A DNA stretch of 64,000 nucleotides from Candidatus Nanohalarchaeota archaeon (GTDB lineage Archaea; Nanohalarchaeota; Nanosalinia; Nanosalinales; Nanosalinaceae). Shown piece by piece: positions 1-64,000 of this stretch. The stretch is taken from assembly GCA_022729235.1 (NCBI GenBank), contig JALDAJ010000001.1:124001-188000 (forward strand), in the 5' to 3' direction. The notes beneath the pieces were generated by a model. That model saw only the letters and a program-made list of their open reading frames with translations. It did not search any database and was not told the DNA's origin. The position numbers and the translations under genes were made by a program. Position 1 is the stretch's first letter, and every line of letters begins with the position of its first letter.

Positions 1-1
1 G

Positions 2-574
2 CCGCTTGCGTTAGCATTGATGTTTTATCCTGTTTCGCAAGAGTTCACCCTACTTCTTGTGCTTTACAGTCTTCTCTTCTACCTTTACCAGGGACCGATG
101 CGTTTAAAACGGCATTGGGCGTTCTCCATACCCCTAAACGCGATCCCTCTCGGTCTTATAATCTACCTACATCCTTACCTAGTAACCGCAGGATCACTTG
201 GAGCTACCGGATTATTCTTTTCTATACTTTTCACGTTCTATCTGGCGTTTTACGAGATAGCGCACCAGATCGAGCATCAGGAAGAGGAACGGGAAGTATT
301 TTCGCTCATTGACCAAATAGGAGTCAAAAACAGTTTAATCGTCGCCACGCTTTTCCTAATAGTCCCTGTTGTAACAGGGATCTTCCTTGCTTGGTCAACC
401 GGTGTTTGGCAACTGTATCTTATACCCGCATTCTTCTTTATAATTCGAGTTTTGCAGCTTCATAGAATAGAGGACTACGGGAGGATAAGAAAAAGTCGGC
501 ACAAGTTCTACGCAGCACATGAAGGCATTTATTACTTAATTATACTCTCTCTAATTAGTGCAGGAATGCTATGA
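2..574 (+). CDS. UbiA-family prenyltransferase, C-terminal part (5' end outside window)
   Basis: Integral membrane protein, open at the window edge, so only about the last 190 residues are seen. It has several hydrophobic helices. The stretch LYQGPMRLKR followed by a PLNA segment matches the UbiA signature between the two Asp-rich motifs (Y-x-x-P-x-R-L-K ... N-A). The later EIAHQIEHQEEE stretch sits where UbiA enzymes have the second acidic motif, here written with Glu and His. UbiA enzymes transfer a prenyl chain to an aromatic or similar acceptor inside the membrane. The last codons overlap the next gene by 4 bases (ATGA), so the two are probably co-translated. The family call rests on these motifs; the acceptor is unknown, though the next two genes suggest a furan or aryl acid. 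An ATG at 20 is internal, not the start. Confidence 0.65.
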   Translation, partial: PLALALMFYPVSQEFTLLLVLYSLLFYLYQGPMRLKRHWAFSIPLNAIPLGLIIYLHPYLVTAGSLGATGLFFSILFTFYLAFYEIAHQIEHQEEEREVFSLIDQIGVKNSLIVATLFLIVPVVTGIFLAWSTGVWQLYLIPAFFFIIRVLQLHRIEDYGRIRKSRHKFYAAHEGIYYLIILSLISAGML

Positions 575-1287
575 AATCACTGATAACGGTAACAGATGCG
601 GACGAGGCAGAGGTTGTTTCTGATCAAAGACCTGAGATAGTGGACATCAAGAATCCTTCCGAAGGATCTCTCGGTGCTTCAAGACCCAGTAGAATAGAAG
701 AGATCTGCGATGAAATAGCTGGCGACTCCGAAATCAGCATAGCAATCGGGGACTGCCCTCAACTTCCCGGAACCATAGGTCTGGCTGTGGAAGGCGCTCT
801 GCGCTTTGATCCTGATTACATCAAGATAGGTCTGAAAGAGGCTGAAACAATTGAAGAAGGTGTAGAAATCATAAGGACAGCGGTGAAGACAGTAGATAGA
901 AATAATACGGACACCAGCGTGGTCGTGGCAGGATACGGGGATTATAAAGCCTCTGGAACCCTTGAACCGAAAAATATCGTCGAAGTAGGTTCGAGAGCGG
1001 GCGCAGACACAGTTATGCTTGATACGTTATCCAAAGATAAGGGAAATCTGTTGGACATATTACCACGGAGCGAACTGGAAGGATTCACTAGATACGCCAG
1101 ACAGAACGGTATGGATGTGGCGCTCGCCGGCTCCCTCACGACAGAAGACATTAAGAAGGTGGACAACATAGGAGCGGACATAGCAGGCTTCAGAGGCGCT
1201 GTGTGCGAACAAGGGAGAGAGTCAAGTATAAACAGCGAAAAAGTCGAGAACATAGTCAAGAACTGCAAACTGAGGGAAAAACAATGA
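571..1287 (+). CDS. mfnB: MfnB-like (5-formylfuran-3-yl)methyl phosphate synthase (DUF556)
   Basis: In methanogens MfnB builds 4-(hydroxymethyl)-2-furancarboxaldehyde phosphate from two glyceraldehyde-3-phosphates, the first committed step to methanofuran. This 238-residue protein has the family's full length and TIM-barrel motifs: VDIKNPSEGSLGA near residue 24, a GDCPQLPGT loop at 60-68, DYIKIGL at 82-88, AGYGDY at 120-125, DTLSKD at 151-156 and AGFRGAVC near the C-terminus. Lysines fall at 27, 85 and 155 and an Asp at 151, the same numbers I recall for the catalytic residues of MJ1099. It overlaps both neighbours by ATGA junctions, in an operon with a UbiA enzyme and an adenylate-forming enzyme. 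A methanofuran-pathway enzyme in a probable non-methanogen is unexpected. Family assignment is firm; the end product is not known. Confidence 0.88.
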   Translation: MKSLITVTDADEAEVVSDQRPEIVDIKNPSEGSLGASRPSRIEEICDEIAGDSEISIAIGDCPQLPGTIGLAVEGALRFDPDYIKIGLKEAETIEEGVEIIRTAVKTVDRNNTDTSVVVAGYGDYKASGTLEPKNIVEVGSRAGADTVMLDTLSKDKGNLLDILPRSELEGFTRYARQNGMDVALAGSLTTEDIKKVDNIGADIAGFRGAVCEQGRESSINSEKVENIVKNCKLREKQ

Positions 1288-2534
1288 TGCTCAGGAAAGG
1301 GTTCTATCTTCATAGTTCATTCAAACATCTCGAACAAAGTCTGCCTCATATAAAAAAAACTCAAGAGGAACGACTAAGAGAAATCCTAGAGGAGGCATAC
1401 AAAAGACCTTTCTACTCTGATAAATGGTCTAAACACGGTTTCCATCCAAACCAGTTCGACAAGCTAGAGGATATAAAGAAAATCCCTATCATCGATCCGG
1501 ACAGAAACCAGATGGGAGATGTCAAGAAAAGTATAGACAAGGGCGGAAGTCTGTTAAGCTCAGGGTCTTCGGGAAGGCAGAGACTTAAAGTCAATTTCGG
1601 GAACCAGCCCTGGGACTGGGTCGAGGCAGTGTACCTCAGAAACCTGATTATCCAAGGCTACCGACCGTTCAGGAAACAGCATAATTACTGGTATGAGAAA
1701 AGGAAGAATAAAATCAGAAGAAACATTTTCGTTCCGAAAGAAAATATCCTGTATGAACGATCTTTCGAAGAACAACTGGAAGAGCTTGAAAGCACCTCCC
1801 ATGACTACATAATATACTACCCTATTGTTCTCTTCACGCTAGCCAAGAAAGCCTTGCAATCAGACAGGAATTACGACATCAGTCCTAAAGCAATATTCAC
1901 GCAGGGGGAGGTACTCACTCCTACCATGAGAGAAACTATCCAGGAAGCCTTCAAAGCACCCGTCCACGATAACTATGGTTGTACGGAGTTTCACCGGATA
2001 GCCTGGGAATGCCCTGAAGGAGACGGATATCATCTCTGTTCCAACTCAGTGCTTATCGAGATACTGGATGAAAATGGGGAAGAGGTATCAGCCGGAGAAA
2101 GAGGACGGTTAGTAGGTACAACACTGGTAAACCACGTGACACCTCTGGTAAGGTATGACCTGGGAGACGTAGTGATGAAGATGGAGAATAAATGTGCCTG
2201 TGGAAAGAGCTTCCCGAAGATCAAAAAGGTAGAAGGAAGAGCCAGAAACTTCTTCGACGCCAAGAATTCTGTCGTATCGCCCTACGAAATTATCGACACC
2301 CTTGCCAAGTACAGGGATTTGCTTGTCTTCCAGCTCGTAAAGCAGGACGGAGAAGTTACCCTGAAGTACGTTCCTAATTCTAACTTCCAGCAAGAAACAC
2401 TGAAGGATGTTGAAGGCGATCTCAAGGAGGTATTAGGAATCAGGGAGATAGAGTTCCATGAAGTTGGAGAACTAGATATTACAGAGGGAGGAAAGATCGT
2501 GTCCGTGAAGAACAGAGGTAAGAACGTTGTATAG
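1284..2534 (+). CDS. PaaK-like adenylate-forming enzyme (phenylacetate-CoA ligase / CapK family)
   Basis: Member of the ANL superfamily, which activates a carboxylic acid with ATP to an acyl-AMP. The 416 residues show an A3-type Ser/Gly loop (SSGSSGRQ, about 92-99) in place of the usual SSGTTG, the A5-type YGCTE motif at about 231-235, the PaaK-type TPLVRYDLGD stretch, and a zinc-like C-A-C-G at 304-307 followed by KKVEGRARNFF, typical of the PaaK hinge. The start is the ATG at 1284 overlapping the mfnB stop; the in-frame extension back to 1203 lies inside mfnB and lacks similarity. Being third in the operon, it probably activates or attaches a carboxylate on the furan or prenylated product. 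Substrate cannot be read from sequence. The following 330 bases hold no gene. Confidence 0.8.
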   Translation: MMLRKGFYLHSSFKHLEQSLPHIKKTQEERLREILEEAYKRPFYSDKWSKHGFHPNQFDKLEDIKKIPIIDPDRNQMGDVKKSIDKGGSLLSSGSSGRQRLKVNFGNQPWDWVEAVYLRNLIIQGYRPFRKQHNYWYEKRKNKIRRNIFVPKENILYERSFEEQLEELESTSHDYIIYYPIVLFTLAKKALQSDRNYDISPKAIFTQGEVLTPTMRETIQEAFKAPVHDNYGCTEFHRIAWECPEGDGYHLCSNSVLIEILDENGEEVSAGERGRLVGTTLVNHVTPLVRYDLGDVVMKMENKCACGKSFPKIKKVEGRARNFFDAKNSVVSPYEIIDTLAKYRDLLVFQLVKQDGEVTLKYVPNSNFQQETLKDVEGDLKEVLGIREIEFHEVGELDITEGGKIVSVKNRGKNVV

Positions 2535-2869
2535 GACAGATTTGTTTATTCAAAAAATTCTAAACTTTGCGAAATATAGGATACTCTTATAACTTAGGCA
2601 GGTAATAGACTCTCTTATGAGATACACCCAAAGCAGAGTCGAGGTACTCTTGAACTACATCGCAAGACTCACTTCAGGAGGCAACTCCTTCACACGCACG
2701 AGAGACTGATAATCTGAGAAACCGTTAGAAATATCTTCTGAATAAAGAATATCTCTATCGTCACATCTATAGTTTTTGACAGTTCGTGAAGATTCGCCTA
2801 ACAGATCTCGGCACTGACTCTCTCTTCTAAAAGAGTAAAAAATATGGTACTTAAGGAATAATTCAAGGT
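2535..2869. other. Gene-poor interval before the radical SAM gene
   Basis: AT-rich stretch without a convincing gene. It contains a 30-codon ATG frame (2617-2709) with no recognisable features, a small CTCTT/AAGAG hairpin at 2822-2835 and a TATA-like AAAAAATATGG run around 2838-2848, about 25 bases before the ATG at 2870. The last two probably form the promoter and a possible operator of the following leaderless gene. Confidence 0.4.
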
Positions 2870-4387
2870 ATGGGTAGCCCAGACATCCTGCTGTTCTCTC
2901 CTCCCGTGAAAGAAGATTCGTTCATGCCTATGATAAACGCCGGTCTCGGCGCCATTTCAGGCTGGCTGGACGAAGAAGGATATGAACATGATCAGAAGAG
3001 CCTCCTAGCAGACTGCCGCTTTCTGAACAAAAACAAGTTCCAGAAAGATATAGTTGAATTATCAGTCCTGAACCAAGAGGACGTCCTAGACTATCTAAGA
3101 GGCGAGAATAATGAGGAAATAACGAAAGTAGCTAACCAGTTAGGAGATATGCTTGACATCGACTCCTACGATGTGATTCTCATATCAGCCAAAAGCGATG
3201 ACTCTCTTATCAAAGGACTACCTGTACTGAAGGAAAGAGCTCAGGAAAAATTAGTGGTTATAGGCGGATCATGTACCTCCACAAACGATTTAGAGATAGT
3301 AAGGCTGCCGTTCATTGACTACGGAGTTATAGGTGACGGAGAAATACCTATCTCTAATATACTCAAACACGAGCTGGACGGCGAACCCTTGGAAAACGAT
3401 ACAGGTCTGGTATACGTTGAGAACGGCGAACTAATCCGAGGGAAACCCTATAAACACCCTCTCGATATGAAACCTAAGCCAGTTTTCAACCAAGATATTG
3501 TAGAGAAGCTAAGAGACATATCCTTCTTTGATGAGCCCATACTCCCGTATCAATTCGGCAGAGGCTGCACCCAGAAATGTAGTTTCTGTAATTACATTGA
3601 GAACCAGAAATTCCAGTATAAAAGTATAGATAAGGCTATAGAAGAACTCAGAGATTACAGAGACAGAGAAGGGGTTAGAAACATTTTCTTCACAGACTCC
3701 AACTTATTCAACAAACCGGATTACGTCAAAAAGTTTGCGGAAAGAGTTATTGAAGAGGAGCTAGATATTCGCTGGGGAAGCCAGGCAATCATACTACCGC
3801 GTAGACAGGAGTTCTTTGACACACTCGCAGAGGGAGGATGTGTCTGCCTAATGCATGGTATCGAGTCCGCTTCAAACAGCGTACTTCACAGGATGAGGAA
3901 AGCAGAAACGCGATCAATGATAGAAAACACCCTTGAAAAAGAGGCGAAAGCCGGTATAAAACCTCACGGGTTTTTTATAACAGATTTCCCTCATGAAACT
4001 CAAGAAGAATATTATGAGACAATCAATTTCCTTAGAAGCAATGATAACTTGTTGAGCGCCAGTGTAGGACCTCTTGGAATATATAAGGACAGAGAGGAGA
4101 GAATGTCTATTTATACGAACCCCGAGGAGTTTGGTCTCGAACTCGAAGAACCCGAACACGAAGACTTTATCGATGCAACTTTTAACAGAGCTGTAGAATA
4201 CTATATAGACGGAAAACCGCGCGATCACAGGCTAAAACAGCTGAAGTACAGGCACATGCAGAAAGCCGCAGACTATAATCTTCTTCTGAAAAACTTTGGT
4301 CGAAAAAAACCTGTACACTTCCTGAGCAGGATGTTTAAGAAACTGTACAGGAAGGATTACCGAGACTATTCTTTCCTATACGCTTAA
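2870..4387 (+). CDS. Radical SAM protein with N-terminal B12-binding-like domain
   Basis: A 505-residue protein with the layout of cobalamin-dependent radical SAM enzymes (BchE/P-methylase class). The N-terminal 200 residues look like a Rossmann-type B12-binding domain (ILLFSPP opening, DVILISAKS near 100, VVIGGSCTS near 130, VIGDGE near 155). The [4Fe-4S] cluster motif C233-x3-C237-x2-C240 lies in GRGCTQKCSFCNY. A downstream GFFITDFPHET segment is typical of the SAM-binding half of the barrel. The B12 domain has no obvious DxHxxG base-off motif. A TATA-like element about 25 bases before the ATG suggests leaderless transcription. It stands alone between unrelated genes. It could methylate or rearrange a lipid or sugar; substrate unknown. 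Confidence 0.82.
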   Translation: MGSPDILLFSPPVKEDSFMPMINAGLGAISGWLDEEGYEHDQKSLLADCRFLNKNKFQKDIVELSVLNQEDVLDYLRGENNEEITKVANQLGDMLDIDSYDVILISAKSDDSLIKGLPVLKERAQEKLVVIGGSCTSTNDLEIVRLPFIDYGVIGDGEIPISNILKHELDGEPLENDTGLVYVENGELIRGKPYKHPLDMKPKPVFNQDIVEKLRDISFFDEPILPYQFGRGCTQKCSFCNYIENQKFQYKSIDKAIEELRDYRDREGVRNIFFTDSNLFNKPDYVKKFAERVIEEELDIRWGSQAIILPRRQEFFDTLAEGGCVCLMHGIESASNSVLHRMRKAETRSMIENTLEKEAKAGIKPHGFFITDFPHETQEEYYETINFLRSNDNLLSASVGPLGIYKDREERMSIYTNPEEFGLELEEPEHEDFIDATFNRAVEYYIDGKPRDHRLKQLKYRHMQKAADYNLLLKNFGRKKPVHFLSRMFKKLYRKDYRDYSFLYA

Positions 4388-4492
4388 TAGACAACAGGCG
4401 ACTCAGTATGAAAACACAAATATGACAGACCAATTTTGACCACACTAGGACATCCCCGGTCAGTATGCTGAAACGGCAGCTTAAGACATTCC

Positions 4493-4783
4493 TTATTCAG
4501 TTGATACTCTCTCAACCACTCTACAGCACGGCTCCACGAAAAACTTCCTTACTTTCTCCATTCTCGACTCACTTCTAGCGATGTAATCAGCTACAGGAGG
4601 ACTGAGGCGGTAGTAAGCCCTGGTAAAGAGACGACCGAAGTAGAACCTCTTCAGGTAGCTGTCCCGAAAATCCCTCAGAACATCTATCCGTGGATGTGTT
4701 TCTGTCCCGTAAGCCGCAGTCGCGATGAAACATCCTTCGGGAGAGTAAGGGTCAAGTTGCTGTACGTCCTTCATAATCTTCAT
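4493..4783 (-). CDS. Small CFI-box protein
   Basis: A 96-residue protein dominated by the CFI-box: Cys18 opens [10 protein letters not shown], followed by [15 protein letters not shown], an [17 protein letters not shown] segment and a short tail. This box is normally a C-terminal tag on larger bacterial and archaeal proteins; here it is almost the whole protein. Function of the box is not established. It is divergent from the flippase gene, and the short gap holds one TATA-like palindrome. ATG codons occur at 4783 and 4774; the spacing from the TATA element fits the second one better for a leaderless start. Confidence 0.7.
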
Positions 4784-4792
4784 CTTCGATCA

Positions 4793-4804
4793 GGATATTT
4801 TAAA
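4793..4804. promoter_or_regulatory. Shared TATA-like element between divergent genes
   Basis: The run GATATTTTAAAAC is nearly symmetric and lies about 35 bases before the ATG of the flippase gene and about 20-30 bases before the CFI-box gene's second ATG. It is AT-rich in a less AT-rich gap and is placed as an archaeal TATA box on either strand. Direction is inferred only from spacing. Confidence 0.4.
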
Positions 4805-4837
4805 ACTTCAATAAGCCTCTCACGAAAACAGAGATAG

Positions 4838-6346
4838 ATGAATGACAGCGAGCTTGAGAACACTAGCAAGCTTTTCAACAGCGGTCTAGGTATAGCGATA
4901 GGAGCGGTTATAGCCGGAGTTGCCAGCCTCCTGACCCGCGTGGTTCTGGGCAGACTTTTGCAGCCGGAGAAATACGGAGTTCTCAACGAAGGTCTCGCCT
5001 TTATGAACTTCTTCATAATTTTCTCGTTGCTAGGACTGGGAAACACGCTGGCGCGTTTCATATCCCACGGAGAAGAAAAAGACGGTTATACGTCTCCAGT
5101 GTTAGCAGTCTCTCTGCCACTCTCCTTTTTATCCGGCGCTTTACTGTTCCTCTCATCAGGGCTTTTTGCGAGCTGGATGGGCTCGCCCGAACTTGAGACA
5201 GTTCTCAAACTGTTCTCTTTTAGCATCCCCGCAAGTGTAGCGGTCGCTGTATTTATATCGGATTTCCGGGGAAGAGAGAAAACACTGGAAAAGGTGGCTC
5301 TTGAAGACCTCCTACTCCCTCTATCAATACTAATCCTATCCGCGATTTTCACTCTTTACCGAACCGCTCCATCTTACGCCGCGGCAGGCTATGTTTTCTC
5401 AGCCTGGATAGTACTGGTCTCAGCTATCGTCCTCTACCGGATGAAAGGCTTACGATTTGTGAAGCCTTCGACAGATCGCGCGAAAAAACTCGTAAGGTTC
5501 TCGACACCTCTATGGTTCTCTGACCTCGCCCGGTTCGGAATAATATGGGCAAACATATTCATCCTCGGATTCTTCCTCACATCAAATGAAACCGGTCTAT
5601 ACAACGCAGCCTATCCTTTAACCTACACCACAGCCATGGTTCTTTCCTCCCTGGGCTATCTCTACCTGCCTCTTATCAGTTCGCTACATAGCAAGGGGCG
5701 TTTCGAAGAGATGAAGTCGCTGTACAACACGGTTGTGAGATGGGTGGTCACACTGATACTACCGGTTACGCTTGTTTTCATCCTAAAATCAGAGCCAATC
5801 CTCCATATACTATATGGACCCTCCTACGTAGCTGCATCCACACTGCTCACTATCCTGATACTGGGAAGATTTGTGCAGACCGCTATAGGTCCTGTAGGGA
5901 GAATGCTGATAGCGTTCGGAGAAACCCGGAAAGAAGCTCTTTCACAGATAACAGGTCTCGCCGTTATAGTCCTCGGTAGCATAGTACTGGTGCAAGAGGT
6001 AGGTCTACTTGGAGCAGGTATAGCGTACGCCGCAGGAGTATCGATCGCAAACATCATGAGGCTTAATTACAGCAGGAGATACGCCAGTTTCAACCCTCTA
6101 AAAATAGATCTCAAGAAACCAGTGATAGCAGCTATACCGGCGACATTCATACTTCTCATCCCTACGACAAGCTTGATAATCGACCTAGCTTTTATCGCTG
6201 GTTCCGGACTGATTTACGCCACAGCACTGTTAGCTCTTAAACCTCTGAAACATGAAGACATCCATTCTATCGAACAGATGCTTGGAAGAACACCGTTGTC
6301 CGGGACGGATAAAATAGTTGATAACCTTAGAAGATTCGAGGAATGA
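4838..6346 (+). CDS. Oligosaccharide flippase (MVF/MATE-type, RfbX/Wzx-like)
   Basis: A 502-residue polytopic protein with about 12-14 hydrophobic helices. The N-terminus (GLGIAIGAVIAGVASLLTRVV with LGRLLQPEKYGVLNEGLAF) is the classic opening of Wzx/RfbX flippases, which move lipid-linked oligosaccharides across the membrane for surface polymer or N-glycan assembly. Further signature-like stretches are the GLYNAAYPLTY segment in the middle and the LYGPSYVAASTLL segment after it. It overlaps the next gene, a GT-C-like membrane protein, by 4 bases (ATGA), so the pair probably handle one glycan. The start ATG follows a TATA-like run by about 35 bases. Confidence 0.85.
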   Translation: MNDSELENTSKLFNSGLGIAIGAVIAGVASLLTRVVLGRLLQPEKYGVLNEGLAFMNFFIIFSLLGLGNTLARFISHGEEKDGYTSPVLAVSLPLSFLSGALLFLSSGLFASWMGSPELETVLKLFSFSIPASVAVAVFISDFRGREKTLEKVALEDLLLPLSILILSAIFTLYRTAPSYAAAGYVFSAWIVLVSAIVLYRMKGLRFVKPSTDRAKKLVRFSTPLWFSDLARFGIIWANIFILGFFLTSNETGLYNAAYPLTYTTAMVLSSLGYLYLPLISSLHSKGRFEEMKSLYNTVVRWVVTLILPVTLVFILKSEPILHILYGPSYVAASTLLTILILGRFVQTAIGPVGRMLIAFGETRKEALSQITGLAVIVLGSIVLVQEVGLLGAGIAYAAGVSIANIMRLNYSRRYASFNPLKIDLKKPVIAAIPATFILLIPTTSLIIDLAFIAGSGLIYATALLALKPLKHEDIHSIEQMLGRTPLSGTDKIVDNLRRFEE

Positions 6347-8001
6347 AACCAGAAACCCGCAACTACCTGCTACTTCTCTTCGCGAATCTTTCCCTGCTTC
6401 TCTACCATACCCGTTCATTCCTCACAGCAGAAAAACTGGCGGGACGAGACCTCATCGGCGCGTATTCGCTTGTAGAAGCGTTCGAGCTCGGCTGGAACAC
6501 ACAGTGGTTCCTTGGATTCCCGATGTTCCAGTTCTACCCTCCCGGATTCTTCGCAACGGTTAAAGGGCTTGGTTTCATAACCGGCGATCCGCTAGCATTC
6601 AGGATACTGGTGTTCTCAACCCTCTTAATCTTCCCAGTAGCAGCCTACTACGCTTTCTCCCGTATACATAACCAGGAAACAGGTCTTGTAGCAGGTCTAC
6701 TGGCGATTTCCCTGATTTTTCTCCGAGAACCTTTCTCCCTGGTTTACCAGACCTTGCAGGTCGGTCTCGTGGCACAGGGAGCCGCCTTTCTCACGTTCAT
6801 CCTCTTTATAGGAGTCCTTTGGCAGGATTCCAGAGATTCCGCCTATCTTTCCGCCGTCCTGCTGGGCATCACAATACTTCTCCACCCTTTCATAGGAACA
6901 GTAGCCCTTCTCTATCTTCTAATATACCTGATACTTGAAAGAAACCTTTATGGTATCTTCACAGCTCTTATCGGTCTCGCATTATCAGCCTGGTGGTGGC
7001 TTCCAGCGCTGGAGAACACCTGGTACATGCCGACCTACGTCGGACCAACAGGACAGCTACTGAACTGGCCCTGGTTGTTCCTTCCTTTCCTGTTACTGAA
7101 TCGAGGCAGGAAAGCAGTTTCACTCTCCTTACTTGGAATCTTACTGCTCTTCATCGGCACGTTTGATCTCGGCGTCGAGTTCCAGTTCTACCGGTTCTTC
7201 ATCTATGGCCAGATGATAACTGTTTTGGCGGCAGCACCCGGGTTCATGAAGGCTTTCAATACAATAGAGAAGTTCGATACCAGTTCTCTGATAGTTCTCT
7301 TCGGTATAAGCATCCTGTTACCCGCCGCCACAGTAGACATAGAACCACACTGGAAGTCTGACGTGGATCTTGAGGGCGTGATACCTGAAGACGGGCGTAT
7401 GATAGTGGAAACCTCTCACAGCGACCTGTACAACAGTTACGTGCCGATTCAGATGGCGCCGCTTGAATCGAATGTCTCTGTCGTCAACGGTCTCTACGCC
7501 GACTCCTCTATCTCGTCACCCTACCTACTCGGGCTGGAGAAAGCTATAGCCAAGGAACCTGTCCCTAACCCATTGGCGGTCGAGGCAGAACTGACAGAGG
7601 AACAATTACAGGAAAGGATGGAGTACTTCAACATCTCATACGCGCTGGTCAGGACCGATCACGCCCGTGAGAGACTCGGCTTCATGGAGTTAGAAGCGGA
7701 GAACAACGACTTCCAGCTTCTCTCATGGCAGCCGGAGCCTGATAGAGAGGTCGAGGCTGCGAAAGTGTGCCTGACCCGGGAAGACTGGAGGGAACTTAAC
7801 CGGCATATCTTCCAGAACAATCTAACTTCAACTCCAGTACTTGACTGTGAAACCGGTACAGCGATAAGCGCTGTAGACCCAGCCGGCATCCTCGAAGAAA
7901 CCGAACAGTTAGAGAAAGATAATGTTGAAATCGAGGATGAAAGCATCAGACCTAATGACAAAGTTGAAGCTGTTTTCAGCCTGGAAGTCAGGAACCGCTG
8001 A
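6343..8001 (+). CDS. GT-C-like polytopic membrane protein, possible glycosyltransferase
   Basis: A 552-residue protein: about ten helices in the first 330 residues, then a soluble, acidic extracytoplasmic domain. The first loop after helix 1 contains AGRDLIGAYSLVEAF followed by GFPMFQFYPPGFF, the arrangement of an acidic residue and a Y-P-P motif seen in GT-C membrane proteins such as YfhO-like and AglB-related families, which use polyprenyl-phosphate sugars. It is translationally coupled to the flippase upstream, supporting a role in surface glycan assembly. The exact family cannot be fixed by eye; a non-enzymatic membrane protein is possible. The gene ends 6 bases from the convergent surface-protein cluster. 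Confidence 0.6.
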   Translation: MKPETRNYLLLLFANLSLLLYHTRSFLTAEKLAGRDLIGAYSLVEAFELGWNTQWFLGFPMFQFYPPGFFATVKGLGFITGDPLAFRILVFSTLLIFPVAAYYAFSRIHNQETGLVAGLLAISLIFLREPFSLVYQTLQVGLVAQGAAFLTFILFIGVLWQDSRDSAYLSAVLLGITILLHPFIGTVALLYLLIYLILERNLYGIFTALIGLALSAWWWLPALENTWYMPTYVGPTGQLLNWPWLFLPFLLLNRGRKAVSLSLLGILLLFIGTFDLGVEFQFYRFFIYGQMITVLAAAPGFMKAFNTIEKFDTSSLIVLFGISILLPAATVDIEPHWKSDVDLEGVIPEDGRMIVETSHSDLYNSYVPIQMAPLESNVSVVNGLYADSSISSPYLLGLEKAIAKEPVPNPLAVEAELTEEQLQERMEYFNISYALVRTDHARERLGFMELEAENNDFQLLSWQPEPDREVEAAKVCLTREDWRELNRHIFQNNLTSTPVLDCETGTAISAVDPAGILEETEQLEKDNVEIEDESIRPNDKVEAVFSLEVRNR

Positions 8002-8007
8002 AATCAT

Positions 8008-9441
8008 TTACTCCACAATGTTATCTCCCAAGTATCTCTCTCCTCCAAATTCATCAATGTAGTGCAGGTGACCCTCATTCGGATCGATCCATGCAGAACC
8101 AGGACTTCCTTCTGCTTCCTCTGCTACCTCCCATTCTATCTCGACTTTCCCGTGTCCATCGTTAGCAGCGTACTCGTTGTCCACCAGCTCGCCGTACTCA
8201 GGGTTAACGTAGCTTCCTCCACCTCCTCCAGGAGCGTCATCGCTATCTGAGTCAGCATAGGTTCCTCCACCGCCGGAGTATCCCCCACCTCCTCCCGTAG
8301 CTCCCCACCCTGTGGACTGGTCAGTCGCTCCTCCTGCTCCGAAGCCACCGTCATTGTTTCCATGTCCATCTCCACCGAGACCCCCGTCCAGGAAGTTTTC
8401 ACCCCCTGAACCAGAGTTAGACCCGTCACCTCCATCAGTGTACCATCCTCCGCCACCAGCACCCCTGTTACCGGTACCTCCTCCACCGTCTCCATTCGTT
8501 CCTCCGCTCCCTGGAGAGGATGCGCAGCTGTTCATACATGTTCCGTCCCCGCCGTCTTCTTCCATCCTACCATGAGAGTAGCCCGGACTATCCGAGTTAG
8601 TACCGATAGCGTATCCGGCACCACCACCCGCAACTACAAGAGGAACCACGTTCTCCCCATCAAACATCTGGTCGCCACTGCTGTCAACCTTTGCTACGAA
8701 TGTACCTCCTCCCCCTGAAGGAGCATCAGAGTTACCGCTCGTGGTACCCATTTGCCCTATAAGTATCCTTAATTCGTCTCCAGCCTCCAGACTCACTTCG
8801 GCCTCGTATCTCGCTCCCTGTCCTCCATCTCCAGAGCGACTACCTTTCGGAGCCGCAGCCCCGTAAGCATTAAACCGGTATGTTCCATCTTCAGGAGCGG
8901 TCCATTCCTGTATACCGTCTCCTACAACAGTTACCTCGCCTTCAAGATCAGTACCGCTGTACTCCGAGTCACAGTCAGTCTGTGAAGGACCGGAACGACC
9001 CGTCGAACCACAGGTCGTGAAAGTTACCTCTCCCGACGCGGTTCCCGAACCTCTCAACCATCTCCTATTTTGTTCCTCATCTATGTAGTATACCCGAGCA
9101 CCATCAATCCATAAAGAACCTATCGGACCAGAAACAGAACTACCTCCTCCGGTCCGTGGATCATCTCCATCCATCAGCACCCTGTACTCAGTACCGTCAT
9201 AAGCCCAGAGCAGGTTGTCGTCGTGGATCCACGCCGAGCCGTCGGGAGCAGTAGTACTATCGGTCTGTATGTAAGGCGCCCAGGCTGGGTCGGCCATGAA
9301 GGACATCCCGCCGATACTCACAACGATATAGAAAGCAGCGTAGAGCAGTAACGAAGCAGTTATAACAGACTCCTTGTTCTGCTCCGCCATCCTAACAAGC
9401 TCAAACCCCATCTGGTTGAATCCCTTCCTCCTACCCATCAC
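8008..9441 (-). CDS. Anchored surface protein with ALK/LTK-like glycine-rich domain
   Basis: A 477-residue protein with a short cytoplasmic start, one hydrophobic helix at about 27-47, then an outside region. Two related short repeats around residues 69-90 and 109-130 (pattern S-x-W-I-D ... Y-I-D-E ... R-x-L) recur as a third copy at about 447-475, flanking a central domain from about 166 to 432. That domain opens with a strand motif ending in EWTAPEDGTYRF, then GAAAPKGS and GGQGA, AGDELRILIGQ, PLVVAGGGAGY and many GGG-rich turns, which is the pattern of the glycine-rich domain (GRD) of ALK/LTK receptors and related bacterial surface proteins. It is last in the minus-strand surface operon, 3 bases after the fibre gene. 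Probably an extracellular binding protein; ligand unknown. Confidence 0.72.
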   Translation of the reverse strand: MMGRRKGFNQMGFELVRMAEQNKESVITASLLLYAAFYIVVSIGGMSFMADPAWAPYIQTDSTTAPDGSAWIHDDNLLWAYDGTEYRVLMDGDDPRTGGGSSVSGPIGSLWIDGARVYYIDEEQNRRWLRGSGTASGEVTFTTCGSTGRSGPSQTDCDSEYSGTDLEGEVTVVGDGIQEWTAPEDGTYRFNAYGAAAPKGSRSGDGGQGARYEAEVSLEAGDELRILIGQMGTTSGNSDAPSGGGGTFVAKVDSSGDQMFDGENVVPLVVAGGGAGYAIGTNSDSPGYSHGRMEEDGGDGTCMNSCASSPGSGGTNGDGGGGTGNRGAGGGGWYTDGGDGSNSGSGGENFLDGGLGGDGHGNNDGGFGAGGATDQSTGWGATGGGGGYSGGGGTYADSDSDDAPGGGGGSYVNPEYGELVDNEYAANDGHGKVEIEWEVAEEAEGSPGSAWIDPNEGHLHYIDEFGGERYLGDNIVE

Positions 9442-9444
9442 ACG

Positions 9445-12400
9445 TCACCACGCGTCAGTCCCCACCGGGAGCCGGAAACTATCAGTAGCCTCTATCTCAT
9501 CTGAAGTTGTTTTACCTCCCACACTCAAGTCAGAGTCAACTCCTACCTCCCCCTCCGGCCTCATAACGATATCAGTCGGTGACCCGGCAGACGTCTCAAG
9601 GTACATAGTAGAGTGAGAGTCGATAGTGTTTCCAGAAGTACCAGTGAGCTCCACACCGTTCTGGACGGAAAGCGGACCAGAAGACTCGACACTTAGAGGC
9701 TGATGCATCCTTACCTGTGACTCGGTGAACTCTGCTATCTGTTCATCAGTACCGGAAACTTCAAAATTAGCATTAACAACTTCTACAGGTCCTCCTTCGT
9801 TGAAGCGCATCAGGTCTTGATTATTGGCGTCATCGTAGATCCTGAACCTATCACTTCCTCCTCCCGGAGTTCTTATGACGGGGGTAGTGCTAGCTGCTCC
9901 CGTGAAGTCGATATGTCCGTCAAGTGCAAGTGAATTTGTAGAGCCATCAGAACCAGCGATCGTGAGCTTCCCATTCATCGTATCCCCGTCTTCGTCCACC
10001 CAGTTGTCCTGTACGTTGTACTGGCTGCCGTCCCAGTTCAGGTGAGACCCGTCAGTACCTGAAAGGTCAACATTACCATCACTATCCAAGTCGACAGCAT
10101 CACCCCAAGCAACGTTTACCGTGTCACCGTCTGTGATACTGTCCGGGCTGATACCGTCACCACCTGTCAAATCAGTTGGGTCGCTGCCGATACTGTCGCT
10201 ATCGATACAGACCCAGTTCGTACCGTCGAACTCCAGGATCTGGTCGCTACCACACATCGCATCGGACAGCTCAGAAGTACCTATACTGTCAGCATCTATT
10301 TCACCTGAACCAACGGTATCCCTACCAGCTAAATCACCAGAATCACTGATACTGGACAACGAGATACTATCAACCTCGGAATCACTTACAACACCGCTCC
10401 CCAGAGAACCACCACTACCTAGATCATTAGCATCACCCCAAGCAACAGAGATAGTATCACCGTCAGTAATACTCGAAGGATCGATACCCTCGCCACCTGT
10501 AAAGGAGGCGTAATCATAATCGTACTGGTAATCATAATCGTAAGCATCAATACAGCTACCATCACCAGCTAGAACCTCAGAACTAGAACATCCTGTTAAA
10601 CCTGAGACATCAAGATTTCCTTGTACTTCTAGATTTGTTTTCATACTAGCATCCGCTATCTCACTACTTGTTCTTTCTATCCAGAATCTATCGTGCTCAT
10701 ATGATACATCGTAAATATTGTACCCCCAACCACCTAGCTCTGAATCCGAAGTATATTCTGTTATCCATCGATCTCCACCGGAAGTATCACTTGGATGTCG
10801 TATAACTATACCTCCTCTCGTCTTCAGGTTGTTAGGTGAACCTTGAACATCGAGGTAATCTATATCATCACCACTGGTCTCAACATAACGGCTGTCAGTA
10901 CTACCAGTGTCAAGACTCACAGATCCCGTACCTCCAAGACTCGCACCACTAGCACTGATGTAACTATCACCGCTTAAACCTATAGAATCATCAACCAGCT
11001 CACTACTACCCACAGAACTACTCTGGATCTCACTACTACCCACACTGTCCAGCGCAGCCAGATCACCGCTATCAGTAATATCAGAAAGACCATGGTCATG
11101 ATCCAAGTTAGTGCTGATATCGCTGGTACCGCTCATCGTGATATCTAACGAACCATCGCCACTACCACTTACATCAGTCGCATAGTAGTTCTCCTGATCA
11201 ATGTCTGACTGACTGATATCTAAATCATCCCAACCGCTTCCGTGGATATTACCCGCAACGGTCAAGTCTCCTGCCATAGAGGCATCTCCCTGACGGTCAA
11301 TGTCGAAATGGGCTTCATCGCTTCCAACAACCATCAGTTTATCTGTTATGTCGTATTCGTGAACATTATGCCCCTCCGGTACATTACCAGGCTCCCAGTC
11401 AACAGGTTCCCACTGGTTACTGCCTTCGAGATCCTTTAACTGATATTCTACGGATTGAGTATCTCCCTCTCCATCTCTTGGTTCAACCCAGACCTCCAAG
11501 TACTTGTCATCATATGTATCTCCTCTCACAATTCTTGCTCTCTCGAAAACCGTCGAACTATGGATAGTATTCTGTAATAACGTGAAACTGAGTCCGTCAC
11601 CACCGCTATTATCCCCAAAAGATGCACCGGCCCTGAAATTAATGCTTGAATGACCACAGCAACTTGTATCCATCAGAGTGAACTCTCCGCTCATCCTACC
11701 ATCCCCCTTCGCAATCCTATGCCATCCTTGACCAGCACTGGCAGAATTCTCATATACATTTTCATACCTGTTATCTACGTCTCCAGTATCAAGCTCGGTT
11801 TGACCCACAGCACTGCTCTGGATACTACCGCCAGAAGTCAAATCGTTAGCGTTACCAAAGTCATCCGCATAACCACTAGAAGTCAAACCGCCAGCACTAC
11901 CCCACTGAACATTACCACTAGAATCCAGATCATTACCCGAGTCTAAAACAGAACCCGCATCAACGTCCAGCGTCCTGCTGGAAGATAAACTTCCTCCACC
12001 TGTCAGATGATTACCGGAATTTACAGAAACATGATTACTTAAACGCCCCCAGGGTACAGTACCGGAAGTCAGAGTACCGTCAAGATCTAAATCATTATAG
12101 AACCTTGCATCTCCGTCGTCGTAAAGGCGGAAGGAGACACTGTCGGAGTCATCGTAGAAGTAATGGCTGCGCTCACCCAGTATCCGGTAGGCTAAATTGT
12201 TATCATCGTTGTATACCTCAAGAATTTCTCCACCTGCATTGTTATCCCCCTGAAGAACCACAGAGTCACTATGCCCCCAGTCAAGATCTGAGCGCGTATA
12301 GAACTTATGACCAGGACCTCCCGAAGGAGCTCTGGCATCTATCCTACCGTCAATGTTAAGATCACCTGACGCAGTTATCTCGCCAACATCCTCGATGTCA

Positions 12401-12801
12401 TGTCCACCCATGTCAATGTCTGCGCCTTCCCTCATGTTCAGGTCGCCGGTCATCGTGTCTCCGTCAGTACTCACGTAGTCACCGGATACTTCCCCTGATA
12501 CATCTCTGCAGGTGTAAGAGCCGTCATCGTCGACACCCGCGACCACCTGTCCATCGTCACAGTCCGAAGCGAAGAAACTCTGGATCTGCTGCCCCTGCAT
12601 GTCCAGGTCTCCATAAGCGGTGATGTCTCCTGCGGTGTCAACCTCGAACTCTAGGTCGCCATCGTTGTAGTATTGAAGCGGATGAGAAGAATTGATGTCT
12701 AGAGCCGCTGAGAAAGCTGTGAACAGTAGCGTTGCTGCTAGCAGTACAGTTAATTTGCTGGTTTTCTTCACGCCGGTACCGACCTTGGAAAACAGTTGCA
12801 T
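9445..12801 (-). CDS. Large secreted tail-fibre-like surface protein
   Basis: A 1118-residue protein with an N-terminal signal peptide (hydrophobic run about 17-34) and then Ser/Asp/Gly-rich repeats. Recurrent units include GDTMTGDLNM, S-x-S-L-S-S-I-S-D-S-G-D-L, and a Cys-bounded loop of the form C-G-S-D-Q-I-L-E-F-D-G-T-N-W-V-C, which is widespread in phage tail fibres and bacterial adhesins. Such repeats form trimeric beta-rich fibres. It shares long near-identical blocks with the fibre gene at 18078-20537, so the two probably arose by duplication and exchange. No C-terminal anchor is seen; it ends in GTDAW. The composition is very acidic, suiting high salt. Likely an adhesin for host contact; no catalytic motif seen. 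Confidence 0.75.
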   Translation of the reverse strand: MQLFSKVGTGVKKTSKLTVLLAATLLFTAFSAALDINSSHPLQYYNDGDLEFEVDTAGDITAYGDLDMQGQQIQSFFASDCDDGQVVAGVDDDGSYTCRDVSGEVSGDYVSTDGDTMTGDLNMREGADIDMGGHDIEDVGEITASGDLNIDGRIDARAPSGGPGHKFYTRSDLDWGHSDSVVLQGDNNAGGEILEVYNDDNNLAYRILGERSHYFYDDSDSVSFRLYDDGDARFYNDLDLDGTLTSGTVPWGRLSNHVSVNSGNHLTGGGSLSSSRTLDVDAGSVLDSGNDLDSSGNVQWGSAGGLTSSGYADDFGNANDLTSGGSIQSSAVGQTELDTGDVDNRYENVYENSASAGQGWHRIAKGDGRMSGEFTLMDTSCCGHSSINFRAGASFGDNSGGDGLSFTLLQNTIHSSTVFERARIVRGDTYDDKYLEVWVEPRDGEGDTQSVEYQLKDLEGSNQWEPVDWEPGNVPEGHNVHEYDITDKLMVVGSDEAHFDIDRQGDASMAGDLTVAGNIHGSGWDDLDISQSDIDQENYYATDVSGSGDGSLDITMSGTSDISTNLDHDHGLSDITDSGDLAALDSVGSSEIQSSSVGSSELVDDSIGLSGDSYISASGASLGGTGSVSLDTGSTDSRYVETSGDDIDYLDVQGSPNNLKTRGGIVIRHPSDTSGGDRWITEYTSDSELGGWGYNIYDVSYEHDRFWIERTSSEIADASMKTNLEVQGNLDVSGLTGCSSSEVLAGDGSCIDAYDYDYQYDYDYASFTGGEGIDPSSITDGDTISVAWGDANDLGSGGSLGSGVVSDSEVDSISLSSISDSGDLAGRDTVGSGEIDADSIGTSELSDAMCGSDQILEFDGTNWVCIDSDSIGSDPTDLTGGDGISPDSITDGDTVNVAWGDAVDLDSDGNVDLSGTDGSHLNWDGSQYNVQDNWVDEDGDTMNGKLTIAGSDGSTNSLALDGHIDFTGAASTTPVIRTPGGGSDRFRIYDDANNQDLMRFNEGGPVEVVNANFEVSGTDEQIAEFTESQVRMHQPLSVESSGPLSVQNGVELTGTSGNTIDSHSTMYLETSAGSPTDIVMRPEGEVGVDSDLSVGGKTTSDEIEATDSFRLPVGTDAW
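12403..12576 (-). repeat. Fibre repeat block A, copy 1
   Basis: About 170 bases coding for the C-D-D-G-Q-V-V-A-G-V-D-D-D-G and GDTMTGDLNMREGAD segments of the 1118-residue fibre. The same block, with only scattered base changes, occurs in the neighbouring fibre gene at 19671-19846. The likeness at DNA level suggests recent duplication or gene conversion. Confidence 0.8.
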
Positions 12802-12890
12802 CAGGGTAAATAAAAAAACTCCTATTTTGCGGTCATAATCGATTCTCAGCTGATATCAGAGAAAGAGCATAGCAAACAGGAACCCTTATG

Positions 12891-13412
12891 TTACTGGATG
12901 TTTACTCCTGCACTGATATCCCTGAACTCCACGTCTTCAACCGGTGTAGCTGTGTAGTAGTCAGGTGCGGAGAGATCCTTTACAATCCTGGAGTCTCCCT
13001 GTTCAAGAACAAATTCTTCATCCGCTATCCGGAAAGTGAATTCAAGGCCGTAGCTAGCCTCGTTTACAAATCTAACTGCGTCTTCCGGAGCTATCTCCGG
13101 TCTATGAGGCGAGGCTCTCTCATCGTCCACGACAACCTCTACTATTTCTCCTTCGACCTCGCTTGCATCCGGACCTCCAGATGTACTTGCCTGTGAGACC
13201 TGTTCACCGGCGTCAGAAATCCGCTCGCCTAAATCATCAGGCGCGAACGAGTATGCCAAAACTCCGACAAGTAGAACACCGATTACACCTATAACTGCGA
13301 GACGTCTCTTTCTATCCATCTTCCAGGAGAGCTTATCCTTCTTACCAGAAAGCTTGTCTCTTATATCCTCAGTATCTGCATCGATACCTTCAAACTCTTC
13401 ATCATCTCCCAT
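12891..13412 (-). CDS. Anchored protein with small beta-rich, cupredoxin-like outer domain
   Basis: A 173-residue protein with a charged cytoplasmic part of about 50 residues, one membrane helix at about 51-68 and a roughly 85-residue outer domain. The domain pattern (EIVEVVVDD, an EDAVRFVNE stretch, a LEQGDSRIV turn and a final strand) resembles a cupredoxin-like beta sandwich, but no Cys/Met copper site is present. A TATA-like TTTTAAAC run lies about 25 bases before the ATG, so this gene can be transcribed leaderless from its own promoter inside the surface cluster. Role unknown; perhaps a structural partner of the LamG and fibre proteins on either side. Confidence 0.55.
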   Translation of the reverse strand: MGDDEEFEGIDADTEDIRDKLSGKKDKLSWKMDRKRRLAVIGVIGVLLVGVLAYSFAPDDLGERISDAGEQVSQASTSGGPDASEVEGEIVEVVVDDERASPHRPEIAPEDAVRFVNEASYGLEFTFRIADEEFVLEQGDSRIVKDLSAPDYYTATPVEDVEFRDISAGVNIQ

Positions 13413-13431
13413 TAGATGGGCTTTGGACTCG

Positions 13432-13441
13432 ATTGTTTAAA
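13432..13441 (-). promoter_or_regulatory. TATA-like element inside the surface cluster
   Basis: Read on the minus strand, TTTTAAACAA lies about 20-30 bases before the ATG at 13412, in the 36-base gap after the LamG gene. Position and composition fit an archaeal promoter that would let the three downstream genes be expressed separately. Confidence 0.4.
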
Positions 13442-13448
13442 ACATTGA

Positions 13449-16400
13449 TCAGCCGACAGCCGCGCCGCCCTGGTTCATAACCTGCTTCACCTGCTTCTCT
13501 GAAAGAGCATAAGGATAGATACGGACATCATCTATCTTCCCACCAAAAGGCCTGGTACCCTCATCATCCTGTATACCAAATAGAGGTCCTCCCCCCGCAC
13601 CGAAGTCAATAGAGCTGATATCAGCATCTTCTCTTGTAACGACAGGTTCTCCATCCAGATAAACCGTCAAATCTGTACCATCAAAGCTGTAAACGTAGTG
13701 ATGCCACTGGTCGAAGCTCCATCCTACGGTCTCACCATCCTGTGAACCATCGACTGATACATACGCTCTTCCCTCCGAACTACCATCCACTAGCATCCTT
13801 ACGTTCTCCGAGCCGGTATTTCCACTGGACACTATACTACCCCATCCACTAGGATGAAGATCCGAATCAGCATAGAACCAAGTACTTAAGGCGAACTCAT
13901 AGTCCGGAATCTGTTCACCAGCTACATGAACACTATCTCCTTCTCCATCGAACTCCAGTGCAGCGCCGCGTTTGTCATCCATAATGAACTCCGCATCGTA
14001 ATTAGTTCCATGATTATCTTCACCGGACGTATCAAAAACAGGACTTGAAAAACTTAAGCTGTCGAACCATTCATAAACATGTCCATCGTTGTAACCCACT
14101 GAGCTGCATCCCGCATCACAGTTCTGAACTCTTATCCTTTCAATATTTGTATCATGCCGTAAAGTTCTCGTTCCTGTATGCGTGCTGTCTCCGTCCGCTG
14201 TTTCAAAGACGTAATCGTAAGTACCTTCCTCCCAGTTGAACTCCACATAGTATCTCGTCCAAGTGTCGTAATATCCTCCATAAAGTCTTTCACAAGTTTC
14301 TGGCGATTCGTCATCGAATACGCACCACTGCGGGTTATCATTATTGAGACCTAAAATCTCATTACCATAGCTATCATATAGGGCGATACCCGCACCTCTG
14401 CTTGAACTATCCGCCTGCCAGTAATACTCAAAGCTTTCTGGTCTTACACCACCTTCAAATCCTTCAGGAGTCTTGGACGCGAGAGCTATCGTACCGTCCT
14501 CAGGTAACTCGTCATCCATCCCGTATCCATCATCTTCCTCGGAAAATGTCTCAGTCATACCTGCCGAATAACCTTCAGCGTGCACCCGGTCAGTACGAAT
14601 CTCAAAATCATCATTGTGAACCTCCCAACCCTCTAAATTACCGACTTCAAAGACCTCATTCCACCTAGGCTCAAACCGCCAGTGACCGGCAGGACCCGCG
14701 TCTTCAGTTGGACCGAGGTTGTCTCGTCCCTGAGAGTAGAGATGCCAGATCTCTTCCTCAGATAGGGAGCGGTCGTGGATGCGGAAATCATCTATTTTTT
14801 GAGGATACTGCCAGTCTCTACCGTCCATCCGCCCTATCCAGTTTGAATCAGAAGTGGTCGTAGCAGATGAAGGCGCTGAATCACAGCCTAATTCTCTACC
14901 ATCCACATGTATACACATCTCACTTCCTCCTTCAAGAGTAGCTACTACATGCCGCCATTCATCTACTCGAACGGTACCCCCTCTTATGTAGCTACCATCT
15001 ACTGTCCATGAGAATTGCTCTCCTTCAGACTGATGAGGTCTCAAATAGAAGCTGTAACCGTCATCATTCCAGGTTCCCTCAGTAGCGTCAAGTATCGCCA
15101 CAAAATCACTATCAAATTCCGGTTTCACCCAGAAGGAAAGACTTAACTCAGTCATCTCTGAATTAATAGAATCATCGTTTTCAATCTCAACATAGCCGCC
15201 AGAACTCCCATCTCCATCAAACTCCAGGCATCTCCCGCTGACGCATTCATTACCTGTTTTCTCAACCGGTCCGTTCACGAGTTCACCGTGGTTCTCGCCC
15301 CCACTTTCATCGACCGCTATATCTCCGGTCATCCTATGCAACGCTTGAACTTCCGCCGACGCGAGGGCGCGATCGTAGATACGGACTTCGTCCATTTTAC
15401 CATCGAACCGGCGTACATCACCATATTGACCGAACTCTAAATCACCACTCAAGTCTAATTCTGTATCCACATCGTCAAAATAAGCGATCTCATTACCATC
15501 TACGTAAATAGAAGCCTCGCCATTATCTATTACAGCGGAAATATGTTTCCATTGTCCTTCAAGAGCATCATGAGGATAGGGCCATTGATGATTGTCATCA
15601 CCTATTCTTAATCTATGGTTGTCCTCATCCTCTCTTAAGTAAAGTGTTACATATTCATCCCAAGTTCCCCAAGTTACCAAAGATTTGTGTTCTTCTGACA
15701 ATGTGTTTTCTGAGGCTTTAATCCATAACGAAATAGTTAACTCGTTTGTATCCGGATCCAAACTCCCTATATCTATATAGTTATCATCGCCATCAAAACG
15801 AAGAGCCTTACCTAATCTTCCATCGGTCCACTGCGCGTCATTCATTATGGTTCCGTCATAATCATTCAACGAGGTATCGTACGCCGTATCACCCGAGCCC
15901 TCCTCAAAAGCCCAGTATCCTACAAGAGATGTATCCGAACAGCTCATGGTATCCGGTCTACCGCATAGCTCGACACGGTCAAAGGACTGATGAAGCACTA
16001 GACTCTCGTCATCGGGTCTCTGCGGCGGTTTACTGTCGCTGCCGAAACGGGAGGCTCCCTGCGCGTACTTCTGTTTGACTTCGTTCTCAGAAAGGCTATA
16101 AGGGTAGATAATGATATCATCAAGTATTCCTGGAAACGTTTCATACCCGTGATATCTGCCTACATATAGGTTTTCGTAGACAAGGTCATAGGAATTAGAT
16201 CCTGAATTAACCTCTTCACCATTCTTATACCAGGTCCACGTATCATCAACCATTACAAAAGTCCAATGAGTAAACTCAGTAGTATCTACACTTTCAGAGC
16301 TGGTAAATGTCTCTTGACCGAAAACCCGGAACTGCATCTCGCCATCATTATTTCTTACGCTCCAAGTATCAGTCACTCCGCCTGTAGATGCTACTCCCTG

Positions 16401-18068
16401 AAGACCGGTCCCCTCCTCAAAAGGTTTAGACCAGAAACTAACAGAGAATCTCTGCCCCATATCAAGACTACTTCCGTCCTCTATATCACCAACTTCTACA
16501 CGGGCATCATCACCATCAAACTCTAGAGCTGTTCCTCTATCCGTTTCAACCCACTCAGGACCGTTAACCAGTTCACCATGATTCTCATACATCGAAAGGT
16601 CACGGGCGATGTCTCCCCCTCCCTCGTTGAAACGCATGTCGAGTACTGCTCCACCGCGAGGCAGACCTGCCTCCCGGATGATCTCTTCCTGGGATAGAGC
16701 TTGGTCATAAATTCTGACGTTGTCTATCTTCCCGTTTAGGTAGTAACCACTACTGGAGTCAGAACCGATCCGAAGACTATTACCATGGTCTATAGACTTC
16801 CCTGCATAACTGTCTGTTTCGCCTATTAGTCGACCATTTAAGTAAGCTCTTGCTGTGGTCCCATCCCAGGTCATCATCGCATGATACCATTCGCCTTCTT
16901 CTATCTCATTGAAACGTAAGTCATCATGAATTCTTGAACCATCTTCAAAACCGATATTGTAAGATATATCTCTTTCACCGCTTTCCTCGTTAACGAATAT
17001 CCAATAACCTTCACCACTGTCCCTCGAGGACATAACCGAGTGCCACGAATCGCTATTATCCTCTTCAATCTTGAACCACCCTCCAAAGGCCAGTTCCGAG
17101 GGCTGAGGTGTCGCTGAAAAGTCTATATAATCATCGTTACCGTCAAAACTGTAACACCTCTCGACCTTGCAGTAAAGAGCGGTTTCCTGACTGGCGCCGT
17201 TCTGAGGCATACCATGGTTCTCGTTGCCGGACCGGTCGATTACTTCTCCGTTCTCGATGATGTTGAAGTCCATGTCAAGGACGGGTTGAGGGGAGTCATC
17301 CTCTTCAGCGCCAGAGATCGCTACTGATCCTTCGTTGTAGAGGGATTTTATCTCGTCCTCTGATAGGGCGCGGCTGTAGAGTTGAACGTTGTCTAAACTT
17401 CCTTCATAGGATGTATGAGCTCCTGAACTGTATGCGTTACCGATGTTGTTGAAAGTGAGACCTGTTGCTATTCCTCCTTCCTCCCCTATAAGCTCCCCGT
17501 TGTGGAAGGCAGCCATACTTCCATCGCCGTAAGACACCCAGGTAATCTTCTTGTATGTTCCATCAAATAAGCCGGGAGCTGATCCGAACGTCGTATAATC
17601 GCCGTCAGCGTCTCTTATGCGAACAGTCTCATCTGATCGCAGTAAAAGAGATTCTCCAACCGAACCTCTATCACCAAACCAGAAATGCCAAGAATCGCCA
17701 TGGTCTGAAGGATTAAACCATGCGGTGGCAGTCCACTCTTCACCGGAATCAAAGGATAAATCCGAATCGAGACTTACGTATTCTTCGTAGTCGCTACCTC
17801 CTTCAAACTCGAGCACCACTCCCCTCTGCGAGTCTTCGATCCATTGCGGGTCGTTGGCGAGGTTTCCATCATTATCTCCGGCGGAGTCATAAGCGGTGTC
17901 TCCGCCTCCCTCGTCAAACCTGTACTCCGCGACGAGGTCGCCGGAGCTCCCTGCCTGGAGTACCCCGGATGCCTGTATAAGACCTATGGATAAAACAACT
18001 AAGACAGCTAGTAACGCAGCTAGTTCGGTCTTTCTTTCCAGCAGCTTCCTGTAGTGTTGTTCAATCAC
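13449..18068 (-). CDS. Giant surface protein with six LamG (concanavalin A-like) domains
   Basis: A 1539-residue protein with one N-terminal hydrophobic helix (about 16-34) as signal or anchor. Six LamG-type jelly-roll domains follow, starting near residues 40, 262, 473, 714, 913 and 1340. Each shows an opening like Y-R-F-D-E-G-G-G-D-T-A, a D-S-x-G-x-N-x-G stretch, L-E-F-D-G-D-x-D-Y-I and a closing V-R-I-Y-D-x-A-L-S-x-E-E-I. A different beta-rich domain sits at about 1126-1330 (GNLEGWEVHND onward). LamG domains bind glycans or proteins, so a role in holding a host cell or matrix is likely. It lies 9 bases after a fibre gene on the same strand. No hydrolase motif seen. Length is large for a small-genome organism. 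Confidence 0.85.
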   Translation of the reverse strand: MIEQHYRKLLERKTELAALLAVLVVLSIGLIQASGVLQAGSSGDLVAEYRFDEGGGDTAYDSAGDNDGNLANDPQWIEDSQRGVVLEFEGGSDYEEYVSLDSDLSFDSGEEWTATAWFNPSDHGDSWHFWFGDRGSVGESLLLRSDETVRIRDADGDYTTFGSAPGLFDGTYKKITWVSYGDGSMAAFHNGELIGEEGGIATGLTFNNIGNAYSSGAHTSYEGSLDNVQLYSRALSEDEIKSLYNEGSVAISGAEEDDSPQPVLDMDFNIIENGEVIDRSGNENHGMPQNGASQETALYCKVERCYSFDGNDDYIDFSATPQPSELAFGGWFKIEEDNSDSWHSVMSSRDSGEGYWIFVNEESGERDISYNIGFEDGSRIHDDLRFNEIEEGEWYHAMMTWDGTTARAYLNGRLIGETDSYAGKSIDHGNSLRIGSDSSSGYYLNGKIDNVRIYDQALSQEEIIREAGLPRGGAVLDMRFNEGGGDIARDLSMYENHGELVNGPEWVETDRGTALEFDGDDARVEVGDIEDGSSLDMGQRFSVSFWSKPFEEGTGLQGVASTGGVTDTWSVRNNDGEMQFRVFGQETFTSSESVDTTEFTHWTFVMVDDTWTWYKNGEEVNSGSNSYDLVYENLYVGRYHGYETFPGILDDIIIYPYSLSENEVKQKYAQGASRFGSDSKPPQRPDDESLVLHQSFDRVELCGRPDTMSCSDTSLVGYWAFEEGSGDTAYDTSLNDYDGTIMNDAQWTDGRLGKALRFDGDDNYIDIGSLDPDTNELTISLWIKASENTLSEEHKSLVTWGTWDEYVTLYLREDEDNHRLRIGDDNHQWPYPHDALEGQWKHISAVIDNGEASIYVDGNEIAYFDDVDTELDLSGDLEFGQYGDVRRFDGKMDEVRIYDRALASAEVQALHRMTGDIAVDESGGENHGELVNGPVEKTGNECVSGRCLEFDGDGSSGGYVEIENDDSINSEMTELSLSFWVKPEFDSDFVAILDATEGTWNDDGYSFYLRPHQSEGEQFSWTVDGSYIRGGTVRVDEWRHVVATLEGGSEMCIHVDGRELGCDSAPSSATTTSDSNWIGRMDGRDWQYPQKIDDFRIHDRSLSEEEIWHLYSQGRDNLGPTEDAGPAGHWRFEPRWNEVFEVGNLEGWEVHNDDFEIRTDRVHAEGYSAGMTETFSEEDDGYGMDDELPEDGTIALASKTPEGFEGGVRPESFEYYWQADSSSRGAGIALYDSYGNEILGLNNDNPQWCVFDDESPETCERLYGGYYDTWTRYYVEFNWEEGTYDYVFETADGDSTHTGTRTLRHDTNIERIRVQNCDAGCSSVGYNDGHVYEWFDSLSFSSPVFDTSGEDNHGTNYDAEFIMDDKRGAALEFDGEGDSVHVAGEQIPDYEFALSTWFYADSDLHPSGWGSIVSSGNTGSENVRMLVDGSSEGRAYVSVDGSQDGETVGWSFDQWHHYVYSFDGTDLTVYLDGEPVVTREDADISSIDFGAGGGPLFGIQDDEGTRPFGGKIDDVRIYPYALSEKQVKQVMNQGGAAVG

Positions 18069-18077
18069 TTATCACCT

Positions 18078-20537
18078 TCACGTACATTGATCACCTATAC
18101 ACATCTCGCCACCGCTGCTTGTTACGGAGTTACCCTGTGTATCTATGTTGCTACTCGTGGTAAGTCCGTCCATCGTGAAGGAGTCAGAGTTATCTAGTTC
18201 GGTATCGGTGACCGAGTCAGACGCCAGTTCAGTAGTCCTTACCGCTCCGGAATCTATCTCCGAAGAACTTACACTGTCCATACCGGCTAAATCACCGGAA
18301 TCACTTATACTGGACAAGGAAATACTATCAACCTCAGAATCAGTAACAACCCCGCTCTCCAGAGAACCACCAGTAGTCAGATCATTAGCATCCACCCAGT
18401 CCACATTTATCGTGTCACCATCAGTAATACTTTCAGGATCAATACCGTCACCACCAGAAAGATCAGTATCACCACCAGCAGCCTCAATATCCGTACAAAC
18501 CCAGTTAGTACCGTCAAACCTCAAAATCTCATCACTACCACACATAGCATCAGACAACTCACTATCCGTGACGGAATCAGAGGCAAGCTCAGTACTTCCT
18601 ACCGCTCCTGACGCGATTTCGTTACTTCCTATACTTTCAGAGGCTACAGCAACATTATCACTGCTAATAGTTAAGGCATTACCTGTATTAACCTCCAGTT
18701 CTTCGTTGGTTCCGTCCCAGGAAAGACCTGAACCGTCCATCGAAGACTGAGCGATGTTCTCAACATTACCAAGCCCTACATCACTAGCAGAAACATCACT
18801 CTGATCAACACCGTCAAGATCTCCCCATCCGACACCAGTCAGACTGCCGTCCTCGCTAAGGTGAACGGCGCCACTGAAATCACTGATATCGCCGTCCGTA
18901 CCGAGGTCGTTTGCATCACTCCAGACAACCGTTAAAGTGTCACCGTCCGTGATACTGTCCGGATCAATACCGCTGCCTCCAGTCAAATCAGTATCACCAC
19001 CAGCAGCCTCGATATCGACACACCCCCAGTTAGTACCATCGAATTCCAGTATTTCGTCCTCATTACACATGGCGTCAGAAAGCTCGGAGGTACCTATACT
19101 GTCAGCATCGATCTCCGACGAACCTACAGTATCTAAAGCCGCTAAATCACCGGAATCACTGATGCTTGATAGTGAAATACTATCGACCTCAGTGTCAGTT
19201 ACCACGCCCGAGTCCAGGCTACCTCCTGTAGATAAATCGTTTGCATCAGTCCAGTCAACGCTCCACGTCTCCGCGGAACTACCATCATAACTGGAACCGG
19301 TCAGACCTGAGTCAGGACTCAAGGAACTCAGACTGACATCGTACTCCTCATTAGTACCGTCCCAAACCAGTTCATCACCGGCATGGTCACTGAGCGGTAT
19401 ATCATCCGCGTTAACCTCGCTCTGATCCATCGATGTGTCATCCCAGTCGATACCAGAGGGATCGACGTTCAACGTCGTGGAACCTCCTAACGCAACTTCA
19501 CCGCCACCAGTCAGGTGATCTCCTGAAGAATAAGTCACCGAGTCATCAACCAGTTCATCACTACCAACCTCATTACTCCCGATCTCACTAGAACCGACAG
19601 CACCACTAGAAATCTGACCAGAATCAACAATACCGGTTCCCGTAAGATCGCCTATATCAATAATATCGTTTCCACCCATGTCGATGTCGGCGCCTTCTCT
19701 CATGTTCAAGTCACCGGTCATCGTGTCTCCGTCAGTACTCACGTAGTCACCGGAAACCTCTCCTGATACATCCCTGCAGTTGTACGTACCGTCATCATCT
19801 ACACCCGCAACCACCTCTCCCGGATCACAGTCAGCAGCAAAAAAGTTCTCAATACTCTGACCACTCATATCCAGGTCAGCATTAGTCATTTCAAGTGTTC
19901 CTGGGAGATCTTCGGAAGTTCGGTAATTTATAGCCCCATAATCACCTTCCATATCCCGTATTTGAACAGGCTCATCTGGGTATGCTCGAATGCGATGCCC
20001 AACCCCTGAAACAAGATTAACGCCGATGATCCCCGCGTCATTGAAAATTTGCGTAGCGTCCGAATGCATACGGACTCGTTGTATCCCGCTACCATCCTCG
20101 ATAGACTGCCCTGTGCCAAGACGGAGATCACCACTAGGGATCTCAACGTCTCCACCTTCCTGGAACCGGGCGATGTCAACCGGGTCATCTCCAGATGTAT
20201 CGACTATCTCCAGGTCTCGTCCCTCGGTCTCTATCTGGTCGAGTTCTTTAAGTTCGCTGCCGGACATGTCGATGCCGTCGAATACCCTCCACTCGACCTC
20301 ACCAGAGTCCCAGAGCATGATGTCCTCTCCAACAGAGTCCTGGAAGACCAGATCTGATCCATCTGCTATCAGTGCATCAGTATGAACTCCGGAAATGTTG
20401 AAAATCTCTCTTTCAGACATGTTGAGATCCTTGTCTACCGGATCTATATGGCTGAGAGGGTGTCTAGGCTCTTCCTGCGCAACTGCCAGAGGTACGGCTA
20501 AAATTACTACAGCCAGGGTTACAGCTATCTTATTCAT
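18078..20537 (-). CDS. Secreted tail-fibre-like surface protein
   Basis: An 819-residue protein with a signal peptide (KIAVTLAVVILAVPLAVAQ, cleavage near residue 20) and repeats like those of the 1118-residue fibre: GDTMTGDLNM, S-I-S-D-S-G-D-L-A, G-S-S-E-I, and Cys-bounded loops ending F-D-G-T-N-W (two copies). It ends in MCIGDQCT, so disulfide or metal capping of the tip is possible. It precedes the LamG gene by 9 bases and probably forms an operon with it. A TATA-like run (TTTTTATTC on the minus strand) lies in the 58-base gap upstream. Role inferred: beta-rich fibre for attachment. There are no other phage genes, so a prophage tail is unlikely. Confidence 0.75.
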   Translation of the reverse strand: MNKIAVTLAVVILAVPLAVAQEEPRHPLSHIDPVDKDLNMSEREIFNISGVHTDALIADGSDLVFQDSVGEDIMLWDSGEVEWRVFDGIDMSGSELKELDQIETEGRDLEIVDTSGDDPVDIARFQEGGDVEIPSGDLRLGTGQSIEDGSGIQRVRMHSDATQIFNDAGIIGVNLVSGVGHRIRAYPDEPVQIRDMEGDYGAINYRTSEDLPGTLEMTNADLDMSGQSIENFFAADCDPGEVVAGVDDDGTYNCRDVSGEVSGDYVSTDGDTMTGDLNMREGADIDMGGNDIIDIGDLTGTGIVDSGQISSGAVGSSEIGSNEVGSDELVDDSVTYSSGDHLTGGGEVALGGSTTLNVDPSGIDWDDTSMDQSEVNADDIPLSDHAGDELVWDGTNEEYDVSLSSLSPDSGLTGSSYDGSSAETWSVDWTDANDLSTGGSLDSGVVTDTEVDSISLSSISDSGDLAALDTVGSSEIDADSIGTSELSDAMCNEDEILEFDGTNWGCVDIEAAGGDTDLTGGSGIDPDSITDGDTLTVVWSDANDLGTDGDISDFSGAVHLSEDGSLTGVGWGDLDGVDQSDVSASDVGLGNVENIAQSSMDGSGLSWDGTNEELEVNTGNALTISSDNVAVASESIGSNEIASGAVGSTELASDSVTDSELSDAMCGSDEILRFDGTNWVCTDIEAAGGDTDLSGGDGIDPESITDGDTINVDWVDANDLTTGGSLESGVVTDSEVDSISLSSISDSGDLAGMDSVSSSEIDSGAVRTTELASDSVTDTELDNSDSFTMDGLTTSSNIDTQGNSVTSSGGEMCIGDQCT
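19671..19846 (-). repeat. Fibre repeat block A, copy 2
   Basis: Partner of the block at 12403-12576 in the other fibre gene; both copies code for the same Cys loop and the GDTMTGDLNM unit with few base differences. A second shared family (coding for S-I-S-L-S-S-I-S-D-S-G-D-L) occurs around 10325-10412, 18285-18372 and 19136-19222. Confidence 0.75.
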
Positions 20538-20595
20538 CTATAGGCGCCTAATCTAGGTTCCTGAGGCTTGAATAAAAAGATTCAGGAAAACACAA

Positions 20596-21204
20596 TCATT
20601 CCTCGATATCATAGTTACAACCGGTGAACTCCTCTATATCCTCGATCTCGTTGACTCCTTCAAGCACCGATCCTCCGAGATAGAATCCCGGTATACGTTC
20701 AACTCCTCTATCCTGCGCCTCCTGGAGGTTTTCTTCATCGTTGATATCACGGTAGATATCAGAGACTACCTGTGTTCCACCAAGAAGCTGGATCTGTAGC
20801 TGTGTCTCCTGCTGCGCGATGTTTCCATACATCACAACGTTGTTCTCATCAAGGCATTCCGCAAAATCCTCCTGAGCAGCCATGACCTGTGTCGCCCTGT
20901 CGATATCGGTCAGAGCGTTCTCCGGTGCAAGCATCGAACCATCGCGTGTCACATAGAAAGTGGATAAACGGTCGTCAGGCGTCCTGACATCGACCCGGTA
21001 AAGCTCGTTCTCCGACTCTACTCTGATAAGCTCTAGCTCTTGATCAGTCTGCTGCTCCAGTGTTGAAATCACTTTTTCACCTGCCTGGTCTTCGGATATA
21101 CTGTCGAGACCTGTGAGGGCATAAGTAGCTGCTGCACCTATAGCAAGCCCGACAACAAGAAACGTGGCGAGCATCTGGCGTTGAGAAAAGTTTAGGTCAG
21201 GCAT
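20596..21204 (-). CDS. Membrane-anchored thioredoxin-like protein lacking the CxxC site
   Basis: A 202-residue protein: one helix at about 12-32, a small beta-rich spacer, then a C-terminal domain from about 112. The pattern DFAECLDE (Cys117), VVMYG, a region with Q-E-A-Q, RIPGFYLGG and a final EEFTGC (Cys196) matches the thioredoxin-like domains associated with VKOR in archaea and bacteria. In those, MYG is followed within a few residues by C-P-H-C; here the place (about 127-134) reads GNIAQQET with no cysteine. The cis-proline region (Pro172) and the outer Cys pair are kept. It is probably a non-redox derivative or uses only Cys117/Cys196. It heads the minus-strand surface cluster, which has many Cys loops. 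A TTAAAAATAC run about 22-30 bases before the ATG is a good leaderless promoter. Confidence 0.6.
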   Translation of the reverse strand: MPDLNFSQRQMLATFLVVGLAIGAAATYALTGLDSISEDQAGEKVISTLEQQTDQELELIRVESENELYRVDVRTPDDRLSTFYVTRDGSMLAPENALTDIDRATQVMAAQEDFAECLDENNVVMYGNIAQQETQLQIQLLGGTQVVSDIYRDINDEENLQEAQDRGVERIPGFYLGGSVLEGVNEIEDIEEFTGCNYDIEE

Positions 21205-21250
21205 AACGCAACCTTGGGTAACAGTATTTTTAACACCTGTGTATACTTCG

Positions 21251-21260
21251 ATTTTAATAA
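21251..21260 (+). promoter_or_regulatory. TATA-like element for the secreted protein gene
   Basis: ATTTTAATAA lies about 23-32 bases before the ATG at 21283, the spacing of leaderless archaeal genes. It supports 21283, with its signal peptide, over an in-frame ATG at 21214 that would place the element inside the coding sequence. Confidence 0.5.
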
Positions 21261-21282
21261 CGAGCCCAGCCGATTTTTAGAC

Positions 21283-22206
21283 ATGTGGAAAATCCCTGTC
21301 GCAGTAACCATCATCTTCCTGCTGATGCCATTAGCCGCATCTGAATCCAGCCTTGATTCGATGATAGCAGAGTCCTGCCCGGATGATTACGAACCGGTTA
21401 TCTCGATGGCTGCGCCAGACAAGACTTATAGCCATCCTGGACCACCAGACTTCTTCCAGTACAATTTATGCGTCCAGGGGATAACAGAGACCAGAATCGC
21501 ACACGAGTGCACGGGAAATGAAGGATTCTACCTACACAGCAACAATACCGATTACGCGCACTTCTCAATGCACTCTACCTACAACATACCTGTATGTACA
21601 GACCAGATGGTTACACAGGTAAGAGACTCTTGCCAGCAAAACCAGACCTCTCTTTTCTCAGTTTCAAGCGAGCATAACGCCCACGTTGCCTCTCCAGGAG
21701 TATTCGATAACGAGGTGTGCGGGTTCTTCCAGCCTCCGGAAAACGTGACGCTGAGCATGGAGTTCAACCTGACATCAAGCGACGATGTGTACTTTGATGA
21801 ACAGACTGTAGATGAGGGAGAACAGTACCTGGCCGAATTCCCCTACATAGTCTCGGAAGGCGATAATCACGTCGCAGGGATAGTTGCGGACGACATGATA
21901 AAAGTCGAGAGACGTGTCGGACAGGAAAACAGAATCTCGATGGAACGCGACACAGGAGAATTCCTGGTGCCTTTCACACATGGGGACCATCTTAACGTAG
22001 AGAGACGGCAAGAACTTATACTAGAAAACGAGTTCATGGAGCAACTGCTTCCAAGTTTCGGGTTCTTCATGCCAGAACAGGCACGGATAAAGACAGCTCT
22101 TGACACCGAGGTCATCATAGACTCAGGTATAGAGCTTGACCGGGGTTCCCACACCATCGAAATCACCAAAACCGGTGAGAACCAGGTAACTATAGAACAG
22201 AAATGA
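21283..22206 (+). CDS. Secreted protein of unknown function heading a pilin-like operon
   Basis: A 307-residue protein with a signal peptide (hydrophobic run about 5-18, AAS cleavage). It has about ten cysteines in the first 150 residues, several N-x-S/T sites and an acidic beta-rich second half. The Cys pattern suggests a disulfide-held outer domain. I do not recognise a family. The start at 21283 is supported by a TATA box. The stop overlaps the next start (ATGA), tying it to four pilin-like genes, so it may be a pilus-associated or tip protein. It is divergent from the degenerate thioredoxin-like gene, with about 80 bases carrying both promoters. Confidence 0.6.
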   Translation: MWKIPVAVTIIFLLMPLAASESSLDSMIAESCPDDYEPVISMAAPDKTYSHPGPPDFFQYNLCVQGITETRIAHECTGNEGFYLHSNNTDYAHFSMHSTYNIPVCTDQMVTQVRDSCQQNQTSLFSVSSEHNAHVASPGVFDNEVCGFFQPPENVTLSMEFNLTSSDDVYFDEQTVDEGEQYLAEFPYIVSEGDNHVAGIVADDMIKVERRVGQENRISMERDTGEFLVPFTHGDHLNVERRQELILENEFMEQLLPSFGFFMPEQARIKTALDTEVIIDSGIELDRGSHTIEITKTGENQVTIEQK

Positions 22207-24455
22207 ACTCTTTCCGTAAGGGTCAGGGCGTCAACATCGACTGGACAGTGGGTCTCGCTGTCTTTCTAGTAAGCATGCTTTCAGGCATGATACTGGCAGC
22301 CGCGATGAACGTTGACCATGGCGCAGTAGACGAGACCCGGCAGGCAGCATCGCTTGTCCAGCAGGCTCTGGAGGAAGAAACATATGTAACTGGCAGACAG
22401 GCACCGCTCATCGTCCATACCCCTTCAGAAACAGGGAAGATACCCATCGACCGCGACTATATCTTTCCAGAAGAAGCCTATCCAGGATCAGGCGCGATGG
22501 ACACCCCCGCCGACATCGACATACCAGATCAACGCGTCACAACCGTAGTTGGAGGGAAAAACACGACTCACAGCCTGAGTTACTTCTTCGAGGATAACGC
22601 CAATATTAGTTATCAGGAAGAGAACGACATAGAAACTGGCGACCGGATGGAGAACACATATATCTCCGTTAAACCAGAAAGTCCCGGTCTTCAGTCCCTG
22701 CAGATAAACGGTAACGAAATCCTGAACGATAACGCGGACCTCAACGGCGGCGACTTCTCGATAGAAGAGCACGAGATACACGCATCCACACTTGACGGAG
22801 ACCTCAAACTGTACAACGGTTCCACCGAACTCATACTTGAAGACGCGGGAGATGTAGAGTTCTACCTGAAAGACTTTGACGATCTTTACTGGTACGCCGA
22901 CGAATCCACGACCACACTCGACACAACCAGCACATACAAGTCAGGAGAGACGAAAGGGTTCACCATCGCCTCGGACTACGGCATCACGTTCATGGGTGAA
23001 GACCTGGAAGCCACGGTTTCCAAAACCGATAGCTCAACCGTAGAAGCTGACATAACAGACGCTTCCCGCCTGAGAATCTACCTGCACGACTCCGGGACAG
23101 AAGCAGGCGAGGACAGGATAGAGTTCTTCGATGAAGGCGACATAGTATTCGGAGCCGAGGAAGTAATCGAAGGCGCGGACCAGGAAAAAGTCGAAGAACT
23201 GGCAGAAACCTCTGAAAGAAACTTCGAGAACAGGCTTGACCTGGACGACGTAAGTTACAACATCGCCTTCGGACCCTGGCTCAAAGACCTCGTCGCGGAG
23301 CAGCAGGACTGGAACACAGGAAGCTTCGAAGGAACCTCCGCGGACAGGAAAGACAACTCCGGCGACCTCGGACTCGGATACAGGAACGGTACCGCCGGAG
23401 ACTCACTAGTCGGATACTGGAGACTTGACAGAGAGGTCGCGGGAGATGGAGGAACAGTAATTGATTATTCAGGAGAAAAAAATGACGGCGCAACAGTTAA
23501 TGATGTGGAAACAGGAGCACCAGGCGTATTCGGGACGAACGCATTCGAGTTTGATGGTGAAGACAGTAAGGTAGATATTGATTCTCCTCTACTCGGCACA
23601 GAGGAAGCCACAATATGCTCTTGGATGCGTAGAGAACGAACTGATTTATCCCACGACTGGGGTCATGGAATCGTTAATGACTATGAAAATACAGATGGAG
23701 AAAGAAACTTTTTGTTCAGAGAATATCCAGCTGGTTCCGTACGTTATGGGTTTGGTGATGGTTCGTCGATAGATACCGGAACAATAGATATGGGGATTGA
23801 AGCTTTCAAATGGCATCACGTGTGTATACGGTTCCAAGGTTCCGATAGCAAATCGGCATGTGTTGATGGTGACTGTGTCTCAAGTTCGACTAGTATCAGC
23901 TCACTAGGAGAAAACGACAATGATAATGCTGAGATCGGGCAATACAGAGGTACTGCTCCTATGGATGGTAAAATCGATGAAATCAAAATCTACGACCGCG
24001 CTCTCTCGGAGGAGGAGATCAAGGAGCTTTACTTCCATGGTGAGCCTTTCAAGGGCAACTATACGCGCTCTGAAAGCTTTGATACGCTGCAGAGTTGGGA
24101 GTCTGTAAGGGCGGATGCGAGTGTTCCTGCGGATACCAGTCTGGAGATGGAGTTCGAGGCGGTAAGGTTCGGGAGCGTTGTTGACAGCCAGACATTCGGA
24201 ATTCAGGACGGAGAGGAGGAGTACCAGCTCTCTCTTGAGGAGACTGATGAGTACAGGGTTGTCTTCAGGGGAGAGTCAGAGGATGTCGAAAAGTCGTGGG
24301 AGGTAAAGGAGTTTGAGGTAGAGCACGGGCCTATGGTCAAGCGAGGTCAGACATTGCCGTTCCGTGACGTGGTTGTCTCTGATAGTCCGTCCGTTATGCT
24401 CGGGCGTTATGGAAACTTTTCTATAATCGACAGCAGGGTGGCGGTATGGCGGTAG
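22203..24455 (+). CDS. Pilin-like protein carrying a LamG domain
   Basis: A 750-residue protein. The N-terminus (RKGQGVNIDWTVGLAVFLV) has a K-G class III cleavage site followed by a hydrophobic helix, as in archaeal type IV pilins. After a long acidic beta-rich region comes a LamG domain at about 401-614 (LVGYWRLDRE, FEFDGEDSKVDI, KIDEIKIYDRALSEEEI), then a C-terminal beta domain. Length is far above ordinary pilins (100-250), so it is likely a minor pilin at the tip with a lectin. The LamG stretch, about 23455-24000, is more AT-rich than its flanks, which suggests later acquisition of the domain. It overlaps its neighbours on both sides (ATGA before, 10 bases after). Confidence 0.72.
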   Translation: MNSFRKGQGVNIDWTVGLAVFLVSMLSGMILAAAMNVDHGAVDETRQAASLVQQALEEETYVTGRQAPLIVHTPSETGKIPIDRDYIFPEEAYPGSGAMDTPADIDIPDQRVTTVVGGKNTTHSLSYFFEDNANISYQEENDIETGDRMENTYISVKPESPGLQSLQINGNEILNDNADLNGGDFSIEEHEIHASTLDGDLKLYNGSTELILEDAGDVEFYLKDFDDLYWYADESTTTLDTTSTYKSGETKGFTIASDYGITFMGEDLEATVSKTDSSTVEADITDASRLRIYLHDSGTEAGEDRIEFFDEGDIVFGAEEVIEGADQEKVEELAETSERNFENRLDLDDVSYNIAFGPWLKDLVAEQQDWNTGSFEGTSADRKDNSGDLGLGYRNGTAGDSLVGYWRLDREVAGDGGTVIDYSGEKNDGATVNDVETGAPGVFGTNAFEFDGEDSKVDIDSPLLGTEEATICSWMRRERTDLSHDWGHGIVNDYENTDGERNFLFREYPAGSVRYGFGDGSSIDTGTIDMGIEAFKWHHVCIRFQGSDSKSACVDGDCVSSSTSISSLGENDNDNAEIGQYRGTAPMDGKIDEIKIYDRALSEEEIKELYFHGEPFKGNYTRSESFDTLQSWESVRADASVPADTSLEMEFEAVRFGSVVDSQTFGIQDGEEEYQLSLEETDEYRVVFRGESEDVEKSWEVKEFEVEHGPMVKRGQTLPFRDVVVSDSPSVMLGRYGNFSIIDSRVAVWR

Positions 24456-25099
24456 TTTCCTTACTCGAAGAGTTAGCGCACCTCAAGAAAATCTCCGATT
24501 TTCGCCGCAAAGGCTTTGTCTACACGCTTGAGGCTGTGATCGCTGCGACCCTCTTCATGACTATTATACTAGTTGTCCTCCCGGGGATCCAGGATCAGTC
24601 ACTGGATAGAGGTCTGCAGGAGTCGGTTCACGCCTCTATGGAGTCTCTTGACATGGCTGGAGAACTTGAAGCCGGGATGTCTGCTTCTGAGATAGAAGCC
24701 GAGCTAGACCCTTATATCCCTCCAGGAATCAGTTACTCGGTCAAACTGTCAGAGCTGGATACAGAGACCCGGCGTTTCAACGCGCCAGAGGAGTTTTCTT
24801 TCAGTGAAGAAGGTGACCGGGCAGAACTAAAGCTGTGGATAGATTACGCGGACGACCTTACCGTTACATTCCAGGACGAGACCATTGTAGAAAACCACGA
24901 CTCCCCGGATTATATCCAGGGAGAGCTCTCTGGGGCAGATGGTGACCTGAGCTTTACAGGGGACGGAGAGGGCAGGTTCGACTTTGATGTGTATACTTCG
25001 AGCGGTGAAACACCAGATACAGAGAACCTGAGGTCGGTTAACTACATCATCTCAGGGGAGAAAATAACAGAGATACAGGTGTTCCTATGGCAGGAATAA
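24446..25099 (+). CDS. Pilin-like protein with class III signal
   Basis: A 217-residue protein whose N-terminus has RRKGFVYTLEAVIAATLFM: a K-G site, then a Glu four residues into a hydrophobic helix, as in type IV pilins. The rest is acidic and beta-rich. It overlaps the LamG pilin gene by 10 bases and the next pilin-like gene by 13, so the group is one operon. A role as a minor pilin is inferred from N-terminus and context. Confidence 0.65.
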   Translation: MAVVSLLEELAHLKKISDFRRKGFVYTLEAVIAATLFMTIILVVLPGIQDQSLDRGLQESVHASMESLDMAGELEAGMSASEIEAELDPYIPPGISYSVKLSELDTETRRFNAPEEFSFSEEGDRAELKLWIDYADDLTVTFQDETIVENHDSPDYIQGELSGADGDLSFTGDGEGRFDFDVYTSSGETPDTENLRSVNYIISGEKITEIQVFLWQE

Positions 25100-25653
25100 C
25101 CAGTTATACCGGTAGAAAAGGGCAGACATTTATCCTCGGGTCAATAATTTTCTCACTGTTCCTTGTCATCGCGTTTATCGCGACAGGACCTGTTATCCTT
25201 ACTCCAGAGACAGGTGTGTCAACTTATTTCTCGCAGACACTGGGAGAATCCAGCAATGTCTTCAACCATGCATTAGAAAAAGAGCGTTCTGCAGAGCATA
25301 TCAGCACACGCATACACCGCTACGACCGTTTTGTGGAGCGTAGGGCGCTGGAGAAAGGCATAACTTACGAGACATACACTCTTGTGGTTCTCCCGCAGGA
25401 GGGAGAGGCAAGATTCACCAACCTGATGGATGAAGACCTGGATGTAAGTCTTTACACCGGCAGCTGGGAGGACTATGAAATCGAACAGGGTCAGAACCTC
25501 TCCACGACCTTCGAGCCCGGAACTGTATCGGTCGAGCTCGTGGTAGATAACCTCGACAAAGAGCACTCTTTCGATGCTTCAACACCTAGATTACTCAAGC
25601 ATTCAGTGATGGAGTCTGAAGGCGAGAGATGGGAGAACACGCTTCTAGGGTAA
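25087..25653 (+). CDS. Pilin-like protein with class III signal
   Basis: A 188-residue protein beginning with a short charged segment, then GRKGQTFILGSIIFSLFLVIA: K-G site plus hydrophobic helix. The body is acidic and without recognisable domains. It overlaps the gene before it by 13 bases. The K-G-Q start is the same as in three pilin genes of the main pilus locus near 45725-50428, suggesting processing by the same prepilin peptidase, which is not in this window. Confidence 0.62.
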   Translation: MAGITSYTGRKGQTFILGSIIFSLFLVIAFIATGPVILTPETGVSTYFSQTLGESSNVFNHALEKERSAEHISTRIHRYDRFVERRALEKGITYETYTLVVLPQEGEARFTNLMDEDLDVSLYTGSWEDYEIEQGQNLSTTFEPGTVSVELVVDNLDKEHSFDASTPRLLKHSVMESEGERWENTLLG

Positions 25654-25684
25654 TCATTTAAGCCGGCGAGGAAAAAATGCCTGT

Positions 25685-26413
25685 ATGAGCAAGGGCTTAT
25701 CCCAGATAGCGACCGCCGCCCTGTACGTAGGTGTTACCATTACCGCGATCTCGGTAGCTCTCACCGCTGGTCTTCCTGCGCTCGAAAACATACAGGATGC
25801 CGCCGCGATATCACAGGCGGAGACCTTTATGCACGAACTCGACTCCAACATACAGGAAGTGGTCTCCGAGGGAGAAGGCTCTACGCGAACGCTTGAGGTA
25901 AGCTTTGAACGCGGAGAGATGTACTTTGAAAACGAGACAGACTCATTGATATACGAGCTTCAAACAGACGCAGAAGTTATCTCGCCGCAGTCATCCCAGA
26001 GAACAGGAAACGTTATCCTGAGCTCTAACGCCGAGGTGGAAGTATTTGAAACAGAAGTAGGTGGCGAGGACTGCTACATGATGAGAAACGAACACATAAC
26101 AGCATGTATCAACAATACCGGTAGCCCGGACAGCTTTGAGGACATAGACACTTCTGACCTCCTAGTAACCTATAACTTCACCGGTACAGAGCCAGACAAG
26201 GCTCTCGACGCCGAGATGAGCGTAGAACTTAATGAAATAGAAGAGACGTCCTGGGGAGAAGGGTATATCGAAGCTGAAACCACTGGCGACTTCATAGGTA
26301 CCGGGCGCGTCCGGGCAACTGTAATCAGCGAGTACGGCTACACTTACGATATAATATTCTCACTACCTACCGGCGCGGATTTCCTCCAGGTAGATGTCCA
26401 GAATTTCCGGTAA
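25685..26413 (+). CDS. Pilin-like protein with class III signal
   Basis: A 242-residue protein starting MSKGLSQIATAALYVGVTI: K-G site at residues 3-4 and a pilin-like hydrophobic helix. The outer part has two cysteines (in GGEDCYMM and HITACINN) that could pair, and several N-x-T sites. It is separated from the previous gene by 31 bases and ends just before a convergent gene. Its style is like archaeal pilins of the main pilus locus; it may be the main subunit of this smaller set. Confidence 0.62.
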   Translation: MSKGLSQIATAALYVGVTITAISVALTAGLPALENIQDAAAISQAETFMHELDSNIQEVVSEGEGSTRTLEVSFERGEMYFENETDSLIYELQTDAEVISPQSSQRTGNVILSSNAEVEVFETEVGGEDCYMMRNEHITACINNTGSPDSFEDIDTSDLLVTYNFTGTEPDKALDAEMSVELNEIEETSWGEGYIEAETTGDFIGTGRVRATVISEYGYTYDIIFSLPTGADFLQVDVQNFR

Positions 26414-26770
26414 TCAAGTCCCGGGAACTCCTATAGCCGTAAAGGCTGTGACTTCAAACAGGGCAAGTATGTAAAGGACTACAAGCACCGATACCCACGC
26501 GATCAGCCCTATACCGGCTGCTTCAGTCCATCCTCCAGGATACATCATATTGATTACAGCAATCCATGCCAGGAGCGCCAATAAAGGTCCTACAAGAGGT
26601 ATGACTCCGAGAAAAAAGCCTACAACCGCCCAGACAATAGCGCCTATCAACGCGGTCACAACTGCATCAGAGTACTCTGACTCCTCAACTATAGCCATGG
26701 CTCCCAGGTGAATACCGAGTGCGCCTATCGCCAGGCTTACGAGGAAAACAACTATAGAGGCTAGTACCAT
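26414..26770 (-). CDS. Small four-helix membrane protein, unknown function
   Basis: A 118-residue protein made almost wholly of about four hydrophobic helices with short loops; the middle reads GAIVWAVVGFFLGVIPLVGPLLALLAW in pattern, a Gly/Pro-rich pair of helices seen in many small archaeal membrane proteins. No family recognised. It ends at the base next to the stop of the convergent pilin-like gene. Confidence 0.6.
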   Translation of the reverse strand: MVLASIVVFLVSLAIGALGIHLGAMAIVEESEYSDAVVTALIGAIVWAVVGFFLGVIPLVGPLLALLAWIAVINMMYPGGWTEAAGIGLIAWVSVLVVLYILALFEVTAFTAIGVPGT

Positions 26771-26898
26771 GTCCCAAACCGTCTTATCCAGTTTAAAATC
26801 GTTATGCTCACCGGAACAAATGTTTTCATCGACCTAAATCCATGGTAACCGCTAATTACACCCGATAACCATCGCAACCCGAGACCTAATACACCTCC

Positions 26899-27618
26899 TT
26901 ACTCCATCTCCTCTGTCTCTTCCCTGGCTCTCCGAGCCCATTCATCGATGTTATCATCCACGTAATCTCTCATACCCAGTCCGAAACCAAGACCTATGGC
27001 GAGCGCGATTCCGAGACCTAGCCCCAGCGCTGCAGCGCCGGCGAAGATATACAGGAACCCTACGTCGACACCCATCGTGTCGAGACCTATCGCGATAACC
27101 AGGAAGTAAAGGAATACACGGACACCGTCCGCGAACCAGCCGGTGTAGCGCATATGAGTAACTGCCCTGGTACGCTCTATCACATCTCCTAGAAAGTCGG
27201 CGAGTATGAACCCGATTATGATTATCAACAACCCGGCTATAAACGCAGGTAAATACGCGACAGCCATTGACATCCACTGTGAAAGCATCGGGATCGCAAG
27301 CACGTCGACCGCGGCGAAAATAGCAAGGATGTAGATGAACCATTTCACCAGTTTCCCGAAGAACAATGAGACCGCGTCCTCGGTCTCCCCTATCATCCTT
27401 CCTATGGGAGTACCCACTATCCTGGCATCAAGCTCTGTTCTCGCCAGTAGCCTCCTTACAAAGGACCCTACAAATATACCTACAGCCCATCCTATCAGGA
27501 GTATTACCAGTGCGGCAAAGATACGTGGAAAAACAACAATCAGAGACTGTAGCGGGTCCTGCATCCATGCAGGCATCTGGTTTATAAACTGTTCTTCCTG
27601 TACCTGTAAAGCAGTCAT
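26899..27618 (-). CDS. CmpX/MscS-related membrane protein with conserved TM helices
   Basis: A 239-residue protein with about five helices. The two repeated segments (FPRIFAALVILLIGWAVG and LPAFIAGLLIIIIGFILAD), each followed by a charged loop, are the 'conserved TM helix' repeats found in mechanosensitive channel-related proteins such as CmpX. A Gly-rich final helix (ALGLGLGIALAIGLGFGLG) resembles the pore-lining helix, and the MRDYVDD end is typical. The beta domain of true MscS is absent. Probably osmotic or membrane-tension related. Confidence 0.7.
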   Translation of the reverse strand: MTALQVQEEQFINQMPAWMQDPLQSLIVVFPRIFAALVILLIGWAVGIFVGSFVRRLLARTELDARIVGTPIGRMIGETEDAVSLFFGKLVKWFIYILAIFAAVDVLAIPMLSQWMSMAVAYLPAFIAGLLIIIIGFILADFLGDVIERTRAVTHMRYTGWFADGVRVFLYFLVIAIGLDTMGVDVGFLYIFAGAAALGLGLGIALAIGLGFGLGMRDYVDDNIDEWARRAREETEEME

Positions 27619-27808
27619 AGATTACCACGGGACAGGGAACCCAGTTACGGCGATTTTTAAACCCATTACTTCACTCTCCCGCAATATTTCCGCTAGAAAA
27701 CCGGTTTGAAACTGTCAAACCTGCCTAAAACATCTTCTACAACCTCAAAACCACTGTAAATAACTACCCTAGTAATTTAACAGGAAGGTCAAAAATATCC
27801 AGTAAACC

Positions 27809-28273
27809 GTGAAAAAACACATCGCTCTACTTCTAACCCTGGCACTGCTATTCGCGGGCGTCGCTGCGTATCAAGCGGACCGAGATATGTCGCAGGCATC
27901 CAATATTTCTTCTTTCGAAGAGGAGACCATCAACATCTCCCACGTAAAAGATGAGATTCCCGGACCAGTAGAGCTTCTGATCCCCGGTCAGAGAATCAAC
28001 ACCAATATCGAAGGCGTGCACGAAAATGCCACAACCCAGTTTCCCCGGAATCTATCCGTAGAGGTAGACTCATCTCTTGAAGAGGTTACGGTAAGCAAAA
28101 ACCATACGGAAGACCCGACGCTTGAGATATGGTTGGATATCAGCGTTCTAGCAGAGGATCCGTCACAAAGCGGGATTGTAGACCACATAAAGGAAGGAAA
28201 TATAGAAATCAAAGCCCACGGATTACTGAACAACGCGCTGCTTTTCACCGCGGAGAGAACCTTCCTGAGGTAG
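27809..28273 (+). CDS. Small secreted protein, unknown
   Basis: A 154-residue protein with a clear signal peptide (KKHIALLLTLALLFAGVAAY) starting from GTG; no ATG lies near. The mature part is an acidic beta-rich domain with several N-x-S/T sites and no cysteines. No family recognised. It precedes the thermonuclease lipoprotein gene by 53 bases on the same strand. Confidence 0.55.
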   Translation: MKKHIALLLTLALLFAGVAAYQADRDMSQASNISSFEEETINISHVKDEIPGPVELLIPGQRINTNIEGVHENATTQFPRNLSVEVDSSLEEVTVSKNHTEDPTLEIWLDISVLAEDPSQSGIVDHIKEGNIEIKAHGLLNNALLFTAERTFLR

Positions 28274-28326
28274 TCTATACGCATCTGATACAAACTAATT
28301 AATATCGAAAACCTATTTTACAGCTT

Positions 28327-28839
28327 ATGAGAGTCTTAAAAACCTCTATAATTGTTTTATCGCTAATCATAATCGCCTCAGGTTGTATAGACAGTAAAAA
28401 AATCGATCAACGCCCAGTAGAAGAGGTAATCGATGCTGACACAGTAAGAGTTAAAGACGCTCCAGGAACGGAGACCATCCGGATAATAGGTGCGGATGCA
28501 CCTGAAACCTTTGGTCAGAACCAGCCAGAGTTCTTCAACCTTGAAGATACAGAGGAAAACCGGCAGTGCCTGGATGAAAAAGCCAAAGAAGCCGATGACT
28601 ACGTTAGAGAGTTACTGGAAAACGAGACGGTCAGGCTGGAAACAGACCCGCTTGAAGGACCACGAGACCAGTACGACCGGAAACTGGCGTACGTCTTCAT
28701 CGACGGCAAAACCATTGGAGAAAAGTTAATGGAGAACGGCTACGCTACTGTTTTTCCCACAGACTTCAGGTACGAGAGGAAATACCAGGAGTTAGAGGTA
28801 GAAGCAAAGCACCACGAGATAGGGGTGTGGAGCTGTTAG
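28327..28839 (+). CDS. Surface thermonuclease-like lipoprotein (SNase domain)
   Basis: A 170-residue protein. The signal ends in a lipobox with Cys20 (IIASGC), so the mature protein is probably lipid-anchored outside the cell. The rest is a staphylococcal nuclease-type OB fold: VIDADTVRV, RIIGADAPET with Arg52 and Glu60, and YDRKLAYVF with Arg118, the three residues used in catalysis by SNase. Asp57 and the Asp of DADT are well placed to bind calcium. It cleaves DNA or RNA in the family. In a reduced-genome symbiont, an outer nuclease could supply nucleotides from the environment or host. Confidence 0.88.
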   Translation: MRVLKTSIIVLSLIIIASGCIDSKKIDQRPVEEVIDADTVRVKDAPGTETIRIIGADAPETFGQNQPEFFNLEDTEENRQCLDEKAKEADDYVRELLENETVRLETDPLEGPRDQYDRKLAYVFIDGKTIGEKLMENGYATVFPTDFRYERKYQELEVEAKHHEIGVWSC

Positions 28840-28849
28840 AAACGATGTA

Positions 28850-29194
28850 CTATAGTAAGTTAATCGTTATCGGATAGTCCCAGGCTTCTCCTTCAGAAGC
28901 CTTGACAGCAGCCACTATACAGAATATCAGGTCAAGTAGCCCCAGTATAACTACGAAGAGAAATCCTATCAGGACAACCATCAGTACAGCGGATATAACC
29001 ATATAGATGGAGAATGAAATCTGCCAGTTAAGCGCATTAGCCGCATTCTCCTTGACAAACTCGTCATCAGTGAAAACATAAACCAGAAGAGGACCCAAAA
29101 TCCAGGTAAAAAGAGCCAATATATGCGTTAGAGCCGCCAAACCCGCATCATTCTCGGTCTGACCTGAACTCTGCTCTCCGTTTTCCTCTTCCAT
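28850..29194 (-). CDS. DUF4870 (Tic20-like) membrane protein
   Basis: A 114-residue protein with an acidic, Gln-rich N-terminus and three helices. LAALTHILALFTWILGPLLVY, then DDEFVKENAANALNWQ and a final WDYPITINLL, match DUF4870. The start at 29194 is preferred to an in-frame ATG at 29326: GGTGGAGAGG lies just before it and a TATA-like TTAAATATGG (29211-29220 on this strand) about 20 bases upstream. Function of the family is unknown. Confidence 0.75.
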   Translation of the reverse strand: MEEENGEQSSGQTENDAGLAALTHILALFTWILGPLLVYVFTDDEFVKENAANALNWQISFSIYMVISAVLMVVLIGFLFVVILGLLDLIFCIVAAVKASEGEAWDYPITINLL

Positions 29195-29325
29195 AACTAA
29201 AACCTCTCCACCATATTTAATAGTCCTGCGATTCTTTGACAGCTTCTTAACCTGAATCAGTCCGAAATAGTTTCGTGGAGTAAAGACCTCTTGGTTGAGA
29301 GAGTCCTGAAAATTAGAGGCAAACA

Positions 29326-29334
29326 CTTTATATC
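29326..29334 (+). promoter_or_regulatory. TATA box and Shine-Dalgarno of the cupredoxin operon
   Basis: CTTTATATC lies 33-42 bases before the ATG at 29368. A purine-rich CCAGGAGA at 29353-29360 precedes that ATG by 7 bases, so this transcript likely has a short leader and is translated by Shine-Dalgarno pairing. Confidence 0.45.
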
Positions 29335-29367
29335 AGCTCATAAAAAACATCTCCAGGAGAGATAAAC

Positions 29368-31374
29368 ATGGACCTATTCTCGGCGATACTGCTGGCACAC
29401 TTCATGGGCTTCATCATGGGTGTCGGCGGCGCCACGGCGAGTGATGCACTGTTTTTCAAGACCATCAAGAACCGTCAGATAAGCCGGGACGAGTACAAAC
29501 TCCTGCACGAGGCTGGCAAAGTGGTTATGGGCGGACTGTCCCTGGCGATTATCTCGGGCATAGGTCTGCTACTTTACCAGTACTCCCAGATCGGTGAGAT
29601 AACTTACTGGGAGAACGCGTACTTCCAGGCAAAGCTTGTCCTCGTATCCCTGGTAGCTCTCAACGGTATCGCGTTCCACAGGAAAGTCTTGCCTTTCATG
29701 GAGAACCACCTTGGAGAAGACATGAGAGAGGAAGAGTTCAGCTCCCGTTTCTGGCTGTTCTCACTTACCGGCGCGGTTTCCATCACTTCCTGGTGGGGAG
29801 TGATATTCCTAGCAGTACTGGCTCCAACGCTACCGCTGCTGTACATCCTTAATATCTATCTACTCGTAATCGCGTCCGGCGCGCTGTTCGGCTACCTGAT
29901 GATGACACACGAGATATTTGCCGATAGGGAAATCCGAGAAGACTTCTCCGAAATCCCACATCGCTCCCTGGGAATCGCCGGCCTATTATTCGCAGGACTG
30001 GTTGTTCTGGGAGGAGCCTACCACGTAGCAAGTGCGGATGAGGCACACCATACTGTTTGTATAGTTGAAGATCCGCCATGGTTTGACTCGCCGGTTCTAG
30101 AAATAGAGCCGGGAGACACCGTTGAATGGGTTTACTGTGACGGCGACCACGGCATCCACACCCATCCTATCGAATCTATAAGCGGTCCTGAAGAGTTCAG
30201 CAGCGGTTTTGGTCTTGTTGGGAAAGGCGAGGAGCGTGATACCTTCCAGCATACCTTTGAAGAGGAAGGAGTCTACGAGTATATCTGTCCGACACACCCC
30301 TACATGATGGGTGTTATAGCTGTCGGCAGCGACTACCATGACGAGGTTGGAAAAGAAGATGTGTGGCCGAAAGAGTCGATGGTAGCGGAAGAAGAAATAC
30401 TTGACGAACCCGATGTTCCAGGAGTTGGAGAGATATGGGTGAACACGCAGTATGAGGACATCGATGGTCAGGAAAATCCTGGCTCGATAACTGTTATCGA
30501 TGCGGAGACCTGGGAAATAACGGATACTATCACCCACGAATCATTCAACAACCCTCACAACCTGTGGAACGAGTACGAGGAAGAGTACGTTTTCCAGACA
30601 CAGTGGCACTCAAACGTCATAAACAAGATAGATGTAGCGAATCGCGAAGTGATAGAGACTCAAGAAGTCGGAAATGCTCCCGCCCACCTGTTCGTACATC
30701 CTGAAGAGGACAGGCTTTACACCACGCTCAACAACGAGAACCGTGTGGTTGTTACAGACCTTGACCTGAACATACTCGGAGAGATAGACAGCAGTTTTGG
30801 AGCACACGGCATATGGATGGATCCCTCGGGCGAGCATATGAGCGTCGCCGCCACGCTCAACGAGAAACTTGACATAATAGACCTTGAAGAGGAAGAAGTG
30901 GTTGAAACATTTGACGCTCCAGGCTTCCCGCTCGCAACACAGGTAACACATGACGGACAGTACGCGATGATAAGCCTGCTTTTCGAAGGAAAGGTAAGAT
31001 TTGTAGACCTTGACACGATGGAAATCGAGAAAGACGTGGAGGTCGGCGAACTACCTATCTGGGCGATGCCTGGTCCGAAAGGCGATTACGTCTTCGTCCC
31101 TAACACAGGTACTGCAGACATCTCCGTGATAGACTTGGAAACATTGGAAGTCGTGGAGACCCTTGACGCAGGCGCAGGCGCTCACGGAATCAGCTTCGGC
31201 GAGAAACAGGGAGGTGGCTATTACGGATACACCAGCAACAAGTATGAACACGTTGTAACAGTTATAGACTACGAGAACATGGAGACACTGGGTCACATAG
31301 ATATTGAAGAGGAAAAAATCGGCGGAAACGGCATATTGACGATTCCTAACCCTTACACGGAGATGGTAGAATGA
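29368..31374 (+). CDS. Membrane/cupredoxin/beta-propeller fusion protein
   Basis: A 668-residue protein with three parts. Residues 1-225 hold about six helices, with His residues in the first ones (AHFMGF, LLHEAG, FHRKVL) that could hold heme or copper. Residues 235-330 are a cupredoxin: GDTVEWV, a His cluster at 261-266 and Cys307, His310 and Met313/314 in the CPTHPYMMG loop, a type I copper site. Residues 345-665 are YVTN-like propeller blades (I-T-V-I-D-A-E-T-W-E, V-V-T-D-L-D-L, I-S-V-I-D-L-E-T-L-E). Copper domain plus propeller recalls nitrous-oxide and nitrite reductases, but I see no CuZ-type His set. The stop overlaps the start of a second cupredoxin gene. Electron transfer at the outer face is inferred. 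Confidence 0.8.
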   Translation: MDLFSAILLAHFMGFIMGVGGATASDALFFKTIKNRQISRDEYKLLHEAGKVVMGGLSLAIISGIGLLLYQYSQIGEITYWENAYFQAKLVLVSLVALNGIAFHRKVLPFMENHLGEDMREEEFSSRFWLFSLTGAVSITSWWGVIFLAVLAPTLPLLYILNIYLLVIASGALFGYLMMTHEIFADREIREDFSEIPHRSLGIAGLLFAGLVVLGGAYHVASADEAHHTVCIVEDPPWFDSPVLEIEPGDTVEWVYCDGDHGIHTHPIESISGPEEFSSGFGLVGKGEERDTFQHTFEEEGVYEYICPTHPYMMGVIAVGSDYHDEVGKEDVWPKESMVAEEEILDEPDVPGVGEIWVNTQYEDIDGQENPGSITVIDAETWEITDTITHESFNNPHNLWNEYEEEYVFQTQWHSNVINKIDVANREVIETQEVGNAPAHLFVHPEEDRLYTTLNNENRVVVTDLDLNILGEIDSSFGAHGIWMDPSGEHMSVAATLNEKLDIIDLEEEEVVETFDAPGFPLATQVTHDGQYAMISLLFEGKVRFVDLDTMEIEKDVEVGELPIWAMPGPKGDYVFVPNTGTADISVIDLETLEVVETLDAGAGAHGISFGEKQGGGYYGYTSNKYEHVVTVIDYENMETLGHIDIEEEKIGGNGILTIPNPYTEMVE

Positions 31375-31808
31375 GTGAAGAGCAGAGCTTTCCAGGACTG
31401 AGATTCCCGATTGCGATGCTGGCGGTCGCAGGTGTACTGGCAGCAACGCTGACAGTTCAAACAGTCTTCCTGATAGACTCAGGGGAGTTTCTTGCGGAAA
31501 CGGCAGCGGAGGAAACAGACCTGAGTCCTGAAGACGCTGACGTGCATGTAGCAGTCGGAGACGGCTACTTCATCCAGGATGACAGCGACCTGCCGGACGA
31601 TGTTGTCGAGGCAGAGGTAGGAGACGTGATCTACTTCTACAACGAGGGAGACATCAGGCACACCGCCACAGTACCAGAATTCGGATTTGACAGAGAGCTT
31701 GATCCAGGAGAAGAAGCTTTCCTCGAGGTCGACGAGCCAGCAGAAGAAACAGTCCTGGACTGCACACTGCACGCGCACCACGAGGCAGTTCTGACAGTCA
31801 GGGAGTAA
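31371..31808 (+). CDS. Membrane-anchored cupredoxin
   Basis: A 145-residue protein with an N-terminal helix (about 12-33) and a plastocyanin-like domain: EVGDVIYFYNEGD, His97 in RHTATV and a C-terminal Cys131-x2-His134 loop (DCTLHAHHEA). No Met is at the usual axial position, where Glu or a third His may serve, so the copper site may differ from plastocyanin. It overlaps the fusion gene by ATGA and probably swaps electrons with its cupredoxin domain. Confidence 0.8.
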   Translation: MSEEQSFPGLRFPIAMLAVAGVLAATLTVQTVFLIDSGEFLAETAAEETDLSPEDADVHVAVGDGYFIQDDSDLPDDVVEAEVGDVIYFYNEGDIRHTATVPEFGFDRELDPGEEAFLEVDEPAEETVLDCTLHAHHEAVLTVRE

Positions 31809-31818
31809 GTAGAGAAAA

Positions 31819-31867
31819 TGGCAGGAACCCTGATTCGAAACTCGAAGATTCTCTAGGATCTGAACCG
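31819..31867 (-). pseudogene. tRNA-Pro 3'-end fragment (degenerate), first boundary of island
   Basis: On the plus strand the run begins TGGCAGGAACCC, then GATTCGAAAC, and later CTGAACCG. It resembles the 3' acceptor and T-arm of the intact tRNA-Pro at 35627-35699, and is closest to the broken copy at 34730-34836, sharing its TGGCAGGA and GATTCGAAAC parts. A small hairpin (AGATTC/GGATCT) separates the pieces. It lies between the cupredoxin gene and vapB. Confidence 0.55.
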
Positions 31868-31905
31868 AAATTACAGAGGGGTGCGGGAAAAGATAAAAAT
31901 ATTCA

Positions 31906-31923
31906 ATACACACATCTGTGTAT
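31906..31923. promoter_or_regulatory. Palindromic operator overlapping the vapB start
   Basis: A perfect inverted repeat ATACACA-CATC-TGTGTAT; the last two bases are the first two of the vapB ATG (31922). A TATA-like GATAAAAATATTC lies just upstream. Antitoxins usually repress their own operon by binding such palindromes, so this is the likely VapB/VapBC operator. Confidence 0.6.
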
Positions 31924-32134
31924 GTCAACAAAAACAGTTTCACTCAGAGAAAGTGCTTACGAAAAATTGAGGAATTTGAAAAGAGAGAACGAAAGTTTCT
32001 CTGATGTAGTTGAAAGAATCTCGGAGGAACAAGAGCAGAACTTAGAAAAATTCAGCGGCTCATTCCCAGAAATCGGAGAGGTCGAAGAACAGTTGAAAAA
32101 AGAAAGGGAAGAGTTTGAAATGAGGAAGGATTAA
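31922..32134 (+). CDS. vapB: VapB-type antitoxin (DUF217 family)
   Basis: A 70-residue acidic protein. The opening STKTVSLRESAYEKLRNLK with SFSDVVERI is the DUF217/VapB signature for a short DNA-binding arm, and the C-terminal part is a charged helix that would wrap the toxin. The toxin gene vapC starts 2 bases after the stop. The palindrome on its start codon fits autoregulation. It probably neutralises VapC and represses the pair. Confidence 0.85.
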   Translation: MSTKTVSLRESAYEKLRNLKRENESFSDVVERISEEQEQNLEKFSGSFPEIGEVEEQLKKEREEFEMRKD

Positions 32135-32136
32135 AC

Positions 32137-32508
32137 TTGAAACTATTAGATACCTCTGTGATAATAGGACTTCTGCGAGGAGAAGAGAAGATAGAAGAAC
32201 TAGTGGCAGCTGAAGAAGAAACTTTATGTAGCTGCTTTCCTGTCCAGTGTGAGCTGTATCGGGGAACCAGAATAGCTAGAAGAACTGAAGACGGAGAGAA
32301 AGAAGTTGAATCGCTGCTGGATGAGCTTGAAAATCTAGAAACAGACAGAGAATCAGCGAAAAAAGTAGCGGAGCTCATAGAAAAATATTCGGAGATAAAC
32401 ATTTTTGATCTGATGATCGCAGGAAGTTGTTTGGCAAATGATGCCAAAATAATTACAAAAGACCGAGACTTCGAAAAGATAGAGGAGTTAGATGCTCAAA
32501 TAGTTTAG
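32137..32508 (+). CDS. vapC: VapC-type PIN-domain ribonuclease toxin
   Basis: A 123-residue PIN protein starting at TTG, two bases after vapB. Asp5 in KLLDTSVIIGLL, Glu40 area in the central LVAAEEET/CELYRG part, and the final FDLMIAGSCLANDAKIITKDRDF with its acidic pair are the metal-binding residues of PIN nucleases. VapC toxins cut tRNA or rRNA. The gene pair is flanked by two tRNA-Pro 3' fragments, so it reads as one cassette of the island. Confidence 0.88.
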   Translation: MKLLDTSVIIGLLRGEEKIEELVAAEEETLCSCFPVQCELYRGTRIARRTEDGEKEVESLLDELENLETDRESAKKVAELIEKYSEINIFDLMIAGSCLANDAKIITKDRDFEKIEELDAQIV

Positions 32509-32521
32509 CTCAGAAAGATGA

Positions 32522-32542
32522 TGGCAGAGCCCGGATTTGAAC
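32522..32542 (-). pseudogene. tRNA-Pro 3'-end fragment, second boundary
   Basis: Twenty-one bases here match the last 21 of the intact tRNA-Pro (35627-35647) with one change (TGGCAGA versus TGGCAGG on the plus strand, then GCCCGGATTTGAAC). Homology stops abruptly after this. It lies 14 bases after vapC, as expected for an attachment site left by integration into the 3' end of a tRNA gene. Confidence 0.75.
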
Positions 32543-32674
32543 TGGCAAGGGAAATCTATAATCATTCAATCTAGCGCGGAATAAAACAGAAGAAAACAAA
32601 TCGAAGTCTAAAAACCCTCCTTTCTCCATATTTAACAAACATTTAAAGAAATATAGTTTCTTAACAAATTTCAA

Positions 32675-33376
32675 ATGAGCCTCAAGGACCTGCTTGAGCG
32701 CATACTACCGGTAGAGCTAGAATTACTTTCCGAGACAGCTTTATTTCTGACTTATACCATATTGGTTTTTTCTCTGGTTCAACGCCTATTAGTTGTTATT
32801 TTCGGTCCTGAAACCTTAGGATTAACCCCGCAGTCACTTATAATCATCGAGACCATCATCGTCCTAGGATCACTCGGACCATTTATTCCGTTGGAAGGTA
32901 TCTTCTTGGCAGCATCAATAGTTTTACTCGCTGTTTCAGCTCTATTTGTCTATTTCATAGATTCCAGAGAGTTACGTTTCGTGGAGAAAATAAAGAGACT
33001 TAGATTTTTGGGCGCCTACCTGTCTTTGTATACTGGTCTATGGATATACACTACTCTTTACGATTTAACAGTGTCTCGTTTTGGCAGTACTATCGATGCA
33101 GATGTCGTAGTAACCCTGTTTGAATTTAATCTCCTCTCAGTCATGTTAACTCTTCTAGGGCTTTCGATCGCTCTACTCTTTCTTAGCCCTATCCTAGTAT
33201 CAGATAAGTCGAGAATAGTGAAGATGATTTCCGCGCGAGCTTATATCTTCGCGATCTCAGTTGTAAGCAGTATTATAGGGTTCGGAGAATTTGGTGCGTT
33301 GATTCTTATCCCATTAATATCAGTACTTATGATAATAGAGTTCATCATATCACTTCTTAGAATCCGACTGAAGTAA
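32675..33376 (+). CDS. Polytopic membrane protein, unknown
   Basis: A 233-residue protein with about six hydrophobic helices and few charged loops (one basic loop, RELRFVEKIKRLRF, in the middle). No family recognised. An AT-rich promoter-like zone precedes the ATG. Codon use is AT-rich like the rest of the island. Its neighbours on both sides are tRNA fragments and toxin modules, so it is probably cargo. Confidence 0.6.
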   Translation: MSLKDLLERILPVELELLSETALFLTYTILVFSLVQRLLVVIFGPETLGLTPQSLIIIETIIVLGSLGPFIPLEGIFLAASIVLLAVSALFVYFIDSRELRFVEKIKRLRFLGAYLSLYTGLWIYTTLYDLTVSRFGSTIDADVVVTLFEFNLLSVMLTLLGLSIALLFLSPILVSDKSRIVKMISARAYIFAISVVSSIIGFGEFGALILIPLISVLMIIEFIISLLRIRLK

Positions 33377-33448
33377 ATAACACTGTACTTGAACCGATTT
33401 ACCTGTAAAAAAGCGATAGAGCATGGTTTCACCGACCGTTAGATTTAT

Positions 33449-33458
33449 TACTATAGTA
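33449..33458. promoter_or_regulatory. Palindrome upstream of the RHH/RelE pair
   Basis: TACTATAGTA is a perfect 10-base palindrome about 30 bases before the antitoxin ATG at 33488, overlapping the expected promoter zone. Ribbon-helix-helix antitoxins bind such sites. A TTAGGTGA ribosome-binding site lies between it and the start. Confidence 0.45.
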
Positions 33459-33487
33459 GCACCATAGAATACTTAGGTGAAACATGC

Positions 33488-33721
33488 ATGGCTTCAGTAT
33501 CCGTCAAACTGCCAGACAAATTGAAGAAGCAGATAGAGGACAGAACAGAAGAAGAAGGCTACATGAACAGTTCCGAGTATATTCGACAGGCTGTGCGAGA
33601 GAAAATTAAAGAGGAGACTCAACTTTATCCTGACGAACTCAGAAGGCTGATTAAGCAGGGAGAGAACCCAGAAAAAGGAGAGAACCACAGCCTGGAAGAA
33701 GTAAAAGAAGAGTTCCGATAG
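33488..33721 (+). CDS. Ribbon-helix-helix antitoxin (ParD/CopG-like)
   Basis: A 77-residue protein: beta strand SVSVKLPDKLKKQI, then EGYMNSSEYIRQAVREKI, the standard RHH fold, and an acidic tail that would bind the toxin. It lies 3 bases before a RelE/ParE-type toxin gene. It likely represses the pair through the palindrome at 33449-33458. Confidence 0.82.
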   Translation: MASVSVKLPDKLKKQIEDRTEEEGYMNSSEYIRQAVREKIKEETQLYPDELRRLIKQGENPEKGENHSLEEVKEEFR

Positions 33722-33724
33722 AAA

Positions 33725-34030
33725 ATGGAAGTTATTTTAAAGGAAGAAGCTCGCCAAGACTTGGCCGAGCTAGATGAAGAAATCAGAAATAGAATTCTAG
33801 ACGAGATAGGGAAACTAGAGAAAAACGCAACGCCCGACAAGTCAACATTCATAGAAATCGGCGATATGGAACTTTTCCGGCTTAAGTTACAGAAGAGAGA
33901 CAGAAACTCCCCGCTCAATCACCGCATATTCTACCAGATTGAAGACAAAAAAGTCTACATTAGAGGAATTTTCCACCGACAGAAAGGATACGGGACAGAA
34001 ACTGAAGAAGAATTAGAAGAAAGGATTTGA
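33725..34030 (+). CDS. RelE/ParE-family toxin
   Basis: A 101-residue protein with the RelE fold pattern: VILKEEARQDLAEL, ILDEIGKLE, a LFRLKLQKRD strand, HRIFYQIEDKKVYIRGIFHRQKGY at the end. The HRIFY and basic FHRQKGY residues are those expected for an mRNA-cutting RelE-type enzyme. Paired with an RHH antitoxin, as is common for ParDE/RelBE in archaea. Whether the target is ribosomal mRNA or gyrase is not clear. Confidence 0.83.
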   Translation: MEVILKEEARQDLAELDEEIRNRILDEIGKLEKNATPDKSTFIEIGDMELFRLKLQKRDRNSPLNHRIFYQIEDKKVYIRGIFHRQKGYGTETEEELEERI

Positions 34031-34109
34031 ACCGAGTCATAGACAAACAAGATTGGAGTAATTTGGATTTCGCTATATTCTTTAATAATTTTAGTTAATA
34101 TGATAGGTC

Positions 34110-34643
34110 ATGATATTTAGATTAAAATCAAATTATGAAGGGCAAGACGTTGTTCTATTAGAAGATATTCATCCTAACTATGGGGAAACTGCAGTCTCTT
34201 CATTCAAGATAAGCGAGACTAGAAGAGCAAGAGAACTTCAAGCAGAGGCTGTGGAATATCTACAGCCGGATATTGTTTTGCATGAAGGCCTTCGTCACGA
34301 GGAAAGCGTGGCTCCTGTTAGAGAAGCTGTTGAGAATCTGAATGGCGATAAGGATTGTCAGCTCTTAATGTGGGGTACAGATTATGAGGAACTTGAAAAA
34401 TCCAAGTTGAGCCAATACATGGAAGATGCGAAAGGAAGAGAATTAGATGACAAAGGATGTTTTCAATATTCTCTACTTGATTTTGAAAGAGATGCAGCGA
34501 GACTAGAAATGATTGATGGAATACTCTCAGAATCTCCTGATACGCCAGTAGTGGCTGCTGCCGGAAATGCCCACATACATACTCTTGAGTACGGAATCTC
34601 TATGGAGGGCTATACAGTTTACAAACAGATGCTCGATGTATAG
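34110..34643 (+). CDS. TraB/Tiki-like protein, possible metallohydrolase
   Basis: A 177-residue protein. DVVLLEDIHPNYGE near the start, YLQPDIVLHEGLRHEE in the first third and VVAAAGNAHIHTLEYG near the end resemble the TraB/PrgY/Tiki (EReLA) superfamily, in which two G-x-x-H motifs and nearby Glu/Arg form a metal site; here the first Gly is Glu. The match is by motif only. No membrane helix. It sits inside the tRNA-bounded island after the RelE toxin and before a broken tRNA copy. Possible cargo, defence or immunity role; uncertain. Confidence 0.45.
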   Translation: MIFRLKSNYEGQDVVLLEDIHPNYGETAVSSFKISETRRARELQAEAVEYLQPDIVLHEGLRHEESVAPVREAVENLNGDKDCQLLMWGTDYEELEKSKLSQYMEDAKGRELDDKGCFQYSLLDFERDAARLEMIDGILSESPDTPVVAAAGNAHIHTLEYGISMEGYTVYKQMLDV

Positions 34644-34729
34644 TGAAGGACTTTTGGAAATAGAACCTTTTGAAATCAAAGAAAACCGTTGGCAGTTCCA
34701 CATTTCTATTAAATCTGGGTAAAAGCAAT

Positions 34730-34836
34730 TGGCAGGACCCGGATTCGAAACCCGTAGGGTTTCTGCATCCTCAGAAAATCGCGCGGATTTTCGATGGACT
34801 TGAACCGGGGTCCAGGCGTCCCAAACGCCCGATGAT
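34730..34836 (-). pseudogene. Broken tRNA-Pro copy with two hairpins inserted, third boundary
   Basis: The plus strand first repeats the tRNA-Pro 3' end (TGGCAGGACCCGGATT, one change), then has about 54 foreign bases, then 37 bases at 34800-34836 identical to 35642-35678, covering the T arm to the D arm. The 5' acceptor half is missing. The insert holds two perfect hairpins: GAAACCC-GTA-GGGTTTC (34747-34763) and GAAAATC-GCGCG-GATTTTC (34774-34792). It lies between the TraB-like gene and the MNT/HEPN pair. Confidence 0.75.
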
Positions 34837-34884
34837 TATCAGAAGGAGAAATTCATAAAATCCTTGAGGGCTAAACAGGTACAT

Positions 34885-35211
34885 ATGAGCGATTACAAAC
34901 ATCAAGAAATTTTAGAAGATTTTACGGAGAAAGTTAACAAGAACCTAAATGGTAGAGTAGAGGAAGTCATACTCTTCGGTTCATACGCCCGAAACGAACA
35001 ACTACCAGGAAGCGATGTGGACTTGTTAATAGTTCTCAGCGATATCAAGAAGAATGATCAGTCAAAGATTTCTCAGATAGCTGGCAACTACTTCTTAGAA
35101 GATCAACTAGTTCTCTCGCCTAAAATCATTACCTCAGATGACTTGGCAGAGAAGTCAGACTACAGCTTCTTTCAGGAAATACAGGAAGAAGGTGTACAGA
35201 TATATGGATGA
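34885..35211 (+). CDS. MNT-type nucleotidyltransferase antitoxin (MntA-like)
   Basis: A 108-residue protein of the minimal nucleotidyltransferase family. Gly32-Ser33 opens LFGSYAR, and Asp44-Val-Asp46 completes the G-S-x10-D-x-D metal site. MntA enzymes silence HEPN toxins by AMPylating them. The ATG at 34885 is chosen over an in-frame TTG at 34864. The stop overlaps the HEPN gene by 8 bases. The pair lies between a broken and the intact tRNA-Pro. Confidence 0.85.
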   Translation: MSDYKHQEILEDFTEKVNKNLNGRVEEVILFGSYARNEQLPGSDVDLLIVLSDIKKNDQSKISQIAGNYFLEDQLVLSPKIITSDDLAEKSDYSFFQEIQEEGVQIYG

Positions 35212-35575
35212 AGAACAAAAAGAACTCTTGAAAGCAGCAAAAAAGAAGCTATCCGTCGCAGAAAAACTATTGAAGGAAGAAGAACTGGCAGACTCTGTCT
35301 CACGAGCATATTATGGAATGTTCCACGCAGCACGCGCATTACTTCTAGAGAAGGATTCTAACCCAAAAACACACCAAGGAGTGATATCAGAACTTGGAAA
35401 ACTATTCCGAAACCAAATAGATCCTGAACTAATATCACAAATGTCCCAAATACAATCTCTTAGAGAAGACGCAGACTACGAACCCTATTTCACAATACAG
35501 AGAGAAAGAGCAGAAGAAGTCATAGAATACTCATCCACCTTCATTGAACAAGTAGAAAACCAAATAGAAGAATAA
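35204..35575 (+). CDS. HEPN-domain toxin (HepT-like)
   Basis: A 123-residue helical protein. Arg34 and His41 in SRAYYGMFHAARALL form the R-x4-6-H ribonuclease motif of HEPN toxins, and the rest has the four-helix pattern. The ATG at 35204 is used: upstream in-frame residues lie in the mntA-like gene. HEPN toxins of this kind cut tRNA or other RNA and are controlled by the MNT partner. The cassette ends 51 bases from the intact tRNA-Pro. Confidence 0.85.
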   Translation: MDEEQKELLKAAKKKLSVAEKLLKEEELADSVSRAYYGMFHAARALLLEKDSNPKTHQGVISELGKLFRNQIDPELISQMSQIQSLREDADYEPYFTIQRERAEEVIEYSSTFIEQVENQIEE

Positions 35576-35626
35576 CTAAGAACTCAAAATTGAATATTCG
35601 CTGATTCTACCTCTAAGACAAAAATA

Positions 35627-35699
35627 TGGCAGGGCCCGGATTTGAACCGGGGTCCAGGCGTCCCAAACGCCCGATGATAGTCCACTACACCACCCCGCC
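35627..35699 (-). tRNA. tRNA-Pro (UGG)
   Basis: On the minus strand the gene folds as a cloverleaf: acceptor GGCGGGG pairs with CCCTGCC (one G-U); the anticodon stem GGGCG/CGCCT encloses a TTTGGGA loop with anticodon TGG; the T arm is CCCGG-TTCAAAT-CCGGG; discriminator A. The D arm is a 3-pair GTG/CAT stem as in some archaeal tRNAs. CCA is not encoded. Pieces of its 3' end recur at 31819, 32522 and 34730, and of its 5' flank at 35773, so it is the likely target of repeated integration. Confidence 0.92.
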
Positions 35700-35726
35700 G
35701 CTACACTCTGGGATGGTTCGAAAACC

Positions 35727-35736
35727 GTTAAAACGA
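35727..35736 (-). promoter_or_regulatory. Probable tRNA-Pro promoter element
   Basis: On the minus strand GTTTTAACGG lies 28-37 bases before the tRNA 5' end, the place for a TATA box. It is part of a longer imperfect hairpin (GAAAACCG / CGATTTTC) that resembles the second hairpin in the broken tRNA copy. Between this and gatD (35700-35956) there is otherwise only AT-rich sequence. Confidence 0.4.
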
Positions 35737-35772
35737 TTTTCTTATCCTCCGAATCCTAGACAGATTCATCGG

Positions 35773-35793
35773 TACACCACCCTCGCCGCTACA
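35773..35793 (-). repeat. Extra copy of the tRNA-Pro 5' end and its flank
   Basis: The plus-strand run TACACCACCCTCGCCGCTACA repeats 35686-35705 with a single inserted T. The match includes six bases outside the tRNA, so the copy arose from the genomic locus rather than from the mature RNA. Together with the 3' fragments it suggests the tRNA locus was broken and rejoined more than once. Confidence 0.6.
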
Positions 35794-35956
35794 AAAGGTC
35801 TATTGGAAGGGTTAACTCATAATGTTTTAAACTTGAACTACACGAAATCATGTTTACGTATTACAAAATTAGCACATAAGCCAATATTAACGTATTTTGT
35901 ATTACAATATTCTATGCTGGTGTAGATTCTTAAGGTTTGGAATCCTGGGAAAACAT

Positions 35957-37255
35957 ATGTACTCGGAGGAAATCCAGCAAGAACTGGAGGACAAAGATAT
36001 CGAAATCGGCGACCAGGTAAAAGTCGGAGAACACGAAGGACGTTTAATGCCGAAGCCCGAAACCGGAGACCCCGACACCTACCTCCTCAAACTTGATAAC
36101 GGCTACAACATCGGAGTTAAGGGAGAATTAGGGCTTTTAGAGAAACGAACAGAGGAAGAACCTGAAAAACCGGAAGTCAAACACCAGGAAGACAGACCGG
36201 ACATCCTGGTACTTCACACCGGAGGAACAATCGCCTCAAGAATATCATACGAGGAAGGTGGTGTCAAGCCCGCTTTCGACCCGGAAGACCTACTAGAGAT
36301 GCACCCTGAAGTCGCGGAAGAGGTCAACATTCACTCAGAAGTCGTCGCCCAGATGTACTCAGGAGACATGGAACCCGGGCACTGGTTCCAGATAGCGGAT
36401 AAAGTAGACGAGATCAAAGACGACTATGACGGGATAATAATCGGGCACGGAACAGATACAATGGCGTTCACCGGTGCCGCACTCCAGCTGATGCTGCAGA
36501 ATATTGACACAGGCGTACTAATGGTGGGCTCACAGAGAAGTAGCGACCGACCGAGTAGCGATTCCTCCATGAACTTCTACTGCGCGACCAGGTTCCTGAA
36601 GGAGACAGATTTCCAGGGCGTAGGAATCTGTATGCACGCATCCTCTAGCGATGATACCTGTAACATCTTACCGGCAGCAAAAGCTAGAAAAATGCATACT
36701 TCAAGACGCGATGCTTTCAAAGCCATTAACTCTGAGCCTCTAGGGAGTGTAAACTACCAAAAAGGAGAGATCGAGGAAAATTTCGAAAATACAAGAGGCG
36801 AATACGAGTTCCGTCCCGAACTAGAGACAGATGTACGGATGCTCAAGGTGAGACCAGGAATGGAAGTCGATGAGATAGAGTTCCTGCTGGAAAAGAATCC
36901 GGACGGAGTAGTAATCGAGGGCACCGGTCTCGGTCACGCACCCGTCGATGTGCTGGACGAGAAAACCAAGCACCACGAAGAGATACTGGAAAAGATAGAC
37001 GAACTGGCGGATGACTCTGTAGTGGTGATGAGCTCTCACTGCCTCAACGGCAGAATCAACATGAACGTCTACGAATACGGGATTAAGCTTCAGGGCGCAG
37101 GAGTCATCGGCGCGGAAGACATGCATCCTGAACTCGCCTATGTAAAACTCATGTGGGCGCTCGGACAGGCAGACTCGAAAGAAGAAGCAGAAGAAATATT
37201 CCAGGAAAACATCGCGGGAGAGATAGAGGAAAGGAGTTTATACAAGGATGAATAG
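35957..37255 (+). CDS. gatD: Glu-tRNA(Gln) amidotransferase subunit D
   Basis: GatD is the asparaginase-like subunit of the archaeal GatDE complex; it frees ammonia from Asn or Gln, which GatE uses to turn Glu-tRNA(Gln) into Gln-tRNA(Gln). The 432-residue protein has the small N-terminal beta domain, then TGGTIAS with Thr88 and Thr91, IGHGTDTMAFTG, and VVMSSHCLNGRINMNVY, all typical. The ATG at 35957 is preferred to an in-frame one at 35897. It is the first gene of a tight operon ending with gatE; the next start overlaps its stop by 8 bases. Confidence 0.95.
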   Translation: MYSEEIQQELEDKDIEIGDQVKVGEHEGRLMPKPETGDPDTYLLKLDNGYNIGVKGELGLLEKRTEEEPEKPEVKHQEDRPDILVLHTGGTIASRISYEEGGVKPAFDPEDLLEMHPEVAEEVNIHSEVVAQMYSGDMEPGHWFQIADKVDEIKDDYDGIIIGHGTDTMAFTGAALQLMLQNIDTGVLMVGSQRSSDRPSSDSSMNFYCATRFLKETDFQGVGICMHASSSDDTCNILPAAKARKMHTSRRDAFKAINSEPLGSVNYQKGEIEENFENTRGEYEFRPELETDVRMLKVRPGMEVDEIEFLLEKNPDGVVIEGTGLGHAPVDVLDEKTKHHEEILEKIDELADDSVVVMSSHCLNGRINMNVYEYGIKLQGAGVIGAEDMHPELAYVKLMWALGQADSKEEAEEIFQENIAGEIEERSLYKDE

Positions 37256-37514
37256 TATCAAGTACGTCGATGCCTCGTTGCTTGAAGCCCAATACCTAGA
37301 AAGAGGTCAAAATTCCTTCCAAGGCGAAAGATATGAGGCGCTCACTCCGAAAAAACTTATAGAAGAATACGCAAAGGAGGTCGGAGTTGACAAGATGCCG
37401 GCAATAGAACTCGAACCACTGAAGAAACGAGACTTCGATAACTGGGACCACTACAAACAGGCACTTGAAGAAGTCAAACGTACCGCCTTTCTAGAGGTAG
37501 CAGAAAATGACTAA
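37248..37514 (+). CDS. Small hypothetical protein in the gatDE operon
   Basis: An 88-residue, charged, mostly helical protein without recognisable motifs (middle: LTPKKLIEEYAKEVGV). It overlaps gatD by 8 bases and the kinase gene by 8, so it is co-expressed with them. No family recognised. Confidence 0.6.
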   Translation: MNSIKYVDASLLEAQYLERGQNSFQGERYEALTPKKLIEEYAKEVGVDKMPAIELEPLKKRDFDNWDHYKQALEEVKRTAFLEVAEND

Positions 37515-38043
37515 AATCTACGGAGTAACAGGGATGCCTCTGTCAGGTAAAACCACTGTAGCGGAGATGATGGAGGAACTCGATTACACGTTGCTAGACA
37601 TGGGAGAGGTCGTCCGGATAGAGATGGAGAAACGCGGAATCCCTCCTGGAAACGAGGGCGAGTTCGTGAATGAAATGCGCGAGGAGCACGGGATGGATGC
37701 CATCGCCCAGCTATCGATACCCTACCTGGAAGAGATGATAGATGAACGCGACAAAATCGTCATCACCGGTATGAGGGGCTGGAGCGAGAAAGAAAGGTTC
37801 GAGAAAGAGACAGGAGAAAACCTGGAGATTATCGCAGTATGGGCGTCAAGAGAAACCCGGAAAGATAGGCGTGAGGAACGTAAAAGAGAGGAAGACATGA
37901 AAGGACAGAGCTTCCAAGATCGCGACCTCCGGGAAATCGATAACGGCGTATCCAAACTACTCGCACTATCGGACCACATGATTAAAAACGATCAGACGAC
38001 GATGGAAGAACTAAGAAACGATGTGGAAGGACTTATTCGATAG
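37507..38043 (+). CDS. UPF0200-type P-loop nucleotide kinase-like protein
   Basis: A 178-residue protein with a Walker A GMPLSGKT at 9-16 and the layout of archaeal UPF0200 proteins, related to dephospho-CoA and adenylate kinases: LLDMGEVVRIEMEKRG, VVITGMRGW-like strand and a KDRREERKREED lid with many Arg. Substrate not established for this family. It lies in the gatD-gatE operon and overlaps both neighbours. Confidence 0.82.
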   Translation: MTKIYGVTGMPLSGKTTVAEMMEELDYTLLDMGEVVRIEMEKRGIPPGNEGEFVNEMREEHGMDAIAQLSIPYLEEMIDERDKIVITGMRGWSEKERFEKETGENLEIIAVWASRETRKDRREERKREEDMKGQSFQDRDLREIDNGVSKLLALSDHMIKNDQTTMEELRNDVEGLIR

Positions 38044-38422
38044 GCCGTCATATAAAAGCGTGGCAATACCGGGGAGCGGGAGTAATAGATATAAAGCAAT
38101 CAGCGCCGCAAACCTGTATGTAGAGAGAGTAGTGAGCTCTCAATATGACAGTGAAGAGGACTTACCTAACTACCATCCTGACCGAGGAGCAGAGTTCTGG
38201 CCTGGAAACAAGAACCGTGTAAAAATATATAATCATCAGTATCATGAATGGGCTGAACGTCTCATAGTTAGAGCCAGTATAGAAGTAGAGAGTAGAGATG
38301 TAAGCGATGAATGGCCTATAATAAGGAGAATGCTAAACCCGGTAATGCCTGATGAGTTAAAACCTGAGACAGAGCAAGATACACTGGATAACTACAGAGA
38401 AAGCGAAACAGAAGAGGCATAA
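38021..38422 (+). CDS. Hypothetical protein between the kinase and gatE
   Basis: A 133-residue protein overlapping the kinase gene end by 23 bases and ending 2 bases before gatE. It has mixed alpha/beta character, an acidic tail and no recognisable motif. Coding style matches the neighbours, but the exact start is uncertain; the first ten or so residues share DNA with the kinase gene. Confidence 0.5.
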   Translation: MWKDLFDRPSYKSVAIPGSGSNRYKAISAANLYVERVVSSQYDSEEDLPNYHPDRGAEFWPGNKNRVKIYNHQYHEWAERLIVRASIEVESRDVSDEWPIIRRMLNPVMPDELKPETEQDTLDNYRESETEEA

Positions 38423-38424
38423 TA

Positions 38425-40281
38425 ATGAACTACGAAGAACTTGGATTTCGTTGCGGAATAGAAATTCACCAGCAGCTGGCGACAGAGACAAAGCTGTTCT
38501 GTAACTGTCCTATAGATCTAGAGGATGAGGCTGCTGATGCACAGGTAGAGCGCTTCCTTTCCGCGGTCGCCGGCGAGACAGGGGAAAAAGATCTAGCAGC
38601 GAGAGTAGAGGAGACCAAGTCCCGCAAGTACGTATACAACTACTACAAACGAAACAACTGCCTCGTAGAACTGGACGAAGAGCCTCCGCACCCTCTCAAC
38701 CGCGAAGCACTGGACACCGCGTTAACCTTTGTAAGGATGGTAGATGCAGAGGTTCCGGACGAGATACAGGTGATGCGGAAGCTGGTGGTCGACGGATCAA
38801 ATACAAGCGGGTTCCAGAGAACCGCTATGGTCGGGCTCAACGGCGAACTGGAAACGGAATCTGGCAGCGTAAAAATAGAGGATGTTGAACTTGAAGAAGA
38901 GTCGGCAGGAATCCACAAACGCACCGACGGAAAAGCAATCTACGACCTGAACAGGCTAGGAATACCGCTGGTAGAAGTAGGAACTGATGCATCCATAAAG
39001 AACCCGGAACACGCCCGAGAAGTCGCGATGGAAATCGGGATGCTCCTACGCTCGACAGGAAAAGCAAGGAGAGGACTCGGTACTATAAGACAGGACGTAA
39101 ACGTATCGATAGAAGACGGCTCCAGGGTAGAGATCAAAGGATTCCAGGATGTCCAGAACATCGACAAACTAATCGAGCTGGAGGTCAAGAGGCAGAAAAA
39201 ACTTGTCGAACTCGGAGAGGAACTGAACGAGGCAGAAGTTCAGACGGAAAACGTAACAGAAATATTCGAGGACTCGGAAAACGAGATAATATCAACTGTA
39301 ATCGAAAACAACGGTGCCGTCTACGCCCTGAAAATACCGCAACTCGCAGGAAGAATGAAAGAAGAGATATCCGGCGACCGGTACCTCGCGCTCGAACTGG
39401 TTGACTACGCGAAAAGCCGCGGACTCAAAGGAATGATTCATACAGACGAGGATATCGAAAACTATAACCTAGACGAGGAATTCGACCGGCTCGCGGAGAA
39501 ATTTGGAAGCGAGCCTGAAGATGTACTCGCGATACTTGCCGGACCGGAAGAACAGGCAAGAGAAGCGGCGGAAGCAGTCAAACACCGAGCCGAACTTATT
39601 TACAGTGGAGAAGTACCCGAAGAGACCAGGAACGCGGAGCAGGACTTCACCACCTCATATTCAAGACCGCTGCCTGGAGCCGCCCGGATGTATCCTGAGA
39701 CCGATATACCCGCGATACCTGTCAGCGACGAAAAAGTAGAGGAGATAGACGAGAACCTGCCAGAGACCCTGGAAGAACGCGAGGAGAGATACGCGGAAGA
39801 AATCGGGGAAGAACTCGCATCGCAGATAGTCTACGGAGACTATCTGACCCTTTTCGAAGAATTCAACGATAAGATCAACACGAAGCTCGCCGCAAACATC
39901 TTCACCAATACGCTCGCACAGCTCGAAGCCAGCGACGTGCCTGTTGAACAGCTAGAGAGGAAACATTTCGAGGCGCTCTTCGACTCTCTGGATTCAGGAG
40001 ACGCGGAGAAAGGCGACATCGAGAACATACTCGAAGAACTAGCGGAGAAACCTCTTGAACAACCGGAGGAAGTCGTGGAAGAGACCCTGGAAGGAAAGGC
40101 AGACGAAGACGAGATACGAGAAGTTGTGAAGGAAGTCCTTGAAGAAAAAGAGGGGATGGTAGAAGAACAGGGCATGCATGCCCAGGGCGCACTGATGGGA
40201 CTGGTCATGCAACAGGTCGATGCGGACGGCGGGACTGTTTCACAGATACTCCAGGAAGAGCTCCAGGAAAGGGTCGAGTAG
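38425..40281 (+). CDS. gatE: Glu-tRNA(Gln) amidotransferase subunit E
   Basis: GatE carries the kinase/transamidase site and binds tRNA(Gln). The 618-residue protein has the GatB/E core: CGIEIHQQL at the start, Cys and His residues of the zinc region (LFCNCP), KLVVDGSNTSGFQRT, LNRLGIPLVEVGTD and GKARRGLGTIRQDVNVSI. The C-terminal YqeY-like helical domain ends with the MHAQGALMGLVMQ segment. Last gene of the operon; thermosome follows after 79 bases with its own promoter. Confidence 0.96.
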   Translation: MNYEELGFRCGIEIHQQLATETKLFCNCPIDLEDEAADAQVERFLSAVAGETGEKDLAARVEETKSRKYVYNYYKRNNCLVELDEEPPHPLNREALDTALTFVRMVDAEVPDEIQVMRKLVVDGSNTSGFQRTAMVGLNGELETESGSVKIEDVELEEESAGIHKRTDGKAIYDLNRLGIPLVEVGTDASIKNPEHAREVAMEIGMLLRSTGKARRGLGTIRQDVNVSIEDGSRVEIKGFQDVQNIDKLIELEVKRQKKLVELGEELNEAEVQTENVTEIFEDSENEIISTVIENNGAVYALKIPQLAGRMKEEISGDRYLALELVDYAKSRGLKGMIHTDEDIENYNLDEEFDRLAEKFGSEPEDVLAILAGPEEQAREAAEAVKHRAELIYSGEVPEETRNAEQDFTTSYSRPLPGAARMYPETDIPAIPVSDEKVEEIDENLPETLEEREERYAEEIGEELASQIVYGDYLTLFEEFNDKINTKLAANIFTNTLAQLEASDVPVEQLERKHFEALFDSLDSGDAEKGDIENILEELAEKPLEQPEEVVEETLEGKADEDEIREVVKEVLEEKEGMVEEQGMHAQGALMGLVMQQVDADGGTVSQILQEELQERVE

Positions 40282-40306
40282 CGTACTTGTGACCCGTATA
40301 CGATTA

Positions 40307-40321
40307 GTTTTTATAATTTGG
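40307..40321 (+). promoter_or_regulatory. Thermosome promoter TATA element and Shine-Dalgarno
   Basis: GTTTTTATAATTTGG is the strongest TATA-like run in the gap after gatE. It lies about 40-54 bases before the thermosome ATG at 40361, leaving room for a short leader with CAAGGTGA at about 40345-40352 as the ribosome-binding site. Confidence 0.55.
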
Positions 40322-40360
40322 TGTTAAGTCTCACAATGTTTCTCAAGGTGAAATCAACTC

Positions 40361-42025
40361 ATGACAGGACTAGGTGGACAACCCGTATTCATCATGTCGG
40401 AAGACGCACAACGACAAACTGGTGAAGACGCACAGGAAAACAATATCTCAGCATGTAAAACAGTAGCAAAAGCTGTTCGAACAACTCTAGGACCGAAAGG
40501 AATGGACAAGATGATGGTCGACTCCATCGGCGACATAGTCGTGACCAACGACGGAGTGACTATCCTGGAAGAGATGGACCTCGAACATCCAGCAGCGAAG
40601 ATGATGGTAGAGGTCGCGCAGACCCAGGAAGAAGAGGTCGGCGACGGGACAACGACCGCGGTCGTCCTCGCAGGAGAACTCCTGAAACAGGCGGAAGACC
40701 TGCTTGACCAGGAAATCCATCCAACAGTTATCACAAACGGATTCAGGCTCGCAAAGGACAGGGCTACTAACGTACTTGACGACCTTGCAGAAGAAGTCAC
40801 AATCAACGACCAGGAAACACTTGAAAAGGTAGCGATGACAGCGATGACAGGAAAATCCGCAGAGGCTGCAAGAGACTACCTCGCAGAAATCGCAGTTGAC
40901 GCAGTCCGATCTGTAGCAGAGGAAGACGGCAACGAATACGTGGTCGACCGCGACATGGTAAAGGTCGAAAAGAGTCAGGGAGCATCCGCAGAGGATACAG
41001 AACTTGTAAAAGGCGTAATCCTTGACAAGGAGAAAGTTCACAGCGGGATGCCTTCAAAGGTCGAAAACGCGAAAATCGCGGTACTTGACTCACCGATCGA
41101 AGTAAGGGAAACTGAGACCGACGCGGAGATCAACATCTCCGACCCATCGCAGATGAAGAACTTCGTCGAACAGGAGGAAGCACAGCTGAAAGAGATGGTC
41201 AACGCTATCGAAGAATCCGGCGCAAACGTCGTCTTCTGCCAGAAAGGAATCGATGACATCGCACAGCACTACCTCGCGAAGAGAGGCATCTTTGCGATCA
41301 GAAGAGTCTCCTCCAGCGACGTAGATAAACTTGCAAAGGCTACAGGAGCCAACATCGTAACCTCTGTAGACGACATAGACTCCAGCGATCTTGGAGAAGC
41401 AGGAGCTGTTGGACAGCGCAGAATCGGCGGAGACGCCATGACGTTCGTCCAGGACTGTCCAGAAGCCAAGAGCGTTTCAATCCTCATCAGAGGCGGAACA
41501 GAACACGTAGTAGATGAAATCGAGAGAGCGATGGAAGATGCGCTCGGAAGCGTATCAAGCGCACTAAGAAACGGTCAAATAGTTGGCGGAGGCGGAGCTA
41601 CAGAAGTAGAACTCGCCCGCGAACTCAGAAACCATGCAGACTCAGTAGGCGGAAGAGAACAGCTCGCGATTAACGCATTCGCAGACGCACTCGAAGTCAT
41701 CCCCCGGACTCTATCCGAAAACGCAGGTTTCGACCCTATCGACACCCTCGTCGAACTGAGAAATCAGCACGAGGACGGAGACCACTGGGCAGGAATCGAC
41801 GTAACCTCCGGCAAGAGCGAGGCGCTCTTCGAACAGGGAGTCGTCGAACCACGGCAGACCAAGACACAGGCAGTACAGTCCGCTAGCGAGGCGGCAGAGA
41901 TGGTTCTCAGAATCGACGACGTTATCGCTGCCTCAGGATTCGACAGCGACGGCGGAGACGCAGGCGGACCACCAGCCGGCGGCGGAATGCCCGGCGGAAT
42001 GGGCGGCATGGGAGGAATGATGTGA
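40361..42025 (+). CDS. Thermosome (group II chaperonin) subunit
   Basis: A 554-residue chaperonin subunit that folds proteins in an ATP-driven double ring. Motifs: [14 protein letters not shown] near the start, [21 protein letters not shown] (ATP site), and [10 protein letters not shown] near residue 407. The Gly-Met tail ([14 protein letters not shown]) is typical of archaeal and Hsp60-type tails. The ATG at 40361 fits the family start better than the ATG at 40394. It has its own promoter. Downstream is an unusual hairpin array, and a second M-G-G-M-M-stop coding piece at about 42077-42094 beyond the real stop. Confidence 0.96.
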
Positions 42026-42194
42026 GGTCGAGAGACCGAGCATCTTCCGACCTTGCAGAAGATCCCTGATCTTCGAATGGGCGGTATGATGTAGGACTCT
42101 CAGACAGAGTTTCATCCGCAGGAATCAGCGATTCCTGTTAAAAGCAGTCTTTACAGAAGACTGCGTCATACCTAAGCCGTTCCTAGAACGGCTT
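42026..42194. repeat. Array of six short hairpins after the thermosome gene
   Basis: Six inverted repeats lie in a row: GGTC/GACC (42026-42037), GAAGATC/GATCTTC (42058-42074), ACTCT/AGAGT (42096-42110), GGAATC/GATTCC (42121-42135), GCAGTCTT/AAGACTGC (42144-42164) and AAGCCGTTC/GAACGGCTT (42174-42194). Stems are perfect and 4-9 bp with 3-5 base loops. The second to sixth are strong. A T-rich tail follows. They could stabilise or end the transcript, or be remains of a mobile hairpin element; the sequence alone cannot decide. Confidence 0.7.
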
Positions 42195-42211
42195 CCTATC
42201 CTTTTTCCCTC
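42195..42211 (+). terminator. Probable T-rich terminator of the thermosome transcript
   Basis: CCTATCCTTTTTCCCTC follows directly after the last hairpin. Archaeal RNA polymerase ends transcription at T-rich runs, and no other candidate lies before the next promoter (CTTAAGTTTTTA at 42257-42268). Confidence 0.5.
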
Positions 42212-42286
42212 CCAACAACTATCGATCTTTAAACACACCTGAAACACCACCAACCTACTTAAGTTTTTACCCTTCAGTAAAAACAT

Positions 42287-43171
42287 ATGACATCTGAGAA
42301 TGGTTTCGAGAACGTAAGAAAGAAACTGGACGAAGAAGAGCTTGAAGGAGACTTAGAGGAAAGACTGGAAACTTTAATGGAATACCGTTCTCAGGCAAGA
42401 GAGGTCGCCTCAGAGAAGAAAAAGGAGATAGAACAAGAAAAAGAACAGATTGAAGATACCATCAACGCTCTTGCAAGGGAAACAGTCAGAGCTTACGATG
42501 GACCGCATATCTACGAACTTTCCGATCAGATAGTCAAGGTACTAGAAAACGTTGATGCCGATATTGCCTCACGAGGAAGCAGAACAATAGGAACGGAAAA
42601 GATGACTGACGACTTATCAGACCTAGGATTGCCCTTCCTAAACACCATGAACTATGAAGATCATCTTGGAAGAAAATCCAAAATGGAGACAATTGGAAAC
42701 GAATCAATCGCTGGAAGAGGCGTACTTGAGAAATCCAAAGAAGGACAGATAGTTAGTGCGGCTGTTCATGGAGACCATCTATTTTACAAAGCTGAGAACC
42801 CTCGTGCTGCAAATATGATCGGTATAGGAGGACATCACTTCCAGAAATCGAAGTCCCCAACTGCTATAAACGGCGTAACTTATGGAGAACATGCCTTCGA
42901 AAAAGCAGATAGTCCTTATCTCGAAAGCTGGCATCTAAGCGGACGTCACGCTCTAGCAAACTCAGAGAACCCTGTAATAGTAGATGCAACGATAGAAGGA
43001 AAACACGCTCTAAGAAATGCCAGATCACCTACATTGATTAACGTTGATGGGACCTATGACGCACCAGATAATAGTATAGTTTACGAGGAAGTTCCAGATG
43101 AGGTAATTGCTGAAATTGGACCAGAAGACGATATAGAAGAACTAGTTTCTGATGAATACAGAGTCACCTGA
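42287..43171 (+). CDS. Coiled-coil protein with GxH repeat solenoid, unknown function
   Basis: A 294-residue cytoplasmic-looking protein. Residues 1-70 form a charged coiled coil (many K/E/Q). From about 158 to 257 there are five tandem units of 19-21 residues with the pattern G-x-H-x-(F/L)-x-(K/N)-(A/S)-x-(S/N)-P followed by hydrophobic positions, for example GEHAFEKADSP, GRHALANSENP and GKHALRNARSP. Evenly spaced His and Pro suggest a beta-solenoid that could line up histidines for metal or ligand binding. An acidic tail ends the protein. I do not recognise the family. A TATA-like run about 20-30 bases before the ATG suggests leaderless expression. Confidence 0.65.
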   Translation: MTSENGFENVRKKLDEEELEGDLEERLETLMEYRSQAREVASEKKKEIEQEKEQIEDTINALARETVRAYDGPHIYELSDQIVKVLENVDADIASRGSRTIGTEKMTDDLSDLGLPFLNTMNYEDHLGRKSKMETIGNESIAGRGVLEKSKEGQIVSAAVHGDHLFYKAENPRAANMIGIGGHHFQKSKSPTAINGVTYGEHAFEKADSPYLESWHLSGRHALANSENPVIVDATIEGKHALRNARSPTLINVDGTYDAPDNSIVYEEVPDEVIAEIGPEDDIEELVSDEYRVT

Positions 43172-43199
43172 AAACAATCTTCTAAGCTAACACTTCATT

Positions 43200-43832
43200 A
43201 TGCCCTAATCAAAGAACAAAAATAAACTCTCAGAGGACTTCTTCAATAGAAGAGTCGACAAGGTAGCGGAAGAACTTCCGGGCAAACTTCTAGTATACAA
43301 CAGCGATGGAGGAACTGCTGGCGGCATAATAGTCGAGACCGAGGCCTACCTAGGAAGGGAGGACCATGCATCACACCTTGTGAAGGCGGGAGAGAAACGC
43401 GAGAAAGTTTTCGATAAAGGCGCGGGAACGGTCTACATTTTCAAGATATACCACTGCAACCTGAACTTCATCACTGAACACGCCGGGATTGCGGAAGGCG
43501 TACTTATACGGGCGCTGGAGCCTACAAAAGGAATAGAGTTGATGAAGCAGCAGCGCGGAGTAGAAGAGAAAACAGAGCTAGCCTCGGGACCGGGAAGACT
43601 AACGGAGGCGCTTGGAATCACGAAAGAACAGGAGAACAGGAAACCGGTAGAGGACAGTAATGTCTCAATATACGATACAGGTCTGGAGCCAGAGATTGAG
43701 AAGACAGGTAGAATAGGTATCTCAGAGGCGAAGGACTGGCCGCTGCGGTTTACTGTAAAAGGGAGCGATTATGTTTCCACAGCTTCTAGTACGGAAATAT
43801 CAGAGGACTTTGACATTGGAAAATACTATTGA
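43200..43832 (+). CDS. 3-methyladenine DNA glycosylase (AAG/MPG family) with TAA as third codon
   Basis: AAG-type glycosylases remove alkylated purines from DNA. The frame is homologous from about 43230: SEDFFNRRV, PGKLLVY, IIVETEAYLG with the catalytic Glu and Tyr, then the conserved His of the EDHASH stretch, FKIYHCNLN and LIRALEPTKG, to the end. The frame has an ATG at 43200 followed by CCC and TAA, and no other ATG, GTG or TTG until 43380, which is too late because it would delete the ETEAY active-site segment. Either the gene is a fresh pseudogene, a non-AUG start is used, or the TAA is a sequencing error. All catalytic residues downstream are kept. Confidence 0.7.
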
Positions 43833-43867
43833 TTTTTCCGGCACCCACTGGAGCCTTAACACATGAT

Positions 43868-43885
43868 CCAACTTTGTGAAGTTGG
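43868..43885. promoter_or_regulatory. Hairpin upstream of the pilus locus promoter
   Basis: CCAACTT-TGTG-AAGTTGG is a perfect 7-bp inverted repeat, 5 bases before a TTATAAATAC TATA box (43891-43900) that serves the gene at 43942. Its place just upstream of the TATA box fits an activator or repressor site for the pilus locus. It could also be a terminator-like structure of the glycosylase gene. Confidence 0.4.
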
Positions 43886-43941
43886 GTGGGTTATAAATAC
43901 GGGCGTCAGGAATTTTGACCTGTATAACCGGTGTCACAATC

Positions 43942-44601
43942 ATGTCGGAGGAAGAAGTTGATTTAGGTGAAGAAACAGACGACTACGAAGTCGTACCTGT
44001 AGGTCCTATCAGGCGACTTGAGAAAAGGATAGATAATATTGAAACAAAGGCTCAGGGTGGCGGTCCGAGTGATGATGTCGTACGTGACGTTCTCGACATC
44101 ATGAAATCTAACCAGAAAATCGTCAACGACATGACCCAGTCCACCCACGAACTGAAGAACGAAGTAGAAGACCTGACCCACAAGATGGACGAGGTAGTTG
44201 ACAACATGAACTCGTTCATGGACTTACTGAAGGACGCCTCGGAGATGGATATGGAAGGTGAAGTGGTCGGAGACATGCAGTCAAGAATAGCCGATGCTGT
44301 AGGGAACCGGATGGAAGATATAGTTACAGACATGCAGGAGTCCAACCGGCAGCTTGTTGACTCCCTGGAAGACATAAACCAGAGTATAAAGCGCTCATAC
44401 GCCGCCCAGAACAAAGATGAAATTCTCGAGAGAGGTGACCGAAGACAGAGGCGTTCAGGCAACCGTCAGAGTCAGCAGCAAAGAGGTGCAAATGACGGAG
44501 GTCAAGGGCAGAGACAGACCCAACAGCCTGAAGACGAACGAGGTCAGGAGCGGATGAGAAAACTTAGAGAACGTTTCAACGATATGAATGAAGAATCGTG
44601 A
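43942..44601 (+). CDS. Coiled-coil cytoplasmic protein heading the pilus locus
   Basis: A 219-residue protein with a long central amphipathic coiled coil and a Gln/Arg/Gly-rich tail (about 165-205). No membrane helix. It has the style of FlaC/FlaCE-like and other cytoplasmic accessory proteins that sit beside archaeal type IV machines, but I cannot assign it to that family. The ATG at 43942 follows a TATA box by about 40 bases. Its stop overlaps the GTG start of the first pilin, so it is part of the pilus operon. Confidence 0.6.
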   Translation: MSEEEVDLGEETDDYEVVPVGPIRRLEKRIDNIETKAQGGGPSDDVVRDVLDIMKSNQKIVNDMTQSTHELKNEVEDLTHKMDEVVDNMNSFMDLLKDASEMDMEGEVVGDMQSRIADAVGNRMEDIVTDMQESNRQLVDSLEDINQSIKRSYAAQNKDEILERGDRRQRRSGNRQSQQQRGANDGGQGQRQTQQPEDERGQERMRKLRERFNDMNEES

Positions 44602-45119
44602 GCCCGGTAAGCAAAGGCATAACACCTGTTGTCGCAACAGTTCTTCTTTTGACCATCAGTGTAGCCGCCACCGCGACAGCATATAACTTCATAATAGATA
44701 CACAGGAAAGAGTCGCCCAGGGCCTAGAGGAAGATCTCACCACCCAGGAGCTAAAACAGCAGTCAGATATCAGTATAGACTTCGCTTACAACAGCACTGG
44801 TAACTTCACATTGATCAACCTCAGGAACAGCGGTTCTATAAGCATACCTATCAACGAGAGCGGGATGAAACCGCTCCGGCTTTACGCGGACGGCAGACCA
44901 GTAGAATCAGAGGTAGGTGGGCCAGGAGAAGGATGGAAGTATGGCGACTCCGATGACCAGGCACCGGAAGAAAGAATCCTGATAGACCCTGACGAAACAC
45001 GGACTATAAACACCACCGTACAGTACCCCGTAAGAGGCGAAAGTAAGGCTTTCAGGTTCGTAGGACCTTATGACAGCGTGGCATCGAAAACCTGCTACAA
45101 CTCAGGATCCTCCTGTTAA
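44598..45119 (+). CDS. Archaeal type IV pilin (Pilin_N type)
   Basis: A 173-residue protein starting GTG, overlapping the previous stop (GTGA). SKGITPVVATVLLLTISVAA is the archaeal Pilin_N/DUF1628 pattern: K-G cleavage site, then a hydrophobic helix starting ITPVVA. The rest is beta-rich with N-x-S/T sites and two cysteines at the C-terminus. Likely a pilus subunit. Confidence 0.85.
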   Translation: MSPVSKGITPVVATVLLLTISVAATATAYNFIIDTQERVAQGLEEDLTTQELKQQSDISIDFAYNSTGNFTLINLRNSGSISIPINESGMKPLRLYADGRPVESEVGGPGEGWKYGDSDDQAPEERILIDPDETRTINTTVQYPVRGESKAFRFVGPYDSVASKTCYNSGSSC

Positions 45120-45164
45120 CTTATTTAAAGAAATAATAGGAAAACACTTCTAGAGACAGGTAAT

Positions 45165-45674
45165 ATGAAGAGAAAAGGTATCACCCCTGTAATCGCCATC
45201 GTACTTCTAATGCTGATAACAGTCGGAGCTGTAGGTGTCGTCTACACACAGTTCGAAGAGATAACAGACAGACAGGCCGACCTGGACTTTCTAGAAGACA
45301 TGGACATCAGAGTACAGAGTACGGTACTCGAAAGCGATGGGAACATGGAAATAACGCTTGAAAACAATGATAACGAACAGGTTAACCTTACAGAGACTGC
45401 AAGGCTCGAATACAGTGTAGAAGGTGAAGGCAGAGTTGGACCTACCACATTCGAAACAGTATCCGGATACGCGTATGAAGGTGGAGAATGTCTCGAACAA
45501 GGTAATGCTGATTATGGAGCATTTGAACCAGGAGATATAGTAACTTGCGATACCGGCGTTGAGATGGCTGATCCCGGGGACCCTATCACAGTTTACCTCA
45601 TAGAAACAGGTTCCGGAGATGTAGTGGATTCAACCACCTGTTCGCCTTCGACATCCAGCAGTTCAACCTGTTGA
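45165..45674 (+). CDS. Archaeal type IV pilin (Pilin_N type), own promoter
   Basis: A 169-residue protein with KRKGITPVIAIVLLMLITVGAV, the clearest archaeal pilin N-terminus in the window. The outer domain has three or four cysteines near its end and an acidic surface. A TATA-like CTTATTTAAAG lies about 35-45 bases upstream, so it can be expressed on its own, as expected for a main pilin. Confidence 0.87.
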   Translation: MKRKGITPVIAIVLLMLITVGAVGVVYTQFEEITDRQADLDFLEDMDIRVQSTVLESDGNMEITLENNDNEQVNLTETARLEYSVEGEGRVGPTTFETVSGYAYEGGECLEQGNADYGAFEPGDIVTCDTGVEMADPGDPITVYLIETGSGDVVDSTTCSPSTSSSSTC

Positions 45675-45724
45675 ATCTATTCTCTTCCACTTATTTTATA
45701 TTCGAGCAAGGAGCTTTTTGAGAT

Positions 45725-46369
45725 ATGAAAGGGCAGACCCAGGCGCTTACTGCTGTCATGATAACGACTGTGACTATAGGGGCGATAGCTACTGCCTATG
45801 TCTGGGGAACACCGCTTCTGGAGAAGCAGCAGAGCCAGGCACAGCTCCAGGAGGTTGAGAGATCGGTGATAAATCTTAAAGATGATATACTCTCCATCTC
45901 GAACAGCGGTGAAGGAACTACAACTGAAGTAGAGATAGATGTTGACAGTGGCAGGGTCGAAGTAAATCCTGAAGAAAACTATATCGACATCACCACTAAC
46001 ACTAGAAGACCGCCTTACCCGCCAGGACGGTGGACGCTGATCGAAGGTGAAAGACTGCAGAACCTTAGTATCGGTGAGGGAAGTTATGCTCTGAAAGAAT
46101 CCGACCTGCCCGGCGTGGTAGCAGTCAGGGCTGCATCAGGCACTGGTGATACAGTCATCACCTACCGTGTAGAGTTCAGGAACATGTATACTGAAACACC
46201 AGCCGGTCCTGAACTGGAGCTTGTTGATTTGCAGACAATAGGTGCGGAGACTGCTACAGACACAGTCAGGGTTCTTATATCCAATGATGGAGAAAGAAAG
46301 GACAGTATAGACGTGAACGGAGAAAACCTGCAGAGAACAAGTACGGAAATAGAGATAGATCTTAGGTGA
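45725..46369 (+). CDS. Pilin-like protein with class III signal, own promoter
   Basis: A 214-residue protein starting MKGQTQALTAVMITTVTIGAI: K-G site at the very N-terminus followed by a helix. The body is beta-rich. A TATA-like TTATTTTATATTC (about 45692-45704) and a CAAGGAGC site precede the ATG. It is followed by three further K-G-Q type genes in the locus. Confidence 0.72.
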   Translation: MKGQTQALTAVMITTVTIGAIATAYVWGTPLLEKQQSQAQLQEVERSVINLKDDILSISNSGEGTTTEVEIDVDSGRVEVNPEENYIDITTNTRRPPYPPGRWTLIEGERLQNLSIGEGSYALKESDLPGVVAVRAASGTGDTVITYRVEFRNMYTETPAGPELELVDLQTIGAETATDTVRVLISNDGERKDSIDVNGENLQRTSTEIEIDLR

Positions 46370-46375
46370 GCAAAT

Positions 46376-46771
46376 TTGAAAGGACAGTACCTTGCAGTGG
46401 AAAGCGTATTAACCCTGGGGATGGGTCTGGTAGTTGCTATCGGAACAGTATCCGCATTCTCAAGTTACAGGAGCGGAGTGCTGGATATGGCAGGAGAAAG
46501 ACAGGTAGACATCATAGAAGCGGAACTCGCCTCGGCGGTATACAGTCTAGAAGGCGTTGAATCAGGCGAACTGGAAGTTAAGCTCCCTGAAGACATCGGC
46601 GGGCAGGGATACCAGATAGTATTTGACGACGGTATAAAGATACTTGTGAACAACCAGGAATATGTTACGGAACTCGAACACTTCAGTGATAAGGAGTTCC
46701 AGGGTTCGGTTGAAGGCGGTCCAGTAAAAGTATTCAAAAGCGGAGACCAATTTACACTGGGTGCTGACTGA
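46376..46771 (+). CDS. Small pilin-like protein (TTG start)
   Basis: A 131-residue protein starting at TTG, just after an AGGTGAG ribosome-binding site: M-K-G-Q-Y-L-A-V-E-S. The K-G site and the Glu five residues into the mature helix are as in type IV pilins. It lies 6 bases after the previous gene and overlaps the ATPase start by one base. Confidence 0.75.
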   Translation: MKGQYLAVESVLTLGMGLVVAIGTVSAFSSYRSGVLDMAGERQVDIIEAELASAVYSLEGVESGELEVKLPEDIGGQGYQIVFDDGIKILVNNQEYVTELEHFSDKEFQGSVEGGPVKVFKSGDQFTLGAD

Positions 46772-48486
46772 TGAGCATGAACTTTGCCGGTCTTGTGAAA
46801 CGCCTGCAAAAGGCTAACCATCCTGAATTATACGAGAAGGATGAAGAGGAAACAGAAGAGATATCAGAGGAAGGAGTGAAGCTTCCGGCTCCAGGAAGTT
46901 TCCAGCCAGAGATGGTGACGGAAGAGGAGGAAGACGGGGAATCCATGACCGACGTAGATGTGTCATATCCCTTGATACCCAAGAACCCTGAATCAGGGGA
47001 TATAGTGTATGCGTGGGCTCACATAAGCTGGGATGAAAAAAACGGGGAACTACGATACAGGGTCATAGAACCCGAACTGAACCCTGAAACAGAGAGGATA
47101 CTTGAGAAGATAAAGAGTATACTGGAGAGAAGCTTCGATGTAAACTTCACCGAGCTCGAAACAGAGGAGGCTGACAGGTACCTGTCCGAGAAAATCGATA
47201 TGATTGTAGACAAATACAACATATCCCTTACAGATCAGCAGAGAGATGTAATCCGGTACTACTCTTACCGTGACTTCGCCGGACTGGGCAGGCTACAGCC
47301 ATTGATGAACGACAAGGAAGTGGAGGATATATCCTGCGACGGAAACGGCATACCGGTCTATGTCTACCACCGTAACCCACGATTCGGTTCTATCAAGACC
47401 AATGTAACCTGGGATGAAGAAGAGGTGCTCGACAGTTTCGTTATGAAACTGGCGCAGAGGTGCGGTCGTTCCATATCCGTATCAGAACCTCTGCTCGACG
47501 GTTCACTTCCCGATGGTTCACGTGTCCAGGCTACCCTCGCAACAGATATCGCCAGGAAAGGAAGCAACTTTACGATAAGACGTTTCACAGAGGATCCATT
47601 AACCCCTATACATATGATGGACTTCGAGACGGAGAACGCGCAGATGCTGAGCTATCTCTGGACTCTCGTAGAACACGGCAAGTCGATACTGGTAGCAGGA
47701 ACCACCGGAGCGGGTAAAACATCGCAGTTGAACGCACTATCACTTTTCATACGACCGGAGAAGAAAATCGTCTCCATCGAGGACACGCCGGAACTCCGGT
47801 TGCCGCACGACCACTGGGTGCCAGAGGTCGCAAGAAGCGGGTTCGGTTCCAGCGCGGAGGAAGGTGGAGAGGTATCAATGGACGACCTGCTGAAAGAGTC
47901 GCTGCGCCAGCGCCCGGAGTACATCATAGTCGGTGAGGTCAGGGGTGAAGAAGCATACATCCTGTTCCAGCAGATGGCAACTGGACACACAGGATTATCG
48001 ACAATCCACGCTGACTCCCTTGGCATGCTTATGGACCGCCTGACAACTAACCCTATCAACCTGTCACCAAGCCTTATAGAGACCCTGGACGCGGTAATGC
48101 TGATATCGAGAATCCGTCGTGGCGATACGTATGTCAGGCGTATCAAGGGCTTATACGAGGTTGAAGGATATGACAAGAGAAAAGGTATAGACGCAAACAA
48201 GGTCTTTGAATGGGACCCGAAAGAGGATACGTACGAAGTAGCTAACAATTCCATGCTCCTGAAAGAGATAGTCCATGAGACAGGGATGAGTGAAAAAGAA
48301 ATCCAGAAAGAACTTGTGAACCGTCAGCACGTACTTGAATGGATGCAGGAAGAGCAACACAAGCATTACAGGAAGGTCGGAGACATAATATCCCGCTACT
48401 ACTCGAACCCGCGGTCGGTACTGGAGAAAGTCGGGCAAAGCTTAAACTCGGAGCAAGACCAAATCAAAGTACAGGAGAATGCTTGA
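46771..48486 (+). CDS. Type IV pilus assembly ATPase (TadA/VirB11-like)
   Basis: A 571-residue secretion ATPase that powers pilus assembly from the cytoplasmic face. It has an acidic N-terminal region, then Walker A GTTGAGKT at 310-317, an IVSIEDTPELRLPH Asp box, IIVGEVRGEEAYILFQQMATGHTGLSTIHAD (Walker B and His box) and RRIKGLYEVEGYD. Typical of archaeal TadA/GspE2 proteins. It overlaps the following membrane-protein gene by 8 bases. Confidence 0.95.
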   Translation: MSMNFAGLVKRLQKANHPELYEKDEEETEEISEEGVKLPAPGSFQPEMVTEEEEDGESMTDVDVSYPLIPKNPESGDIVYAWAHISWDEKNGELRYRVIEPELNPETERILEKIKSILERSFDVNFTELETEEADRYLSEKIDMIVDKYNISLTDQQRDVIRYYSYRDFAGLGRLQPLMNDKEVEDISCDGNGIPVYVYHRNPRFGSIKTNVTWDEEEVLDSFVMKLAQRCGRSISVSEPLLDGSLPDGSRVQATLATDIARKGSNFTIRRFTEDPLTPIHMMDFETENAQMLSYLWTLVEHGKSILVAGTTGAGKTSQLNALSLFIRPEKKIVSIEDTPELRLPHDHWVPEVARSGFGSSAEEGGEVSMDDLLKESLRQRPEYIIVGEVRGEEAYILFQQMATGHTGLSTIHADSLGMLMDRLTTNPINLSPSLIETLDAVMLISRIRRGDTYVRRIKGLYEVEGYDKRKGIDANKVFEWDPKEDTYEVANNSMLLKEIVHETGMSEKEIQKELVNRQHVLEWMQEEQHKHYRKVGDIISRYYSNPRSVLEKVGQSLNSEQDQIKVQENA

Positions 48487-49351
48487 GGAGTATGCAGAGT
48501 TCTGCTACGATCAGATCGGTAGCTACGTGCTCGACTATCTTAACTACTTTGAAGACCTTAGACCGCAGATATCAAAGGCTAACATAGGTGTATCGCTGCC
48601 AGAGTACGTGGCGATGCTGGTATTCTCGACCATGGTAAGCACCGTCTTCAGTCTTTTCGTTATCGGCGGCATACTTACCCTGGGGTCCGGGATTACAGGA
48701 GGCATCATGGCAGTGGCGGTCTCACTTGTCATAGGAGTTGCGACCATGCTGATGTTCTACCTCTACCCCTCCCTGGTGATAAGGAACAGGGCGACCAAGA
48801 TACGCGATAAACTACCCTTTGCAACCATGTACATGTCAACTCTCGCAGGGACCGGGACCTCTCTATCAGAACTGTTCTCTATCCTGGCAGAACAGGAAGA
48901 ATACGGAGAAGTCGCCCAGGAGGCGGAAAAAATCAGTCGTGACATCGAAACATTCGGTATGGACATAAGCGAGGCTCTGAAAAACGCCGCTGATAGGACA
49001 CCGAGCAAGGAATTCAAGGAGCTCATGTGGGGGATGAACCACGTCATAACCTCCGGCGGATCGCTCAGAGAGTTCTTGCAGGAGCGCTCAAGGACACTGA
49101 TGAACGACTACCAGCGCAGGGTCGAAGAATTCGCCGAACAGCTGGGTCTCCTGGTAGAGATGTATATCACACTTGTTATCGTCGGATCCATCATCTTCAC
49201 CTCAATGAGCGCAGTGATGAGCTCGTTCACCACTTACCCTCCTGAATTCATAGTAGGTATCCAGATTCTGTCCATCTTCTTCGGACTACCTCTTATATCC
49301 GCGATGTTCATAATACTCGTAAAAGGCATGGCTCCCGGAGGCGTTAGATAG
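48479..49351 (+). CDS. Type II/IV secretion membrane protein (TadC/GspF-like), first copy
   Basis: A 290-residue polytopic protein with the T2SSF domain: LPFATMYMSTLAGTG, SELFSILAEQEEYGEVAQEA, and LREFLQERSRTLMNDYQRRVEEFAEQLGLLVEMY, with helices around it. It forms the membrane platform for the ATPase. It overlaps the ATPase gene by 8 bases. A second, different TadC-like gene follows after 20 bases; having two is usual in archaeal pilus loci. Confidence 0.92.
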   Translation: MLEEYAEFCYDQIGSYVLDYLNYFEDLRPQISKANIGVSLPEYVAMLVFSTMVSTVFSLFVIGGILTLGSGITGGIMAVAVSLVIGVATMLMFYLYPSLVIRNRATKIRDKLPFATMYMSTLAGTGTSLSELFSILAEQEEYGEVAQEAEKISRDIETFGMDISEALKNAADRTPSKEFKELMWGMNHVITSGGSLREFLQERSRTLMNDYQRRVEEFAEQLGLLVEMYITLVIVGSIIFTSMSAVMSSFTTYPPEFIVGIQILSIFFGLPLISAMFIILVKGMAPGGVR

Positions 49352-49370
49352 TGAACAGAGGTGATAACCT

Positions 49371-50402
49371 ATTATAGACTTCTTCAAGGAAGATGAATAC
49401 GAACACGGATACTCTCCCGAAGATAAAGCTGTACTCGGGTCCATCGCCCTGGGAGCGTTCCTGATAATAACAGGGATCGGGGTATACATCACAGTATCAC
49501 CGCAGACAGGGGGCGCCCTACTGATACTTGGACTGATAGTGGGTATACTACCCTACTCCATCATATCATTCCTGAAGAACCGTGCCATAAGAGAGATGGA
49601 GGACCAGTTTCCTTCCTTCCTTAAAGACCTCGCAGAGTCCAAGAGAGGTGGTATGACTATCCTCCAGGCATTCGGATCCGCCCGAGACACTGATTACGGG
49701 AGATTGAACAGCGAGATAGAGAAGATACACAACGAACTGACCTGGGGAATACCTTTCCCAAGAGTTATGGAAAGGTTCTCGAAGAGGATGAAAGATTCTG
49801 CGGTAATCCAGGAATCAGTCTCCATCCTGCTCCAGAGCTTCAAGAGCGGTGGAAACATAACAAAGACCATCGAGGCAATAGGCGAGGACGCATCTAAATT
49901 AAAGGAGACCATCCAGAAGAAAGATTCGAAGATAAAGCAACAGGTTTTCATAATGTACATCATCTACTTCCTGTTCATCGGCATCACCATAGGAATCTAC
50001 GTGATGCTGGCTCAACTACTCGGCCTTGGAGACCCTGGCGGGGGAGCTCTAGACGGGATCGAAGATGATTTCCTTGGAGAAGGTCAGCAGGAAGCGGTAA
50101 ACTTCTGTAGTGGAGAAATAATCGCCGCAACACCTCTATGTGAGACAGCCAAACTCTTCGGGTTCGTGCCTTCAGAGGTAACCGACTTCACAAGCGAGTT
50201 CGCAGTGGAACACAACTACGGGAACATGGCTTACTACAAATCCTTGCTTTTCTGGATGCTGATGATACAGGGTGTAGCAACCGGGGCAGTAGCAGGGCAG
50301 ATCAGTGAGGGCTCCCCAAGTGCAGGGGTCAAACACGCACTGATAATGCTCCCAGTAGCATTCATAGTATTCATGTACGCGGTAGGACTGGCAGGTGTGT
50401 GA
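49371..50402 (+). CDS. Type II/IV secretion membrane protein (TadC/GspF-like), second copy, apparent AUU start
   Basis: The frame gives a T2SSF protein (QFPSFLKDLAESKRGG, GIPFPRVMERFSKRM, QESVSILLQSFKSGGNI). A GTG at 49539 would give 287 residues but omit a good membrane helix pair coded just upstream. In frame from 49371 the protein reads I-I-D-F-F-K-E-D and then the helices, while the codon three before it is TAA. A GAGGTGAT Shine-Dalgarno lies 5 bases before the ATT at 49371. I therefore propose an AUU start and a 343-residue protein. The gene ends overlapping the next by 8 bases or less. Confidence 0.85.
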   Translation: MIDFFKEDEYEHGYSPEDKAVLGSIALGAFLIITGIGVYITVSPQTGGALLILGLIVGILPYSIISFLKNRAIREMEDQFPSFLKDLAESKRGGMTILQAFGSARDTDYGRLNSEIEKIHNELTWGIPFPRVMERFSKRMKDSAVIQESVSILLQSFKSGGNITKTIEAIGEDASKLKETIQKKDSKIKQQVFIMYIIYFLFIGITIGIYVMLAQLLGLGDPGGGALDGIEDDFLGEGQQEAVNFCSGEIIAATPLCETAKLFGFVPSEVTDFTSEFAVEHNYGNMAYYKSLLFWMLMIQGVATGAVAGQISEGSPSAGVKHALIMLPVAFIVFMYAVGLAGV

Positions 50403-50427
50403 CAATGGTAACAGGAGGAGGTCCAAG

Positions 50428-51282
50428 TTGAAAGGTCAGATAAACCTTGAATTCCTGGCAGCCGCGTTCATATACATGGCAGCACTTGGAGGGATTGTAC
50501 TTGCAGGTCAGGGCGTCCTACCCGCATTCACGGGTGACGTGAAGGAGGCATCTCTGCACCTGGAAGCTCGACAGGTATCAACCGAGATGCTGACCACACC
50601 AGGGGCGCACTCATTTCCAGAGGTAGACGAACAAGAATGGGAGTACAATGACACGACCATCGAGCAAACAACCTCATTTGGACTCGCCTCCGACTTTCTT
50701 GTCGTTGAGAGAGATAAACTGGAATCTATAAAGACCGTGGACCACCGTGAAGAGGATAACTACTTCAACTACACACAGTTCAGGGATGTCACAGATGCTG
50801 ATCACCAGTACAGGTTTGAATTTACCTGGATGCCTCTCATAAACACCAGCGGCAGCTTTACGCGCGGAGAAGGAGACCAGAACGACCCTGAAATAGATGA
50901 ACCTCTATCAGGAGAAAGAGGGGAATACTACAACACGTCAGGAAACGTTGTCCACTACGGCAAGGAAACTCTCAATAGAAGAGACTACTACTTCCTCGTC
51001 ACTTCCCATGACGGCGTGTTCAACACAACCTACGTATCAGAAACCCGGGACTTCCAGGGTAGAAGCCCGATAGGTGTCGGTGATACTTTCACCCACGGTG
51101 ACGAACCATTCGAAATCGAAAGATTCCAGAACAGAGAGAACAAGCCCGGAACGATGCTAATCGTTTCCAGACACATCAAAACCTTCGGATCAAATCCGGG
51201 AGAGGAGACCCGGGTGGTAAACCTGAACCGGTACGCGGTAATGGATAACGAACCATTGAAGGTGAAAACGCTGGTATGGTAG
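50428..51282 (+). CDS. Pilin-like protein with class III signal (TTG start)
   Basis: A 284-residue protein. An AGGAGGT site at 50416-50422 lies 5 bases before the TTG at 50428, giving M-K-G-Q-I-N-L-E-F-L-A-A-A, a K-G site with Glu at mature position 5 or 6. This start is preferred to the in-frame GTG at 50395. The outer part is acidic with many Thr and Asn. It overlaps the following gene by 7 bases. Likely a minor pilin. Confidence 0.75.
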   Translation: MKGQINLEFLAAAFIYMAALGGIVLAGQGVLPAFTGDVKEASLHLEARQVSTEMLTTPGAHSFPEVDEQEWEYNDTTIEQTTSFGLASDFLVVERDKLESIKTVDHREEDNYFNYTQFRDVTDADHQYRFEFTWMPLINTSGSFTRGEGDQNDPEIDEPLSGERGEYYNTSGNVVHYGKETLNRRDYYFLVTSHDGVFNTTYVSETRDFQGRSPIGVGDTFTHGDEPFEIERFQNRENKPGTMLIVSRHIKTFGSNPGEETRVVNLNRYAVMDNEPLKVKTLVW

Positions 51283-53030
51283 ATACATCTTTGTACCGAA
51301 ACCTGTTTGAGAGGTTCCCTCAACGGGGACGTGACAGAAAAGGACTCGGATACAATATCGAGGCATTCGTCGCAGTCCTGACACTGTTTGTGTTCGCTTT
51401 AGGGAGTCTACAGTCTCCTGCAGACGTTGACTGGACCGAATTCCAGACAGAAGTAGCTGCAAAAGACGCGGGCTATGTGCTGAAAGAAACAGGAACTCTG
51501 GATGAACTACTTGAAAGAGGAGAAACCGGGTCAATACAGACAGCAGCGTCCACGATAACAGGTGACCAACTCCAGGTATCAGGAAACGTTAGAGGTCTTC
51601 CGATCGGAGAGCACAGGATAGGCTTCCACGTGAACGATGACGGGATAGACGACTTCGAGACCGAGCAGGTAAGCGGTAGTTGTGAGGGCGAACTAGAGGA
51701 AATAGAAGAGACTACTGACGAGGACGTAATGAAGACTCAGGAAACGGAACACGGAGTACACCTCTACATCGCAGATGCGGACCCGGAAGTTGTCGGCGAT
51801 TCAGAGCCCGAGGAAAACAGGTACGACTCGGTATGGGTTGACAACGGCACACAGTGCCAGTTCGCCGCGGCAGACGGACCTTACTACATGGACGAATTCT
51901 TCTGGTGGGGTGACGGGGATGAAGGCACATACTACGATATAGAGCATATATCCGAAGACGGGGACTACTTAACCCTCTACGAGGCGGATCAGCCTGTAAG
52001 ATTCAAGAACACTGCCGGCAGTAGCGTGAACAATATAAAAACCGACGTGAGATTCGATACCTTCAACTTCTCCAAACCTGACCTGTCGACATATGACGTA
52101 CTGGTATTCCGCAGGGAAGAAACACTGGAACTTATCGAAAACAATGAGGACAAAGAAACTGAGGTACTGGAATTTCTAGAAGACGGGTCTGTCCTGTTCC
52201 TGGTGGACCTTGAAGAAGATAACTTCGGCGACCCAGGAGACAACTTCATGTCGAGAGCAGGTCTGGAATGGCTGGATCTTGACTGGGAAGGAAACATAGA
52301 AGGCGCAGGTTTTTCCGACACCCGGGACTCAAGAGATGTAAGAAATCTGTTCGAAGGTCAGAACCCAGAGGAAGACGTATCCCTTCTCCCCGGAGGTGAT
52401 ATCTCGTCAGGAGATAGAGAACTGGTGTACGCAGGCAGCGGGTTCTACGACACTACTCCCTGGAACGCAACCAATACTTCTGCAGAAGAGATAGAAGAGG
52501 GAGACCTCCCGGAAGGTGTTCCCGAAAGCGACTGCACCGATGAAAACTGGAACTACTGGAAAGCAGAGTTCATCTTTCCAGACGATGAATACTTCGTATA
52601 CGGTTCACGACTTGAATGCGATGATAACATATGGAGCATGAGTATAGACCTAGACAAAAACGGGCAGATAGAAGACGAACAGGTACTCCTGGAAGGAGAT
52701 ACAGTGGATGTGGATGGGAGAGAACATCACGTGGTCAGCCACCTGTCAAACGGTGCGGACTTCGTATACATCGAAAACCAGCTCATAGAACTGGTGAACC
52801 ACCGCACCGAGTTCCCTGACCGAGACATACATAAATTTGCGCGGGCTGGCTATCAAGAAGAATACGAACCCCAGGACCGGGAACTGCTTTCAGCCGTGAT
52901 TTACTGGCTAGCAATGGAGGAAAAACAGTTTGGTCCCGAACAAACTGCGGCGACAACCACGACCGTAGTAGGAGGTATAAAAAACGAGGTATACATGCCC
53001 TACAGAGTCGACCTGAGGTGGGAGAGATGA
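51276..53030 (+). CDS. Large pilin-like surface protein
   Basis: A 584-residue protein. RKGLGYNIEAFVAVLTLFVFA near residue 21 gives a K-G class III site and a helix. The outer region is long, acidic, with about ten Cys and a Trp/Tyr-rich middle (YYMDEFFWWGDGDEG), and has no domain I recognise. It is far longer than a normal pilin, so a tip or adhesive subunit is likely. It overlaps its neighbours on both sides. Confidence 0.68.
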   Translation: MVDTSLYRNLFERFPQRGRDRKGLGYNIEAFVAVLTLFVFALGSLQSPADVDWTEFQTEVAAKDAGYVLKETGTLDELLERGETGSIQTAASTITGDQLQVSGNVRGLPIGEHRIGFHVNDDGIDDFETEQVSGSCEGELEEIEETTDEDVMKTQETEHGVHLYIADADPEVVGDSEPEENRYDSVWVDNGTQCQFAAADGPYYMDEFFWWGDGDEGTYYDIEHISEDGDYLTLYEADQPVRFKNTAGSSVNNIKTDVRFDTFNFSKPDLSTYDVLVFRREETLELIENNEDKETEVLEFLEDGSVLFLVDLEEDNFGDPGDNFMSRAGLEWLDLDWEGNIEGAGFSDTRDSRDVRNLFEGQNPEEDVSLLPGGDISSGDRELVYAGSGFYDTTPWNATNTSAEEIEEGDLPEGVPESDCTDENWNYWKAEFIFPDDEYFVYGSRLECDDNIWSMSIDLDKNGQIEDEQVLLEGDTVDVDGREHHVVSHLSNGADFVYIENQLIELVNHRTEFPDRDIHKFARAGYQEEYEPQDRELLSAVIYWLAMEEKQFGPEQTAATTTTVVGGIKNEVYMPYRVDLRWER

Positions 53031-53359
53031 CCACCTCCAAGGGACAGTTCTTGCTGATATCCGCCATAATTATAGGTGTCCTGCTGATATCCGCATCATC
53101 AACTATCGCAGAAATCCAGGCACAGGAGTTCACCCATAACCCGCCATCGTACGAAATCAACATGATACACCAGGAAGCAGAAAAAGTAGATCCGGCAAAC
53201 AGAGAGGAACGTGAAAGCTTCAAGGAGTTGGTGGACAGCATACCCGGTTATACCTCCAGAGCGGAAGCATGGGACGGAGACGGCGATGGGATATACAACT
53301 GTTTCAACGTGACCCTGCAAAAACCGGGAGCTGTTCTCCGGATGAACTGTATTGACTAG
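53027..53359 (+). CDS. Small pilin-like protein closing the pilus locus
   Basis: A 110-residue protein starting at the ATG overlapping the previous stop (ATGA); TSKGQFLLISAIIIGVLLISA has the K-G site and helix. Two cysteines near the end may pair. It ends overlapping the convergent rfcL gene by 4 bases. Minor pilin by style and position. Confidence 0.72.
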   Translation: MTTSKGQFLLISAIIIGVLLISASSTIAEIQAQEFTHNPPSYEINMIHQEAEKVDPANREERESFKELVDSIPGYTSRAEAWDGDGDGIYNCFNVTLQKPGAVLRMNCID

Positions 53360-54540
53360 AACTCCTGGATAAATTCTACCTGTTCATCTGAAAGATCGAG
53401 TTGCTCTGCTACCTCAGGATTATGAGCTATAACCCTGGACAGAAACGGCATCATCTGCTTTGAATCCTTTGAGGAGACGTGAAGTCTCTCACCCAGCTTT
53501 TTACCAAGTTCCTGAAGCTTATTCCGTGAAGCCCGGGAAGCACCCATACGCTGTATCTTTGAGGGATACTGGTAGCGCGTCCAGCCCTCGTACTTCTCCT
53601 CCTTGCCGAGAGCCACACCTACCGTCGATAACAGGTAGACATACTTCAAAAGCTTCCAGTTCTGCGTGCTACGAATCCTTCCATTGAAAACATCAGCCTG
53701 TGAAATACGGTTGTACGCCTCCGCAACGTCCCTCTCTTTCTGGTATTCACGCGGAACATTCTCTCTCAACCACTGCATAAACGTGTCCGCGTCCTCGTCA
53801 AGATCATCTGTCGCCTGGCTAGCCGTTCTAGCAGTAGTGGTCTTGAAAACTATCTTCAACGCCTCGAAAACATCTTTCTCAGAGTCACGGTAGCCCAGTG
53901 AACCAAGGTCATCAGTAGTCAGTTCTTCGCGACCCCTCGCCACTGACTCAAGATCGTTTATCGCAGACCTCATCTGTCCTCCAGCCTGCCTCGCGATACG
54001 CTTCACTGCATTCTCCTCATAAGATATTCCCTCCTCCTCAAGCACCTGCTTCAGGTGAGCCGTGATAGAATTAGTGTGGACCGAACCGATTTCAATCATC
54101 TTCGACTTCTCCCGCAGCGAACGTATCTTCGAATCATACGCATCATTAGCAGTCATAACCACGGGGAACCGGGACTCATCTACGATACGGTTCAACTCCT
54201 GCGTCCCACCCCTATCCGAGACGCCCATACCGTCAACCTCATCTATCAATATAAGTTTCTGTGAGCCGAAGAACGATGCCTGACGTGTCGCCTCCTTCAA
54301 TTCAGACTTCAACTTCTTCTTCGTACGGACATCAGAGGCGTTAGTCTCCACCAGCTCGTAGCCCAAATCATTCGCCAGCGCTTCCACCAGCGAAGTCTTA
54401 CCTGTCCCTGCCTGCCCATGGAGCAGTACCGGTCCATCGCCCTGCTCCCACTGCTCTATATGCTCCTTCAACTCCTTCTTCTGCTTCGAAGCACCACGGT
54501 ACTCATCCAGCGATTCAGGTCTGTACTTCTCTGTCCAGAT
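53356..54540 (-). CDS. rfcL: Replication factor C large subunit, apparent AUC start
   Basis: RfcL and RfcS form the clamp loader that opens PCNA. Motifs: WTEKYRPESL at the start, Walker A GQAGTGKT at 42-49, LILIDEVDGM, and an arginine-rich C-terminal part that ends in an acidic tail (LDLSDEQVEFIQEF) without the usual Lys-rich PIP box. A TTG at 54471 would delete the conserved WTEKYRP opening. The frame upstream reads TGA-AAT-AGG-ATC-TGG, so no AUG/GUG/UUG is available; ATC at 54538-54540, 6 bases after GAGGTGA, is the best start. This gives 394 residues. It is the last gene of the rfcS-HAD-rfcL operon. Confidence 0.9.
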   Translation of the reverse strand: MWTEKYRPESLDEYRGASKQKKELKEHIEQWEQGDGPVLLHGQAGTGKTSLVEALANDLGYELVETNASDVRTKKKLKSELKEATRQASFFGSQKLILIDEVDGMGVSDRGGTQELNRIVDESRFPVVMTANDAYDSKIRSLREKSKMIEIGSVHTNSITAHLKQVLEEEGISYEENAVKRIARQAGGQMRSAINDLESVARGREELTTDDLGSLGYRDSEKDVFEALKIVFKTTTARTASQATDDLDEDADTFMQWLRENVPREYQKERDVAEAYNRISQADVFNGRIRSTQNWKLLKYVYLLSTVGVALGKEEKYEGWTRYQYPSKIQRMGASRASRNKLQELGKKLGERLHVSSKDSKQMMPFLSRVIAHNPEVAEQLDLSDEQVEFIQEF

Positions 54541-54541
54541 C

Positions 54542-55534
54542 CTATTTCACCTCATCAAAGACTTGTCTGTATTTATTTAACTCCTCATCGGGATCTCCCG
54601 TCTTCTCAGCCGCAAGGTAAAAGATTGCTTCAAAACCTTCTCTCACTGACCCAACTCTTATGGTACTCTTGTACTCCTCGTCAACCTCTTCTAGATCTTC
54701 TAGATCTTCTAAATCGATATCACGATCCACGTAACTCCCGAAATCGATTACTTCATCAGTAAACTCTCCATAAGGATCCATGAGAATCTGTGTCTGACCA
54801 TCTCTAAGATTGAAATACTCAGGTGGTTTGTCATCGAAAAACAGACCATATCCATTTTCATGACCTGACTTATCTGCCTCTATCTCAAGTCCTGTGACAA
54901 AAGGATGAGTTAATATCCCCTTCTCTTCAAGATAATCTCTAATCGCCTGCTCTAAACCATCTGAAATACTGTATTCATCTGCTTCAGTCAGAGCGTCCGC
55001 GTCTTTGTCATATATTTCCTCGTTATCCGACCTCGTGGTAACTACGTCGAATAAACCTATATAATCTGGATCCATCTGATTTAAAGCCTCTAACCCGGTT
55101 AAAGTGGCGTCTCTGTCAAGGAGTTCGAACTCCGCATCTCCCATGAACTCGCTGTTTATTACTTCATGGAAACCCGGCCAGTATTCACCTTCAAACTCTT
55201 CCGGTTCATAATCTTTTCTCTCCGCTATAAAATCTTCGCCGTGCATGAAAAGTTCAAATTCAAGACCGTTATCCCAGGACCTGAGTTTGGACAAAAACTT
55301 TATCCACGGATCGAGATCCCAGCCTCTGAAAGACTCCTCCATTATTTCCAGACCTTCAGAACCCTCTTTAACTAGTTCCTTACGTTCATGACCAGTTTCT
55401 TCAGCAGCACGCTCCAGTTCACCGAAAGAATAGTTCTCTTCAACAAATTCTGCAAGGCCTTCCCTGACAACAGCGGTGTTATCCTCAAGAGTCCCTTCCA
55501 GGTCTACCGCCACGTTCACCGCTTCTGCAGACAT
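54542..55534 (-). CDS. HAD-superfamily-like protein in the clamp-loader operon
   Basis: A 330-residue acidic protein. VAVDLEGTLEDN (Asp11, Glu13) resembles HAD motif I with the second Asp replaced by Glu; VVTTRSDNEE resembles motif II; the Lys before GYGLFFDDKPPEYF with its Asp pair resembles motifs III and IV. A cap-like helical insert is present. HAD enzymes are phosphatases in most cases; the D-x-E change leaves activity in doubt. It lies between rfcS and rfcL, and its stop overlaps the rfcL ribosome-binding site, so expression is coupled. Confidence 0.6.
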   Translation of the reverse strand: MSAEAVNVAVDLEGTLEDNTAVVREGLAEFVEENYSFGELERAAEETGHERKELVKEGSEGLEIMEESFRGWDLDPWIKFLSKLRSWDNGLEFELFMHGEDFIAERKDYEPEEFEGEYWPGFHEVINSEFMGDAEFELLDRDATLTGLEALNQMDPDYIGLFDVVTTRSDNEEIYDKDADALTEADEYSISDGLEQAIRDYLEEKGILTHPFVTGLEIEADKSGHENGYGLFFDDKPPEYFNLRDGQTQILMDPYGEFTDEVIDFGSYVDRDIDLEDLEDLEEVDEEYKSTIRVGSVREGFEAIFYLAAEKTGDPDEELNKYRQVFDEVK

Positions 55535-55539
55535 TCTAG

Positions 55540-56496
55540 CTACCTGCCCCCAAGATCAGCTATTTTAGCCAGAAGGGCCTCTATCTGGATGTCGCTGCTT
55601 CCGCCTTCCGCGATCCTGAACTCGAACTCTCCCAGGTTTTCTATAATCTCGAGCTTGCCTTCCTCGGAGATATCCAGGTCGAACACCTCGCGGTGAATCG
55701 AGTTGATAACGTCCTGACCGTCAAGACCTCTGTCAATCATCAGCTCCGAAAGCTCATCTCTAGCATCCATGAAATTGCCGTCCAGAGCCGATTCAAGTAT
55801 CTCGTTAATCTCCTCCGGTCTCAAGGACGCGGCAGAGTCGTAGATATTCTCTTCCTCTATCTTGTCCCGCTGGATGGCACCGGTCTGTAGTATGTTCGTG
55901 ACTCGCCGGAGGTCGCCGCCAGCGACCCTTATCACGGCATCGACCGCGCCCTGTGTTATCTTGAAATCCTCATTCTCCGCAACCCTCTTAATGTAGTCCT
56001 TCACGTCATCCTCCGCCAACCTGTTAAAGCGGAAGACGGCGCATCGGGACTGGATAGGGTCGATAATCTTGGAGGAGTAATTGCAGGAAAGTATGAAACG
56101 GGTATTCTCCGAGAACTGCTCCATCGTTCTACGCAGTGCCTGCTGGGCGTCAGCTGTTAGAGCATCTGCCTCGTCAAGAAACATTATCTTGTAGTCCGCA
56201 TTGATGGACTTGGTGCGGGCGAAGTTCTTGATGTTCTCCCTGACAACGTCGATACCTCTTTCGTCAGAGGCGTTGGTCTCCATAAAGTTCTGTTTCCAGT
56301 CATCACCGTAAAGATCCTTCGCGAGCGCGATAGCTGAGGTCGTCTTACCAGTTCCCGCTGGACCGGCGAACATCATGTGAGGGACAGAGTCCTCCTCCAC
56401 GAATGCTTTCAGCCGGGACTTTATGTCCTTATGGTTTATAACCTCATCAAGAGTGTCAGGACGGTATTTTTCAGTCCATATATCGATCTCAGCCAT
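55540..56496 (-). CDS. rfcS: Replication factor C small subunit
   Basis: A 318-residue AAA+ clamp-loader subunit. IWTEKYRPDTLDEV opens the protein; Walker A GPAGTGKT at 45-52; Walker B with the DEAD box at 108-111; the SRC motif (QSRCAVFRF) after sensor 1; and RRVTNILQT in sensor 2. It is the first gene of the operon, transcribed leftward, divergent from the AK6-like gene with a 62-base gap that carries TATA-like runs for both. Confidence 0.97.
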   Translation of the reverse strand: MAEIDIWTEKYRPDTLDEVINHKDIKSRLKAFVEEDSVPHMMFAGPAGTGKTTSAIALAKDLYGDDWKQNFMETNASDERGIDVVRENIKNFARTKSINADYKIMFLDEADALTADAQQALRRTMEQFSENTRFILSCNYSSKIIDPIQSRCAVFRFNRLAEDDVKDYIKRVAENEDFKITQGAVDAVIRVAGGDLRRVTNILQTGAIQRDKIEEENIYDSAASLRPEEINEILESALDGNFMDARDELSELMIDRGLDGQDVINSIHREVFDLDISEEGKLEIIENLGEFEFRIAEGGSSDIQIEALLAKIADLGGR

Positions 56497-56558
56497 TATT
56501 CGACCCTAGTCATCAAGTCGGATACTAAGCTTTTATTCTTTCATCTGAACCCTTCACT

Positions 56559-57059
56559 ATGCAGGTCGTAATAACCGGGACGCCCGGGACAGGGAAATCG
56601 TCCGTTGCCCGTGAATTAGAGGGATGGAACGTAATAGACCTCAAGACCTTCATCGAGGAACAGGACATAGGCTCGGTTAACGGCGGAGAGATAGAGGTTA
56701 GAGTAGAAAAACTAGTAGATAGACTCGAAGAAGAGTTCCGAGACTCGGAAGAAAATCTGGTTATAGAAGGTCACCTCTCCCACCACTACGAGGCGGACTA
56801 CTGTATCGTTCTCAGATGTGAACCTGATACACTGAGAGAAAGGCTCTCAGGACGGAATTACGACAGGCAAAAAGCGGATGAAAACGTTGAAGCAGAATCA
56901 CTGGACATTATCCTCCAGGAAGCGATCCAGCAACAGGAGAACATCATCGAGATTGACACCACCGGAAGAGAAGCAAAAGAAGTCGCGGAAGAAGTAATAG
57001 AAAGGATAGAAAATGAGGAAACCGGTTATGGTGAAATCGACTGGAGCGAGTTTCTCTAA
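56559..57059 (+). CDS. AK6/Fap7-like adenylate kinase
   Basis: A 166-residue kinase of the AK6 (Fap7, hCINAP) family, which in archaea and eukaryotes also helps mature the small ribosomal subunit. Walker A GTPGTGKS at 7-14, VIEGHLSHHYEADYCIVLRCEP (characteristic HLSHH stretch), then GRNYDRQKADENVEAE as the lid. A TATA-like CTTTTATTC lies about 25 bases before the ATG, so it is leaderless. It overlaps the convergent thioredoxin gene end by 4 bases. Confidence 0.92.
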   Translation: MQVVITGTPGTGKSSVARELEGWNVIDLKTFIEEQDIGSVNGGEIEVRVEKLVDRLEEEFRDSEENLVIEGHLSHHYEADYCIVLRCEPDTLRERLSGRNYDRQKADENVEAESLDIILQEAIQQQENIIEIDTTGREAKEVAEEVIERIENEETGYGEIDWSEFL

Positions 57060-57367
57060 GCTTTCTCCTCAATCCAGTCTTTCAGCTCGTCTTCTTCCAT
57101 CAGTCCTTCGTTCCGCGCGACCTGGTCACCGCCTCTCACTATCACCGTGGTAGGTAGTGCTCTGACCTGCATCTGCTGCGCCAGCTGTTTGTGCTCGTGC
57201 ACCGGAACCTTTCCGAAGTTGACACTGTCGACTTCTCCGGCGACTTCTTCGAAAATCGGCTTGTACTCCTGGCACGGATTGCACCACTCCGCCCAGAAAT
57301 CCAGTATCCATGTTTCATCCGCGTTTTGAATCTCTTCCATCTTGTCAGGATCAATTGTTTCTGGCAT
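57056..57367 (-). CDS. Thioredoxin
   Basis: A 103-residue thioredoxin. The active site reads W-C29-N-P-C32 (usual W-C-G-P-C), with the cis-Pro region ALPTTVIV and a FGKV strand. No signal peptide, so it is cytoplasmic. It shares its last bases with the convergent AK6-like gene. The adjacent genes do not indicate a partner. Confidence 0.92.
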   Translation of the reverse strand: MPETIDPDKMEEIQNADETWILDFWAEWCNPCQEYKPIFEEVAGEVDSVNFGKVPVHEHKQLAQQMQVRALPTTVIVRGGDQVARNEGLMEEDELKDWIEEKA

Positions 57368-57377
57368 ACCGAACCAT

Positions 57378-57737
57378 TCAAATCGAAAGCTTAAGAATTT
57401 CCGGGTGATTGAAACTATCTTTTTTAATCACTAAAATTTCTTCATCATACTCAAACCCTACCGGCTCATACCACGGACTGAGCGTATAAAGAAATCCTTT
57501 AATAGCCTCTTTTGGATCAGTAAGCCGTTCCTTACCCACTCTTTCACACATTCCCGCATTTAGACCTGCCTGAATGTAGCCATCATAAGCTCCAGTGTTC
57601 TTTACACCCACTTGGCCGTTCTCTATAAGTATATTCTCTAAATCCTCTACTAGCTGCTCTAAATCAGGGTCATCCTCAAGATAGACATAAGGAATTGATT
57701 CATCTGAATCCTCTATTTCATAACCTGCGTCCGTCAT
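57378..57737 (-). CDS. Hypothetical acidic protein
   Basis: A 119-residue acidic protein without membrane segments or recognised motifs. It lies 10 bases upstream of the thioredoxin gene on the same strand, so the two may be co-expressed. AT-rich compared with its neighbours. Confidence 0.5.
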   Translation of the reverse strand: MTDAGYEIEDSDESIPYVYLEDDPDLEQLVEDLENILIENGQVGVKNTGAYDGYIQAGLNAGMCERVGKERLTDPKEAIKGFLYTLSPWYEPVGFEYDEEILVIKKDSFNHPEILKLSI

Positions 57738-57785
57738 TCGCTTCCCTCCTGCATCAAATACTTCCTTAAAATGTTAAACCCTTAA

Positions 57786-58640
57786 TCACGCCTCATCCAT
57801 GTAGACTGTTCTGATAGGGTAAGGGATGTCTATGCCGGCCTCATCGTACTTCTGCTTGACCAGTTCCGTTACTTCTGAAGATGCTTTTACCGGGCTGGAA
57901 CCTGAATTACGGATCCATCCTCTCAGCTTCAGGTTGACCGCTGAGTCTCCAAGCTCATCAACAAGAACCTCTGGCTCCGGGTCTGACTCAATGTTTTCCG
58001 CCTTCTCCAAGGCGCTCTCCGCCAGCTCTTTCGCCTCCTTGATATCGTCGTCGTATCCGATACCTACCATGACATCGAACCGGCGTTTCTTGTACCCTGT
58101 ATTATTGATAACTGTTTCATTGTACAGCTTGGAGTTCGGTACGATAACCATCCGTCCATCATAAGTCTTGATTTCAGACGCCCGCAACCGTATATCCTTG
58201 AGCGTTCCTTCCTGTTCACCTACTTTTAACCGGTCTCCTATACGGAATGGGCGGTAAACCAGGAGGAATAGTCCTGAGATGAAATTAGCTATCAGTTCTT
58301 TCAGGGCGAATGATATGCCAAGTCCTATGAGACCGACAGCAGCGCCAAGAGCCGAAAAAGGAGCTCCAAAGACTCCTAGGACAGCTACGAACGTTAGAGG
58401 GTAGATGATGTATGCAGTCAGCCTTTTTGCGGACGTGATGGTGTGCTCATCCCCGTTATGCCTTTCTATACCTCGCTCAACGACGACATTAGACAGCCGG
58501 TTGATAGACCATCCAAGAAACGCGACCAGCAACGCTGCTAGAAGAGTATACCTGCTTATATTGTACCGCGCCAGAAAGCTCGATGCCGCCGCAAAAACGT
58601 CCTCTCTTGCCACATTTTCCCTCACAGCTACGACATTCAT
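57786..58640 (-). CDS. Small-conductance mechanosensitive channel (MscS family)
   Basis: A 284-residue MscS protein: three or four helices, then the pore-lining helix with ALGAAVGLIGLGISFAL and the beta domain (RPFRIGDRLKV, EGTLKDIRLRASEIKTYDGRMVIVPNS). It opens on membrane stretch and releases solutes during osmotic downshift, apt for a brine organism. The ATG at 58640 is chosen: the upstream in-frame part overlaps the divergent E1-like gene and looks unlike a helix. The gap to that gene is 25 bases. Confidence 0.93.
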   Translation of the reverse strand: MNVVAVRENVAREDVFAAASSFLARYNISRYTLLAALLVAFLGWSINRLSNVVVERGIERHNGDEHTITSAKRLTAYIIYPLTFVAVLGVFGAPFSALGAAVGLIGLGISFALKELIANFISGLFLLVYRPFRIGDRLKVGEQEGTLKDIRLRASEIKTYDGRMVIVPNSKLYNETVINNTGYKKRRFDVMVGIGYDDDIKEAKELAESALEKAENIESDPEPEVLVDELGDSAVNLKLRGWIRNSGSSPVKASSEVTELVKQKYDEAGIDIPYPIRTVYMDEA

Positions 58641-58665
58641 AAATCTTTCCGGTGCTTCTAATGAC

Positions 58666-59604
58666 GTGTACTCCCGTTTCACAGCCCTAGAAGAATTCGC
58701 AGAAGAAGATCTCGACAGAATCCAGAACTCGACCGCAGTAGTCGTGGGTCTTGGCGCAACAGGTTCCGTTATAGCCGAGCACCTGGCAAGACACGGCGTC
58801 AACCTTATCGTTATCGACCGGGACTACCTGGAGGAAAACGACGTCTACTCCAGCAGCATCTATACGCCGGAGGACTGTCAAAAATTGCTTCCGAAGGCAG
58901 AGGCGGCAGGAAGTCATCTCAAACAGTTTACAGGAGTGGAAACACACGTAGAACATCTCAACTCAGGTAACCTCGAAATCCTCCATGACGCCGATATAAT
59001 ACTTGACGGCACGGATAACCTTGAGACCCGGTTTCTTATCAACGAGTACTCGGAGAAAAACGGAGTTCCGTGGGTATACACCGCGGTCCTCGCCGAGAGA
59101 GGGTACTCCATGCTCTTCGATGATAAATGCTTCAGCTGCGTGTTCGAGGACATAAAGGCAGGCTCACTGGGTACCTGTGAAACAGAAGGAGTCATGAGAG
59201 AGATAGCCTCAATAGCCGCCTCCAAGACCGCTCTTAAGGCAGTCAGGTACCTCGCCGGAAAACCCGCGGAAGAGGACCTCGAGATAGTTCCCGGGGGAGA
59301 AAGATTTGAGGTCGAAAACCCAGGGTGTGAGGTCTGTCAGGGAGAGAACTATCCCTATCTCGAGTCCTCGAGGGATACAGTGGCGGTCTGTGGTGAGGAC
59401 AAGTTCCAGATCGAGAGAGATATCTCGGAAAATGCCTTTGAAAGTCTAAGAGACACAGGAGAAGTCGTAGCGGACAATGACTACCTTACACGGGTAGAAA
59501 TCAACGGCAATAGCTTCACTCTGTTCCGGTCAGGAAGGGCGATAATAGAGGCAGAGGATAGAAAACAGGCAAAAGCAGTATTCGACAAAATTATAGGGAG
59601 TTAA
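58666..59604 (+). CDS. E1-like activating enzyme (ThiF/MoeB/UbaA family)
   Basis: A 312-residue protein that would adenylate the C-terminus of a ubiquitin-like or sulfur-carrier protein (SAMP, MoaD or ThiS type). GTG at 58666 opens Y-S-R-F-T-A-L, the usual MoeB-type start. The nucleotide loop GLGATG lies at 28-33, then VIDRDYLEEND, ILDGTDNLETR, and two CxxC pairs (DKCFSC and PGCEVC) for zinc. About 90 C-terminal residues form an extra domain (EDKFQIERDI to the end) that may bind the carrier or act in sulfur transfer; no rhodanese motif seen. An alternative start further up lies inside mscS. Confidence 0.88.
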   Translation: MYSRFTALEEFAEEDLDRIQNSTAVVVGLGATGSVIAEHLARHGVNLIVIDRDYLEENDVYSSSIYTPEDCQKLLPKAEAAGSHLKQFTGVETHVEHLNSGNLEILHDADIILDGTDNLETRFLINEYSEKNGVPWVYTAVLAERGYSMLFDDKCFSCVFEDIKAGSLGTCETEGVMREIASIAASKTALKAVRYLAGKPAEEDLEIVPGGERFEVENPGCEVCQGENYPYLESSRDTVAVCGEDKFQIERDISENAFESLRDTGEVVADNDYLTRVEINGNSFTLFRSGRAIIEAEDRKQAKAVFDKIIGS

Positions 59605-59641
59605 AGCAGAATTTAAATCCTCCCTGCACAAATGATATCCC

Positions 59642-60502
59642 ATGGATCTCGAACAGGACTACGTAGAGTACGTGGCAGAGTTTTCATTGGCATTACTCGC
59701 CATATCCGCGGCGTACTTCTTTGACCCATATGAACCGCTCTCGTACCTCACATTAGTCCTGATACCGGTGCTGTTCGGGTACACCACATACATTTCTCGG
59801 GACAACTTCTCTCAATCCTCTCTTCTAGCACTTATAGCGCTTATATTCGCAGTTATCAACTACAAACTGGCAATCATAGCCGTAATCATTGCCTTTGGGA
59901 ACATCCTCGTATCCTTATTTGCGGGAGGAGAGCGCTTCCGCGACTTCTACAGCACTACGACTCTCCCGATGCTTATCCTGGGAATCCTGATAGGTCTAGT
60001 AGCGTTCTACGCCGCATCCAGCAACCCTGCAGTAGCAGATGAGATAAGGACTAGTTCGGCATCAGTACTCGGGGATTCCGTAGAGACAGCTATCGAGAAC
60101 GCAGACATCATCGAGAGCCAGGAAGAAGCCCAGAAATACATTGTTGAAGAAACCAGCAGCCAGACCGTTGCCGCTACCAGGCTCTACGTGGTCAACGAGA
60201 CCCACCACATGAATGAATCTGAACGGCAGGAAGTCATCGGTATCATGGAAGACGCAGAGGAAGATATACCAGGGATGATAGCTGACGAGGCAGGAGAGCA
60301 GATAGAAGATAACGATATAGATATCTCGGAGACTATTTCAGAACTTATAGAAGCCAACTTCCAGGGAAGCACAATGGCTGTACTAGTGCCTATAGCCGCA
60401 ATATCGCTCTACAGTCTGCAGCCTGTAGTCGGACTACTGACGGCGGTATTCGCATCCATCTTTGCCTTCGCAGCCAGAAGAGGGAGAGACGACCAGGATT
60501 AG
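59642..60502 (+). CDS. Polytopic membrane protein with an extracytoplasmic acidic loop
   Basis: A 286-residue protein: about five helices in the first 125 residues, an acidic, helical soluble region of about 110 residues (SSNPAVADEIRTSS to ISELIEANFQ) and two final helices. No family recognised. A GAATTTAAATCC TATA-like run lies about 20-30 bases before the ATG. It ends about 40 bases before the helicase gene. Confidence 0.6.
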   Translation: MDLEQDYVEYVAEFSLALLAISAAYFFDPYEPLSYLTLVLIPVLFGYTTYISRDNFSQSSLLALIALIFAVINYKLAIIAVIIAFGNILVSLFAGGERFRDFYSTTTLPMLILGILIGLVAFYAASSNPAVADEIRTSSASVLGDSVETAIENADIIESQEEAQKYIVEETSSQTVAATRLYVVNETHHMNESERQEVIGIMEDAEEDIPGMIADEAGEQIEDNDIDISETISELIEANFQGSTMAVLVPIAAISLYSLQPVVGLLTAVFASIFAFAARRGRDDQD

Positions 60503-60545
60503 TGCGTTCCACCCTCTTAAAGATTTAGCCTTATCCTTCACCATC

Positions 60546-63242
60546 ATGGGAGAAATAAAATTTGCGGACGAGTCGGACGCATCAGAGACTCTGCCAGAGG
60601 ATTTTGAACCATACGTGAAGAACTGGTTTAATTCACAGTTCCCTTCCCTGTCAGAACCGCAGAAGCACTCATTCAACCTCATACATAACGATGAGAACTC
60701 GCTTATATGCGCGCCAACAGGATCAGGTAAGACTCTCAGCGCGTTTCTGTCGACTCTCAACCATCTCTTCCTCATGGGAGACCAGGGCGATCTTGACGAC
60801 GAGGTCTACGTACTCTACATATCACCACTCCGGGCGCTCTCCAACGACATACAGAGAAACCTCGAACAGCCGCTGAAGGGTATAAGGGAAGCAGCTAAAG
60901 GTATGGGGATAGAGATGCCAGAGGTTCGGAGCGCGGTCAGGACCGGCGACACATCCCAGAATGAGAGGTCAAAGATGCTTGAGAAACCTCCGCACATACT
61001 CATAACCACGCCGGAATCGTTAGGGATACTGCTTGACTCGCCGAAGTTCAAGGAGAAGCTGAAGAACCTTGAATACGTAATCGTGGACGAGATACACTCA
61101 CTCAGCGAGAACAAACGGGGAGTCCATCTCTCGCTGTCGCTGGAAAGACTTGAAGAGATGGCTGATACCTCTCCGACCCGTATCGGGTTGAGCGCGACAC
61201 AGGCACCTATCGACGAAATCGCGAAATACCTTGTAGGCTACGAAGCAAACGTGGAAACAGGGGAGAAAGAAACACAGGACGGAGAAACTGTCAGGAGCGG
61301 GAAGCCTGCGGATAGAGAAGAGTTCGGGACCCGTGGATGCACGATTGTCGATGTCGCCGCATCGAAGGAAATCGACCTTGAAACCGTATCTCCTGTAAGA
61401 GATCTTATACATACGCCACCGGAAGAAGTGCGGGAGGTAATGTATGATAAGATGCACGACATGATACAGGAACACGAAACCACCATCATATTCACCAACA
61501 CCCGCTCAGCGACCGAAAGAGTCGTGAACAGCCTGAAGGAGCGCTTTTCGGATTATTACGGCGATAATATAGGTGCTCACCACTCCTCGATGTCACGTGA
61601 GGAACGCCTCAGCGTCGAGGAGAAACTGAAGCAGGGAGAGATGAAGGTCGCGGTCACATCGACCTCTCTCGAACTCGGAGTTGACATCGGGAGTGTAGAC
61701 CTGGTTCTCCAGCTAGGGTCGCCAAAGGGCGTTGCGAGAGGTATACAGAGAGTTGGGCGGTCAGGACACCAGATAGGAGAGGTCGCGAAAGGTAAGATGA
61801 TCGTAACTGATAGGGACGAGGCGATGGAGTGCTCCGTACTTACAAAATGCGCGAAGGAGGACGACCTCGACCGCATACAGATACCGACAAACTCGCTGGA
61901 CGTGCTGGCGCAGCACATAGTCGGGATGGCATGCAACCACCGCTGGGGAATCGACCACGCATTCAACGTTATCAGGCAGAGCTACAACTTCGTGGACATG
62001 GACCGGGAGGACTACGACAATGTACTCAAGTACCTGGGTGGCGAATACGAACTGGAAGACCAGAACGTCTACAGGAAGATATGGCTCGACCACGAAGACG
62101 GGCTTTTCGGGCGTTCGGGGAAGATGACCCGTGTAATCTACATGACCAATATCGGGACGATACCGGATGAAACAGGCTACGAGGTCTTAACACGCGGGAA
62201 CAAGAACTACGTCGGCTCGCTGGAAGAAGAGTTTCTTGACCGTTTAACGAAAGGCGACATATTCACGCTGGGGGGAAAGACCTACCAGTTCTCGTACGCG
62301 AAAGGCATGAAGGTTTACGTCGACCCGAAACCGCAGAAACAACCGACCGTTCCTTCCTGGTACTCGGAACGTCTACCTCTAAGCTACGACCTCGGTGTCC
62401 GTATAGGGGAGTTCAGGCGCGATGTCAAGAAGCAGATAGAGATGGGTGCGCCGGACGACGGGATAGTCGAGTGGATAATGCACAACTACTACCTCGACGA
62501 GAACACCGCGCACTCTATCTACCAGTACGTTAAGGAGCAGAAAGACTACTTCGGCGAGGTCTCCACTCACGAAGGTATAACAGTGGAGCGGTACATCGAC
62601 GAGGAGAACCGGCAGAACCTGATATTCCACACAATCTACGGCAGGAGAACACACGACGCGCTCGCCCGCATCCTGGCGCACCTGTTACAGAAACGGGTCG
62701 GGTCGAACATCGGAATGGTGATAGACGACAACGGGTTCATCCTTGTGACTCCACGCCGCCCTATCGATATAGACACATTGATGAACGAGCTCGCGGAATG
62801 CGACCTTGAAGAAGAGTTGAAGGAAGCAGTCGCGAAGACCGAGCTGATGAAACGCCGTTTCAGACACGTCGCCGGAAGAAGCCTTATGGTGCTGAGGAAC
62901 TACGCCGGTAACTCGAAGACGGTTGGACAACAACAGATGAAGTCCCACTTTTTGATAAGCGTGATACGGAACCGTTACGGGGAAGACTTCCCGATGATAA
63001 AGGAGACCTACCGGGAAATCATGGAGGGCGCGATGGACATAAAACACGTCAAAGAAGTCGTGGACGGCATCGACTCCGGTGAGGTATCGTTCGAGGTGAA
63101 GGACTCGCTGAAAGTGCCGTCACCGTTCTCACATAACCTTCTGCTCCAGGGCTCAACCGACGTGGTCAAGATGGATGACAAGAAGGAGCGCCTGCAGAAA
63201 CTGCATAAGCAGGTCATGGAAAGAATCGAAGCCGAGCACTGA
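60546..63242 (+). CDS. lhr: Lhr-type DEAD/H-box helicase
   Basis: An 898-residue helicase of the archaeal Lhr group, involved in DNA repair at replication forks. Walker A APTGSGKT at 56-63, DEIH at 181-184, SATQAP motif III, IIFTNTRSATERV, TSTSLELGVDIG and QRVGRSGHQ (motif VI). The C-terminal half has the Lhr WH and core domains. The ATG at 60546 is chosen because a TATA-like CTTAAAGATTT lies about 20-30 bases before it and the upstream part of the frame overlaps the previous gene. Confidence 0.94.
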   Translation: MGEIKFADESDASETLPEDFEPYVKNWFNSQFPSLSEPQKHSFNLIHNDENSLICAPTGSGKTLSAFLSTLNHLFLMGDQGDLDDEVYVLYISPLRALSNDIQRNLEQPLKGIREAAKGMGIEMPEVRSAVRTGDTSQNERSKMLEKPPHILITTPESLGILLDSPKFKEKLKNLEYVIVDEIHSLSENKRGVHLSLSLERLEEMADTSPTRIGLSATQAPIDEIAKYLVGYEANVETGEKETQDGETVRSGKPADREEFGTRGCTIVDVAASKEIDLETVSPVRDLIHTPPEEVREVMYDKMHDMIQEHETTIIFTNTRSATERVVNSLKERFSDYYGDNIGAHHSSMSREERLSVEEKLKQGEMKVAVTSTSLELGVDIGSVDLVLQLGSPKGVARGIQRVGRSGHQIGEVAKGKMIVTDRDEAMECSVLTKCAKEDDLDRIQIPTNSLDVLAQHIVGMACNHRWGIDHAFNVIRQSYNFVDMDREDYDNVLKYLGGEYELEDQNVYRKIWLDHEDGLFGRSGKMTRVIYMTNIGTIPDETGYEVLTRGNKNYVGSLEEEFLDRLTKGDIFTLGGKTYQFSYAKGMKVYVDPKPQKQPTVPSWYSERLPLSYDLGVRIGEFRRDVKKQIEMGAPDDGIVEWIMHNYYLDENTAHSIYQYVKEQKDYFGEVSTHEGITVERYIDEENRQNLIFHTIYGRRTHDALARILAHLLQKRVGSNIGMVIDDNGFILVTPRRPIDIDTLMNELAECDLEEELKEAVAKTELMKRRFRHVAGRSLMVLRNYAGNSKTVGQQQMKSHFLISVIRNRYGEDFPMIKETYREIMEGAMDIKHVKEVVDGIDSGEVSFEVKDSLKVPSPFSHNLLLQGSTDVVKMDDKKERLQKLHKQVMERIEAEH

Positions 63243-63274
63243 GCTATAAAATCGGGCGGTACAAACAAAGAGTC

Positions 63275-64000
63275 ATGCCTGTTGATCTTTTATCCCATTA
63301 CTTCCTGAGTCCTACAGGACTCCTCGCGCTTCTAGGACTGGTTCCTCTCATAGCGTTCTACTACTTCAAGCCGGAGCCGGAGGAGAAGGTGATGCCGTCG
63401 ATGCAGTTTTTTGCGAAAGAGGAGAAGTCCGGTGTTATCCACAGGGCGTGGAACCGGCTGATGAAGAATATCCTGCTGCTGGTCCACGTACTAGTGATAC
63501 TTGGATTTGCAGCTGCTCTCGCCGATCTATCCCTAGGTGGCGGAGTACCTGACGATGCGGTTATAGTTCTCGACAGATCCGCAAGTATGTCGAGCAGCAT
63601 GGATGATGCCAAAAGTTTCGTGGAATCTAACCTGGGGAACTCCAACACCCTGATACTGGTGGACGATGATATCGAGATCCCGCTGGAGAAAGCTTCTTCA
63701 GGAGAGGTACGCCGTTACCTGGACTCTGTGGAGTCCCGGGACACTAGGACAGATATCGCTGGCGGTCTCGACGTTGCACAGGGATACGACGGCACAGTTG
63801 TTGTTGCGAGCGACCTGAAGCAGACTGTCAGCGACCGTTCAACAGAGAACATGGTCGAGAGCATGGTAACAGAAGGACGTGATGTAAGACTCATGGACAC
63901 CGCTCCGATCAACTCTTGGGGAATCATAGATGTAAACCCTGGCAGGCACAACACTTCAGTAGATATCAAGAACTTCCGCTCTACCGGTCAGCATATCAGC
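63275..64000 (+). CDS. vWA/BatA-like membrane protein (3' end outside window)
   Basis: Open at the window edge, with 242 residues seen. The start has the BatA-type N-terminal helix (SPTGLLALLGLVPLIAFYYFKP), a MPSMQFF stretch, a second helix near 68-85, then a von Willebrand A domain with the metal motif D100-x-S102-x-S104 (LDRSASMSS). Such proteins are part of surface or stress complexes with MoxR ATPases. A GCTATAAAATC TATA box lies about 25 bases before the ATG, so it is leaderless and not in an operon with lhr. Confidence 0.85.
   Translation, partial: MPVDLLSHYFLSPTGLLALLGLVPLIAFYYFKPEPEEKVMPSMQFFAKEEKSGVIHRAWNRLMKNILLLVHVLVILGFAAALADLSLGGGVPDDAVIVLDRSASMSSSMDDAKSFVESNLGNSNTLILVDDDIEIPLEKASSGEVRRYLDSVESRDTRTDIAGGLDVAQGYDGTVVVASDLKQTVSDRSTENMVESMVTEGRDVRLMDTAPINSWGIIDVNPGRHNTSVDIKNFRSTGQHIS

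What the first reader, a model, noticed from the sequence alone, without database searches (positions are those of the whole stretch)
42287..43171. Unrecognised protein with five G-x-H repeats and a coiled coil
Units of 19-21 residues with regularly spaced Gly, His and Pro form a clean solenoid pattern behind a coiled coil. I know no family with this pattern. Aligned histidines could bind metal, or the solenoid could be a scaffold.
Basis: seen in the sequence. Interest (0 to 1): 0.65.

Follow-up and report, generated by a model that had tools for sequence, protein, structure and literature searches.

The report
Divergent DUF3737-like beta-helix protein
A small salt-loving archaeon encodes a protein whose seven 19-residue repeats very probably wind into a right-handed beta-helix distantly related to the uncharacterised family DUF3737; its eye-catching histidines are real but are not kept in its best-matching relative.

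Summary
The ORF at 42287-43171 (294 aa) has a perfect 19-residue, gap-free repeat: seven units (residues 124-256), five of them consecutive G-x-H units, behind a long charged helical region. The repeat can be placed. A nanohaloarchaeal relative (P0002, 28% identity over 137 ungapped residues, eight exact 19-aa rungs) scores above the Pfam cut-off for DUF3737 (PF12541). The window protein itself scores below it (13.1 against 23.9 bits). Profile-profile comparison with 14 true DUF3737 proteins aligns 131 columns with one inserted residue, far above shuffles that keep the 19-residue period. AlphaFold2 predicts a beta-solenoid (pLDDT about 75-92). Foldseek's best matches are mostly pentapeptide-repeat and pectinase-type right-handed helices, none significant. 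The histidines sit at repeat position 3, a variable polar position: N,N,S,K,E,N,N,S in P0002; K,E,Y,Y,D,Y,Q in DUF3737. Only one short, weaker relative (P0003) shares two. The family's constant features are Gly at 1, Leu/Phe at 5, Ser/Ala at 8 and aliphatics at 13 and 18. Most likely it is a cytoplasmic, helix-tethered beta-helix scaffold or binding protein. A lineage-specific metal-binding histidine edge is possible but unsupported. Three of 28 genomes of the phylum carry a detectable copy.

The parts
42287..43171 (+). ORF, 294 aa: N-terminal helical region, seven-rung beta-helix, acidic C-terminal tail
   Evidence: one copy in the genome
42296..42571 (+). N-terminal charged helical region (residues 4-95), possible coiled coil
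   Evidence: AlphaFold2 helices 7-15, 18-70, 74-95 at low to medium confidence; heptad period not significant
42656..43054 (+). Seven exact 19-residue rungs (residues 124-256) of a predicted parallel beta-solenoid
42770..43054 (+). Five consecutive G-x-H rungs (residues 162-256): His164, 183, 202, 221, 240 at rung position 3, Pro at position 11
   Evidence: His codons mixed CAT/CAC and rung DNA only 35-51% identical, so not a recent tandem duplication
43055..43168 (+). Acidic C-terminal tail (residues 257-294), low model confidence after residue 270

Best explanation
The ORF encodes a cytoplasmic, non-enzymatic beta-helix protein of a divergent DUF3737-like branch. Shown by sequence: seven 19-residue rungs homologous to the DUF3737 repeat. 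Predicted: the rungs stack as a parallel, probably right-handed beta-solenoid with a Ser/Ala stack (position 8) and Leu/Phe and Ile/Val/Leu stacks (positions 5, 13, 18) inside, and polar, variable residues including the histidines at position 3 on one edge. Inferred: the N-terminal helices oligomerise or tether the protein, and the flat solenoid faces serve as a scaffold or binding surface for another protein. The histidine edge is a lineage-specific surface decoration, not the defining or catalytic feature.
For: Homology: BLASTP with P0002 E 2e-15, 137 residues without a gap; P0002 against PF12541 38.9 bits, cut-off 23.9; the two-sequence profile A3 finds genuine DUF3737 proteins in methanogens. 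hhalign with 14 DUF3737 proteins scores 52.2 over 131 columns, against a maximum of 25.3 in 200 shuffles that keep the 19-residue period; P0001 alone scores 33.2 against a maximum of 23.9. Fold: two AlphaFold2 models agree on stacked strands, pLDDT about 75-92; the best Foldseek matches are mostly pentapeptide-repeat and pectinase/GH-type helices. Histidines not family features. No catalytic family above cut-off among Pfam or NCBIfam hits and none convincing in PHROGs. Inspection of the N-terminus shows no hydrophobic signal or membrane segment.
Against: The direct PF12541 score of P0001 is below the Pfam cut-off (13.1 against 23.9 bits). No Foldseek match reaches E 0.001, partly because the models are built from one or two sequences. 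Handedness and inward/outward facing of residues were not measured, since no coordinates were available. No gene neighbourhood is shared between P0001 and P0002, so the scaffold role has no contextual support. DUF3737 itself has no known function.
Confidence: 0.6

Rival explanations
1. A bactofilin-like cytoskeletal protein: a beta-helix that polymerises end to end into filaments, with the N-terminal segment tethering it.
For: Beta-solenoid of uniform rungs with no obvious capping domain and helical or flexible flanks; bactofilins are polymer-forming cytoskeletal proteins (eLife RP100749, PMC12448750, abstract seen).
Against: No bactofilin Pfam hit at E up to 10; the sequence relation is to DUF3737. 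The N-terminal region is a long charged helix rather than a short membrane peptide.
Confidence: 0.15
2. The solenoid binds metal: His164, 183, 202, 221 and 240 stack about one rung apart along one edge and coordinate Zn, Cu or Ni ions pairwise.
For: His in six of seven rungs at the same position although the rungs are otherwise strongly diverged (mean BLOSUM score between rungs 3-7 outside positions 1, 3, 11 only 5.3 against 74-86 self, DNA 35-51% identical) and use mixed His codons, so His has been kept or gained repeatedly. The short relative P0003 from the same taxonomic family has His in two of three rungs.
Against: The orthologous rungs of P0002 have N,S,K,E instead; DUF3737 has K,E,Y,Y,D,Y,Q. 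The position tolerates Lys and Glu, so it is a variable polar position. No second ligand column (Cys, Asp, Glu) is aligned with it.
Confidence: 0.1
3. A carbohydrate-active or other enzyme of the pectate-lyase-like beta-helix type.
For: Weak Foldseek matches to pectin methylesterase, alginate lyase, DFA-IIIase and GH110 beta-helices.
Against: Matches not significant. Only seven short rungs without long loops. No acidic column is shared with P0002. No signal peptide on inspection.
Confidence: 0.07

Closest known systems
DUF3737 (Pfam PF12541)
   Same: 19-residue rung with the same pattern (Gly/Ser at 1, Phe/Leu/Gly at 5, Ser/Ala/Cys at 8, Ile/Leu/Val at 13 and 18); 131 columns aligned with one inserted residue. 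The relative P0002 is above the Pfam cut-off.
   Different: Below the gathering score itself; lacks the N-terminal GERALF...GESALKES signature and the aromatic positions 6-7 (W/Y/F) of DUF3737; has an N-terminal helical region and a His column instead.
Pentapeptide-repeat proteins (QnrB1, MfpA, AlbG)
   Same: Right-handed quadrilateral beta-helix; among the best Foldseek matches.
   Different: Rung is 20 residues made of four pentapeptides; here exactly 19 with no five-residue sub-period, and no Pfam pentapeptide hit.
Bactofilins
   Same: Beta-solenoid core with flexible ends.
   Different: No sequence match; not shown to polymerise.

Membership tests
DUF3737 (PF12541) | Profile score above Pfam's gathering cut-off of 23.9 bits | tested here: not met
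   P0001 13.1 bits, E 0.057; its relative P0002 38.9 bits
DUF3737 (PF12541) | 19-residue rungs with the family's pattern | tested here: met
   hhalign E 1.9e-7, 131 columns, score 52.2 against a maximum of 25.3 in period-keeping shuffles; table
DUF3737 (PF12541) | N-terminal GERALF...GESALKES signature and full length of about 275 aligned positions | tested here: not met
   Best stretch covers only profile positions 123-218; the signature is absent on reading the translation next to the DUF3737 proteins
Pentapeptide repeat | A(D/N)LXX sub-period of five | tested here: not met
   Lag 5 autocorrelation -0.74 against 0.39 at lag 19; no Pfam hit
Bactofilin | Bactofilin profile match | tested here: not met
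   No hit among Pfam matches to E 10
Metal-binding histidine solenoid | Histidine column kept among relatives | tested here: not met
   none of eight P0002 rungs and none of seven DUF3737 rungs has it; two of three in the short relative P0003
Metal-binding histidine solenoid | Bound metal | not testable with these tools
   Needs purified protein

The most novel reading that the evidence does not exclude
A DUF3737-like beta-helix in one nanohaloarchaeal lineage has acquired a five-rung histidine ladder that binds a linear array of metal ions (or buffers or senses pH) at the solenoid edge.
Probability: 0.08. Interest if true: 0.5.

Novelty: new variant of a known kind. Interest (0 to 1): 0.22.

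Why it matters
It links an orphan nanohaloarchaeal protein to DUF3737, a family spread over methanogens, Bacillota, Bacteroidota and spirochaetes with no known function. It also shows that the family's repeat unit is an exact 19-residue beta-helix rung over the aligned part. If the histidine edge did bind metal, it would be a simple natural example of a metal array on a beta-solenoid.

Tried and rejected
Ebp2, DUF3375, tRNA deacylase, LB_289 and phage hits: all below cut-off or weak, mostly coiled-coil chance matches. Low-scoring hits in G001, G017 (L004), G012 and G005 start in or match mainly the charged N-terminal region, not the repeat. Locus L036 is a DNA tandem repeat with stop codons that mimics a 19-residue period, rejected; it shows that E-values near 1e-6 for periodic profiles need checking, which is why period-keeping permutations were used. 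Recent tandem duplication of the G-x-H rungs: rejected, rung DNA is only 35-51% identical. Relatives in phages, plasmids and viral contigs: none. Literature on DUF3737: none in the library. Shared operon context: none seen.

Full report
Observation. The ORF at 42287-43171 (+) encodes 294 residues. The C-terminal half has a perfect period of 19: autocorrelation 0.39 at lag 19 and 0.31 at lag 38, against a maximum of -0.14 over 2000 shuffles. Seven gap-free rungs run from residue 124 to 256: EDHLGRKSKMETIGNESIA, GRGVLEKSKEGQIVSAAVH, GDHLFYKAENPRAANMIGI, GGHHFQKSKSPTAINGVTY, GEHAFEKADSPYLESWHLS, GRHALANSENPVIVDATIE, GKHALRNARSPTLINVDGT. The N-terminal 95 residues are predicted helical and charged. 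The helical period is clear, but the heptad period of a coiled coil is not significant.

Relatives. The window lies in a 1.03 Mb single-contig genome. Its phylum group is nanohaloarchaeal: a relative's contig is titled Candidatus Nanoanaerosalina archaeon. Of 28 genomes in the phylum, three have the repeat: this one; G026 (P0002, BLASTP E 2e-15, 28% over 137 ungapped residues, eight exact 19-residue rungs); and G017 (P0003, three rungs, weak alone: BLASTP E 7e-4; profile E 7.6e-6; its 9.9e-17 is inflated because its own sequence was in the profile). There was no match in phages, plasmids or viral contigs.

Family placement. P0001 hits PF12541 (DUF3737) only weakly (13.1 bits, E 0.057), but P0002 is clearly above the cut-off (38.9 against 23.9 bits). 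The P0001+P0002 profile independently retrieves full-length DUF3737 proteins of methanogens (L010 and others). DUF3737 proteins from five bacterial plasmids and nine archaeal genomes were aligned. hhalign against the P0001/P0002 solenoid gave probability 93.7, E 1.9e-7 and 131 columns with one inserted residue. Because periodic sequences can match each other for trivial reasons, each rung was permuted identically, which keeps the 19-residue period and the composition: 200 such shuffles scored at most 25.3 against 52.2 for the real pair. For P0001 alone the figures were 23.9 against 33.2, and the reversed pair scored 13.6. The position table shows what is shared: Gly at 1, Leu/Phe at 5, Ser/Ala/Cys at 8, aliphatic at 13 and 18, Ser/Asn/Asp at 15-16.

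Fold. AlphaFold2 from the sequence alone gave strands repeating every 19 residues (pLDDT about 79-87 over 181-270). With P0002 added (its DNA held as L019) most ten-residue blocks from residue 141 on reached about 75-92. Foldseek against the PDB found mostly pentapeptide-repeat and pectinase/GH-type right-handed helices at the top, none at E 0.001 or better; the viral library gave the same kinds. A right-handed parallel beta-solenoid is the reasonable reading; handedness was not measured.

The histidines. Position 3 is His in six of seven P0001 rungs. It is N,N,S,K,E,N,N,S in P0002, H,H,N in P0003, and K,E,Y,Y,D,Y,Q in DUF3737. Rung correspondence between P0001 and P0002 is best with rung i matching rung i+1 (mean score 16.0 against 7-13 for other offsets; strongest for the last two rungs, 38 and 22). 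So His replaced, or was replaced by, other residues in rungs that already existed. Within P0001 the rungs are old (DNA 35-51% identical) and the His codons mixed, so the ladder is not a recent duplication and may be under some selection in this lineage. That is the only argument left for a function of the histidines. Metal binding is neither shown nor excluded.

Context. Upstream is the thermosome gene (40361-42025, recognised from its translation), with a terminator-like hairpin at 42174-42194 (one found, 1.7 expected by chance). Downstream is a methylpurine-DNA glycosylase, then pilin-like proteins and a PilB3-like ATPase. P0002 lies beside an MFS transporter-like gene and a small unknown protein; nothing is shared. 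A TATA-like ACTTAAG lies about 26 bases before the ATG, fitting an own, perhaps leaderless, transcript (inference).

Mechanism. Most likely a cytoplasmic beta-helix held together or tethered by its N-terminal helices and acting as a scaffold or binding platform. The repeat homology is shown, the fold is predicted, and the role is inferred. A polymerising bactofilin-like protein, a metal-binding edge and a pectinase-like enzyme are the rivals, in that order of likelihood.

Verdict. But it belongs, as a divergent variant, to a known uncharacterised beta-helix family, and its histidines are not a family feature. Interest is low to moderate.

Noticed in passing
43200-43832 +: Methylpurine-DNA glycosylase gene (PF02245, 167.9 bits) whose frame has ATG CCC then an in-frame TAA at 43206 and no ATG/GTG/TTG before the conserved domain: a possible pseudogene, sequencing error or non-standard start.
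   Followed up: partly
43915-49351 +: Type IV pilus-like cluster: coiled-coil protein, pilin-like proteins with N-terminal hydrophobic helices, PilB3-like ATPase and T2SSF membrane protein.
   Followed up: partly
L036 1201-2100: DNA tandem repeat (unit about 19 codons) with stop codons in an archaeal genome of the phylum of G309 that mimics the 19-residue protein period.
   Followed up: yes
L009 1135-2196 (P0003): Nanohaloarchaeal protein with only three such rungs inside a longer, otherwise unrelated protein; shares HLGRKS with rung 1 of the window protein.
   Followed up: partly
L032 and L033: In two bacteria (Parabacteroides distasonis, Lachnospira eligens) the DUF3737 gene lies directly upstream of a MalY/PatB family gene, a possible functional clue to DUF3737.
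   Followed up: no
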